A stretch of 39,439 bases of DNA from a virus. Location of the stretch: IMG/VR virus record IMGVR_UViG_3300028398_000010, positions 1-39,439 of that record. One strand, written 5' to 3'. Position 1 is the first letter of the stretch. Each line of letters starts with the position of its first letter. This document shows, one piece after another, positions 1 through 39,439 of this stretch. A program made the position numbers and the translations under genes. Under the pieces are notes generated by a model, which made no database searches, was not told the origin of the DNA, and saw nothing but the letters and a program-made list of their open reading frames with translations.

Positions 1-24
1 GGTCGGCGGAGCCCCGCGCGCTCG
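1..24. other. GC-rich left tip, possible cohesive-end (cos) region
   Basis: The first 24 bases are strikingly GC-rich and are followed by AT-rich non-coding DNA up to the terminase genes. The opening GGTCGGCGG resembles the GGGCGGCGACCT overhang at the left end of lambda DNA. Lambda-type terminases (GpA family, present here) cut at cos just upstream of the small-subunit gene, which is where this lies. The resemblance is short, and the right end of the window shows no matching GC block, so this is an inference. Confidence 0.3.
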
Positions 25-84
25 AAATTATTGATTTTTGCATAAAAAGTTAAGCTGAAATTAATGTTCATAAAATAATCATAA

Positions 85-130
85 AACTGATTAAAAAATA
101 GGCAGTTTTTGTATTAAAATTTAATCAGTT
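85..130. promoter_or_regulatory. 11-bp inverted repeat upstream of the terminase promoter
   Basis: AACTGATTAAA (85-95) and its exact reverse complement TTTAATCAGTT (120-130) flank a 24-base spacer. The right arm overlaps the first bases of the -35 element at 129-134, so a bound protein could block transcription of the terminase genes. Alternatively it could be a terminase-binding site like lambda cosB, which lies in this position between the cut site and the small-subunit gene. The repeat is directly visible; its role is inferred. Confidence 0.45.
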
Positions 131-156
131 GCAAGTTTTTTTGCTTTTGCTATAAT
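129..156 (+). promoter_or_regulatory. Sigma70-type promoter of a leaderless terminase transcript
   Basis: TTGCAA (129-134), a 16-base spacer and a perfect TATAAT (151-156) form a good sigma70 promoter. The ATG of the terminase small-subunit gene follows only 6 bases after TATAAT. Transcription normally starts about 7 bases downstream of the -10 box, so the message would begin at or next to the A of the ATG. There is no Shine-Dalgarno sequence. The same geometry recurs at 2891-2918. Confidence 0.7.
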
Positions 157-162
157 AGACAC

Positions 163-930
163 ATGAAATCAAGCGAAGAGAGAATAATAGAGCATTATCA
201 GTCCAGCGGCGTGCGCTTGTCACCTATGACCATATTTCACGACGGCTCAGGCGGCTTTTACGTGAAAGGGGCGGATACCAACATCTTTCTCGGTATATCC
301 AAAGCTACCGCCGCCACAAAAATGAGAAACAATCACGTCAACCCTATCGAAAATGTGAAAAACCCTCGCCTGAATATCTATCGGCTCCAAGAGCTTGCCG
401 CTATATCAAAGTATTTTATCCCATATTTCTCAAGTAATGGTACAGAGGTCAAAGATGACGGCAAGAAAAAAGCTTCTATAGATGACATCAGCATAGACGA
501 GGCGAAGCGTAGAGCCGAGATAGAAAAAGTAAAGAACCTCCAGCTTAAGAATGCAGCCCTACTTGGAGAAATGATAGCAGCCGATGAGGTAGACAGAGAG
601 CTTGCCACGCAAGCCGCTTTGCACATATCATTGCTAAGAAATGAGCAGGCGGTATTTCCAAACCTACTTGAAGGAAAGAGCAGGGAGGATATCGACAGAA
701 TTGTAAGGCAGTATCACCACGAGGAGATCGAGCGGCTTAATGGGATAATAGAAAAGAGATCAAAAGAAAAGCTTGGCGCGCCTGTTTTATCAAACCTTAT
801 ATATGGGGTAGTCAAAAAACTATCGGAAGGTGAAAGCATTGAGGATATGATGGCAAAACTTGGCATAGACTACGACGGAGAAGTGTGTGAATATGCGGCG
901 ATAGAAAACAAGGACAAGGATGTTTCGTAG
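163..930 (+). CDS. Terminase small subunit (Nu1-like)
   Basis: Predicted DNA-recognition subunit of the packaging motor, 255 residues. It binds the packaging site and recruits the large subunit. The assignment rests mainly on position, directly before a GpA-type large terminase, and on layout: an N-terminal region that could bind DNA, then a charged helical stretch (about residues 100-215) as in Nu1-like proteins. It is longer than lambda Nu1 (181 residues). The start is the only ATG after the TATAAT box, and the message is probably leaderless. Its end overlaps the large-subunit gene by 11 bases, so the two are likely translationally coupled. Confidence 0.7.
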   Translation: MKSSEERIIEHYQSSGVRLSPMTIFHDGSGGFYVKGADTNIFLGISKATAATKMRNNHVNPIENVKNPRLNIYRLQELAAISKYFIPYFSSNGTEVKDDGKKKASIDDISIDEAKRRAEIEKVKNLQLKNAALLGEMIAADEVDRELATQAALHISLLRNEQAVFPNLLEGKSREDIDRIVRQYHHEEIERLNGIIEKRSKEKLGAPVLSNLIYGVVKKLSEGESIEDMMAKLGIDYDGEVCEYAAIENKDKDVS

Positions 931-2896
931 GGTCGGCAAGAGAATAAGAAATTCATATGTGCATCCAATTCCCATGAAGATCAAAGAGTGGGCGACTAAA
1001 AACGTAGTATTTAAAGACTCATCAGTATCTCCAATACCCGGTAAATTCAAGCTTGAAAACAGTGCACACATGGAGCTTGTATTCGATACTCTCGATAGAA
1101 AAGAGGTTACAGAAGTATATTGCAAGTTTGCATCCCAGCTCGGTAAATCACTGATTACAATGATATATGCTGGGCACAAGCTTGACCAATCGCCGGCATA
1201 TATAGGATATTTCGTGCCGGTTGAAAACAATCTATCAAGAATAATACAGACTAAGATAAACCCTGTCTTGAAATCAATGCCAAGAATTTGGAAGAAATTC
1301 ACAGACTATAGAATGGATAAAGATGAGGATGACGCTTCCCAGCGTGGACGTTCAAAGCAGACAATGAAGCTATGCGCAGGCGGCGGCCTTCTGATCTCAG
1401 GCTCATCCACATCAAACAGGAAATCAGTAACGATTCAATCGATCATATTCGATGAGTGTGGAGAGATGAATAACGGCATTGTCGAAGAGACCTCGGAGCG
1501 TATTAAAACTTACTTAAAATTCTTCCCGAAAGTTTTGGCGGTATCCACGATAGTAAATCCCAATGATGCAATAGTGAGCTCTTATGACAGAGCGGAGTGC
1601 CAGATGGAGTATCATTTTGTATGCCCTGAATGCGAAAATACATTCTATCCTAGCTCATTTACATTTTCATATCCAAAGAAAAGCGATTATGAGGATATAG
1701 AATACTCTGAATATATTCGCAAGGCAGAAGATGAAGCGGCCATAATATGTCCGCATTGCAGCTATGCTATAAAAGAAAACGAGAGGCAAAAGCTTTTATA
1801 TGCCGGCTTTGGGATGAAATGGGTAGCCGTCAAGGGTGATTATAAAAAAGCGAGAACAATCGGATTTAGTGCTAATTCTCTTCATTCCGCTTTTGTGCCG
1901 CTTGGAGAGGTCGCAAAAAAATTAATCAAGATAAATGATAGTCCAACAGCTGATGTAGATTTAGAGATCTTTTATCGTGGATGGTTCAACGAGTTTTATT
2001 CAGCAGATGAGGATGAAAAAACAGATGCCGAGGAGGTCGTTCAGTTTGCGGGATACGACATAGACATACTAACTGTACCGGATAATACCGTTGCTGTATA
2101 TCTTGGAGTTGATACTCAAAAAGATCACTTTTGGTGCAAGGTTTCAGCCTTTACTGAGGGCGGTGATTCGGTAGACATATTTGTAGGAAGGCTTGAGACA
2201 TACGGCGATATAGTTGATCTTATGGATACGACATTGAAATACAGCGACGGCAGGAAGTACAAAGAAGGCATACGCAGAACTGCTATCGACTTAGGCGGCT
2301 ATGTAGAAACAGAAACCGTATATGATGAAAAAACAGGTGCTCAAAAAAGCATAATTCTTAAAAACGTGCCGGAAGAGACAAAGCTGTTTGTATTGGAGCA
2401 GGCGGAGCTTAGAGGATTAAACGGAGAGTATGAAAGTATCTACGGAGTCAGGGGATATGATTACTTGAGCAACGAATCTATGTATATGATGGCGTCCCAG
2501 CAGGTAAAAATAGAATCATGGAAGTCAGAACGCACTTTCAAATATATCAAGATGGGGGCCAATTCTGCCAAATTGTCATTCTTGTCACGACTAAATAGAG
2601 CTATATACGATTACGAAGGAGCGCAAGCCAGGATAAGCCAAAAGATACTCGATACATATGCCGGTGAACACGACAGATACCATATAGCGCATCAGTTGAC
2701 ATCTGAAATCTATACATGGAGCGACAAAAAGAAAAAGAGAAAGACATTCGAGAAAATCAAAAAACAGAATCACTTTTTGGACTGTTCTGCAATGATAGAA
2801 GTGCTTGCCAATATGGACAGAGCTCATTTAATGAAGCCCAAAAAATATACAGACGATAGTATAAAAAAAGATCTAAAAAGCATATTTGTTTTGTAA
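920..2896 (+). CDS. Terminase large subunit, GpA family
   Basis: ATPase and nuclease of the DNA packaging motor, 658 residues, close to lambda gpA (641). A degenerate Walker A-like segment, ASQLGKSL, is at residues 71-78, as in the GpA family. A Walker B IIFDE is at 175-179. Two CxxC pairs (CPEC near 235 and CPHC near 277) resemble the zinc-binding insertion of GpA proteins. GpA enzymes normally cut at cos sites, which suggests unit-length packaging. The ATG at 920 has AAGGA just upstream and overlaps the small-subunit gene. An internal ATG at 974 is a weaker alternative start. Confidence 0.93.
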   Translation: MFRRVGKRIRNSYVHPIPMKIKEWATKNVVFKDSSVSPIPGKFKLENSAHMELVFDTLDRKEVTEVYCKFASQLGKSLITMIYAGHKLDQSPAYIGYFVPVENNLSRIIQTKINPVLKSMPRIWKKFTDYRMDKDEDDASQRGRSKQTMKLCAGGGLLISGSSTSNRKSVTIQSIIFDECGEMNNGIVEETSERIKTYLKFFPKVLAVSTIVNPNDAIVSSYDRAECQMEYHFVCPECENTFYPSSFTFSYPKKSDYEDIEYSEYIRKAEDEAAIICPHCSYAIKENERQKLLYAGFGMKWVAVKGDYKKARTIGFSANSLHSAFVPLGEVAKKLIKINDSPTADVDLEIFYRGWFNEFYSADEDEKTDAEEVVQFAGYDIDILTVPDNTVAVYLGVDTQKDHFWCKVSAFTEGGDSVDIFVGRLETYGDIVDLMDTTLKYSDGRKYKEGIRRTAIDLGGYVETETVYDEKTGAQKSIILKNVPEETKLFVLEQAELRGLNGEYESIYGVRGYDYLSNESMYMMASQQVKIESWKSERTFKYIKMGANSAKLSFLSRLNRAIYDYEGAQARISQKILDTYAGEHDRYHIAHQLTSEIYTWSDKKKKRKTFEKIKKQNHFLDCSAMIEVLANMDRAHLMKPKKYTDDSIKKDLKSIFVL

Positions 2897-2918
2897 ATAA
2901 TTTAATCTGTGTTATAAT
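2891..2918 (+). promoter_or_regulatory. Second leaderless-type promoter, before the head-joining gene
   Basis: TTGTAA (2891-2896), a 16-base spacer and TATAAT (2913-2918) lie 6 bases before the ATG at 2925. Spacing of every element equals that of the promoter at 129-156. The -35 box overlaps the end of the large terminase gene. The 6 bases before the ATG (AACGGT) hold no ribosome-binding site, so the message is probably leaderless. This would let the head and tail genes be transcribed independently of the terminase genes. Confidence 0.65.
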
Positions 2919-2924
2919 AACGGT

Positions 2925-3137
2925 ATGATTTTGCGCAGAAATACGTATGAACAGATCAAGAAGCTTGAAGAGGAACGAGACAGGCTCGAAGCAGAGCTTG
3001 CCAATATGATTCCTTATCAAAAGCTAAAGGCGCAAGGAATGTTCGGAGCGGAAACTACTTTCGCAGACTATAAAGCACTGACGGCACGGCTTGATCGCGT
3101 CAAAGAGCAATTAACCGTACTTCACAACGGAAGATAA
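2925..3137 (+). CDS. gpW-like head-tail joining protein
   Basis: A 70-residue, strongly charged helical protein between the large terminase and the portal, exactly where lambda gpW (68 residues) lies. gpW fills the portal and forms the platform on which the tail docks. Helix 1 (about 5-27) and helix 2 (about 46-66) with a short central loop match gpW's helical outline, but I see no diagnostic motif. The stop overlaps the portal start (TAATG). It has its own strong promoter-like sequence and no Shine-Dalgarno. Confidence 0.6.
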   Translation: MILRRNTYEQIKKLEEERDRLEAELANMIPYQKLKAQGMFGAETTFADYKALTARLDRVKEQLTVLHNGR

Positions 3138-4549
3138 TGAAACTTTCTCATATATTCTCAATGATAACCTCTCCTATATTTGAAGCCGTAACAAAACGTG
3201 GGCATGATGGTTCTGTTGAGAATAAAGGTGATTTTGCCAGAGATGCACGAAAAGCAGTCAATTATAGGCTTGCAAACGGTGCGTATGTGCCCGGCATGGC
3301 GGTCGCTCATGTTTCAGGAGTGGTTGGTGAAGGCGTCACAATACAGGCTCGATTTAAAGATGATAAACTGAACGACGCTTTTGAGAATTTCATAAAAATA
3401 CATTCACGTAGAGAGAATTTCGATCTAAAAGGTCGCTTCAAGCTAAATGAAGCGCTTAGGCAAATGGAATGGTTTAAGCTGCTACACGGGGGGGTGATAG
3501 CAAAGTTTCATTATTCCGACCTATGGGAAATACCGCTTAGAGTAGAACTCATAGGCATAGATATGATAGACACGTCAAAGAAAGACAATAAGACGCGAAA
3601 CGGGATACAGAGAGATAGATACGGCAGGATAACTCATATATGGATATATGAAGATGACGACAAAAAGAAATCGAGACGAGTAAATGCCCGCAATCTCTTT
3701 TATTATATGCAGCCGTGGCTATCACTATCTCAATACACGGCAGTATCAAGGCTTGCATCCATACTGCCCACTCTATCACAATACGATGAGTATCTCGGTG
3801 CGGAACTTGGCTCGGCAATAAATAAAGCTAAAGCAGGCGTATATTGGTCAACCAACCTATACAGCGTTATACTTGAGAGGCTTGATGAGCTGAAAAAAGA
3901 TGAGAGCACGGAATATGCCGCAAAAGAGGCAGCAGAGATCATAGCCGACATGGCTAAGCGGGGCATAGGTGCAACAGGGGCCACCCCGATACCATCTGGA
4001 GACACGATAACTAAACCTAACTCAAATAACGATAGTGTTTTCGACGTTTTATCCGATAAGTCAATAAAAGCGATGACTTCAGCGGTGGGTCAAAGCATAA
4101 CAACGGCTACGAGAGACGTTCAGCAGGGCAATTACGCAAGCTTAAAAATGGACGCCGTGCTTTCGTCAAAAATAAACAAAATGCACTTTGACCAACTAAA
4201 AGAATTCATAGATACCTATCTTGAAAGGCTTCTGGAGATAGGCGTCCGCACTAGGAGACTGCCGATAGCTCCCACTGATTTCTATCAAGATAAATATCAA
4301 TATTATGGAAAATGGGAAATAATGCGCCGCATAGATGATGCGGTCGATGAGGTCAAGCAAGCGCAAGCCAGAGAAGTGAATCTGAATAGTGGCAGCACTA
4401 CTATAAGCAGGATTTACAGTGAGCAAGGGCTTGACTACGAAGAAGAGATGAGAAAGCAAACGGAGCTCGATATTAAGATAGAGTTGATGCGCAGAGAGAT
4501 GTATCGGCAGGCAGGTTTAGATATCCCGCAAACGGAGAACCCACAATGA
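3137..4549 (+). CDS. Portal protein, lambda gpB family
   Basis: 470 residues, predicted to form the dodecameric ring through which DNA enters the capsid and to which the tail joins. Family hallmarks seen are the conserved N-terminal segment around residues 40-60 (arginine/asparagine-rich, then VSGVVGEG), a central WIYEDDD region, and RNLFYYMQPW near residues 187-196. The C-terminus is charged, as expected for the clip and crown helices. It overlaps the protease gene by ATGA. Lambda gpB is 533 residues, so this is somewhat shorter. Confidence 0.92.
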   Translation: MKLSHIFSMITSPIFEAVTKRGHDGSVENKGDFARDARKAVNYRLANGAYVPGMAVAHVSGVVGEGVTIQARFKDDKLNDAFENFIKIHSRRENFDLKGRFKLNEALRQMEWFKLLHGGVIAKFHYSDLWEIPLRVELIGIDMIDTSKKDNKTRNGIQRDRYGRITHIWIYEDDDKKKSRRVNARNLFYYMQPWLSLSQYTAVSRLASILPTLSQYDEYLGAELGSAINKAKAGVYWSTNLYSVILERLDELKKDESTEYAAKEAAEIIADMAKRGIGATGATPIPSGDTITKPNSNNDSVFDVLSDKSIKAMTSAVGQSITTATRDVQQGNYASLKMDAVLSSKINKMHFDQLKEFIDTYLERLLEIGVRTRRLPIAPTDFYQDKYQYYGKWEIMRRIDDAVDEVKQAQAREVNLNSGSTTISRIYSEQGLDYEEEMRKQTELDIKIELMRREMYRQAGLDIPQTENPQ

Positions 4550-5322
4550 GAACTGACTATATAAAAAAGAGGCTTCACGGTGAAGTATTTGCTTTAAGAA
4601 ATAAAGAGCTTTCATCACTGATAGATTTTGTGAATAACGATGCCTTGAGCGCTATTGACTACAAAGGGGCCGACCCTAAAAGCGTCAATTATGAAGTCAT
4701 TGAAAACACGGCGATCATAAGTGTTGACGGAGCTATGGCAAAAAAAAGCTATACCGGCTTGTGTGAATCAGTTTTCGGATATAACGAAATTATCTCTATG
4801 TTTCAAAAAGCTGAAAGTGATCCAAGTATAGAAAAAGTCATTTCCGTGGTGGATAGCCCTGGTGGGGCGGTGTCAGGAGTAGCCCAACTGCATGATGCCA
4901 TATCCAATATGAGCAAGCCAACAGTAACATACTATGATAACTTGGGCGCAAGTGCCGCTATTTGGGGGTTTATAGGCGCGGATAAAGTATATGCCTCTCC
5001 GACCGCGCTTATAGGGAGCATAGGCGTTATGGCCATAGTCTCAAAGGAAACAGAAGAGGGGGCCACGGTTTTAACCTCTGCCGGAGCGGAAAATAAAGTA
5101 TGCAGCTCTGAAGATGAGTGCATGGCAAAAATACAATCAAGAATTGACGCATATGAACAGAAATTCTATGAGGCGATACAGTCCTCTCGTGAAGGGTTTG
5201 ACCCTGAAACGATCAGGTCGGTATTCAACAACGGTGACGTTATCTTTGCAGATGAGGCCGCTTGGAATGGCTTTATCGACGGAGTAATGTCGATACGTGA
5301 ACTTTTTAACAAGGAGATTTAA
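4546..5322 (+). CDS. Head maturation protease, S49 (SppA/lambda gpC) family
   Basis: 258 residues. It should process scaffold and portal proteins during head assembly. SPGGAVSG (104-111) and LGASAAIW (133-140) are S49 signatures. Ser136 in GAS is the expected nucleophile, and Lys184 is the candidate general base of the Ser-Lys dyad, at roughly the expected distance. Lambda gpC is 439 residues because its C-terminal part is the Nu3 scaffold. Here the protein stops after the protease domain and the scaffold is a separate downstream gene. Starts by ATGA overlap with the portal gene. Confidence 0.9.
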   Translation: MRTDYIKKRLHGEVFALRNKELSSLIDFVNNDALSAIDYKGADPKSVNYEVIENTAIISVDGAMAKKSYTGLCESVFGYNEIISMFQKAESDPSIEKVISVVDSPGGAVSGVAQLHDAISNMSKPTVTYYDNLGASAAIWGFIGADKVYASPTALIGSIGVMAIVSKETEEGATVLTSAGAENKVCSSEDECMAKIQSRIDAYEQKFYEAIQSSREGFDPETIRSVFNNGDVIFADEAAWNGFIDGVMSIRELFNKEI

Positions 5323-5720
5323 TGGGAATTTTTTCCAGTGCAAAAGAAGCCGAAGAGAAATATACGGCTTTGGAGAACGAGCTATCTGAGTATAAACTTA
5401 GAGTAGAAAAGCTCAACGAGGAGATAGGTGCTTTGAACGATGAGATCGCTCAACTAAAAGCAGAAGATCTAAAAGCAACCATAGAAAACAGGCTTGCTAT
5501 AGCCGTAGAGGCTGGCATCGCTACTAAAGAGGTAGCGGAGGTGCTTTTTGCGGAAGATGATCTTTCAGCGGCAAAAGCGACACTAAAAGCAGTAAGGAGC
5601 GAGGGGTCGGTTGTTTCAGCGACATCTGATATAGATGACGGCGAAATAGACGATAAGGCAAACAGCGAAAGACTTGCAGAGATAGAAGCAAGAGTAAAAA
5701 AATCATTGGGAAAGGTATGA
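5322..5720 (+). CDS. Probable capsid scaffold protein
   Basis: 132 residues, highly acidic, with a long N-terminal coiled coil (about 8-55, heptads rich in Glu, Leu and Lys). The C-terminal tail has acidic and Ser-rich linkers and a final short basic helix ending KKSLGKV. This is the usual plan of phage scaffolds: coiled-coil core, flexible linker, basic capsid-binding tail. It sits between protease and decoration genes, where lambda Nu3 is encoded inside gene C. No sequence family is recognised, so the role comes from position and architecture. TAATG overlap with the preceding gene. Confidence 0.65.
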   Translation: MGIFSSAKEAEEKYTALENELSEYKLRVEKLNEEIGALNDEIAQLKAEDLKATIENRLAIAVEAGIATKEVAEVLFAEDDLSAAKATLKAVRSEGSVVSATSDIDDGEIDDKANSERLAEIEARVKKSLGKV

Positions 5721-5721
5721 T

Positions 5722-6063
5722 ATGGCAGTTATAGGATCAGACAATCTGGTTTTCAAGCGCGGCGCAACCGCTGGAGTAACGCTTGCAGCAGGTACATATA
5801 CGGCCGGGTCTCTACTTGTAGAGGGCGCAACTAATTGGTCGCTTACGGCTATAGATGGAACTGCGAGAATAGGCGTTCTGCTTGAAGATGTAGACACAGC
5901 GGTTGATGGGACTGAATCAGTAGTAGCTCTAGAAGGAGACTTTAACCTAAATAAAATAACTTTCGGTGCAGACCCAGCTTCTGAGACAGCACAAACATTT
6001 GATGATGTAAAAGTACATCTTGACAAAGCGGGGATAAATTTGACCGCCGCAACTAAGGAGTAG
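5722..6063 (+). CDS. Head decoration protein, lambda gpD family
   Basis: 113 residues, the same size as lambda gpD (110). gpD trimers cap and stabilise the expanded capsid. Small beta-rich protein with the typical YTAGSLL.EGATNWSL segment and DGTARIGVLLED, followed by an acidic region and a closing short helix. Its place directly before the major capsid gene matches lambda D-E order. Preceded by a GGAAAGG ribosome-binding site, and probably very highly expressed with the capsid gene. Confidence 0.88.
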   Translation: MAVIGSDNLVFKRGATAGVTLAAGTYTAGSLLVEGATNWSLTAIDGTARIGVLLEDVDTAVDGTESVVALEGDFNLNKITFGADPASETAQTFDDVKVHLDKAGINLTAATKE

Positions 6064-6066
6064 TAA

Positions 6067-7128
6067 ATGGCATACAATCCAATAGAGGTAAAAACCGCTC
6101 TTACGGCGGCAGTAGAAAATACACAACCATCAATAGTCGGGCTTTCGGCATTGTTCCCCAATGAGGTTGTTACAAATAGTGAAATGGTAGAACTTGACGG
6201 AAGGTACAACAAAGCACGTGTGGCTGAATTCGTAAACCCTGAAGCGACGCCGGACGGGACGGAGAAACTTTCTTTCAAAAGAACACCATTTAAACTTCCA
6301 ACATTGCAAGACCTTAGATCTATCACAGGAAAGGATTTAAAAGACGCTCAGTTTGGCGTTAATCCGTATGACGGTACGGCATTGATGGACGTTCTTGCGA
6401 GCCTTATAGCAAGCGGTATAAGCGACCAGAGAACTATGTTCGGAAATGGTTTCGGAAGAATGTCGGTAGAGGCAGCTTTTGATGGAAAAATCACGGTAAA
6501 AGGTAAGGGTGAAAACAGAGTCCTTGACTTTGGCCGCCCGGCAGAGCTTCTCATAGATGTCGGAGCTGCTGACCCTATACAATATTGGAATAACACTGAA
6601 GCTAATGCAGATAGTCATGTAGATGCTATCATAGAGGTAATGGGCAATTATGGCGGGGCTCCTGACATAATGATAGCCAGGCCAGACGTTATGCAGAAGT
6701 TTATAAACAACAGCAGAATCGAACTGAAGCTCGACAACAGACGTATAGAGTTTGGAGGTGTTACGTTCCAGAATCTAATGAATACAAGAGGTATGTTCTA
6801 CTACGGAACTTACAAAGGTATGGCTCTTTACGGATTCTCAGGAACATACTATGATAAGGCTGGCACTCTACAGAAAGCAGTCCCGGCAGATAGGGTGCTT
6901 TTTGCGGCTTCTAACAACGGAAACGTCGCTCAATACGGCGACAGCGCGGCCACACTTGCGGAAATGCTTGGGCTAAGTGATGCAATCACGGCGAGAGACG
7001 CTATGAACTTTGTAAGCTCTGTATATCTTACAGAAAACAAAAAAGAGGTCAATATAGCGTCTTATCAGTGTTGCGCGCCAATGCAATCCGACATGGGTTC
7101 TTTCGGAATCCTTAAAGTACTTGCGTAA
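6067..7128 (+). CDS. Major capsid protein, lambda gpE family
   Basis: 353 residues, close to lambda gpE (341), which forms the HK97-fold capsid shell. A structured N-terminal stretch is followed by the E-loop/P-domain region. The conserved pattern around residues 195-235 (GGAPDIMIARPDV, then a turn and IEFGGVTFQ) is typical of capsid family E. It is only four bases after the decoration gene and shares its transcript. This family recognition is among the safest in the window. Confidence 0.93.
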   Translation: MAYNPIEVKTALTAAVENTQPSIVGLSALFPNEVVTNSEMVELDGRYNKARVAEFVNPEATPDGTEKLSFKRTPFKLPTLQDLRSITGKDLKDAQFGVNPYDGTALMDVLASLIASGISDQRTMFGNGFGRMSVEAAFDGKITVKGKGENRVLDFGRPAELLIDVGAADPIQYWNNTEANADSHVDAIIEVMGNYGGAPDIMIARPDVMQKFINNSRIELKLDNRRIEFGGVTFQNLMNTRGMFYYGTYKGMALYGFSGTYYDKAGTLQKAVPADRVLFAASNNGNVAQYGDSAATLAEMLGLSDAITARDAMNFVSSVYLTENKKEVNIASYQCCAPMQSDMGSFGILKVLA

Positions 7129-7137
7129 GGAGAATGA

Positions 7138-7323
7138 ATGAGAGCAAGAGTAAAAGTTTCAACTTTTCTTAAAAGCGGAGGTTTTATCGCGGTCGGCCAG
7201 ATTATCGATGGTGACATGGCAGACGAGGCGGTTAAAGCAGGCGTTGCTGAAAAGATTGAAGGAATAAGTGAGCCTGTAAAAAAAGAGGCAGAACCAAAAA
7301 AAGAGGCAGAACCAAAAAAATGA
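7138..7323 (+). CDS. Small head protein with Lys/Glu-rich repeat tail
   Basis: 61 residues. The N-terminal 45 residues look like a small beta domain (ARVKVSTFLKSGGFIAVGQ). The C-terminus is a charged tail with two copies of KKEAEPK encoded by a perfect 18-bp tandem repeat (7278-7295 and 7296-7313). Position after the capsid gene corresponds to lambda FI, a packaging accessory factor, but no similarity can be claimed. Its last codons form an A-A-A run directly before the stop and overlap the next ATG; see the slippery site at 7314. Confidence 0.6.
   Translation: MRARVKVSTFLKSGGFIAVGQIIDGDMADEAVKAGVAEKIEGISEPVKKEAEPKKEAEPKK
7278..7320 (+). repeat. 18-bp tandem repeat with three A7 runs
   Basis: AAAAAAAGAGGCAGAACC occurs twice (7278-7295, 7296-7313) and is followed by a third A7 run (7314-7320). 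Each unit encodes six residues of the charged tail of the preceding gene. The A7 runs are natural sites for polymerase and ribosome slippage. Confidence 0.8.
7314..7323 (+). promoter_or_regulatory. A-AAA-AAA heptamer next to a stop: possible -1 frameshift site
   Basis: In the reading frame of the 61-residue gene the bases read A AAA AAA TGA, a canonical X-XXY-YYZ type heptamer directly followed by the stop codon. A -1 slip would move the ribosome into the frame of the next gene at its own ATG (7320), giving a fusion of 61 plus 117 residues. Ordinary stop/start coupling (ATGA) explains the overlap equally well, so this is only a candidate. Confidence 0.35.
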
Positions 7324-7673
7324 CGGCACTTGAGCTAATCAAGCGGGCGAAGGCTAAGCATAATGAGCTTGGCCCGTCCGAGCCCATAGAGTACCGGCAC
7401 ATAAGTGGCTTGATAGAGAACGTTAAATGTTTTACATCCAATAAGGAATATACTGACCAAAACTATGGTATAAGAAAAATAGAAAACGTTTTCTCTCAAG
7501 TTGTCTTATCGGAAGAGCCCAAAGACGATGATACGATAGTATATGAGGGCGATGAATATCGTGTTACGAGATGGGAAAAGCAGTATGGGTATTACATGGT
7601 ATATGCTGAAGCGAGACGACGGCATACAGGACAAAGAATGAAACATAAATCAAGAGGAAGGGGTGTTAGATGA
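7320..7673 (+). CDS. Putative head-completion (FII/stopper-like) protein
   Basis: 117 residues with a short N-terminal helix, then a likely beta-barrel region (about 25-95) and a basic C-terminus (RRRHTGQRMKHKSRGRG). Lambda FII (117 residues) is the neck protein attaching the tail and lies at this place in the gene order. Same length and position support the assignment, but no sequence signature is visible to me. Starts by ATGA overlap with the upstream gene. Confidence 0.45.
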   Translation: MTALELIKRAKAKHNELGPSEPIEYRHISGLIENVKCFTSNKEYTDQNYGIRKIENVFSQVVLSEEPKDDDTIVYEGDEYRVTRWEKQYGYYMVYAEARRRHTGQRMKHKSRGRGVR

Positions 7674-8305
7674 TTGTACTGACATTTTATGATACCGTAA
7701 CACCTCTTTTGTCTGAATTGGCCGTGCGCTCTCCAAACTTAGCGAGAGAAGCTCTACAAGCGGCGGGGGCTAAACTTCAAAAAGCCGCAAGATCTGAGCT
7801 GAAAAGAAAAATCACATATTGGCATCAAGAAGTAAAAGATGGCAGGAGAATAATCTATAAAGGCTCTCCGCAAAAGCTTGGCACTCGCATATCCCACACA
7901 ACCGGCGAAGTGCTAAACCCTGATAATATGGCAAGCTTTATAAGCTTTTATATGTCCCCAAACAACCCAAACGTTGTAACAGTAGGCGGCGCTCATCCAG
8001 ACTTCACCCCGCTCAAATATAGAGGCGGTAAAGTTGTGGGCACTATGGGCAAAATAAAAGCAGTCGGGAAAATTGGAAGGTCTATAATCCACAAACTGAA
8101 TACCGGCAAGCTTGATGAAAATCATCCATATCGGGAAAGATCATGGATACCAAATGCCAAATATGAACGACGGGCGTTCATGGAGTCCGCATATCTATCA
8201 AGCAAGTCAAATATAGAGCAGACCGTACTAAAAAGATTCGATATGTCTTTTATCGAAGCGATAAATACTATAAAAGTCAAAGAAGTACGAAGGAAATACG
8301 CTTGA
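7670..8305 (+). CDS. Putative tail completion protein (gpZ/HK97 gp10-like)
   Basis: 211 residues. The N-terminal helix with conserved small residues (AREALQAAGAKLQKAARSELKR, about 24-46) followed by a beta-rich region with many Gly resembles tail completion proteins of the lambda gpZ/HK97 gp10 type. These attach to the head-proximal end of the tail. Lambda gpZ is 192 residues and sits just before gpU, as here. Basic overall. Overlap of 4 bases with the upstream gene. Confidence 0.55.
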   Translation: MIVLTFYDTVTPLLSELAVRSPNLAREALQAAGAKLQKAARSELKRKITYWHQEVKDGRRIIYKGSPQKLGTRISHTTGEVLNPDNMASFISFYMSPNNPNVVTVGGAHPDFTPLKYRGGKVVGTMGKIKAVGKIGRSIIHKLNTGKLDENHPYRERSWIPNAKYERRAFMESAYLSSKSNIEQTVLKRFDMSFIEAINTIKVKEVRRKYA

Positions 8306-8745
8306 AAAAGCTTTTCGATATACAGGAGCTTATCAAGTCTGGGCTCGACAGCGATGCACAATTTATAGCCGATACTATTGCCCACTTTGGCTCACAATTC
8401 AAGACATATATAGACAAAAGTGAAATAAATAGCATAAATGAATTGCCGGCATTAATAATCCATAAAAACTTTTCATCAAGTACCCCAGAGGGCGAGATAT
8501 ATGCTCTACAATTAAACTTTATAGCTTTTTTGGGTGATTATGTCGGCGATAGGTATGAATCTATCAAGAATATAGAAGATCTTGCCCATAAGGCTATAGA
8601 TATAGTTGACATGTCAATATGTAAGCAGGTTGGAGTTCACAGGACTACAACCAACATGTTTCTTGCCGCCCCAATTGACGGCTCGGACGATATAGAGTGG
8701 GTTGTATCTCTTGGGTACACTTCACTCCAAGATAATTTTATTTAA
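8302..8745 (+). CDS. Putative tail terminator protein (gpU-like)
   Basis: 147 residues, alpha/beta, directly before the tail tube gene where lambda gpU (131 residues) caps the tail and stops its polymerisation. No decisive motif. The start is TTG at 8302, overlapping the upstream TGA, with AAGGAAA eight bases upstream as ribosome-binding site. No ATG occurs nearby in this frame, which supports the TTG. Confidence 0.55.
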   Translation: MKKLFDIQELIKSGLDSDAQFIADTIAHFGSQFKTYIDKSEINSINELPALIIHKNFSSSTPEGEIYALQLNFIAFLGDYVGDRYESIKNIEDLAHKAIDIVDMSICKQVGVHRTTTNMFLAAPIDGSDDIEWVVSLGYTSLQDNFI

Positions 8746-8754
8746 GGAGATAGT

Positions 8755-9873
8755 ATGGGCTACTTAGCCAAGCAACTTCGATGGTATAAAGAGACGGTTC
8801 CGGGCGAAAAACCGGCTTCACCACAAAATATGCTGATACAGACAGCTAACGCATACAGCTTGAATCCAAATTACCCGTCAGAGGTAATTACGCCTATTGG
8901 TGCAGGCGGAGAAGCATCACCAAAGGTTATCGGGACGCCTGATTTCAGTGGCGATATAGGGCTTGTCCTTACGGGTGAGCTTATGCCGCTGATTCTTGAG
9001 CACACATTTGGAGCAGCGACTAAAACGAGTGTAACCGCAGCAGCATGGGCTTCTGGGACACATGTAAAAGGCGATCTCGTTAGCCACTCCGATGGAGCAC
9101 ATATGCTCTATTGTGAGCAGGGCGGCACTACGGGAGCTACAGAACCAGACCTAACCGGGCTTTCGGAATACGATACAGTCACAGACGGCAGCGTTAAGTG
9201 GGTAGTGAGAAATCTCTTGAAAGACTATACAGGACAAAGAGAAGATTTTCCGCCTACGTTTGGCGTAGAGATGACTTTCGATGATGGAACTACTCCTATA
9301 AAAGAGAGATACGGTGGGTGTAGAATCAACACAATAGAGTTTGCTAAGAGCGGTGATGACAATGGGTTTAAAACGACCGCATCAATCATTGCCGCCAATG
9401 GAGATGACAGTCTTACCAATGCAACCTATCCGGCTCAGGGCGGTACTGATGTCAGCCTTAGCAAAGTATATTTCGGCGCATGTGACCTAAAAATACTTAT
9501 AGATGATGTCGAGGTCGTAAATACTACAAAAGCATCCGTAACCGTAAATAGAAATGTTTCTACAGATAAGTGCGTTAAGTGCGGCGACAATATAGTTCAG
9601 CTTGGCTCCATTAGCCTTGAAGGGTCTCTCACTTGTCTTATGGATACTGATACTTACCTTAGAATGGCAAACCGAGAAGTGCATAAACTCACTTTCAGAT
9701 ATAGCTACAAGGGTGACGTGACGGATATAGTATTTAACAAGATTCAATTCGACCGCGCTCCAAAGACTATAGACGCATCTAAGTTTGTAATGTTCGATAG
9801 CGGATTCAGCGCGTTTGGAACAGATACTATAAATTCGGTACAATATACAAGTAGATCATCTATAGATTATTAA
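8755..9873 (+). CDS. Tail tube protein with an inserted domain
   Basis: 372 residues. Forms the stacked hexameric rings of the tail. The flanking parts (residues 1-90 and 155-372) look like one phage tail-tube fold, with beta strands and the conserved EDFPPTFGVEMTFDDG. Between them (about 92-152) is an extra domain containing HVKGDLVS, a Tyr-Cys pair, GGTTGATEP and VTDGSVKWV. That motif set is a common add-on in phage tail proteins, resembling small carbohydrate-binding modules. It is much longer than lambda gpV (246). GGAG ribosome-binding site ahead of ATG. Confidence 0.82.
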   Translation: MGYLAKQLRWYKETVPGEKPASPQNMLIQTANAYSLNPNYPSEVITPIGAGGEASPKVIGTPDFSGDIGLVLTGELMPLILEHTFGAATKTSVTAAAWASGTHVKGDLVSHSDGAHMLYCEQGGTTGATEPDLTGLSEYDTVTDGSVKWVVRNLLKDYTGQREDFPPTFGVEMTFDDGTTPIKERYGGCRINTIEFAKSGDDNGFKTTASIIAANGDDSLTNATYPAQGGTDVSLSKVYFGACDLKILIDDVEVVNTTKASVTVNRNVSTDKCVKCGDNIVQLGSISLEGSLTCLMDTDTYLRMANREVHKLTFRYSYKGDVTDIVFNKIQFDRAPKTIDASKFVMFDSGFSAFGTDTINSVQYTSRSSIDY

Positions 9874-9884
9874 AAGGAAAATAA

Positions 9885-10328
9885 ATGAGCGTACTTGAAA
9901 AGTTTGGGAATACGCCACTTGAAGAACCAAAAATCCTTGAGGTTTTTCAATCAAACGATGAGGATATGGCTAAAACAGTCATAGACCTACTTGAGCTTTT
10001 TGAGGAGCGCATCGGCGAAGAGGTTGATTTTGAGACGGCTGGGAAGATCATAGCACATGTGCTTGCCTTTAAAGACGAGGAAGGTAATTATAAAAGCACT
10101 CCTAAAACAGAAAATATAGAGCCTTTGAAGCCTAAAGATACAGTAAAGTTCATTCAGATGGTTAGAAGTGAAGATAAAACACAAGAGGAGCTTTTTGACT
10201 GGCTAAAAGAACGCACAAACGTTCCTGATGATTTGACGCAATGGGAAAAAGTACTTGTTATAGAACAGACACTTGCTTTCGGTCTTGACGGAATGAAAAC
10301 CGTTCTTGGGGGTGCGCTGGGAAACTGA
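9885..10328 (+). CDS. Tail assembly chaperone, short form (gpG-like)
   Basis: 147 residues, acidic and helical. It lies between tail tube and tape measure, the universal place of the tail assembly chaperone pair. The short protein is made by normal termination at 10326. It ends in GGALGN, with a slippery heptamer covering the final two codons, so a fraction of ribosomes should produce a longer GT form. Lambda gpG is 140 residues. Chaperones of this type coat the tape measure protein until tube subunits replace them, and are absent from the finished virion. Confidence 0.8.
   Translation: MSVLEKFGNTPLEEPKILEVFQSNDEDMAKTVIDLLELFEERIGEEVDFETAGKIIAHVLAFKDEEGNYKSTPKTENIEPLKPKDTVKFIQMVRSEDKTQEELFDWLKERTNVPDDLTQWEKVLVIEQTLAFGLDGMKTVLGGALGN
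10319..10325 (+). promoter_or_regulatory. Programmed -1 frameshift site G GGA AAC
   Basis: The heptamer G-GGA-AAC is aligned with the zero frame of the short chaperone gene and lies directly before its TGA. Slipping back one base places the ribosome in the frame of the downstream segment, which is open from 10325 to 10645. Lambda uses GGGAAAG in the same gene pair. A weak hairpin (GGGT 10335-10338 with ACCC 10349-10352) lies just downstream, but I would not rely on it. Confidence 0.85.
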
Positions 10329-10645
10329 TCACGTGGGTGTTCGATTCAACCCTATCGGACATCCGCAAGACAGTTTCAAATATGAGTAGGGAAGAGATTG
10401 AAGAGCTTGGAGACGAAATGATACTAAAAGCGGTCACTCCGCCAAATGCCCCACAGCTTGCTTATGAGCTTTTCAATTTCATTCATACAAATATAAAATA
10501 TTGCCTTATCCCGACTATGGAGAGCGTTCTTGTAGACAAGGATAAGCTCGAAAGAATGGCAGAGCGCAGAGGTGTCGATCTTGTCAGGTACGATCAATTC
10601 GTTGACCTTTATATTGAAAGATTCTTGAAATGGCAAACTCAGTAA
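10325..10645 (+). CDS. T part of the tail assembly chaperone GT fusion
   Basis: The -1 frame gives 106 residues (first codons CTG ATC ACG TGG GTG) that would be joined to the 147 residues of the G protein, making a 253-residue GT product. Lambda gpGT is 279. A GTG at 10337 could in principle start a free protein of 102 residues, but it has no ribosome-binding site. The T segment normally binds tube subunits while the G segment binds the tape measure. It overlaps the tape measure start by 16 bases. Confidence 0.8.
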   Translation: MITWVFDSTLSDIRKTVSNMSREEIEELGDEMILKAVTPPNAPQLAYELFNFIHTNIKYCLIPTMESVLVDKDKLERMAERRGVDLVRYDQFVDLYIERFLKWQTQ

Positions 10646-13344
10646 TATCTGTACGCCTCGATACAGAGGGATTCAAAAACGATCTAAAGCAGCTTGAAAA
10701 CCAATTCTCATCTACAATGAAAGAGGTTGCGGGCTGGCAAAAAAAGAGTGTCGATCTCACAAAGCAGGCCATAGAGCTTGAAAAACAGCTTGCCGCAGCA
10801 CGCGCAAAAGCCGCAAGCTACAAGAGAGGCTCAGCAGGGTATAAGTCTTCAATGGAAGAGGTTAATGCCCTACGTGCAAAACTTGGAGCGGTAAAAGCCG
10901 AACAGAGAGCTGCATATAGCATATCGAGAGAGCTTGAGAGGCAGGCTCGGTCTCAGCAAAAATCATATAAATCACTTGCCTCCGCTACTAACAGCGTAGT
11001 TAATGCCGAAAAAAAGTCAAACGCCGCAAGAAACAGCTCAGTCAATACTCTTGTAAGGCATATACGAAAAATAGAGACGATGATTGTCGGTATCTATACG
11101 CTGAAAAAAGCATATGACCTAACCATCGGCGCAAGCGTTGAATACAATAGGATGCTCGAAAGAGAAACAATCGGGCTTAAAACGCTAATAGCCCAAACGA
11201 CAGAATATGTCGATGCTCAAGGTCGTGTAGCAGATGCTATGAAAGCATATCAGCTTGCGGGCAAAGAAGCTCAAGATGCCTTGAAGATCATCAAAGAGAT
11301 AAACGTTGAAACACCGCATACGTTAATTCAGACGCTTTCTATTTACAAGCTATTGGTTCCACAAGTAAAGCAATACGGCGGCTCTCTAAAAGAAGTTGGC
11401 GAAATAACGAAAGGCGTCTCATTGCTTGCCTCGATGATGGGAGTTCAATATCAGCAGATTCTTAAAACCGTCGATAGCTTGATGTCAGGGCAGATGATGC
11501 CTTCAGAGCTACAAAGAGCCGTAAAAGTGGTCGGCATAACGAACGCCAAAGTTAGAGAGCTTCAGCGCACCGGCGGCGATGTCGTGAAATTCTTTGTAGA
11601 CGCCTTTAAAAAGATGGAGGCGGGAGCCAATGATGTAAAGACAAGCATGGACGGCCTCATATCACAATTTTCTACTCTTTCTATGGATATTTTGGGTACT
11701 GCTTTTGAGGATATTTTTGAGGGCTACAAAACCACCCTAACAGACATAAACAAATACCTTAGAGAAAACAGACAAGAGCTTGTAGAAGGACTAAAAGAGG
11801 GCTATATACAAGCCAAAAACTTAGGCGTTGCACTTTTAACCGTATATGGTACCCTCAAATCTATAAAGGCACTTGGCGCGCTGGATACATTGCTTTTTAG
11901 CGGTGCCGCAGGTGGCGCAATTAAATCACTGCCACCCCAAATAAGACTTGTAGCAACTGCGGTAGCGGCGGTAACTGGTGCTCTTGTGTATCAGAGAAAC
12001 ATTATACAAGATAAATGGAACCTTGAGTCATCAGAATGGGAAGAAAAGCTAAAAAGTTATCATAAAGAATTAAAATTAAAAGATGGTATGCTTAAAAGAG
12101 ATCAGGAGCTAATTGCCAAACAAAAAGAGCTGGGTAAGGCCATATCAGAAGCATACAAATCAAAAGATATGAATAAGGCAAAAGAGCTGCAAGCTCAAAT
12201 GCGAAAAATAATAGAGGATAGAAAAAAATTAAGAGAATCATTCAGCCCGTCTGGTAGTAATGCTGGTTATGAAAAAAGAACTAAGCTACCTGAAGATTTT
12301 AGAAAAAATCAAGAATTTATACAAAAACAAAAAGAGGCTTTGGCTGAGTTAGAGGTGGAGTACAATAGAATAATAGGAGCTGTTTCAAACGATTGGGCAA
12401 AAGCAGAAAAAGCTATAATTAAATATAATCAGGCATTAAATGAGCTGAAATCAGTTGAGGAAAAGATCGGCAAGCCCAATATAGACCAAGAAAAGCTAAA
12501 AAAAGAGTATCTTGATGCGCAAGTAAAACTAAAACAGGCTCAAATTGAATTAACCAGAACAGGAGTAGAGCTAAACAAAGAAGGTCTTAAAACAATAGAA
12601 GAGGCCAACAAAAAAGAAGCGAAAAAACTCGAAACGCTACAAAAGCAATACCAAGCCCTAAAAGATAAATACACTCTCGGAAATGGAGAAAAAGAGCTTA
12701 AATCAGATTACCAAAAGCTCGAAGAGTTGAGAGCGAAAGGAATTATAAACCCGCAAGAGTATAATAATCTCCTGAATAGAATGATTGAAAAGTTCGCAGA
12801 AGGAAGAAAAAAAGCTAAAGGAATAGGCGAAGAGCTGAATAAAATTCAAGATATGATAGGCACAAAACTCGAAAACGCTATGACTCAAACTTTTAGATCG
12901 TGGATGGACGGCGCAAGAGATTTTGGCGACTTAATGGAAGGTATGCTAAAAGACATTATTGCAGAAATAGCGAGGATTCAGGTTATAAAACCGTTTCTAT
13001 CACAATTTGGCTTTGCGGAGGGGGGCGTTATAAGCGGTGGAGTGCAAGCCTTTGCAAGCGGCGGCATAGTGTCATCACCGACGATCTTTCCAATGGCTAA
13101 TGGAACTGGGCTAATGGGCGAAGCAGGCCCAGAGGCAATTATGCCGGTGACAAGAATAGGCGGCGACTTAGGAGTAAAATCGACCCCATCTAATGTTATA
13201 ATTAACGTATCAAACGAAACGGGGATACCGGTAGATATGAAAACGATCAGCGAAACGATGAACGATGGTACGCGCATAATCAACGTCGTCATGGAACACG
13301 CCCAGACAAATCCTGAATTTCGTTCCGTAATGGGGATAAAATAA
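10630..13344 (+). CDS. Tape measure protein
   Basis: 904 residues, the longest helical protein in the window. It sets tail length and forms the channel plug. N-terminal coiled coil (about 10-130), a central hydrophobic glycine-rich stretch (about 410-455), and a second very Lys/Glu-rich coiled coil (about 470-720). The C-terminus has the recurring tape-measure motif with repeated Gly-Gly turns and GLMGEAGPEAIMPV near 830. At the lambda ratio of about 0.15 nm per residue the tail would be near 135 nm. Region 12000-12850 is more AT-rich than its neighbours. Confidence 0.93.
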   Translation: MANSVISVRLDTEGFKNDLKQLENQFSSTMKEVAGWQKKSVDLTKQAIELEKQLAAARAKAASYKRGSAGYKSSMEEVNALRAKLGAVKAEQRAAYSISRELERQARSQQKSYKSLASATNSVVNAEKKSNAARNSSVNTLVRHIRKIETMIVGIYTLKKAYDLTIGASVEYNRMLERETIGLKTLIAQTTEYVDAQGRVADAMKAYQLAGKEAQDALKIIKEINVETPHTLIQTLSIYKLLVPQVKQYGGSLKEVGEITKGVSLLASMMGVQYQQILKTVDSLMSGQMMPSELQRAVKVVGITNAKVRELQRTGGDVVKFFVDAFKKMEAGANDVKTSMDGLISQFSTLSMDILGTAFEDIFEGYKTTLTDINKYLRENRQELVEGLKEGYIQAKNLGVALLTVYGTLKSIKALGALDTLLFSGAAGGAIKSLPPQIRLVATAVAAVTGALVYQRNIIQDKWNLESSEWEEKLKSYHKELKLKDGMLKRDQELIAKQKELGKAISEAYKSKDMNKAKELQAQMRKIIEDRKKLRESFSPSGSNAGYEKRTKLPEDFRKNQEFIQKQKEALAELEVEYNRIIGAVSNDWAKAEKAIIKYNQALNELKSVEEKIGKPNIDQEKLKKEYLDAQVKLKQAQIELTRTGVELNKEGLKTIEEANKKEAKKLETLQKQYQALKDKYTLGNGEKELKSDYQKLEELRAKGIINPQEYNNLLNRMIEKFAEGRKKAKGIGEELNKIQDMIGTKLENAMTQTFRSWMDGARDFGDLMEGMLKDIIAEIARIQVIKPFLSQFGFAEGGVISGGVQAFASGGIVSSPTIFPMANGTGLMGEAGPEAIMPVTRIGGDLGVKSTPSNVIINVSNETGIPVDMKTISETMNDGTRIINVVMEHAQTNPEFRSVMGIK

Positions 13345-13676
13345 TGGCGTTCCCAGCGATCAAAAACCCGGTAAACATAGATATTACAACGGAGTTTTCT
13401 ACCCTCTCTTACCAGTTTGCTGGGGGATATGAGCAGACAAGAGAGCTGAACTCGCGAAAGCGCAAGATGATCACCGCCAAATATGTACTTGACCGCACCG
13501 ACAAAGACGCGCTAATTTCCCACTATAACGACGTCGCCGGCAGTACGGCTTTTTCGTGGACTAACCCAGATGACAATACCGTGTACACCGTAAGATACGC
13601 GGAAGCTCCAAAAGTGCCGATCAGCGGGGCATGGCCCGATAGGTTCGACGTAACTATCAAAATGAGGGAAGTATGA
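13344..13676 (+). CDS. Minor tail protein, gpM-like
   Basis: 110 residues, the same length as lambda gpM (109), directly after the tape measure gene. Beta-rich, with a conserved pattern of tandem aromatic residues (FSWTNPDDNT, then VRYAEAPKVP) and a final DRFDVTIKMREV strand typical of gpM proteins of the distal tail. TAATG-type overlap with the tape measure stop. Together with the next two genes it reproduces the lambda order M-L-K. Confidence 0.75.
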   Translation: MAFPAIKNPVNIDITTEFSTLSYQFAGGYEQTRELNSRKRKMITAKYVLDRTDKDALISHYNDVAGSTAFSWTNPDDNTVYTVRYAEAPKVPISGAWPDRFDVTIKMREV

Positions 13677-14308
13677 ACTTAGACGCTATCATCGCAAAAA
13701 ACTCCCTTGATGACGGTGGGCTATGGGCGTTTCTTCTCAAGCTCGAATCGCCTAAGCTCGGCATAACTATTCACTTAACAAGAAACACGGACGACATAAC
13801 ATGGAATGGCGTCACATATACAGCCGCAAGTTTCAACATAGGAGATTATAAAGAGGGTATAAAGGGGCAGCTTCCATCACTATCGCTAACAGTCTCAAAC
13901 GTAGATAGAGTCGTACAGTCATATGTAGAACAAGACCCCGACTTTGGCTCGAACTGGAACGTAGATCTTTATGTTTTGTACCTACCCGCCCCCGTAAACC
14001 TTACGACCACTAGAACGGAAGAGCTACACTATCATTTCCTATCGATATCAGTAGAGTGCAATGAAACTACGGCGGTTTTTAGGCTCGGCATGGAGAACCC
14101 GCTTAAACAGCTATCGCCAAAAAACAAGCTAATTCCAAACTATTGTCAAGCCACTTTCAAAGTAGCTGAAACAGGCTGCCCATACACAGGAACGGCTACA
14201 ACTTGCGAAAAAACTCTTGCAGCTTGCAAAGCGTACTTTCCGAACACGGACGTGCCTTTTGGCGGGTTCCCGGCAATCCCAACAGGCGCTGGAGTATTTA
14301 AAGTATGA
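13673..14308 (+). CDS. Tail tip protein gpL-like with Fe-S cysteines
   Basis: 211 residues; lambda gpL is 232. The beta-rich N-terminal domain includes the typical ITWNGVTYTAASF motif (42-54) followed by the dense strand region to about 145. The C-terminal domain has Cys158, Cys169, Cys178 and Cys185. In lambda gpL and relatives four cysteines of this domain hold an iron-sulphur cluster, so this should be a metalloprotein of the tail tip. Cys129 is an additional residue outside that set. It overlaps the next gene by ATGA. Confidence 0.85.
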   Translation: MNLDAIIAKNSLDDGGLWAFLLKLESPKLGITIHLTRNTDDITWNGVTYTAASFNIGDYKEGIKGQLPSLSLTVSNVDRVVQSYVEQDPDFGSNWNVDLYVLYLPAPVNLTTTRTEELHYHFLSISVECNETTAVFRLGMENPLKQLSPKNKLIPNYCQATFKVAETGCPYTGTATTCEKTLAACKAYFPNTDVPFGGFPAIPTGAGVFKV

Positions 14309-14691
14309 TCGGCATACCATACAAAAACGGCGGGCGTGATGAAAGCGGTCTTGATTGTATAGGGCTTGTCATCTACTATCTAAACAACAGAGGCTATAAT
14401 ATACCGGTTGATCTGTATTCATACCAAGATAGCGACGGCCCGGAAGCGGCTGCTATATTCATGAACGAAATACTCCGTAGTGAAATGGGCGAGGGCAAAT
14501 GGATAAGATGCGGGGCACAAGAAGATGCGCTTGTAGCATTCAGAATCAAGGGAGCGGTCAGGCACGCCGGAATAATGATAAACGATCATATGTTTTACCA
14601 TGTAATGAAGGGTACGAAAGTCACAATGGAGTCAATAAACGATATTACGTGGCGAAACAGAGTAGCGGGGTTTTACAAGTGGTCAAAATAA
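14305..14691 (+). CDS. NlpC/P60 tail peptidase (gpK C-domain-like)
   Basis: 128 residues. Cell-wall hydrolase of the tail tip. The catalytic Cys18 lies in GLDCIGLV, and His87 in VRHAGIMI is the second catalytic residue; His99 or Asp94 could be the third. The Cys-His spacing is typical for NlpC/P60. Lambda gpK has an N-terminal JAB/MPN domain as well; it is missing here, so only the peptidase half is kept. Unlike in lambda, gpI is not a separate downstream gene. Confidence 0.85.
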   Translation: MIGIPYKNGGRDESGLDCIGLVIYYLNNRGYNIPVDLYSYQDSDGPEAAAIFMNEILRSEMGEGKWIRCGAQEDALVAFRIKGAVRHAGIMINDHMFYHVMKGTKVTMESINDITWRNRVAGFYKWSK

Positions 14692-17600
14692 TAGAGATTG
14701 AAAACGTCTTTGAGCCTGAACAGCGAAAAGAGAGAGAAGAGCCCGCCGGCAAGCAGATTTTTGACTACGTTCCTAAGCCAACATCTTATTATGTTGTATC
14801 CGTAAACGAAAAGCTTATATCTGATTTTAGCGAAGAGACAAACCCCGGCGACACGATAATTATAGTCCCGATTGTCAGAGGTGGCGGTGGTGGCAAAGAC
14901 GTTTTAAGAATAGGGGCTTTTCTTGCTCTAACGATTGCCACAGGGGGGCTTACCTCTGGACTTTTAGGAATGAGTCTTGCTACCACAAAGTTCGCATTGA
15001 TGATGGCGGGCGGACTACTGATAAACGCTATACTCCCGCCCTCTCAGCCTGATTTCGGAAATGTAGCTTCTGGAATAGATACATCTCCCACCTACGGATT
15101 TACAGGTGCAAAAACACTGCCTAATCCCGGCGCTCCGCTACCAATTCTTTACGGTCAGATGAAGCTACCCGGCTCAGTCATAAGTCAGTACATCAAGAAC
15201 GAAGGCGATGACGAGTACCTCTATATGCTTTTGGCGCTTTGCGAGGGTGAAATAGAGCCTATTTCTATAAACGATATAGAGATAAACGGCAACCCGGCGG
15301 ATACATACGACGGCGTAGAGTTCGCATACCGTACAGGAACTATAGACCAAGATATATCTCAATACGACGTAACGAAAGCCGAGAAATTCCATACTGGGAA
15401 AGTAATCGGCTGGTTTAACAATGTAACGACCGCCAATACTTTCAACGTAGAAGTGCCGTACAATATTCCTACGGTACGAGCCATGCAAGGAAACGCCAAC
15501 GACGCTATAACCGTAAGCGTATCGTTTCCTTCAGGGCTATACGCTTACAGCAACGGCATACAGCAGAGCACCGTTCAACTGAAAATAGAATATAGCTCCG
15601 ATGGCGGGGCAACGTGGAACGTGCATCAGCGCATTATACCAGAGCATAGCGTAATAGAGTACGAGTGGCAAGGTGCTGGATATTATAATCTGGGGGCGAA
15701 AGCTTGGGGCGAAACTGAGCCATCAGATGCATATATGGAGCCTTACAAAAAAACAGGTAGAAGCCGCCAAAAGATCATAGCAGAACAGGTATTTGACTAT
15801 TGGGAAATCACCGCATCTCAAACATCAGCCGTGCGTAGAGAGTTTACTATATCAGGGCTATCGCCAGATTCATACCAAGTGAGGATTACAAAGCTTACTC
15901 CAGACAAATCCGGGTCCGCAGGTGTCAATACGATGTACTGGGCAGGAGCTACGGAGAAGATAAGCGATCGCCTTTACTATCCGATAGTTGCGCTTTTGGG
16001 GCTGAAGATAAAAGCGACAGGTCAATTGAATGGTACGGCTCCCAATGTAGGAGTTATATGTCGTCGTAAGCCGATCAAAGTGTATGATGAAAACGGAACT
16101 TTCATAAAAGAAGCAGAAACATCAAATAACGCTTGGGCAATGTGGGACTTTATCACTAATAAGCGCTACGGGCTCGGCAAAGATTACTCTGTGGTTGACT
16201 ATCAGGCGTTTGATGATTGGGCATCGTGGTGTGATGAACGAGTACCGCTCCCCGACGGAACTTATGAGCCGAGATGCAGATTTAACGGCGTTTTCGACTA
16301 TAAGACCGACGCTTGGTCGATAATGCAGTCCATAGCGCAAGTAGGGCGCGCGGCTCCGATACTAATGGGTACTAAGTATAGCGTCATAGTCGATAAGCCA
16401 AAACCTACGACTCAGCAGTTTGGCATGGGCAATATAGTCAAAGGAAGCTACAAAACCTCATACACTGGAGTGGTAGATCTTTCAAAAGAGATCGCTGCTC
16501 GATATATAGATGAGAGTATCGGCTACAACGAAACAGCTATATCCGTTCAGCTTGACGACGGCGGAAACCCCACCGAAATGGCTCTTATTGGGGTGACTAA
16601 ACAGTCATATGCTATAAGGCATTGCCGATACATACTGCAAACTACCGACAAGCAGAGGAGAGTAACTACGTTTGCGGCGGGTATAGATAGTATAGCCTGT
16701 AAAGTCGGGGACGTGATAGAATTTTCATATGACGCTCCGGCATGGGGGCACTCCGGGCGGCTCGTATCTGCTACGACTACTCAAGTCACACTCGATCAGG
16801 ATATCTTTTTCGACCCGGCAAAAACTTACAACTTAAAAGTCCGGCATGAAGATGACACTATCGAGACTGTATCCGTGACAAATCCCGGCACAGAAACAGA
16901 TACCATAACCGTAAGTGCTTTCGCAACCGCACCAAAGCCATACGAGACATACCAGCTCGGAGAAGTTGGCAAAGAGAATATTAAACTCAGAGTAGCCGAC
17001 ATGACGTCAAAAGACGATCTTAGCGCGACTATTACAGCGGTTGACTACAATGAGAGCATACTCGACGACTGGAGCACGCCAGAGGACATAGCAAGACCTT
17101 CATACATTACAGGCTTTGCGAAAATTTACGACATATCTATCGGAGAGCATCTTGAAAAAAGAAAAGACGGCACTATTGTTCCATTCTTGGACTTCTCTTG
17201 GCGCGTTGAAGATGACCGCTTTTCTATTGTAGATATACTCATCAGTTCAGATAACGGCGCGACATGGAGCGAGATTGCCACGGGAATAAGGACAGGGCTA
17301 TACAGGCTCAACGCTCTAAGTTTAGCGGAGGGGCAGGAGTACACTTTTGCTTTTGTGTCTAACGATTTCTCGGGGTCGCAGGGGGTTGAAGAGGCTGCAA
17401 AGAAAACTCATATATATCTCGGCAAGTCTGCACCGCCTGAGGACGTTCAAAGCTTTACCTACTCTATTACATCTAATGGCGTCCTTTTAAGCTGGGATAA
17501 GAATACGGACGTAGACTTGTCCGGTTATAATCTTTATCTCGACGGAACTCAGATAGAGCATAGCCTGAAAGCGACTACGTATCTATATGCTGATTTAACT

Positions 17601-18647
17601 CTCGGGCTTCACACTTTCGGCATAAAAGCGGTGGATACGTCCGGGAACGAATCCGTCAATATGACTGAAACTACAATAGACATGATCGGGGCAAAAATAA
17701 CGTCAATACGTGCCGACGTGATAGACAACAACGTACTTCTATTTTGGACATCTGAAAAGGGCACGATAGATATATCTAACTACATAGTCCGCAAAGATGG
17801 TGCTATAGCAGGAACCAAAAAGGGAACATTTACAACTTTACTTGAGACGGAAGCGGGGACTTATACATATTGTGTTACCCCGATTGACATTTTCGGCAAT
17901 GAAGGCAGCGGCAAATGTGTAACCGTAAATGTCGCTAGCCCTCCCGATTACGTACTGAACAAAAATTGGTCGAGTGATTTCAGCGGTACTAAAACAAACT
18001 GCATGGTTGAGAACGGAGATCTTGTTCTTATGATTGACAATGTTGAAACATGGGAACAGCATTTCACATCAAGGGGTTGGGACTCACCACAAGATCAAAT
18101 AGATGCAGGTTATCCACTATATGCAGAGCCGTTTGCTGCTACCGCGTCATATGAGGAAACTTTCGACTACGAAGCGATTCTGCCGTCATCACGTGTTACG
18201 GTGACGATTACAAAAGAGGTTGTTCAGGGGTCGCTAAGTGAAAATTGCACGATAAGCGTATCTACAGACGGCACGACGTGGACTGACTATAGCGGATATA
18301 GCGTTTATGCCACAAATTTTAGATATGTTAAAATTAAACTTGATTATAGCGGCACTAATGCAAGTAGCATCATAACTGATTTAAACGTAAAACTCGATGC
18401 AAAAAAGAAAAGGATATCCGGTATGATACAGTGCAATGCGGCCGATGCAGGCGGCACGGCTCTCGATATCACGGGAGAGTTCAGCGACGTCACATCTATC
18501 ACGGGCACTCCTCAGGGCACTACTGCAGCGAATGTGGTGATAGACTTTAACGATGTGCCAAACCCGACAACGGTTAATTTTTTGGTTTTTGATAACAACG
18601 GAAACAGACTTGATAGACAAATAAGCTACTCGATAGAAGGATATTAA
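14679..18647 (+). CDS. Host-specificity tail protein, TipJ/gpJ family
   Basis: About 1322 residues, forming the central tail fibre/tip that meets the host receptor. The N-terminus (VFEPEQRKEREEPAG) and a Gly-rich hydrophobic stretch at about 68-124 are typical of TipJ-family proteins, where a gpI-like part is fused to gpJ. Two fibronectin III-like domains lie near 918-1005 and 1006-1090. The start is taken as GTG 14679, eight bases after GCGGGG; longer upstream reading to 14499 overlaps the peptidase gene in another frame and is not supported. The C-terminal 200 residues should decide host range. Confidence 0.85.
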   Translation: MVKIIEIENVFEPEQRKEREEPAGKQIFDYVPKPTSYYVVSVNEKLISDFSEETNPGDTIIIVPIVRGGGGGKDVLRIGAFLALTIATGGLTSGLLGMSLATTKFALMMAGGLLINAILPPSQPDFGNVASGIDTSPTYGFTGAKTLPNPGAPLPILYGQMKLPGSVISQYIKNEGDDEYLYMLLALCEGEIEPISINDIEINGNPADTYDGVEFAYRTGTIDQDISQYDVTKAEKFHTGKVIGWFNNVTTANTFNVEVPYNIPTVRAMQGNANDAITVSVSFPSGLYAYSNGIQQSTVQLKIEYSSDGGATWNVHQRIIPEHSVIEYEWQGAGYYNLGAKAWGETEPSDAYMEPYKKTGRSRQKIIAEQVFDYWEITASQTSAVRREFTISGLSPDSYQVRITKLTPDKSGSAGVNTMYWAGATEKISDRLYYPIVALLGLKIKATGQLNGTAPNVGVICRRKPIKVYDENGTFIKEAETSNNAWAMWDFITNKRYGLGKDYSVVDYQAFDDWASWCDERVPLPDGTYEPRCRFNGVFDYKTDAWSIMQSIAQVGRAAPILMGTKYSVIVDKPKPTTQQFGMGNIVKGSYKTSYTGVVDLSKEIAARYIDESIGYNETAISVQLDDGGNPTEMALIGVTKQSYAIRHCRYILQTTDKQRRVTTFAAGIDSIACKVGDVIEFSYDAPAWGHSGRLVSATTTQVTLDQDIFFDPAKTYNLKVRHEDDTIETVSVTNPGTETDTITVSAFATAPKPYETYQLGEVGKENIKLRVADMTSKDDLSATITAVDYNESILDDWSTPEDIARPSYITGFAKIYDISIGEHLEKRKDGTIVPFLDFSWRVEDDRFSIVDILISSDNGATWSEIATGIRTGLYRLNALSLAEGQEYTFAFVSNDFSGSQGVEEAAKKTHIYLGKSAPPEDVQSFTYSITSNGVLLSWDKNTDVDLSGYNLYLDGTQIEHSLKATTYLYADLTLGLHTFGIKAVDTSGNESVNMTETTIDMIGAKITSIRADVIDNNVLLFWTSEKGTIDISNYIVRKDGAIAGTKKGTFTTLLETEAGTYTYCVTPIDIFGNEGSGKCVTVNVASPPDYVLNKNWSSDFSGTKTNCMVENGDLVLMIDNVETWEQHFTSRGWDSPQDQIDAGYPLYAEPFAATASYEETFDYEAILPSSRVTVTITKEVVQGSLSENCTISVSTDGTTWTDYSGYSVYATNFRYVKIKLDYSGTNASSIITDLNVKLDAKKKRISGMIQCNAADAGGTALDITGEFSDVTSITGTPQGTTAANVVIDFNDVPNPTTVNFLVFDNNGNRLDRQISYSIEGY

Positions 18648-18648
18648 A

Positions 18649-19587
18649 ATGGCTGATTGGAACTTACCAACACTGACAACACTATATGCAGATGTTCTTA
18701 CAGAGTTAAAAGGGCGTGACGAGACCGCCCTGAAAATGGACGGAAGCGGCACTAATTTACCCGTAGGAGCAAAAAAGCTTAATGTGACAACTGGGCAGTT
18801 CGAGAGATACAACGGCACTACGTGGGCGCCGATTACGAGCTATGCAAAGACCACAGGAACGTTAGATCAATTTGCGGATGGTGCTGACGGTGATAACATT
18901 ATCGATACTTCAGGAAGAAGCCTGCGAATAAACACAAAGCGTGCTTTGGTAGGGCTTTCAAGCGCTGATGGCAATAAACTGTTTATCAATTATAATAATG
19001 ATTTTGCTAATGGTGTTGAAATTAAAGGTGAAACTACGATTAATAGCTTACTAATGAAACAGTCTACGCCTGGTTTTAAAATGGAGGACACAAATGCTGG
19101 TTTTGAATCAATATTTTATCAAGTTGTTTACCAGAACCACTGGCAGATTCAAACACGAAGCACGGACGGTAATTTTACTTATCTATATTCACCGTTACAA
19201 ATTAGTTACGATGCTAATCAAGGTTTAAAGATTGCGAAAGATGCGGTGACAATAAATAATAGACAGATTCTGACAAAAGGTGCGGATTGGCAACCAATTT
19301 CGCTTCTAAACGGACATGCCGGAGATTTATTTTACTGTAAAATTGGCTCTGTAATACATTTAAAGGGAGCCATTAATACCAATAATGCCACATCTGAAGC
19401 TATAGGAGTACTGCCATCAACTGCCATTCCATCATATTCTACTACGATGTTCATACAACCATTGGCATACGATTCAACAGGTTTCGCAAGGATTCAAATT
19501 GCAAGCGACGGGACCATAAATCTTCCACCCTCAAACTATAATGTAGGTTCTGTAGTAATGAATTTAAGTTATGTTACTGATGCGTAG
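18649..19587 (+). CDS. Tail fibre protein
   Basis: 312 residues. A short N-terminal helix, probably for attachment to the tip (LPTLTTLYADVLTELKGR), is followed by NGTTWAPIT, a typical virion-protein linker, then beta-rich, Asn/Gly/Thr-rich sequence and a compact C-terminal domain from about residue 210 (DWQPISLLNGHAGDLFYCK). That arrangement is usual for side or tip fibres with a trimeric shaft and receptor-binding head. DNA from 18990 is more AT-rich than the preceding structural genes, suggesting recent exchange of the distal part. Starts two bases after the gpJ-like stop. Confidence 0.7.
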   Translation: MADWNLPTLTTLYADVLTELKGRDETALKMDGSGTNLPVGAKKLNVTTGQFERYNGTTWAPITSYAKTTGTLDQFADGADGDNIIDTSGRSLRINTKRALVGLSSADGNKLFINYNNDFANGVEIKGETTINSLLMKQSTPGFKMEDTNAGFESIFYQVVYQNHWQIQTRSTDGNFTYLYSPLQISYDANQGLKIAKDAVTINNRQILTKGADWQPISLLNGHAGDLFYCKIGSVIHLKGAINTNNATSEAIGVLPSTAIPSYSTTMFIQPLAYDSTGFARIQIASDGTINLPPSNYNVGSVVMNLSYVTDA

Positions 19588-19598
19588 AAGGAAATAAT

Positions 19599-20051
19599 AT
19601 GTTAGAACTGGCATTTTACAGAGGGCATGGGAACAATTTCGACAAATTGATACGGTGGTGGACGGACTCCGATTATTCACACGTTGAAATCGTTATAAAC
19701 GGGGTTGGATACTCATCAAGCCCACGCGACGGCGGAGTGCGCAAAGCTAATATCAATTTCGGAAACGGTAACTGGGATACGTTTCAAATCCCGTGCGCAT
19801 ATTTGCAGGAAGAGAAGATCAGGCTATTTTTTGAGCGTGAAATGTGGAAAAAGTACGACTGGCTAGGCATATTTTTCACGCAAGCTATCCCGATAGGCAC
19901 TCAAGACCCTTTGCGCTGGTTTTGCTCTGAGATCGCTATGGCGGCATTTTACCATGCTGAAATAACCACTATGGAGAAAAAACCAAAATGGTACAGCCCA
20001 GAAGATATGCATAGAAAAATCATTCTAAAAAATGATATAATCATACAATAG
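19599..20051 (+). CDS. Permuted papain-fold (YiiX/NlpC-like) hydrolase
   Basis: 150 residues. His28 in SDYSHVEIVI, with Glu30 two residues later, and Cys109 in WFCSEIA are the hallmarks of the circularly permuted NlpC/P60 (YiiX/YebB) papain fold, in which His precedes Cys. Members hydrolyse amide bonds in cell wall or lipids. It lies immediately before the lysozyme gene and could take part in lysis or in entry. No signal peptide is visible. Ribosome-binding site AAGGAAA eight bases upstream. Confidence 0.75.
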   Translation: MLELAFYRGHGNNFDKLIRWWTDSDYSHVEIVINGVGYSSSPRDGGVRKANINFGNGNWDTFQIPCAYLQEEKIRLFFEREMWKKYDWLGIFFTQAIPIGTQDPLRWFCSEIAMAAFYHAEITTMEKKPKWYSPEDMHRKIILKNDIIIQ

Positions 20052-20059
20052 GAGTTTAG

Positions 20060-20461
20060 ATGTTAATTGACAGAATTAAACAGGCTGAGGGCTTTTCAGG
20101 AGTTCCGTATAATGACCCTCTGGGACTTCCAACAATCGGCTACGGGACGCTTCTGCCAATAACTGAATACGAAGCAGAGCTACTACTAAAGCATCGGCTA
20201 TCTCTCGTAAAGCAAGAGCTTCAAGAAAAAGTCCACTTTTGGGACGATCTCCCCGACACGATAAAAGATGTACTCTTAGATATGGCATACAATATGGGCG
20301 TACCCCGTCTATTCACATTTAAGAACATGTGGCGTGCCATAGAGGCAAAGGATTGGAATAAAATGGCAGATGAGATGGTAGATAGTCTCTGGTACTCACA
20401 AGTGGGCAGCCGCTCCGCACTTCTTGTAAAGATGGTAAAAGACTATGCGAGAGGGGACTGA
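20060..20461 (+). CDS. Endolysin, GH24 (T4-type) lysozyme
   Basis: 133 residues. Cleaves the MurNAc-GlcNAc bond of peptidoglycan during lysis. Glu10 (AEGF), Asp19 (YNDPLG) and Thr25 (PTIGYG) correspond to the catalytic Glu11-Asp20-Thr26 of T4 lysozyme, so all key residues are present. No N-terminal signal-anchor segment is seen; release therefore depends on a holin. The flanking genes encode a membrane protein with a coiled coil and a 3TM-type holin. Confidence 0.93.
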   Translation: MLIDRIKQAEGFSGVPYNDPLGLPTIGYGTLLPITEYEAELLLKHRLSLVKQELQEKVHFWDDLPDTIKDVLLDMAYNMGVPRLFTFKNMWRAIEAKDWNKMADEMVDSLWYSQVGSRSALLVKMVKDYARGD

Positions 20462-20462
20462 A

Positions 20463-20765
20463 GTGGAAACGAGAATCGTGAGCATAGAGATTGAGCTTGC
20501 GAAACTCGTTCAAAACCAAGAGAGCATGAATGAGAATCTTCGCAATATCTCAAAAACGCTTGAAAAGATCGTAGAGTTACAAACATCTACGCAACTTCTT
20601 AATCAGCGCGTCGGCGCGATGGAGGCTAACTCAAAAGAGTCGTTCAGGCGCGTCTACGAAAAGATCGAAGGCATAGAGGGCACTCACAAATGGATTAGTA
20701 GAACGATCATAGGTGCGGTGATAGCGGGCATAATCACCGGAATGTACACAATCACGAAAGGATAA
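20463..20765 (+). CDS. Coiled-coil protein with C-terminal membrane segment, holin-like
   Basis: 100 residues from a GTG start. A long coiled coil (about 5-70, with Leu/Ile heptads) is followed by one membrane segment near 76-96 and a short Lys-rich tail. This is the layout of XhlA-like proteins that act with holins in phage lysis cassettes. GTG 20463 is preferred over ATG 20445 because GAGGGG lies six bases upstream, while the earlier ATG would start inside the lysozyme gene. Confidence 0.6.
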   Translation: METRIVSIEIELAKLVQNQESMNENLRNISKTLEKIVELQTSTQLLNQRVGAMEANSKESFRRVYEKIEGIEGTHKWISRTIIGAVIAGIITGMYTITKG

Positions 20766-20767
20766 AC

Positions 20768-21157
20768 ATGAGCCTACTCATATCAAAAACCAACACATCA
20801 CCATACGACTACGTATCACAAGGCGATGAGTCCAACCCCATAAGCGTAAGCGTTACGCTTGATAATGCAGGCGGCACGATAACATCATCAGCAGTAACCG
20901 CGTATCTTGTAGCCACGCAATACAACTATACAGGAATAACCGCACAGCCTATAAACGAACAAACTGGCATCAACTGGCAAGTATCACTCGACAATGCCAC
21001 ATGGGCAGAAAGCGTCACTCCCGCAGATATGGACGGACGCACTACAGATGCACTCACTACGGTATATCTTAGAGCGGTTGTAGCAAACGATGGTACAGTC
21101 GCTACTGGCAACTACATACAAGCCGACGTGCAAGTGAACGCTACGGAGAATCCATAG
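20768..21157 (+). CDS. Beta-rich hypothetical protein (Ig-like)
   Basis: 129 residues, Thr/Ala/Val-rich, with alternating hydrophobic strands (PISVSVTLDNAGGTI, VTAYLVATQYNYTG, TTVYLRAVVAND) that suggest an immunoglobulin-like or jelly-roll domain. It lies inside the lysis block between two membrane proteins, yet looks like a virion or secreted protein. I do not recognise a family. Starts two bases after the preceding stop, with AAGGA ribosome-binding site. Confidence 0.6.
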   Translation: MSLLISKTNTSPYDYVSQGDESNPISVSVTLDNAGGTITSSAVTAYLVATQYNYTGITAQPINEQTGINWQVSLDNATWAESVTPADMDGRTTDALTTVYLRAVVANDGTVATGNYIQADVQVNATENP

Positions 21158-21159
21158 GC

Positions 21160-21573
21160 ATGGGCTTCTTCGGCAAGCTATTCGGCTCTGATGACGTCAT
21201 AGAAAAAGCGGCAGATGGAATCTATAACGGCATAGATAAGCTTGTTTATACCGATGAAGAGAAAGCAGAAATGCGGCTAAAATCCGCAAAGAGTTTTCTC
21301 GCTTTGCTTAAAGCATATGAGCCATTTAAGCTTGCGCAAAGATTTCTTGCGCTGACTATAGCTATACCATATGTCACCATATGGGTACTTTCGGCAATAA
21401 TGCTCGCCATTGGCGGGTATTTAGAGGTAGATACAGCGATTACTACCGCAAAAGATCTCGCAAGATATAATAACGAAACTCTCGGACAGCCTTTGTCTAT
21501 CATCATAGCGTTTTACTTCACTGGCGGGATGCTCGAAGGGGCAATTTCAAAGTGGAAAGAGAAGAAGGAGTAG
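21160..21573 (+). CDS. Holin, 3TM family
   Basis: 137 residues. The N-terminal GFFGKLFGSDDVIEKAADG, the charged KAEMRLKS stretch and the following FLALTIAIPYVTIWVL membrane segment match 3TM holins first described for gene-transfer agent release. Membrane stretches are predicted near 63-88 and 110-129, with the first hydrophobic helix at 42-60 less clear. The Lys/Glu-rich end (KWKEKKE) is cytoplasmic. Together with the lysozyme it would control timing of lysis. Confidence 0.78.
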   Translation: MGFFGKLFGSDDVIEKAADGIYNGIDKLVYTDEEKAEMRLKSAKSFLALLKAYEPFKLAQRFLALTIAIPYVTIWVLSAIMLAIGGYLEVDTAITTAKDLARYNNETLGQPLSIIIAFYFTGGMLEGAISKWKEKKE

Positions 21574-21575
21574 CT

Positions 21576-21968
21576 ATGCCGTCAACCAATAAAGTTCAGG
21601 CTTATCTTATAGCACCAGTAGCCGCAATGAACGTCCCTTTGCCATTTGATGGGTATATGAAACCAGTGGACAAGTGGGCAGACCCGGCGGTACCAGAGTA
21701 CTACACTCTTAACGAGATAGATGGCACTTCATTATTAGGGCGTCCTATAAGCATTAGAAAAAGTCTTGATGGTCAATGGTTCATATATTCTGATAGCAAT
21801 TTCTCATACCGCGCCGGGCACTTCAAAAAACTTGAAGATATGGGCACTGCATTGGGTTTTCCTGTATACATTCTCACGACTGAAAAAGAAGTGCAAGATG
21901 AGCTTAACGGAACAGCTGGTGCACTTCAAATCACTCAGTGGGTTGACCCTAACGCTGGAGTAGTGTAA
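21576..21968 (+). CDS. Hypothetical protein before the LamG genes
   Basis: 130 residues from ATG 21576 (AAGGAG seven bases upstream); an in-frame ATG at 21552 lies inside the holin gene and lacks a ribosome-binding site. Beta-rich, with no recognised family; segments such as KSLDGQWFIYSDSNFSY suggest a small virion domain. It ends by overlap with the next gene (TAATG). By context it is probably a tail or receptor-binding component. Confidence 0.55.
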   Translation: MPSTNKVQAYLIAPVAAMNVPLPFDGYMKPVDKWADPAVPEYYTLNEIDGTSLLGRPISIRKSLDGQWFIYSDSNFSYRAGHFKKLEDMGTALGFPVYILTTEKEVQDELNGTAGALQITQWVDPNAGVV

Positions 21969-22831
21969 TGGCACTTATATTGGATTATGAATTTGATAAT
22001 TTCTCGACTGCTGCCGACGGCACTCGTAAAGTTGTCGATGCAAGTGGCAATTCAAACGATGGCACTATGGAGAGTGGGCAGGGACTTGAATTTGATGGTA
22101 TTGATGACTACATAAATACAGATATTTATGTCGATCCTTCTTATAAAACGTGTATTGTATCATTTAAAACCGCAAATACCTTACCTGCTACGGGGTGCTT
22201 GGCCTATGGCGGAGATTGGGCGAAATATAGACGTTTTGGATTTTTTGTTGCAAGTGGGAAAATATTGTTTGAATACGGGGATAAATATTTTTATGGAAGC
22301 GCACTATCAACTAATACAAATTATAGAGCCGTAGTTACTTATGATGGAGTTAACGCCATAGGGTACCTCGATTCAGTTCAAGATGCTATTGTGGCTGCAT
22401 CGCAAATTCCGTCAAAGGAAATCTCATCTGGCTTTACATTTCGTTTTGGGGATATTAATGATTGGATATATTCCGGGGATGTGTTAATGTGTACGATTCT
22501 TGATGTAAATATATCAAGTGATGATGTAATTTACGATTTCAATAATCCAAACGCTATAATAGAAATGCTTATCACTGGTACTGCAAATCCAAATTTTTCT
22601 TTTTTGCCGTCAAATATTCTGCATTGCTTTACTTTTGACGAAAGTACTGGAAATGTTATCCACGACATAGTAACTGGGAAGAGCTATAGTATGCTAAATT
22701 TTCCTTCCGATAACACACAATGGACAAATGCCGATCTGCAACCATATGGGCATCAAAAATTACGTTTCAAAAAAGATGCGAACGGAAACCCTTCGGCATT
22801 AGCTGATACTAAAACTGTAAGGTTTGATTAA
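21968..22831 (+). CDS. LamG/concanavalin-like virion protein
   Basis: 287 residues. The segment DASGNSNDGTMESGQGLEF (from about residue 24) and DGIDDYI are classic for laminin-G-like jelly-roll domains that bind sugars. The domain runs to about residue 190. The remainder (DEST.NVIHDIV, about 215-240) looks like the beginning of a second such domain. A likely receptor-binding or adhesin protein of the virion. AT content is higher than in the tail genes, consistent with gene exchange in host-recognition loci. Confidence 0.7.
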   Translation: MALILDYEFDNFSTAADGTRKVVDASGNSNDGTMESGQGLEFDGIDDYINTDIYVDPSYKTCIVSFKTANTLPATGCLAYGGDWAKYRRFGFFVASGKILFEYGDKYFYGSALSTNTNYRAVVTYDGVNAIGYLDSVQDAIVAASQIPSKEISSGFTFRFGDINDWIYSGDVLMCTILDVNISSDDVIYDFNNPNAIIEMLITGTANPNFSFLPSNILHCFTFDESTGNVIHDIVTGKSYSMLNFPSDNTQWTNADLQPYGHQKLRFKKDANGNPSALADTKTVRFD

Positions 22832-23928
22832 TGGCATTATATCAAATCACCACTCCGTACACGCTGCCATCTAATGCAGTCTGGAGCGTTATTGAAGTAG
22901 GTGGTGATGACACCGCTCTAACGCATTATGTTTATGTGTATGACGGTGCGGGTAACATAGAAAAATTTGTGAATGGTGTTTCACAAGGCACTCAATCGTA
23001 TACCCCTCCGGCTACAGCGTATGTGATAACACAAAGTTCACTCGACGGAGCCGCTACGTTTGTAGTTAGGGGTTGGTTCAAGGTTTACGATACCGCATTG
23101 ACTCAAACTGAAATAGATACCGATTATCAAGCTTTTCAAGCTCAATACGGCGGAGGCGGAGGCACTCCGATCACAAGCATATTCGACATCTCCGCAAGTG
23201 TCGCCACAAACTTAACAGATACCTTTGATACATCAGCTTCAATATCAAATCAGATCTCAAACGTATTTGACTCATTGGATGCGATATCTACAAATATTTC
23301 AGTAACTCACGATACCGAATCAGCAATAAGCGTCAACATAAGCGCAACGTTCGATTCTCAAGCCTCTGCATCTACTGCCATATCAGAGCTTTTCGATACA
23401 ATAGCCAACGTGACAACACAAACAGGATATGTCGCGTCGTTCGATACTACTGTATCGGTGTCTACATCAAAGCAGATTAATTTTGATTCCACGATAGCGA
23501 TATCAACGCAAAAAACAGTGCTTCACGATACAAGTGCGAACGTGACCACATTGACTGGATATGTAGCGCGATTTGATACCGACATTCAGGTAATCAATCA
23601 AATATCAAACACATTCGACTCTATAGCGGGCGTGAGCGTTGGATATAGCGCAACGTTTGATTCAAATACAGCCGTATCTACACCAGTATCGATTATATTT
23701 GATTCAGAAGCCGCGGTAGCAAAATACTATGAAAATCTGTTCGATTCAGAGATCTCAATATCAAACTATATAGACAATCGCTTTGATGTTTTAACGAAAA
23801 TAGGAAACCAAATTTCGCATACGTTCGACACAGACGTAAGAGTGCTTGACCAAACCGTTGCGATAGAAGTGAAAGTTTACAATGCACCTATAACGATTAT
23901 GAAAAAATGGGAGGCCCCGCTATTATGA
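22831..23928 (+). CDS. Fibre-like protein with sixteen 14-16 residue repeats
   Basis: 365 residues. Residues 1-107 look like the end of a LamG domain (GWFKVYDTALTQTEID). A Gly hinge (107-111) is followed by a regular array with consensus F-D-[ST]-x-x-x-[VI]-S-x-x-I at 118, 132, 146, 160, 174, 188, 204, 218, 232, 248, 262, 276, 290, 304, 318 and 332. Spacing is 14 in thirteen cases and 16 in two. His replaces Phe at 160 and 232. This regularity suggests a beta-solenoid or stacked shaft. Likely a receptor-binding shaft; no family recognised. Overlaps the preceding stop by one base (TAATG). Confidence 0.7.
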   Translation: MALYQITTPYTLPSNAVWSVIEVGGDDTALTHYVYVYDGAGNIEKFVNGVSQGTQSYTPPATAYVITQSSLDGAATFVVRGWFKVYDTALTQTEIDTDYQAFQAQYGGGGGTPITSIFDISASVATNLTDTFDTSASISNQISNVFDSLDAISTNISVTHDTESAISVNISATFDSQASASTAISELFDTIANVTTQTGYVASFDTTVSVSTSKQINFDSTIAISTQKTVLHDTSANVTTLTGYVARFDTDIQVINQISNTFDSIAGVSVGYSATFDSNTAVSTPVSIIFDSEAAVAKYYENLFDSEISISNYIDNRFDVLTKIGNQISHTFDTDVRVLDQTVAIEVKVYNAPITIMKKWEAPLL

Positions 23929-24218
23929 CCAACAGATTACATATCGGAGACATAGGAACTAAAATAGTACTTGACATAGACCCAGCCAACGAAAACAATA
24001 TAACGCCGGATATTGTGGCAAGCGCAAAAATGCTTATAACCAAGCCTGACGGTACTGTACTTGAAAAGAACGCAAGTGCAGAGGGGCATACGGTCGTTTA
24101 CTATACTGCCGCAGGAGATCTCGATGTAGAAGGCCTGTACTGCCTACAAGCGAAAGTAACACTCACAAGCGGCTGGAGCGGCAAGTCCAATATCGTTCAA
24201 GATTATATCTACCCGTGA
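23925..24218 (+). CDS. BppU-like Ig-fold virion domain protein
   Basis: 97 residues from ATG 23925, overlapping the upstream TGA (ATGA) and preceded by GGGAGG. The pattern GDIGTKIVLDI, ASAKMLITKPDGTVLEK, AAGDLDVEGLYCLQAKVTL resembles the N-terminal Ig-like domain of phage baseplate upper (BppU-type) proteins. It would be a tail-associated adaptor, here as a free-standing domain. Its end overlaps, by ten bases, the end of the first gene of the opposite operon, so the two operons converge without a gap. Confidence 0.6.
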   Translation: MTNRLHIGDIGTKIVLDIDPANENNITPDIVASAKMLITKPDGTVLEKNASAEGHTVVYYTAAGDLDVEGLYCLQAKVTLTSGWSGKSNIVQDYIYP

Positions 24219-24454
24219 CCGCGGCCGTGCAGCCATAGTTTCTTAAGGGCCTTCAGCATGCCACAACAAAAGCCGGCGTCCTTCGCAGCTTTCGTAAACT
24301 CATCTTCCCAATATCTGTTTAGCTTATTAGTATAGTACACAAGGGCGTCTCTCTCTTCCATTCTTCTCGGAGCGAAAGACACGTCAACCTCTTCATTCAT
24401 CTCTTTAATCGTCATATTACGACGTTTTTCATATAGCCATTCCCCGTAAGTCAT
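24209..24454 (-). CDS. Hypothetical 81-residue protein, last gene of the reverse operon
   Basis: Helical and charged with no recognised family. MTYGEWLYEKRRNM at the start and KKLWLHGRGHG at the end; Cys63-Cys64 pair. It overlaps the next upstream gene by four bases. The C-terminal ten bases overlap the + strand gene ending at 24218, so readthrough from both sides would give antisense RNA here. Confidence 0.55.
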   Translation of the reverse strand: MTYGEWLYEKRRNMTIKEMNEEVDVSFAPRRMEERDALVYYTNKLNRYWEDEFTKAAKDAGFCCGMLKALKKLWLHGRGHG

Positions 24455-24912
24455 GAAGCCTCCAATATTTCGTCTTTTATGTGTTTTGGGTTTTGCCGCA
24501 TAATTTCCCTCACTACCATGTCAGCATATTCCTCCGCCTCGCTCACGCCGCTATCTATATGATCAAGTACAGCATCAAAACTATCGCAAAGATCGTTCCC
24601 TTTAGCTACCGGAAATATTTTCAGCCCAGTTTTTTCGAGCATATTCCCCAAAACAGTCAATGCGAAAACGGTCGCGTTTGGTTTTTCATAGCCGGCTTTT
24701 TCATATGCCTTTAGTGCTATCTTCGCGGCATCTTTTAGCGTATTTGAGCCTCGATACATCCGAATTATTCTATCCATCTTGCGGTATATGTCAACTATTA
24801 TCATATCTCCTACGGTAGCCTCTATGTTCTCATCCGCAAGAGCGATTACTTGGCCAAGAGCATTATGGGCAACAATGATGGCCGCCAGCTCTCGTTTAGT
24901 CGTTAGCCCCAT
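24451..24912 (-). CDS. Hypothetical helical protein, 153 residues
   Basis: Predicted all-helical and soluble: charged helices (LTTKRELAAIIVAHNALGQ, VGDMIIVDIYRKMDRIIRM) with a KPNATVFALTVLGNML amphipathic centre. No family recognised and no catalytic motif visible. Overlaps its upstream neighbour, a 31-residue membrane protein, by ten bases, implying translational coupling. The acidic C-terminus is likely disordered. Confidence 0.55.
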   Translation of the reverse strand: MGLTTKRELAAIIVAHNALGQVIALADENIEATVGDMIIVDIYRKMDRIIRMYRGSNTLKDAAKIALKAYEKAGYEKPNATVFALTVLGNMLEKTGLKIFPVAKGNDLCDSFDAVLDHIDSGVSEAEEYADMVVREIMRQNPKHIKDEILEAS

Positions 24913-24998
24913 ATCAGCTCCAATAAGAACAGCCCCATTGCCCCAGCGATAAACGACGTTATCATCACCGTGATTAACGCATATTTAGTTATTTTCAT
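24903..24998 (-). CDS. Small membrane protein, 31 residues
   Basis: A micro-gene encoding MKITKYALITVMITSFIAG and so on, ending LLELIWG: a basic N-terminus and one hydrophobic span (about 7-28). GAGGTGACG lies upstream, a good ribosome-binding site. Its ATG overlaps the stop of the preceding Cys-rich mini-gene (ATGA), and its stop lies seven bases inside the next gene. These overlaps make a real gene likely. Function unknown; small phage membrane proteins often affect lysis timing or host membrane functions. Confidence 0.6.
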   Translation of the reverse strand: MKITKYALITVMITSFIAGAMGLFLLELIWG

Positions 24999-25108
24999 AT
25001 CGTCACCTCGTATCCGCAAAAATTACATTTCGCCACTTTTATCGTTGTATATTTTAATATTTTAGTCGTTACAAAAACACTATTACTACAGCATATCCTG
25101 CATTTCAT
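24995..25108 (-). CDS. Cys-rich mini-protein, 37 residues
   Basis: Encodes a 37-residue basic protein beginning MKCRICCSN with Cys3/Cys6 (and Cys7) and ending with CNFC at 28-31, so CxxC...CxxC could hold zinc as a small ribbon. GGAGGTGCAAA directly precedes the ATG, an excellent ribosome-binding site. The stop overlaps the next mini-gene (ATGA). No family named. It could be a zinc-ribbon cofactor for a host or phage enzyme. Confidence 0.6.
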   Translation of the reverse strand: MKCRICCSNSVFVTTKILKYTTIKVAKCNFCGYEVTI

Positions 25109-25120
25109 TTTGCACCTCCA

Positions 25121-25621
25121 TCATGTTATAATGTTTTTAGCAATATATTCAGACAACCTAAGAACAGTTTTTCGTGAAGGAAGATAGCCGTCATTTAAGC
25201 CGTTGCTTCCATAGGCATATGGAAAATTAGATACCCATACCACCGTGCCGTCATCAAAGATGACTTGGTAACGGCTAAATCTCTTAACACCCACGCGGCT
25301 ATCAATCAATTGATTTATTTTTTTATCCCAACCTTCATTTGTAGGATAAATGCGCAACCAGAAAGTTGGTCGCATTAGTATGTCAATGTTAGAATATCTT
25401 TTTACTTCTTGCGGTCTGGTTCTCGAAGATTTTCTATGCGCATTATTCCATGCTTTTTTGAAAAGTTCATGTTGTGCCGTTTCGACTATCTCCCAATTTG
25501 TTTCCACCTCAACAAACCACTCTCCGCAACAGTCACCGCATATAAATGTATATTCTTCTACATCTCCATAAGCATATAATTTATCTGGGGTCAATCCGCA
25601 CCCGCATGGCTTTAGGCTCAT
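25121..25621 (-). CDS. Zinc-ribbon protein, possibly Lar-like at its N-terminus
   Basis: 166 residues from ATG 25621; this start overlaps the previous stop (ATGA) and has AAGGAGA upstream. LKPCGCG at the start, then ICGDCCGEW and KKAWNNAHRK give the arrangement C-x-C...CxxC...AWN seen in Lar-type restriction-alleviation proteins and related phage zinc ribbons. The C-terminal half (about 90-166) is a separate beta-rich domain with FDDGTVVWVSNF and is unfamiliar. An anti-restriction role is therefore only suggested. Confidence 0.5.
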   Translation of the reverse strand: MSLKPCGCGLTPDKLYAYGDVEEYTFICGDCCGEWFVEVETNWEIVETAQHELFKKAWNNAHRKSSRTRPQEVKRYSNIDILMRPTFWLRIYPTNEGWDKKINQLIDSRVGVKRFSRYQVIFDDGTVVWVSNFPYAYGSNGLNDGYLPSRKTVLRLSEYIAKNIIT

Positions 25622-25842
25622 TTCTCTCTCCTTTTCAACAAAATTGAATATGGGCATGGGTTTTCCCTGCTAAGGCCAAACCCGCTTGCAAGCTCTTGAT
25701 GTTTTTTGAGCGTCAACTCATCAAAATGCACTATATCGCCCCTGTTTATCTCGTTGAAGCTCAAATTGAAGATATAGCAATGATCATCGTACTTAGACTT
25801 GTACTTGCAGTTTTTGCAATCAAAAAGCTCGGTCGTTTTCAT
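25618..25842 (-). CDS. Cys-containing hypothetical protein, 74 residues
   Basis: Begins MKTTELFDCKNCKYKSKYDD with a CxxC pair at 9-12, a third cysteine at 22 and a fourth in NPCPYS near 63, so a zinc site is plausible. Hydrophilic and basic at the C-terminus (LLKRREK). Overlaps the neighbours at both ends. The family is not recognised; the context is an accessory early operon. Confidence 0.5.
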   Translation of the reverse strand: MKTTELFDCKNCKYKSKYDDHCYIFNLSFNEINRGDIVHFDELTLKKHQELASGFGLSRENPCPYSILLKRREK

Positions 25843-26011
25843 CTCTTTCCTTTATTGTTTTTACAACTTCATTTAACACTATCCCGCCTACAATCCATAT
25901 AACACCCATTAATGACGTAAACATCATAGATATTTCTGTATCTGCAAACAGAAACGAAAGCACCTCATGAGCTATGCCGAAAAACACCATAGCTATACCT
26001 ATTTTGCTCAT
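25820..26011 (-). CDS. Small two-span membrane protein, 63 residues
   Basis: From ATG 26011, with AAAGGACAAATA before it. Two hydrophobic stretches (about 5-21 and 29-47) separated by a polar turn (ADTEIS), then a charged cytoplasmic-type tail ending ERDENDRAF. No family recognised. An in-frame ATG at 26047 would overlap the ssb stop and lacks a ribosome-binding site. Overlaps the next gene by 23 bases. Confidence 0.55.
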   Translation of the reverse strand: MSKIGIAMVFFGIAHEVLSFLFADTEISMMFTSLMGVIWIVGGIVLNEVVKTIKERDENDRAF

Positions 26012-26021
26012 TATTTGTCCT

Positions 26022-26429
26022 TTAAAATGGAATATCATCGTCATCAATGTCTATTTCGGGCGGTAGCGTTTGCTTCGGAGTGCTCTGATTGCTAACGCTG
26101 CCCTGATGATTACCAGCTGGCTTGCTATCAAGCATCTTAAAGCTCTCTACTACGATCTTGTGCTTATTTCTCTTTTGCCCGCTCTGATCTGTCCATTGGT
26201 CGAGGCTTAACCGCCCTTCGATCAGCACCTTGCTCCCCTTTTTTAGATATTGATTGAAAATCTCGGCTTGTTTTCCAAAAAGAGTGAAATCTATGAATAG
26301 CGTATCCTCTTTATCCTTATACTTATGCGTCGTAGCTATCCCGCAACTCACCACCGCTGCCCCGCTTGGCAGATATTTCATCTCTGGCTCTCTCGTTAGA
26401 TTTCCGACTATTATCACTTTGTTGTACAT
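26022..26429 (-). CDS. ssb: Single-stranded DNA-binding protein
   Basis: 135 residues with a complete OB fold: MYNKVIIVGNLTREPEMKY at the start, IDFTLFGKQAE, LKKGSKVLIEGRLSLDQW, then a Gln/Asn/Ser linker and the acidic tip DDDDIPF, which recruits replication and repair partners. Aromatic and basic residues for DNA binding are present. It protects ssDNA during phage replication and recombination. The C-terminal tip is intact, so it should work with host or phage repair enzymes. Confidence 0.95.
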   Translation of the reverse strand: MYNKVIIVGNLTREPEMKYLPSGAAVVSCGIATTHKYKDKEDTLFIDFTLFGKQAEIFNQYLKKGSKVLIEGRLSLDQWTDQSGQKRNKHKIVVESFKMLDSKPAGNHQGSVSNQSTPKQTLPPEIDIDDDDIPF

Positions 26430-26430
26430 T

Positions 26431-26835
26431 TCAATACCTTGTTATTTTGAATTTTCTCACTATGCCATCTGGAGAGACAGTGCGCTTTTTAAAATCGGCA
26501 TGAGTTGGAAACTCCCTACCCTCAAACTTTATAGCCCCAGTGTCCCCAGTGCTATCAACTTCAACCACTTGACCATTTCCGAAATTGGCATCCTTACAAT
26601 ATACCGTTGTGCCAACCCTTATCTCTTCCGAGAAAACAGCTTTTTCCAATTTTTCCACCCTTTTCTTTATTGATGAAATATCCCTCTTCAACTTCCATTT
26701 ACAAATCATCTCGAGCTGAAAGTCGGATATACCATGCTTTTCTTTTATGTCATCCGCCGAAAGGACGCCTTTTTCTATATCCCGCTTTATCTGTTTTATT
26801 CTCTGCCCACTCATTCCGTACCATAGCATCATCAC
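26431..26835 (-). CDS. Hypothetical protein with helical N-half and beta C-half
   Basis: 134 residues just upstream of ssb, one base apart. Residues 8-70 form charged helices (KRDIEKGVLSADDIKEKHG, ISSIKKRVEKLEKAVF); residues 73-134 look like a small beta barrel (GTTVYCKDANFGNGQVVEV) of KOW/SH3 type. No family recognised. Its start is one of ATG 26835 or ATG 26832; GAGGAG lies four and seven bases away. Linked to ssb, it may belong to replication or recombination. Confidence 0.55.
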   Translation of the reverse strand: MMMLWYGMSGQRIKQIKRDIEKGVLSADDIKEKHGISDFQLEMICKWKLKRDISSIKKRVEKLEKAVFSEEIRVGTTVYCKDANFGNGQVVEVDSTGDTGAIKFEGREFPTHADFKKRTVSPDGIVRKFKITRY

Positions 26836-26920
26836 TCCTCAATGCAAGTTCCGACTCCGTCGGGACAAGTAAGTCTAACGAAATTATTGAATACCGTCAA
26901 TAAAACAAATAGGTTAATTC

Positions 26921-27100
26921 TTATCTCTTATCTTGCAAAAAGAAACTATATCCACGCTCTTCGCATAACGTGAAGTCAACCCACTGGTACAAAAACGTCT
27001 GCTCTGCGTTGAAGCGATAGTGACTTTTATGACGCCTACATTCCCGTATCTTTTCGCAATTCCTCGCGCTACAGTATGCTATATCAGTCTTTGCTCTCAT
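26921..27100 (-). CDS. Small Cys-rich protein, 59 residues
   Basis: Encodes MRAKTDIAYCSARNCEKIRE with Cys10, Cys15, Cys21 and His24, a possible zinc site, followed by an aromatic C-half (LYQWVDFTL). AAGGGA upstream. Its start overlaps the end of the preceding gene by 17 bases, typical of this operon. The 85 bases between it and the next gene (26836-26920) contain no coding region that I can support. Confidence 0.55.
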   Translation of the reverse strand: MRAKTDIAYCSARNCEKIRECRRHKSHYRFNAEQTFLYQWVDFTLCEERGYSFFLQDKR

Positions 27101-27389
27101 CGTCTATCCCTTGATCAACACATTCAAGATAATATCTCTCCGAAAACTCTTTTATAGCCGATCTTTTGAACTCGCTCGTTTCGTAGTACGGCACTTTATA
27201 TGCAAGCGTTACCATCGTTCTCATCATAGGCGCAAGTGGCCCTGCTTCGTTTGCCGTCCTCATCATATCGACTATACTGGCTCCGTTTTGCCTTTGTTTC
27301 ATTATCACACCCGCAAGCTCGTAAAGCTTTTCACACGTTCCCGCATTTAGCGACATGGCAATAGCCGCAACTATCATCAACTTTTTCAT
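27084..27389 (-). CDS. Secreted/periplasmic protein with signal peptide
   Basis: 101 residues. Starts KKLMIVAAIAMSLNAG, a clear Sec-type signal peptide (basic n-region, hydrophobic core, cleavage likely after residue 17); no lipobox. The mature part is helical, with Cys19 and a later Cys that could form a disulfide. Exported proteins are unusual in a recombination operon; possibilities include superinfection exclusion or a periplasmic lysis factor. No family recognised. Confidence 0.6.
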   Translation of the reverse strand: MKKLMIVAAIAMSLNAGTCEKLYELAGVIMKQRQNGASIVDMMRTANEAGPLAPMMRTMVTLAYKVPYYETSEFKRSAIKEFSERYYLECVDQGIDDESKD

Positions 27390-27991
27390 TTTTTCTCCTT
27401 TTTCTTTTTAAGCATAGCGATCGCTTTATTAAAGTCAACCTCCGCAAGATCAGCAATTTTTCTTATTCCAAACGCTTCGCAAAACTTCTCTTTATCGGTC
27501 TCAGTCTCCAATATCAAATCCATAACCTGCTGAAGCTGAGTAGAGTTGATCTTGTGAAACTCTTTATGAACTTCTTGCACATACTCCGCATCGTCGAACA
27601 TGCCCAAAAAGACATCTGCATTGAAGCCGACTTTCGATAGACACTTTGACTGAAACTTTGTTAAAAGCTTTTTCTCCACATCTACATCTACTATCTTTCT
27701 TCCCTTAGACGACATATAAGCTGCTTTCTCCGACACAGCATACGGAAACTCTCCAGATGGGTACCAGAACATACCCGAAAGCATCATCACCGTAACGTCA
27801 TCGTACTCTTTTGTGGTGAAACATATATCTTTTATGCCCCACTCCTTGCCGTATAGGCCCCATTGTTCAGTTGCAAGCTCAGTCTGGTACTGCGGGTCAA
27901 CCGTAGCGACATTCCTGCCACCTATGCTTGCGCGCTTAACATAGTCAGGATTGGTTTTTGAAACAAGCCTATAAAACTCTATATCAGTCAT
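27386..27991 (-). CDS. Possible Rad52-like ssDNA-annealing protein
   Basis: 201 residues. The segment NVATVDPQYQTELATEQWG followed by GIKDICF and a beta-rich core recalls Rad52-superfamily phage annealing proteins (long helix, then antiparallel sheet). KKLLTKFQSKCLSKVGFNAD and FLGMFDDAEY are typical of the family I have in mind, which usually sits beside ssb and Gp157-like genes. The Lys-rich tail could bind DNA. No decisive catalytic residue exists for this group, so this rests on pattern memory and context. Confidence 0.45.
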   Translation of the reverse strand: MTDIEFYRLVSKTNPDYVKRASIGGRNVATVDPQYQTELATEQWGLYGKEWGIKDICFTTKEYDDVTVMMLSGMFWYPSGEFPYAVSEKAAYMSSKGRKIVDVDVEKKLLTKFQSKCLSKVGFNADVFLGMFDDAEYVQEVHKEFHKINSTQLQQVMDLILETETDKEKFCEAFGIRKIADLAEVDFNKAIAMLKKKKEKK

Positions 27992-28241
27992 TTTTTATCC
28001 TTTTTTTCTCAATCAGTTCTATTTTTACTTTATCAGCAGGAATACGAAGTGGGCATTTGATATAATCTAATTCACCCTTAGGATTGATAATTTCTATTAT
28101 CATAGTATTGCCGCAACTGCTAAAATACATATTGTTTTTTGTTATACTGAAGTATGGTGGCGTATAAACAAATATACCTTTTCCGTTTTCATCTGTTTCA
28201 ATGAAATACAAACACCATTCATGTGGTGAGCCTTTTTTCAT
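27984..28241 (-). CDS. Hypothetical protein, 85 residues
   Basis: Beta-rich small protein with three Cys (residues 10, 43 and 63) and a Lys-rich C-terminus. Segments EWCLYFIETDENGKGIFVY and NTMIIEIINPKGELDYI suggest a compact sandwich. No family recognised. It overlaps the annealing-like gene by eight bases and is preceded by a GGAGG ribosome-binding site, so it is translated with that gene. Confidence 0.5.
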   Translation of the reverse strand: MKKGSPHEWCLYFIETDENGKGIFVYTPPYFSITKNNMYFSSCGNTMIIEIINPKGELDYIKCPLRIPADKVKIELIEKKRIKND

Positions 28242-28251
28242 ATTCCCTCCT

Positions 28252-28749
28252 TTATTTTATGATAACCGATTGCTTTTCTTCTATCTTGAAGCCAGGAACC
28301 TCTTCGCCCGCCAATAACTTCTTTTTCGCACCTGCTTTGTTTATCTTATACTCGAATATTAGGAAATCAGCCGGCACCAAGCTTTCATCTGTCACTTCAA
28401 TAGCCTTTGAGCTTCGGAAGTAGACCGTGAATTTATCCGTTTTTTGCTTTTCTCCGTCCGTGAGCCACTTTAAAAGCTCTTTCAGGCGATCAACGGCTTT
28501 TTCTTCGATTATGGCCCTATCCCTCAACCGTTTTGCCTCATCTTTAAGAGTTTTTGCGTTGGCCTCTTTCTCTTTTATCAAATAGCAAATAGAGTCTATT
28601 TTTTCGCTCTTCTCTTTCTCTATCACTACGACTTTTTCCTTGATGTCAGACTCGTCTGGGTAGATTATTTCACCCGTCTCTGGGTCTACCCGCTCCTCCA
28701 TCATGGCCTCTATTTCTCTAATTTCCTTCATGATCTCAAATACTTTCAC
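28252..28749 (-). CDS. Gp157-family protein
   Basis: 165 residues. Long helical first half (about 1-105, including EKEANAKTLKDEAKRLRD), then TDKFTVYFRSSKAIEV and a basic C-terminus: the layout of siphophage Gp157 proteins. Members occur in early operons beside annealing proteins and ssb in many phages. A Streptococcus thermophilus member has been linked to resistance to phage infection when expressed. Molecular role not established. Confidence 0.75.
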   Translation of the reverse strand: MKVFEIMKEIREIEAMMEERVDPETGEIIYPDESDIKEKVVVIEKEKSEKIDSICYLIKEKEANAKTLKDEAKRLRDRAIIEEKAVDRLKELLKWLTDGEKQKTDKFTVYFRSSKAIEVTDESLVPADFLIFEYKINKAGAKKKLLAGEEVPGFKIEEKQSVIIK

Positions 28750-28760
28750 TTTCTCATCCT

Positions 28761-29621
28761 TTACAAAATATCTTCCATCTTAACAGGCTCTTCGCCTAGC
28801 CATACCAAGCACATATTCAATGCCTTCAAGCGCCATTCTGCTTCTTCACTGCCTTTAGTAAATTCTTCATTATTCCAAAAGTCATTTTTCCATTCATTAA
28901 TAGTTCTTTCATAACAACCTAATTTAATTTTTTTAACATCACTGCCGTCAAATACTGGTTGGGCATGATACTTGTAAAACAAACCAAAAGAGTAATGACC
29001 GCTATCTGTTTTATAGTTCCCTTTAATAATTGTCCTACAATGAACCGCAACATCACCATAAACCTCAGCGTTACCGTAGATTTTAGCATTGTCAAAAATT
29101 TTAGCGTTATTATAAACCTTAGCAGTACCAAAGACTCCAGCGCTGCCCAAAACTTTAGCGTTACCTGAAACACTAGCGCTACCTAAAACTTCAGTATTAC
29201 CATAAACTTCAGCGGAGTTAAAAATTATGGCATTATCGTAAACTCTAGCATTACCATAAACTTTAGCGTAGTCAAAAACTCTAGCGGAGTTAAAAATTAT
29301 GGCATTATCGTAAACTCTAGCATTACCATAAACTTTAGCGTAGTCAAAAACTCTAGCGCAACCAAAGACTCTGGCATTACCGAAAACTGTAGCGTTTCCA
29401 TGAACTCTAGCACCGTTAAAAACTCTAGCATTACCATAAACTTTAGCGTAGTCAAAAACTCTAGCATTTTCGCAAATCCAACAATTACCGTCATGGGACA
29501 AGTTATGCTCTCCTGAAACACAACCCCCTAAATCTCCCTTCTTTACATTTGCGAAACTTCGTAAAGCTTTAATGCGGTATAGATGCTGAATATCACTTTT
29601 TACCAACTCGTATTTTCTCAT
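28761..29621 (-). CDS. Left-handed beta-helix (hexapeptide-like repeat) protein
   Basis: 286 residues. An N-terminal 45-residue region (YRIKALRSFANVKKGDLGG) is followed by dozens of 6-residue units of the form [NS]-A-[RK]-V-[YF]-[GD] (about 48-205), characteristic of a left-handed beta-helix. A C-terminal domain of about 80 residues follows. Similar proteins are widespread in phages and annotated as polymer-forming or hexapeptide proteins; no catalytic acyltransferase His is obvious. The coding DNA contains an exact 72-bp tandem duplication (29211-29354). Confidence 0.7.
   Translation of the reverse strand: MRKYELVKSDIQHLYRIKALRSFANVKKGDLGGCVSGEHNLSHDGNCWICENARVFDYAKVYGNARVFNGARVHGNATVFGNARVFGCARVFDYAKVYGNARVYDNAIIFNSARVFDYAKVYGNARVYDNAIIFNSAEVYGNTEVLGSASVSGNAKVLGSAGVFGTAKVYNNAKIFDNAKIYGNAEVYGDVAVHCRTIIKGNYKTDSGHYSFGLFYKYHAQPVFDGSDVKKIKLGCYERTINEWKNDFWNNEEFTKGSEEAEWRLKALNMCLVWLGEEPVKMEDIL
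29211..29354. repeat. Exact 72-bp tandem duplication in the beta-helix gene
   Basis: 29211-29282 and 29283-29354 are identical, base for base. The unit encodes 24 residues, or four 6-residue turns, so the reading frame is kept. With no differences between copies, the duplication is recent, probably from slippage or unequal recombination in the repetitive gene. Confidence 0.9.
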
Positions 29622-29660
29622 TTTGCTTTCCTTTTTTTTATTTGCACGGCAATATCTTTA

Positions 29661-30146
29661 TTAAAACCAATCTATCTCAGACTTTGCGAACAAGATTGCA
29701 GCATGTCCGTAATCCTCATCTTCGCCTTCGTGCGTATGAACATAGTACTCCTCTCCTTTTTTCAGAGGTGTTACTGTATAGTTATCTATAGTGGTTTTGT
29801 CAAAACTTATCATATCCATGATATTACATAAATCTTCACCAATCAACATGTCAGATGAATCATAGTTAAAAACTATATAGTCATAGCTTCCATTTCTGGC
29901 CATAAAAACGCCTCTTGAGTCTGGCATATCCAATGCTTCTTTTATTTTGTTAGTCAAGGCCTTCATTGTCGTTATGATATTTTCCAAATAATCAATATGT
30001 TGACATGTTCTACAATCACCCACTGAAATAATCACATATGTAGCGATATCATTTTTTTTAAAGGTGATTGAATCAGGCTCTATTTTTCCATCAAAAGCAC
30101 GCAAAAGCTCTTCTTTGTATTTTCTTACTACGTATTTATCTATCAT
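29661..30146 (-). CDS. Hypothetical protein, 161 residues
   Basis: From ATG 30146, overlapping the stop of the preceding mini-gene (ATGA) and preceded by GGAGGAG. Two parts: a mixed alpha/beta N-half and an acidic C-half (THEGEDEDYGHAA). No family recognised; it has Cys62 and Cys65 nearby and no clear catalytic pattern. An earlier in-frame ATG at 30206 lies inside the mini-gene and is a worse start. Confidence 0.5.
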   Translation of the reverse strand: MIDKYVVRKYKEELLRAFDGKIEPDSITFKKNDIATYVIISVGDCRTCQHIDYLENIITTMKALTNKIKEALDMPDSRGVFMARNGSYDYIVFNYDSSDMLIGEDLCNIMDMISFDKTTIDNYTVTPLKKGEEYYVHTHEGEDEDYGHAAILFAKSEIDWF

Positions 30147-30232
30147 TTTCTCCTCCTCCATGCCATAGAAATCACAAATATAGCCACAATAGCCCCTGCA
30201 ATACATGTAAGTACAAGATCACTTGCGCTCAT
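30143..30232 (-). CDS. Small membrane protein, 29 residues
   Basis: Encodes MSASDLVLTCIAGAIVAIF with one hydrophobic span (about 6-22), ending WRRRK, a positively charged cytoplasmic end. Its stop overlaps the next ATG (ATGA), and its start overlaps the end of the ribbon-helix-helix gene by 14 bases. These overlaps plus the membrane-like sequence argue for a real gene. Function unknown. Confidence 0.6.
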   Translation of the reverse strand: MSASDLVLTCIAGAIVAIFVISMAWRRRK

Positions 30233-30365
30233 CTTGCCACTCCTTCAGTTTCTCCCTTATCATTTTTCGAAGTGCGGCAGAGACTGAAATGTCCCGCTTC
30301 TTGCACTCCTCTATAAACTTGTTGTACTCTTCAGCTTCAACGCTGATGGTCCTATTTACTCTCAT
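30219..30365 (-). CDS. Ribbon-helix-helix DNA-binding protein, 48 residues
   Basis: A 48-residue protein starting MRVNRTISVEAEEYNKF: an N-terminal beta strand with alternating polar and hydrophobic residues (RVNRTISV) followed by two helices (10-24 and 27-45), exactly the Arc/CopG/MetJ fold. It binds DNA as a dimer. The start overlaps the preceding stop (ATGA). A likely autoregulator of the reverse operon or of the divergent control region at 31468-31700. The conserved GDS-like turn between helices is replaced by DISVS. Confidence 0.7.
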   Translation of the reverse strand: MRVNRTISVEAEEYNKFIEECKKRDISVSAALRKMIREKLKEWQDERK

Positions 30366-30904
30366 TTATTCTCCTTTTCTATTTTAAGTTTTCCGCTATT
30401 CAAGGCGTCTGTTATTTTTATGGCGGCTTTTTTAGACACATATACAGCATTTATATATATGTAGTTCCAAAAAGGCATGTATTCATATTTTTTATATGGG
30501 AATGAATACATAATTAAACATTTCATCTGATCTGGATTATCCCAATCAGGCTCCCAACCAGGGTCAATCCTCTCTGCATGGAATAATATTGGATCTACTC
30601 CCTCAGGAGTCTCCCATTCAGATGACTTTATACGGTATTCCCTGTTTACATCAAAAGCAAATTCAGTATCAGTTTTCCAGCATCCATTTTCTACGTCAAA
30701 AAATTCTACTTCAGGTTTACCTTCATCAACCCATCTTTTTCTGAGTTCAGCATGCCTATCATTTACAATATAAATTTCATTATCAAGCCAATATGGCGTA
30801 CTAAATAAATACCAACAATATCTGTCATACCTAATCCATACTTTTGTATCCTTGGGGCTATTAGCCCACCTTATAATCTCTTCCTTATGTGGATGTTCAT
30901 TCAT
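30362..30904 (-). CDS. Conserved phage hypothetical protein, 180 residues
   Basis: Begins HPHKEEIIRWANSPKDTKVW with a later WEPDWDNPDQMKCLI. The opening and the later YRIKS segment recall a widespread phage hypothetical family that starts HKHxxxIxxWAxGxxI and contains YRIKP. It is rich in Trp and Tyr. No biochemical role is known. TAAATG-type overlap with the ribbon-helix-helix gene. Confidence 0.6.
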   Translation of the reverse strand: MNEHPHKEEIIRWANSPKDTKVWIRYDRYCWYLFSTPYWLDNEIYIVNDRHAELRKRWVDEGKPEVEFFDVENGCWKTDTEFAFDVNREYRIKSSEWETPEGVDPILFHAERIDPGWEPDWDNPDQMKCLIMYSFPYKKYEYMPFWNYIYINAVYVSKKAAIKITDALNSGKLKIEKENK

Positions 30905-31467
30905 TTTTTCTCCTTTAAGATTTTCTCTACATCTGCTCTGTCAATAGATAGCGCAGCCGCAATTTCCAACCATTTCCTATCTATATACGGTATAGCAGCA
31001 AATCTTTCACCATCCGTACCGTCGTGTTTTAGAAACACATCTTTAATAACTGGTCCGTCATCATATAGCCAATAGCCAATGGTGAACTCAACTTCGCCGA
31101 ATGGAGTTTCAAACGTAGCCAAAATAACACAAACGTCATTCTGATTAAAAACTACTTTATGCTCAATATTTTCTAATATGTATTTAGACGAGTTTAAAAT
31201 TAGTTTCATTTTCTCCACATATAATGTTTTAGCTATGGAAACCGCAGCTTCATAATCAAAATCTGCGCCTGCATCTCTTAAAATATCTAAATGATCAACA
31301 AGCTCAGACTCCAAGCCGATTGGAGCCACATAACCGTTATAAGAAAGCACACTATCGACGGCATATTGAGCGGCTGCTGATTCTGGTTGAGCACTCAGCA
31401 CACCGTTATTGATTTCCTCGACCATTTCTGGTAACGATTTATGATCTCTTATAATATATCTACTCAT
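30901..31467 (-). CDS. Hypothetical protein, first gene of the reverse operon
   Basis: 188 residues, mixed helix/strand, with Cys and aromatic residues scattered; PPFGEVEFTIGYW-like segments are beta. No recognised family. It is the first gene after the divergent control region and has AAGGAGAAAA before its ATG. Being promoter-proximal it may be the most highly expressed of this operon. Confidence 0.5.
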   Translation of the reverse strand: MSRYIIRDHKSLPEMVEEINNGVLSAQPESAAAQYAVDSVLSYNGYVAPIGLESELVDHLDILRDAGADFDYEAAVSIAKTLYVEKMKLILNSSKYILENIEHKVVFNQNDVCVILATFETPFGEVEFTIGYWLYDDGPVIKDVFLKHDGTDGERFAAIPYIDRKWLEIAAALSIDRADVEKILKEKK

Positions 31468-31530
31468 TTTTTCTCCTTTTTTTAATAAATTAAGTAATTA
31501 TTGCATATACCAACTTAAATAAAAGTTAAA

Positions 31531-31548
31531 TACTGTGCAGTACATGCA
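31531..31548. promoter_or_regulatory. Overlapping palindromes between divergent transcripts
   Basis: TACTG-TG-CAGTA (31531-31542) and the overlapping TGCA-GTACA-TGCA (31536-31548) form short inverted repeats in the gap between the reverse operon start and the rightward transcripts. Such sites often bind dimeric regulators. The ribbon-helix-helix protein or the HTH protein nearby are candidates. Functional role inferred. Confidence 0.35.
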
Positions 31549-31572
31549 TTTTCTACACTAACAATAATATGG

Positions 31573-31678
31573 TATAATTTCCATGACGGTTTTTCTTTCC
31601 TTTTCCGTCTATATTTTAGGGAGCTCCCGCTGACAAACGCATAGCCTCTGTCGTAGTTTCGTCACGCTATGCTTTTTT
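31573..31678 (+). ncRNA. Candidate short RNA (or leader) with its own terminator
   Basis: TATAAT (31573-31578) is followed by about 60 bases with a GGGAGCTCCC palindrome (31619-31628), then the stem GCATAGC (31639-31645)/GCTATGC (31666-31672) and a T6 run (31673-31678), a classic rho-independent terminator. A transcript starting near 31585 would be about 94 bases. A 16-codon frame from ATG 31583 could be a leader peptide, but the ATG would be at or before the start of transcription. The HTH gene begins after the terminator. Confidence 0.45.
31639..31678 (+). terminator. Rho-independent terminator
   Basis: Seven-base stem GCATAGC/GCTATGC with a 20-base loop, directly followed by six T on the + strand. 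Additional A-T pairs just outside the stem can extend it. It would end rightward transcription before the HTH gene, or act as an attenuator for it. A TACAAT box at 31682-31687 could then serve as a separate start for the HTH gene. Confidence 0.7.
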
Positions 31679-31705
31679 GTGCTACAATTTACAAAAAGGA
31701 AAAAC

Positions 31706-31945
31706 ATGAACCAATCAAAACAAATCCTCAATCACATGCTAAAAGGCCACTGCATCACCCAGCTCGACGCCGCTAATCTGTTTGGGTGTTGGAGACTCGG
31801 AGCGCGGATATATGATCTACGTGAAGCCGGCTTCACAATAGAAAGCGAAACGGTCAAGAACGGCCGAAAACGATACTCCAAATACTACATGACGAAAAAA
31901 GAGATAGCACGGGCTAAAGAAAAGCTAAAGGAAAAATTGATATAA
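31706..31945 (+). CDS. Helix-turn-helix protein (HTH_39 type)
   Basis: 79 residues from ATG 31706, with AAAGGAAAAA upstream. QILNHMLKGHCITQLDAANL, then FGCWRLGARIYDLREAGFTI: the pattern typical of the HTH_39 DNA-binding domain in phage genes, where IT...A...FG...L..RI.DLR.AG is the core. The C-terminal half is strongly basic. It probably acts as a regulator or replication accessory. The earlier in-frame start at 31679 lies in the preceding terminator region and lacks a ribosome-binding site. Confidence 0.7.
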   Translation: MNQSKQILNHMLKGHCITQLDAANLFGCWRLGARIYDLREAGFTIESETVKNGRKRYSKYYMTKKEIARAKEKLKEKLI

Positions 31946-31952
31946 TTGTATT

Positions 31953-32288
31953 GCAGTAGTTGAGAGTTGTGTGGTGCGGAGGGGGAGTCCCCCTCCAAAC
32001 TTGTGCTTTTTTCCGAGTCGCAAGTTTTTTAAAGAGTTTCTTGCGATTCGGCAGAGAGTATATTCAATCTGTTTGAGAAGGGGGAGGGTCCGCAGGCTCG
32101 CCACTCGCCTTAATCTTCCTCCCTCTTTTCAAGCGGATTGCAGAACGGGATTAGCAATTCCACAAGGCGCGCAGCCAAAGGTTTGTCCAGCACCTTATAT
32201 CAGCGCGTCTTCTGGAGCGGCTAAGTATGATATTGAAGCTGGACACTTCTTGTATCTCCGCTTACTTCTACGTCCAGAAAGAATTTAC
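31953..32288 (+). ncRNA. Structured element, likely a novel non-coding RNA or RNA leader
   Basis: About 335 non-coding bases with an unusual density of helices. Helix 1: 31978-31985/31989-31996, 8 GC-rich pairs. Helix 2: 32013-32024/32040-32051, 12 pairs. Helix 3: 32065-32088/32117-32140, 24 consecutive pairs. Helix 4: 32164-32172/32203-32211, 9 pairs. All seven non-Watson-Crick pairs in helices 2-4 are G-U in the + sense. Long-range GGTGC (31973-31977)/GCACC (32190-32194) is possible. GCTGGAC (32238-32244) can pair with GTCCAGC (32185-32191) or, by six bases, with GTCCAG (32272-32277). TATAAT at 31941-31946 would start it near 31953. Confidence 0.6.
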
Positions 32289-32963
32289 ATGATTAACCAT
32301 TTTGATGCTGATATAGCAAAAAAAGTTGGGGTTAATGCTGCTGTTATATTCCATAATATCTTGTTCTGGTGTGAGAAAAATAAGGCAAATGAGATTCATT
32401 TCTATGACGGCAGATATTGGACATACAACAGTATAAAAGCATGGCGTGAATTATTTCCATACATGACAGAAAAGCAAATAAGGATAGCCTTAAATAAACT
32501 AAAAAAAAATGGTTATATTGTAACAGGAAACTATAATAAAAGCGCTTATGATAGAACTACTTGGTATTCCATAACAGGGCAAATGGATTTGCCCCAGAGG
32601 GCAAATGGAAGTGTCCAAAAGGGCAAACCTATACCAGATAATAAACCATATAATAAACCAAATATAAATAATACCGTCAAGGCCGAAACGAGCATTGAAG
32701 GTCTGAATAGCCGAGATGATAAGAGCTATCCAGAGAACTTGAACATGGAAGCGTTTAAGATGTGGTGCGAATACAAAGGAAAGAAGTACACGAAAAAAGG
32801 AAAGACGCTAAGTGCAAATAAGCTTGCTAAGTTTCCAAAAGATATTCAGATGAAAATGGTGGAAAATTCAATCATGAACAATTACGCTGGTCTATTTGAG
32901 ATTTCGGATAAGAAAGAAAAGACATGCGGATCTGACTGGTATGACTCTCCGGAGTATCAGTAA
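32289..32963 (+). CDS. Phage replication protein (N-terminal winged-helix type)
   Basis: 224 residues from ATG 32289. Residues 1-100 (MINHFDADIAKKVGVNAAVI, then YWTYNSIKAWRELFPYMTE and a DRTTWYSITG motif) are typical of phage replication initiators with a winged-helix domain. The C-terminal part (about 150-224) resembles the DnaD/replisome-organiser tail that contacts helicase. The reading frame is open further upstream, but the structured element occupies that region. The ribosome-binding site is weak (AGAAAG) and lies near the GTCCAG arm, so the RNA may regulate its translation. Confidence 0.75.
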   Translation: MINHFDADIAKKVGVNAAVIFHNILFWCEKNKANEIHFYDGRYWTYNSIKAWRELFPYMTEKQIRIALNKLKKNGYIVTGNYNKSAYDRTTWYSITGQMDLPQRANGSVQKGKPIPDNKPYNKPNINNTVKAETSIEGLNSRDDKSYPENLNMEAFKMWCEYKGKKYTKKGKTLSANKLAKFPKDIQMKMVENSIMNNYAGLFEISDKKEKTCGSDWYDSPEYQ

Positions 32964-33298
32964 TGGATACGCATGGCTTACTTGCAATAGAAAGAGCAGT
33001 ACTATCTACTGTTATTTACTCTGAAGACTTTGGTATTGAATTAAAATTTAGATTAGAAGAGAAGTATTTCCTTCATAAATACAACGCTCACGTAGCTAAA
33101 ATTCTGCGAAAAGCCATCGATAAAGGGGTAAGCCTATCTTTGACCGCTTTAAAGCTTGACGACGCCGTTAGAGGCTCCTATTGGGAGATAGATCATCTAG
33201 AGATACTATCAGCTAATCCATTGCCTACCGAAATAGCCACACAGTACTATAAAGAGTTAAAAAAAGAATACATCAAAAGGGAGGTGCGACTTGTCTGA
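32963..33298 (+). CDS. DnaB helicase N-terminal domain as a separate protein
   Basis: 111 residues, the size and helical pattern of the DnaB N-terminal domain: IERAVLSTVIYSEDFG, then FLHKYNAHVAKILRKAIDKG, and ANPLPTEIATQYYKEL at the end. In ordinary DnaB this is followed in one protein by linker and RecA-like ATPase. Here the ATPase is a second gene in another frame. Starts at TAATG overlap. It would form the N-collar of the helicase and contact primase or loader. Confidence 0.8.
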   Translation: MDTHGLLAIERAVLSTVIYSEDFGIELKFRLEEKYFLHKYNAHVAKILRKAIDKGVSLSLTALKLDDAVRGSYWEIDHLEILSANPLPTEIATQYYKELKKEYIKREVRLV

Positions 33299-34100
33299 AA
33301 TACTGCACGCATTAAACCAGAAAATAGCCAAGCTTGAAGCTATGAAGCGCGAGCTTGTAGATGACCATATCGAAGCAGAGAGACTCATATCACTTAAAAG
33401 AAGAGTGGCTGCAAAACCAAAGAAGCCTAAATTTTCTACAGGGATAGAGTTTTTCGACGAAAAAATGAACGGAGGCTTTACGGAGGGGTCGTTCGTAAAC
33501 ATAGCCGGCGGCAATTTTACAGGCAAAACTCATTTTGTTTTAACAGTGCTTTCGAATATTTGTAAATACAGAGAGGTGCTTTTCTTTAGTTTTGAAATGT
33601 ACGAAAACCTTATACATGAACGCACTAAGCACTTCACCGACGAGCAGTCAAACAATTTTCTTATAGAGCAGACTCATACCGATATAAACGATATAGAGGC
33701 GATGGTAAGACAGTATAGCAATAGAGGCGTGGACTTTTTTGCGATAGACAGCAGAATGAAGATCGTGGTGCCTGGGTTGAAAGAGGAATATCAAAAAAAC
33801 AGTGAAATATCACGACGGTTATCTAAACTGACACAAGAAACAGGGGCAATAATAATACTCATAAATCAGATAAGTGAAGCTGATCTTAGGAACAATAGGC
33901 CGAGCCTGAAGGGAAGTGGAGATCAAGCCTATGATTCCGACGTAACGCTATTCATATTGCCGCATAAAGATGACATAAACCGCCGCGTTATGATATGCGA
34001 AAAAGACAGGATAAACCAAAAGAAATGGAAGCACGAGTATACTCTATCGGACTTGACGGAGAGCAAAATAGAAGTAATTGAATTTCATAGCCCTATTTAA
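33291..34100 (+). CDS. DnaB-type helicase ATPase domain, split from N-domain
   Basis: 269 residues. The N-terminal 45 residues are a helical linker; then a RecA-like core with Walker A GGNFTGKT (73-80), Walker B-like FAIDSR near 148-153, and IIILINQISE (motif H3 region). Replicative hexameric helicase. Starts with TTG at 33291, eight bases before the stop of the N-domain gene, with GGGAGG seven bases upstream. Frame differs by +1 from the N-domain gene. Two proteins together equal a normal DnaB. Confidence 0.85.
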   Translation: MSEILHALNQKIAKLEAMKRELVDDHIEAERLISLKRRVAAKPKKPKFSTGIEFFDEKMNGGFTEGSFVNIAGGNFTGKTHFVLTVLSNICKYREVLFFSFEMYENLIHERTKHFTDEQSNNFLIEQTHTDINDIEAMVRQYSNRGVDFFAIDSRMKIVVPGLKEEYQKNSEISRRLSKLTQETGAIIILINQISEADLRNNRPSLKGSGDQAYDSDVTLFILPHKDDINRRVMICEKDRINQKKWKHEYTLSDLTESKIEVIEFHSPI

Positions 34101-34149
34101 TAATTGATTAAGCACAATTATGCAACAATTAAATAAAAAAAGGAAAGAA

Positions 34150-35511
34150 ATGGATTACAAAGAATTCATAGATAAAAAGAAACATATATCGCTTGACTAT
34201 GGTTTTGAGCCTTCTTATTTCCCAGACAATATGTTTGACTTTCAAAAGCACATAGTTGAAAAAGCTTGCAAGAAAGGAAGGATTGCCATTTTTGCCGATA
34301 CGGGGCTTGGAAAAACCATGATCGCATTAACTATATCAAAAAATATAAACATTGAGAAGAACGGTAGGGTCCTTATAGTGACACCTCTTGCAGTTGCATT
34401 TCAATTTTTAGAAGAGGCTAAAAAAATAGGGATTGATGACATATCATACTCAAGAGACGGAAAAGCAAATGCAAAAATAGTGGTTTGCAACTATGAAATG
34501 TTGAACAAGTTTGAGTGCAATGACTTTGACGGTATCATATTAGATGAAAGCTCTATATTGAAAAATTTTAAAGGCAAAATTAAAACAGATATAACAGCAT
34601 TTATGAGAAAAATTAAATATAGATTTTTGATGACGGCAACACCGTCGCCAAATGATTTCATAGAGCTTGGTACAAGCGCGGAGGCTCTTGGTTATATGGG
34701 ATATATGGATATGCTTGGAATGTTTTTCAAAAACAACCAAAATTCAGTAGATAGTAATGCCAAAAACATAGGCGAAAAATACTATCTAAAACCACACGCA
34801 GAAGAATCATTTTTTCAATGGGTTTCAACATGGGCCATTATGGTAAGAAAGCCTTCTGATCTTGGATTCAGTGATGATAGGTATAAGCTTCCCAAATTGA
34901 TAAAAAATATCCATGTTATTAAGTCTGGTTCAACAATAGGAGAGGACGGAACCCCAAGGCTATTTATCCAAGAAGCTAAAACTATGAGCCAGATAAGAAA
35001 TGAACAAAAGCTTACCGCATATGAACGGTGTGAAAAGGCATATGAGCTAGCAGACGGAAAAACTTCTGTTTATTGGGTCAATACAAACGATGAAAGCAAC
35101 ATTATAAATAAACTTGATAGCGACGCAGTAGAGATACTTGGCTCTCAAAGTGTTGAAAAAAAGGAGGAAATACTGTTAGCTTTTGCAAGAGGAGAAATAA
35201 AGAGACTAATTACAAAAGCTAAAATAACAGGAATGGGACTAAATTGGCAACACTGCAATCATTCTGTTTTTTTTCCAACATTTTCATATGAACAATATTA
35301 TCAGGCAATAAGGAGGTTTTGGAGGTTTGGGCAGAAAAACGATGTAATAATAGATATAGTAATATCTGAAGGGCAAAGAAGAGTAATAGACGCTATTGAG
35401 CAGAAGTCCAAAAAGGCAGATGAACTATATACTAAACTCGTTAATGGTGTAGCAAAAGAGGTTGAAAAGAACGAGTCAAAGAAAAATATCATAATTCCAA
35501 ATTTCATATAA
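34150..35511 (+). CDS. SNF2-type DNA helicase/translocase
   Basis: 453 residues from ATG 34150 (AAAGGAAAGAA upstream). Walker A TGLGKT (51-56), motif II DESS (132-135), motif III LMTATPSP near 157-164, and motif VI QAIRRFWRFGQ near 387-397 define a superfamily-2 SNF2-like enzyme. All core motifs are present, so it should be active. Adjacent to a DNA methyltransferase. In phage genomes such pairs occur near replication genes; the helicase may aid replication or act with the methylase in DNA protection. Confidence 0.9.
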   Translation: MDYKEFIDKKKHISLDYGFEPSYFPDNMFDFQKHIVEKACKKGRIAIFADTGLGKTMIALTISKNINIEKNGRVLIVTPLAVAFQFLEEAKKIGIDDISYSRDGKANAKIVVCNYEMLNKFECNDFDGIILDESSILKNFKGKIKTDITAFMRKIKYRFLMTATPSPNDFIELGTSAEALGYMGYMDMLGMFFKNNQNSVDSNAKNIGEKYYLKPHAEESFFQWVSTWAIMVRKPSDLGFSDDRYKLPKLIKNIHVIKSGSTIGEDGTPRLFIQEAKTMSQIRNEQKLTAYERCEKAYELADGKTSVYWVNTNDESNIINKLDSDAVEILGSQSVEKKEEILLAFARGEIKRLITKAKITGMGLNWQHCNHSVFFPTFSYEQYYQAIRRFWRFGQKNDVIIDIVISEGQRRVIDAIEQKSKKADELYTKLVNGVAKEVEKNESKKNIIIPNFI

Positions 35512-35521
35512 AGGAGAGAAA

Positions 35522-36532
35522 ATGGAAATAGAAGTAAAAGATCAGGTGATAACGGATAGATACGCAATATATAATGGTGATTGCGTAGAGGTGGCAAGAA
35601 GTATGCCTGATGAGAGCATAGACTTGAGTGTATATAGCCCTCCTTTCGCCGGGCTATATAACTATAGTTCAGATCCAAGAGATATGAGCAATTGTAAAGA
35701 TAAAGAAGAGTTTCTATTGCAATATGAATACATTGTAAAAGAGATCTCGAGATTGACAAATCCGGGGAGGATTACGGCAGTTCATTGTACTGACGTATTT
35801 GACAATACGTCAAGGCTTTGGGATTTCCCGCATGAGATAATAAGGCTTCATGAAAAACACGGGTTTGAATATAGAAATAGAATTACCATATGGAAAGAGC
35901 CTTTGAAGGTGAGAATGAGAACTATGGTTCAAAGTCTCATGCACAAGTTTATCGTTGAGGACTCTACAAAGTGTTTTACTGCAATGCCTGATTACATGCT
36001 GATTTTTACCAAGAAAGGCGAGAATAAAGTACCGGTAACTCACCCGACAGGAATCAATGAATATGCTGGAGAGATACCAATACTACCACATATGGTAAAA
36101 GCATGGAATAACGCAAATGGAACTAACTTTACGGCAGATGAACTGTGGAATCACTTAAAAGAAGTAAATGACGAAAACGGCATAACCAAACTTAACCACT
36201 ATATATGGCAACGATACGCATCTTCAGTATGGGACGATATAAGGATAGACAATGTGTTAGAATATAGAGAAGCGAAAGACGAGGATGATGAGAAACATGT
36301 TCACCCCCTACAACTTGATGTGGTTGATAGAATAGTTGAACTATATTCAAATGAGGATGAGGTTGTATTTACTCCGTTTATGGGCGTTGGCACCGAGGTA
36401 TATTCTCCGGTAAGCAAAGGGCGGAAAGCTATAGGTGTTGAATTAAAAGAAAGCTATTTCAGGCAAGCAGTGAAAAACATGAAATATGCTGAAGATAGAT
36501 ACAAAAAGTCTATTCAAGGAAGACTTTTTTAA
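35522..36532 (+). CDS. DNA methyltransferase (beta-class, N6-adenine or N4-cytosine)
   Basis: 336 residues. SPPF (39-42) is catalytic motif IV; a D/NPPY/F-type motif with Ser as the first residue is more often seen in N4-cytosine or related beta-class enzymes. FMGVG (286-290) is motif I, the S-adenosylmethionine site, and lies C-terminal, defining the permuted beta class. It may protect phage DNA from host restriction or mark it for packaging or replication. Preceded by AAGGAGAGA. No cognate endonuclease lies beside it. Confidence 0.88.
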   Translation: MEIEVKDQVITDRYAIYNGDCVEVARSMPDESIDLSVYSPPFAGLYNYSSDPRDMSNCKDKEEFLLQYEYIVKEISRLTNPGRITAVHCTDVFDNTSRLWDFPHEIIRLHEKHGFEYRNRITIWKEPLKVRMRTMVQSLMHKFIVEDSTKCFTAMPDYMLIFTKKGENKVPVTHPTGINEYAGEIPILPHMVKAWNNANGTNFTADELWNHLKEVNDENGITKLNHYIWQRYASSVWDDIRIDNVLEYREAKDEDDEKHVHPLQLDVVDRIVELYSNEDEVVFTPFMGVGTEVYSPVSKGRKAIGVELKESYFRQAVKNMKYAEDRYKKSIQGRLF

Positions 36533-36536
36533 AACG

Positions 36537-36550
36537 GGCGGCGAACCGCC
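36537..36550 (+). other. GGCGG-CGAA-CCGCC hairpin in the methylase-downstream gap
   Basis: A 5-bp GC stem closed by a CGAA tetraloop lies between the methyltransferase stop and the next gene's ribosome-binding site (AAAGGAGGG). No T-run follows, so it is not a terminator. It may stabilise mRNA or set a processing boundary. Confidence 0.5.
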
Positions 36551-36564
36551 TAAAGGAGGGAAAA

Positions 36565-36906
36565 ATGACAATAGCAAGAAGCGGCAAACAGGAAGAGGTA
36601 AATATTTTTGTCAATGAAACAATCAGTCATGATATTGATCTTGATAGTGGCATAATATATATGCGCAATAGCATCAAAAAAATTTTGCCTCTAACTATAA
36701 GCTTTTTAGCTGAAGTTAAGTTTAGAGGAAATATATACTATCTTAATTGCCAAACAAATAAAACTTTTGACTATTGGGCGGTAAATTTTATTCTCGGCGC
36801 TATGTATGAAGACGATGATGATTATCTCGATCTGAGAAGAATGTTTGACAATGATAGAGAGATTGAAGAGCTTTTGTCGAATATTGTTCAGCAATCAAAA
36901 ATATAA
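36565..36906 (+). CDS. Hypothetical protein, 113 residues
   Basis: Mixed alpha/beta, acidic C-half (EDDDDYLDLRRMFDNDREI). No recognised family or catalytic motif. It has a strong AAGGAGG before ATG 36565 and directly follows the methyltransferase, twelve bases before the next small gene. Acidic phage proteins near methylases sometimes mimic DNA, but nothing here beyond composition supports that. Confidence 0.5.
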   Translation: MTIARSGKQEEVNIFVNETISHDIDLDSGIIYMRNSIKKILPLTISFLAEVKFRGNIYYLNCQTNKTFDYWAVNFILGAMYEDDDDYLDLRRMFDNDREIEELLSNIVQQSKI

Positions 36907-36917
36907 AGGAGGAAAAA

Positions 36918-37175
36918 ATGCAAGATAATTCTACCATAAATTATCGGAAAGATATATACCCATTGTTTAGCCTTGAGGAAAGACATAAACTATCCCATGT
37001 TTTCAACAAAATACCGCTAATACCAGTCGATCACGAAATAGCGGACGATTACAGAATGGTTCCAATTTATGATAGGAAAGAGCTGATAGACTACATAAGA
37101 AGCAGAAAAGCCAAAACGAGATCAGATTCACTACGTGATCTTTTTGAAAAGATTTTAGGGGAGATTGATGACTAA
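36918..37175 (+). CDS. Hypothetical protein, 85 residues
   Basis: Helical, charged at both ends (basic RSRKAKTRSDSLRD in the middle, acidic EIDD end). No family recognised. AAAGGAGG just upstream of ATG 36918; overlaps the HNH gene by eight bases. Confidence 0.45.
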   Translation: MQDNSTINYRKDIYPLFSLEERHKLSHVFNKIPLIPVDHEIADDYRMVPIYDRKELIDYIRSRKAKTRSDSLRDLFEKILGEIDD

Positions 37176-37479
37176 AGAAAATCAAACAAAATGGCATAAA
37201 GAGCCGAAAAAATCAAGGCTCCCAAAAAAAGAGCTGCAAGGCTTTATAGATTGGCTTAGGCAAAAGCACTACATATGCCAGATATGCGGTACACGTAAAG
37301 CGCAAGAAGCCCATCACGCGCGCTACGGATACTTCGGCGCAAAAAAGGACGACCGATGTCTTGTAGCTATATGCAGAGAGTGTCATCACGCTATCCACCA
37401 CGGCGATGGGGTAGAGATATGCAGGGCTGATATAGAGGCAATCGGAGACCAAAACTGGAGGGAATATGACGGAATTTGA
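37168..37479 (+). CDS. HNH-like protein, 103 residues
   Basis: From ATG 37168 (GGGGAG upstream). CQICG, EAHHARYG and CRECHHAIHHG form an HNH endonuclease-type core with four zinc-binding cysteines and the catalytic His pairs. It lies among recombination/replication genes and could process DNA during replication or packaging. Similar HNH proteins in lambdoid phages act beside terminase; here the distance to the terminase genes would be short only if the genome is circular. Confidence 0.78.
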   Translation: MTKENQTKWHKEPKKSRLPKKELQGFIDWLRQKHYICQICGTRKAQEAHHARYGYFGAKKDDRCLVAICRECHHAIHHGDGVEICRADIEAIGDQNWREYDGI

Positions 37480-37726
37480 CGACTTCATAGGCACTATGGA
37501 GAAAGTGTATAGCGAGAAAAGCAAATACACAAGGCAGATAAAAGGTGTCGACGTGGACATATACGACATACTCGTTGCGTTCAACGTGACCAATCCCGCA
37601 ACCGCACACGCTATCAAAAAGCTGCTATTGCCGGGTGAAAGAGGACATAAAGACTTAGTGACCGACCTTGAAGAGGCGAAAGCTTCAATCGAAAGAGCGA
37701 TAGAACTGGAGTGTAAACATGTATAG
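37466..37726 (+). CDS. Conserved phage protein, 86 residues
   Basis: GVDVDIYDILVAFNVTNPAT followed by KKLLLPGERGHKDLVTDLEE: this is a pattern repeatedly seen in small phage proteins (VYDVLxAFNVTNPAxxHAIKKLL, RGHKD). Function unknown, often in late-early regions with DNA-modifying genes. Overlaps the HNH gene by 14 bases and the next gene by eight, so translation is coupled. Confidence 0.65.
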   Translation: MTEFDDFIGTMEKVYSEKSKYTRQIKGVDVDIYDILVAFNVTNPATAHAIKKLLLPGERGHKDLVTDLEEAKASIERAIELECKHV

Positions 37727-37979
37727 TCTTGACGATCTTTATCAGTGTACACTACAAGAGTATTGTGAGCACATAGGCACGACGCCGGCAGAGCTGATCG
37801 AGCGAAAATACAAAGAGATTGACCTTTTGCAAAGAGCATACGACAAGCTTATAGCGAAAAGAATGGACATGAGTATAGCTCTCATGGCAAAAGCGATAAA
37901 TGAAAAGATACACTCAAAGCGGAAATCAATAGCAAGATATGAAAAATGGCTAAATACGGCAACCGAAAAACAAAAATAG
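37719..37979 (+). CDS. Hypothetical helical protein, 86 residues
   Basis: Charged and helical throughout, rich in Lys/Glu, with a basic C-terminus (KSIARYEKWLNTATEKQK). No family recognised. It overlaps the gene before by eight bases and the DUF1064 gene by 34. Confidence 0.5.
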   Translation: MYSLDDLYQCTLQEYCEHIGTTPAELIERKYKEIDLLQRAYDKLIAKRMDMSIALMAKAINEKIHSKRKSIARYEKWLNTATEKQK

Positions 37980-38275
37980 ATGGCTTCACGTTTGATAGCG
38001 CAAAAGAGTCTAAGCGCTATTTAGAGCTGAAAATATTGCTTAGAGCCGGCAAGATTAGAGACTTGATTTTGCAGCCGAAATTCACGCTACAGGAGCCATT
38101 CACTTACAACGGCAAAGTAGAGCGGGCAATAACATATACGGCTGATTTTAGCTATATAAAGGACGGAGAAAAAATAGTAGAGGATGTCAAGGGCTTTAAA
38201 ACAGACATCTACAAGTTGAAGCGAAAGATGTTTCTATATAAATATGGAGAAAATATAACTTTTAAGGAGTTGTAA
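37946..38275 (+). CDS. DUF1064 putative PD-(D/E)xK nuclease
   Basis: 109 residues. KYGNRKTKIDGFTFDSAKES at the start, then YTADFSY (Asp67) and VEDVKG (Glu79, Asp80, Lys82) match the DUF1064 family, which has a PD-(D/E)xK-type arrangement of acidic residues and a lysine. These phage proteins are thought to be endonucleases acting on branched or packaged DNA. GAAAAATGG start. Confidence 0.8.
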   Translation: MAKYGNRKTKIDGFTFDSAKESKRYLELKILLRAGKIRDLILQPKFTLQEPFTYNGKVERAITYTADFSYIKDGEKIVEDVKGFKTDIYKLKRKMFLYKYGENITFKEL

Positions 38276-38466
38276 TGGGCAAGAGAAAAGAAGAGGTTGA
38301 AAAGCCGAGGTTCACGGCAAAGTGCGCATATTGTGGACTATTGACAACATCGGAGACTCTAAGCGAAATGGATGGAAATTGTTATAAGTGCGGCAAAGAG
38401 CTGATAATCAACGACAACGAACTGCTACTAAGCAGAACTAAGAAAGAACTTGAAAATCTCATCTAA
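38275..38466 (+). CDS. Zinc-ribbon protein, 63 residues
   Basis: Cys17-Ala-Tyr-Cys20 and Cys36-Tyr-Lys-Cys39 give a CxxC...CxxC zinc ribbon in a small basic protein. No family assigned. TAATG overlap with the nuclease gene; AAGGAGTT upstream. It could help that nuclease or act as a DNA-binding regulator. Confidence 0.6.
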   Translation: MGKRKEEVEKPRFTAKCAYCGLLTTSETLSEMDGNCYKCGKELIINDNELLLSRTKKELENLI

Positions 38467-38815
38467 TTTCAATCGATACTATCATGCGTTCTTAAATGAG
38501 GTATTTACTCATACGCCTGCTCTTGTTTTCAAAGACTTCATAGAAGATACGCCTTACGGTCAAGTGCCGTTTCGACTCGTCAAGTACGAAGATTATCACG
38601 ACATGAACGAAATGAAGCAATGGCTAAAAACGATGAATTTAGACTATGCAGTGAAAGAGGACGGAAGCGGGAAAATATCAACGACACAGATAGACTCCGC
38701 CGCACTCGTTCAGCATCTTGAGTTTATTTACAAAACAGTGGCAGATAGCGGGATAATATTGCCGTCGGTTGAACTTGAGTGGAAAAGGACTATCGAGGCC
38801 GCAAAAGGGTGGTGA
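38450..38815 (+). CDS. Conserved hypothetical protein, 121 residues (TTG start)
   Basis: Starts at TTG 38450, 17 bases inside the previous gene; GAAAGAAC is a weak ribosome-binding site and no early ATG exists in this frame. FEDIxDTPYGQVPFRLV-like and LKTMNLDYAVKED segments suggest a compact alpha/beta protein. No family recognised. It is the last gene of the rightward set; beyond it comes a 620-base region without an intact gene. Confidence 0.5.
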   Translation: MKISSNFNRYYHAFLNEVFTHTPALVFKDFIEDTPYGQVPFRLVKYEDYHDMNEMKQWLKTMNLDYAVKEDGSGKISTTQIDSAALVQHLEFIYKTVADSGIILPSVELEWKRTIEAAKGW

Positions 38816-38853
38816 GCCCTAAAATGCCGAAATTTTGCTAAAGGGCCGAAATG

Positions 38854-38868
38854 TTCGGAATTTCCGAA
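38854..38868. other. 7-bp palindrome TTCGGAA-T-TTCCGAA
   Basis: A nearly perfect inverted repeat around a single central base, 40 bases after the last gene. CCGAAAT occurs twice just before it (38827-38833 and 38846-38852). The stretch may act as an operator or as the stem of a weak terminator; the only T-run (38886-38890) is 18 bases downstream, so termination is doubtful. Confidence 0.4.
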
Positions 38869-38900
38869 AAGTTCAAATTGTAAAAATTTTTGGGACAGAG

Positions 38901-39364
38901 ACATACTACGCTTTTAAAGGAACTGGAAATGTATGGAATGACTACAAAACCTATTAGTTTCGGCATAGTTTTAGACGACACTATAACAAAAGCACCATTG
39001 CTATTTAAAAAGCTAATAGAGCTTCTAAAAGAGCACGGCTGACACGTTTATATAGTTACTGCACGACAAGAAGGAGCATATTGCGATGTCTTGAAAGAGT
39101 TTGAACCGTTAGTAGACAGGGTATATTTTACATTAATTATGGCAAAATAGGACATTGTGGATATAGATATATGGATAGACGACTTTCCTCTTGCAATAAC
39201 ACATTCATTTAAGGAATATATATTCTCTACTGGAAAAAAGTTAATAGAAGAAAAATGGGTGAAGTGAGCTACTTGATATAACATCAGCACTGCAATTTCA
39301 CGATAAATTTTCTTAGGTTGAGAACATACTACGCTTTCTTGGGACGGGCACATACTACGCTTTT
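38901..39364 (+). repeat. Three direct copies of ACATACTACGCTTTT
   Basis: ACATACTACGCTTT occurs at 38901, 39324 and 39350, all in + orientation; the final base is T, C, T. The first and third copies are preceded by TTGGGAC, a matching longer arm (TTGGGACAGAG and TTGGGACGGGC). They bracket the HAD pseudogene. Such GGGAC-containing repeats often belong to small mobile elements or REP-like sequences handled by tyrosine transposases, but no transposase is present here. Confidence 0.7.
38929..39267 (+). pseudogene. Decayed HAD-superfamily phosphatase gene
   Basis: From ATG 38929 (AAAGGA upstream) the frame reads through to TGA 39265 but is broken by TGA at 39040 and TAG at 39148. Readable parts include GIVLDDTIT, HVYIVTARQEG and DIWIDDFP, the order of motifs of small HAD phosphatases. 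The first motif lacks the nucleophilic Asp where Val is read (GTT for GAT). Loss of nucleophile and two stops argue for a dead gene rather than recoding. Confidence 0.7.
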
Positions 39365-39379
39365 TGCAAACTGAAAAAA

Positions 39380-39439
39380 AATTGCAATCCAACAAAACAT
39401 AATCAAACAAACATCAATAAAAAACAACATAAAACAACA
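39380..39439. other. A/C-rich tail of the window
   Basis: The last 60 bases are almost free of G, with runs of A broken by C and T. No gene or promoter is apparent. It might be the end of a genome, a contig edge, or a replication-terminus-like unwinding region; the sequence alone does not decide. Confidence 0.3.

Follow-up and report, generated by a model that had tools for sequence, protein, structure and literature searches.

The region directly upstream of the replication gene, rep, in virus record IMGVR_UViG_3300028398_000010 (39,439 bases, the whole of which was analyzed and is called the window here) looks like a folded RNA, with four strong hairpins and a predicted pseudoknot. It spans positions 31953 to 32288 of the plus strand, and its fold energy, a window scan, and a count of G-U against A-C pairs mark it as a structured RNA, which we read as the 5' leader of the rep operon. 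We give about an even chance to the view that the element acts in cis to control translation of Rep, by way of helix 4 and the pseudoknot; translational control appears to be the best of the mechanisms that we considered.

The rep gene (32289 to 32963, plus strand) encodes a 224-residue replication initiation or helicase-loader-like protein, which matches PHROG 11233 (E value, 5e-44) and PHROG 6493 (E value, 5e-21). It is followed, on the same strand, by two ORFs that correspond to the N- and C-terminal portions of a DnaB-like helicase and then by genes for a DEAD-type helicase and a methyltransferase. The DnaB-like helicase is seemingly split between two overlapping genes (32963 to 34100; an N-terminal part of 111 residues and an ATPase part of 269 residues), and the same split is present in relatives L075 and L076. 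Upstream of the element is an HTH_39 winged-helix gene (31706 to 31945, plus strand; Pfam E value, 4e-15); elsewhere in the window, a minus-strand gene at 28761 to 29621 encodes a protein with very strong matches to PHROG 7964 and PHROG 5070, both of unknown function, and a YdcK-type β-solenoid. The alignment of Rep to its homologues begins at the ATG at 32289, and the open frame that runs back from there to 31971 is therefore taken to lie upstream of rep. The Shine-Dalgarno sequence of rep is weak (AGAAAGAA, 32277 to 32284).

Transcription of the element and the rep operon would start from an extended −10 promoter, TGATATAAT, at 31938 to 31946 of the plus strand, with a presumed start near 31953; this site includes the TATAAT at 31941 that had been noticed in an earlier reading of the letters alone (the sequence-only reading). 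The motif TGNTATAAT occurs 10 times in the window versus 2.8 expected, and bare TATAAT is not enriched. Four plus-strand helices, described in the same reading as having 8, 12, 24, and 9 pairs, were all recovered. Helix 1 has 8 bp and the loop AGT (31978-31985/31989-31996). The 12-bp core of helix 2 (32013-32024/32040-32051) is extended by 10 more pairs (32002-32011/32053-32062), giving a helix of 22 bp with one mismatch, a 15-nt loop, five G-U pairs, and no A-C pairs over 32002 to 32062. Helix 3 (32065-32088/32117-32140, spanning 32065 to 32140) is uninterrupted over 24 bp, with a 28-nt loop and again five G-U and no A-C pairs. Helix 4 has a 9-bp core (32164-32172/32203-32211) and in full comprises 19 bp in three blocks (5+5+9) with a 30-nt loop, spanning 32151 to 32224. 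The seven imperfect pairs in helices 2 to 4 are indeed all G-U (one, five, and one), and when the helix extensions are included the count in these helices rises to 12 G-U and 0 A-C.

The element folds at −135.2 kcal/mol, compared with −100.3 ± 5.8 kcal/mol for dinucleotide shuffles (z = −6.0; none of the 100 folded as well). The top three plus-strand 120-nt segments of the phage, after correction for GC content, all fall inside the element (z = −4.7, −3.7, and −3.5), and the minus strand of the same segments gave z values of −2.3, −0.5, and −0.4. Stems were also found with a strand-symmetric score, which treats G-U and A-C alike and so avoids the bias of RNA folding toward G-U. By this count, the ratio of G-U to A-C is 11:1 in the element (binomial p of about 0.003) and 51:58 in bases 1 to 31000. 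The excess of G-U over A-C makes it likely that the plus-strand RNA is under selection, with single-stranded plus-strand DNA as a lesser alternative; the plus-strand RNA structure put forward in the sequence-only reading is thus supported both by the fold z score and by this ratio. That reading had also named conservation as protein through 31971 to 32288 as evidence that would count against an RNA. The open frame there has a codon score of −0.169, like out-of-frame DNA (the 5th percentile of real genes is 0.041), and no protein match to it was found, so we reject it as protein coding.

The 3' domain of the element can probably form an H-type pseudoknot. The sequence-only reading had pointed to two alternative partners of GCTGGAC (32238), at 32185 and 32272, and both pairings hold. 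Extended to GCTGGACA (b', 32238 to 32245), it pairs over 8 bp with TGTCCAGC (b, 32184 to 32191) within the loop of helix 4; as CTGGAC, it pairs over 6 bp with GTCCAG at 32272 to 32277, directly 5' of the weak rep Shine-Dalgarno sequence. Six further pairs, between ATATCA (32197 to 32202) and TGATAT (32228 to 32233), may extend the pseudoknot helix. There are five copies of GTCCAG in the 39 kb, counting both strands, three of which are inside the element, and the two-partner layout arose in 31 of 4,000 shuffles of the region, or in 15 of 4,000 at this length (p of about 0.004 to 0.008). As modeled, the H-type arrangement joins a 9-bp core stem and a second helix of 8+6 bp with no gap between them. 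One loop is 11 nt long, and the last would be 16 nt if lower helix 4 is unpaired, as it would have to be, because full helix 4 leaves a link of only 3 nt to the pseudoknot helix. The predicted pseudoknot (32164 to 32245) outscores the other candidates within 350 nt upstream of rep (p = 0.015 versus shuffles), and its score of −34.1 is the strongest among the plus-strand candidates listed for the window. The minimum-energy fold, which is nested, pairs b' with 32272 to 32277, not in the pseudoknot, and buries TGGAG at 32213 to 32217.

This TGGAG is contained in the 3' arm of helix 4, with a predicted unpaired probability of 0.03 to 0.08. It is the sole good Shine-Dalgarno-like site there, 9 nt 5' of the ATG of a possible 21-codon leader ORF, MILKLDTSCISAYFYVQKEFT (32227 to 32292, plus strand), whose TGA stop shares bases with the start codon of rep (ATGA). 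The ORF is short, and its codon score is in the zone where coding and noncoding sequences overlap. Although each of these features is weak alone, taken together they suggest translational coupling to rep. We propose that helices 1 to 3 would serve as a rigid, probably nuclease-resistant 5' part, while the 3' domain of helix 4 and the pseudoknot would overlie translation initiation. Helix 4 would conceal the Shine-Dalgarno sequence of the short leader ORF, whose stop falls on the start codon of rep; GCTGGAC would alternate between the helix 4 loop, in the pseudoknot, and the GTCCAG beside the rep Shine-Dalgarno sequence. Ribosomes, a protein, or an RNA might shift this balance and permit efficient synthesis of Rep, which would otherwise be low or delayed.

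The main rival to this reading is a transcription attenuator, which we consider improbable; here most of the RNA would end after 75 to 80 nt, at an alternative hairpin, and read-through RNA carrying helices 2 to 4 would set the level of the replication operon. The hairpin in question (AAACTTG..CAAGTTT followed by a T run; 31997 to 32030, plus strand) is terminator-like by prediction, and it excludes helix 2 yet is predicted to be able to form earlier during transcription: in stepwise folding, RNA grown to 32030 forms helix 1 and the hairpin with the T run first. The same order is found upstream of the HTH_39 gene, where the promoter-like TGGTATAAT (31570, plus strand; the first of the mapped features upstream of the element) is followed after about 95 nt by a GCATAGC/GCTATGC hairpin and six T (31639 to 31677, plus strand), and several of the related leaders described below have a stem and then a T run. 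With −10.3 kcal/mol and a high A-T content, however, the hairpin is modest; helix 2 cannot be a normal antiterminator, because it is not complete until RNA beyond the U run has been made, and helices 3 and 4 would be left unexplained. In its own right, the segment at 31570 to 31678, in which a second TGNTATAAT precedes the HTH_39 gene, is a candidate terminator-like leader or small RNA heading the rightward early operon. Its hairpin (31631 to 31676) was rejected as a pseudoknot of the kind predicted before rep, having short stems and deviant loop lengths, and was retained as terminator-like only.

Rather more doubtful is a processed or independent noncoding RNA that would act in trans on host or phage targets, released for instance by RNase III at the helices of 22 to 24 bp. 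Helices 2 and 3 are of the length of RNase III substrates, and the element is very stable and has a promoter-like −10 of its own. No terminator was found between the element and rep, the sole terminator-like hairpin (ending at 32030) being internal to the element; since no terminator parts the two, a 5' leader fits better than a free-standing noncoding RNA. The only function-like features that we detected, the leader ORF and the pairing partners, moreover touch the rep start. The sequence-only reading, which spoke of a noncoding RNA or an RNA switch, is therefore partly supported: a plus-strand RNA does lie upstream of rep, and a two-partner switch is a plausible prediction, but the element is most likely a leader and not an independent RNA.

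A DNA element, whether a replication origin or a set of inverted repeats bound by a protein, in which GTCCAG would be an iteron, would account for the position next to rep, the clustering of GTCCAG, and the long inverted repeats; we consider it very unlikely. Duplex DNA is not expected to show a bias toward G-U over A-C on one strand, even if in single-stranded DNA, too, G-T is the milder of the two mismatches; better origin candidates are the AGGGCAAATGGA repeats, spaced at 22 nt, inside rep (32573 to 32632). It is this strand bias, together with the lambda O-type repeats within rep, that makes a DNA origin the less likely reading. The AGGGCAAATGGA-type repeats lie in the linker of rep and are likely a lambda O-type replication origin; pseudoknot-scoring repeats were seen about 400 to 490 nt into rep in L010, L011, L017, L018, L024, L025, and L032. 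A decayed, functionless mobile or inverted-repeat insert would agree with the finding that related phages have no homologue here (the next gene directly follows HTH_39 in L004 and L075), but a decaying repeat should gather A-C and G-U mismatches equally, where 1:11 was found, and we regard this as the least probable explanation.

For the preferred reading of the element as a cis-acting leader, plasmids offer well-known cases of folded-leader control of a replication initiator, and T4 gene 32 does so among phages. The leader pseudoknot of the gene 32 mRNA of phages T4, T2, and RB69 binds gp32 in autoregulation (PMC3014915). Resembling that system, the element has a predicted pseudoknot in the 5' leader of a phage DNA replication gene, tens of nucleotides upstream of the start, where it would likewise be linked to control of translation. 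There, however, the gene encodes a single-stranded DNA-binding protein (SSB), whereas here it is a replication initiator, as judged by PHROG matches; the SSB gene of the window is at 26022 to 26429, on the strand opposite to rep. The element also differs in having no run of A+U-rich repeats over the ribosome site, and in adding three long hairpins and a possible leader ORF. The rep leaders of IncIα, IncB, and IncL/M plasmids are described as carrying a stem-loop with a pseudoknot, as for repZ of ColIb-P9 (Asano and Mizobuchi 1998, as cited in PMC10724649), and a leader peptide, RepJ/repI, is encoded in a plasmid rep leader (PMC5304414). The likeness lies in a loop predicted to pair downstream in a pseudoknot, in a structure that would mask the signals for translating an initiator gene, and in a putative leader ORF that overlaps the start of rep. 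The differences are that this is a phage and not a plasmid, that the initiator belongs to an unrelated family (PHROG 11233/6493), that the pseudoknot partner is inside the leader ORF, and that no antisense RNA promoter was found on the opposite strand. Specifically, no convincing promoter was seen opposite helix 4, with no extended −10 or sigma-70-like site nearby on the minus strand; weak ones are possible. In outline the element would work as these leaders do, but because rep is neither an SSB gene nor of the plasmid Rep family, and no antisense promoter was found, it falls outside both the T4 gene 32 and the plasmid leader classes.

No DNA homologue of the element was found in phages or among the compared replication loci, so that none of its pairs has support from covariation. 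A search with the 17-mer AAGGTTTGTCCAGCACC gave 12 matches, all in unrelated contexts; 8-mer searches with Rep and HTH_39 for close relatives gave distant ones only, and a terminase search gave one relative at 94%, a 5.2-kb contig without rep, from sample IMG 3300026510. As the sequence-only reading had supposed, no known RNA family was recognized: no Rfam 15 family (among them GOLLD, ROOL, 6S, RNase P, wcaG, and plasmid counter-transcripts) matched the window at its gathering score, and the best subthreshold matches were at chance level. One of these, wcaG RNA (RF01761), resembles the element in that TGGTGCGGA is followed by a G-rich hairpin (18.4 bits), but the cutoff is 42 bits, and the second hairpin and the TGGCGAGCC, or a close variant of it, of the retrieved wcaG copies are absent from the element. 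We rejected this identity as chance; 31 matches from a pattern scan share the wcaG arrangement, unlike the window. Those 31 virus contigs (L084 to L114), from the one scan, carry clear wcaG RNA copies (TGGTGCGGATGGGG..CCCCGC..TGGCGAGCC or close variants). The skipping-rope RNA (RF02924), a pseudoknotted RNA, was considered for the related leaders and dismissed, as its model matched neither the window nor any of 11 related records at E ≤ 10.

Leaders of comparable form were sought in 51 loci encoding relatives of Rep, with a pseudoknot test that was corrected by shuffles and restricted to upstream regions; the whole-locus list of pseudoknots was not used, because its entries were split evenly between the strands and came mostly from GC-rich coding DNA. 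Pseudoknot-forming repeats at p ≤ 0.01 versus shuffles were present within 350 nt upstream of the rep relative in 9 of the 51 loci, compared with 5 of 50 in the next 650 nt upstream and 0 of 50 downstream of rep. Long stems were found in L035 (14 and 13 bp), L037, L038, L039, L044, L062, L002, and L003, and queries with HTH_39 or the helicases added L004, L075, and L082. Across 17 such related regions the strand-symmetric count gave 31 G-U to 9 A-C, and several of these leaders come after a TGNTATAAT. The compared loci vary in loop lengths and in how their stems are ordered, and in the majority no pseudoknot was detectable.

The long-stem pseudoknot-forming leaders occur in unrelated phages (L035, 2147 to 2216; L037, 2227 to 2286; L038, 2773 to 2850; L039, 2689 to 2747; L062, 10 to 109; L075, 746 to 821; L082, 1950 to 2024), where they head replication or antirepressor operons; no Rfam match was obtained for the five that were scanned (L035, L037, L038, L039, and L062). 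L038 and L039 share a 29-codon ORF that ends on the rep start as TAATG, with two of three differences synonymous; the product of this ORF, just upstream of rep, is hydrophobic (MTKWLMRVTDNFPLIKNILV(N/Y)ILCKIKGI). A scan of the subfamily for further relatives of the L038 leader returned just these two.

Covariation was seen in Burkholderia phages BcepMigl, CSP3, DC1, and BcepIL02, in which gp20, two genes 5' of the rep homologue, is preceded by a pseudoknot. Both of its crossing helices covary, in a comparison of four sequences only and with one stem that is also terminator-like: 11 of 33 pairs are changed on both sides, and 96.8% of cells pair, versus 30 to 49% paired and 0 to 2 two-sided changes when the partners were slid by 1 to 3 columns. 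The related loci and this covarying example suggest that such leaders are common. Tentatively, the long-stem pseudoknot leaders may constitute an unrecognized class of RNAs heading the replication operons of tailed phages of many hosts, fast evolving in sequence but retaining their topology and controlling initiator synthesis, of which the one in the window would have three extra hairpins. Should pseudoknot leaders prove frequent upstream of phage replication genes, timing of phage replication at the RNA level would extend far beyond the small number of cases described. The Burkholderia (Lessievirus) pseudoknot (L122, 806 to 915; also L125, L126, and L127) has a T-rich tail, and no feature is annotated there in the records. 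The Vibrio phages L118, L128 to L131, and L119 retain, before rep, a promoter-like site of the TGTTATAAT type, a hairpin that resembles a terminator and has compensating stems, and ATCAACGAAAGGATTATAGCATG.
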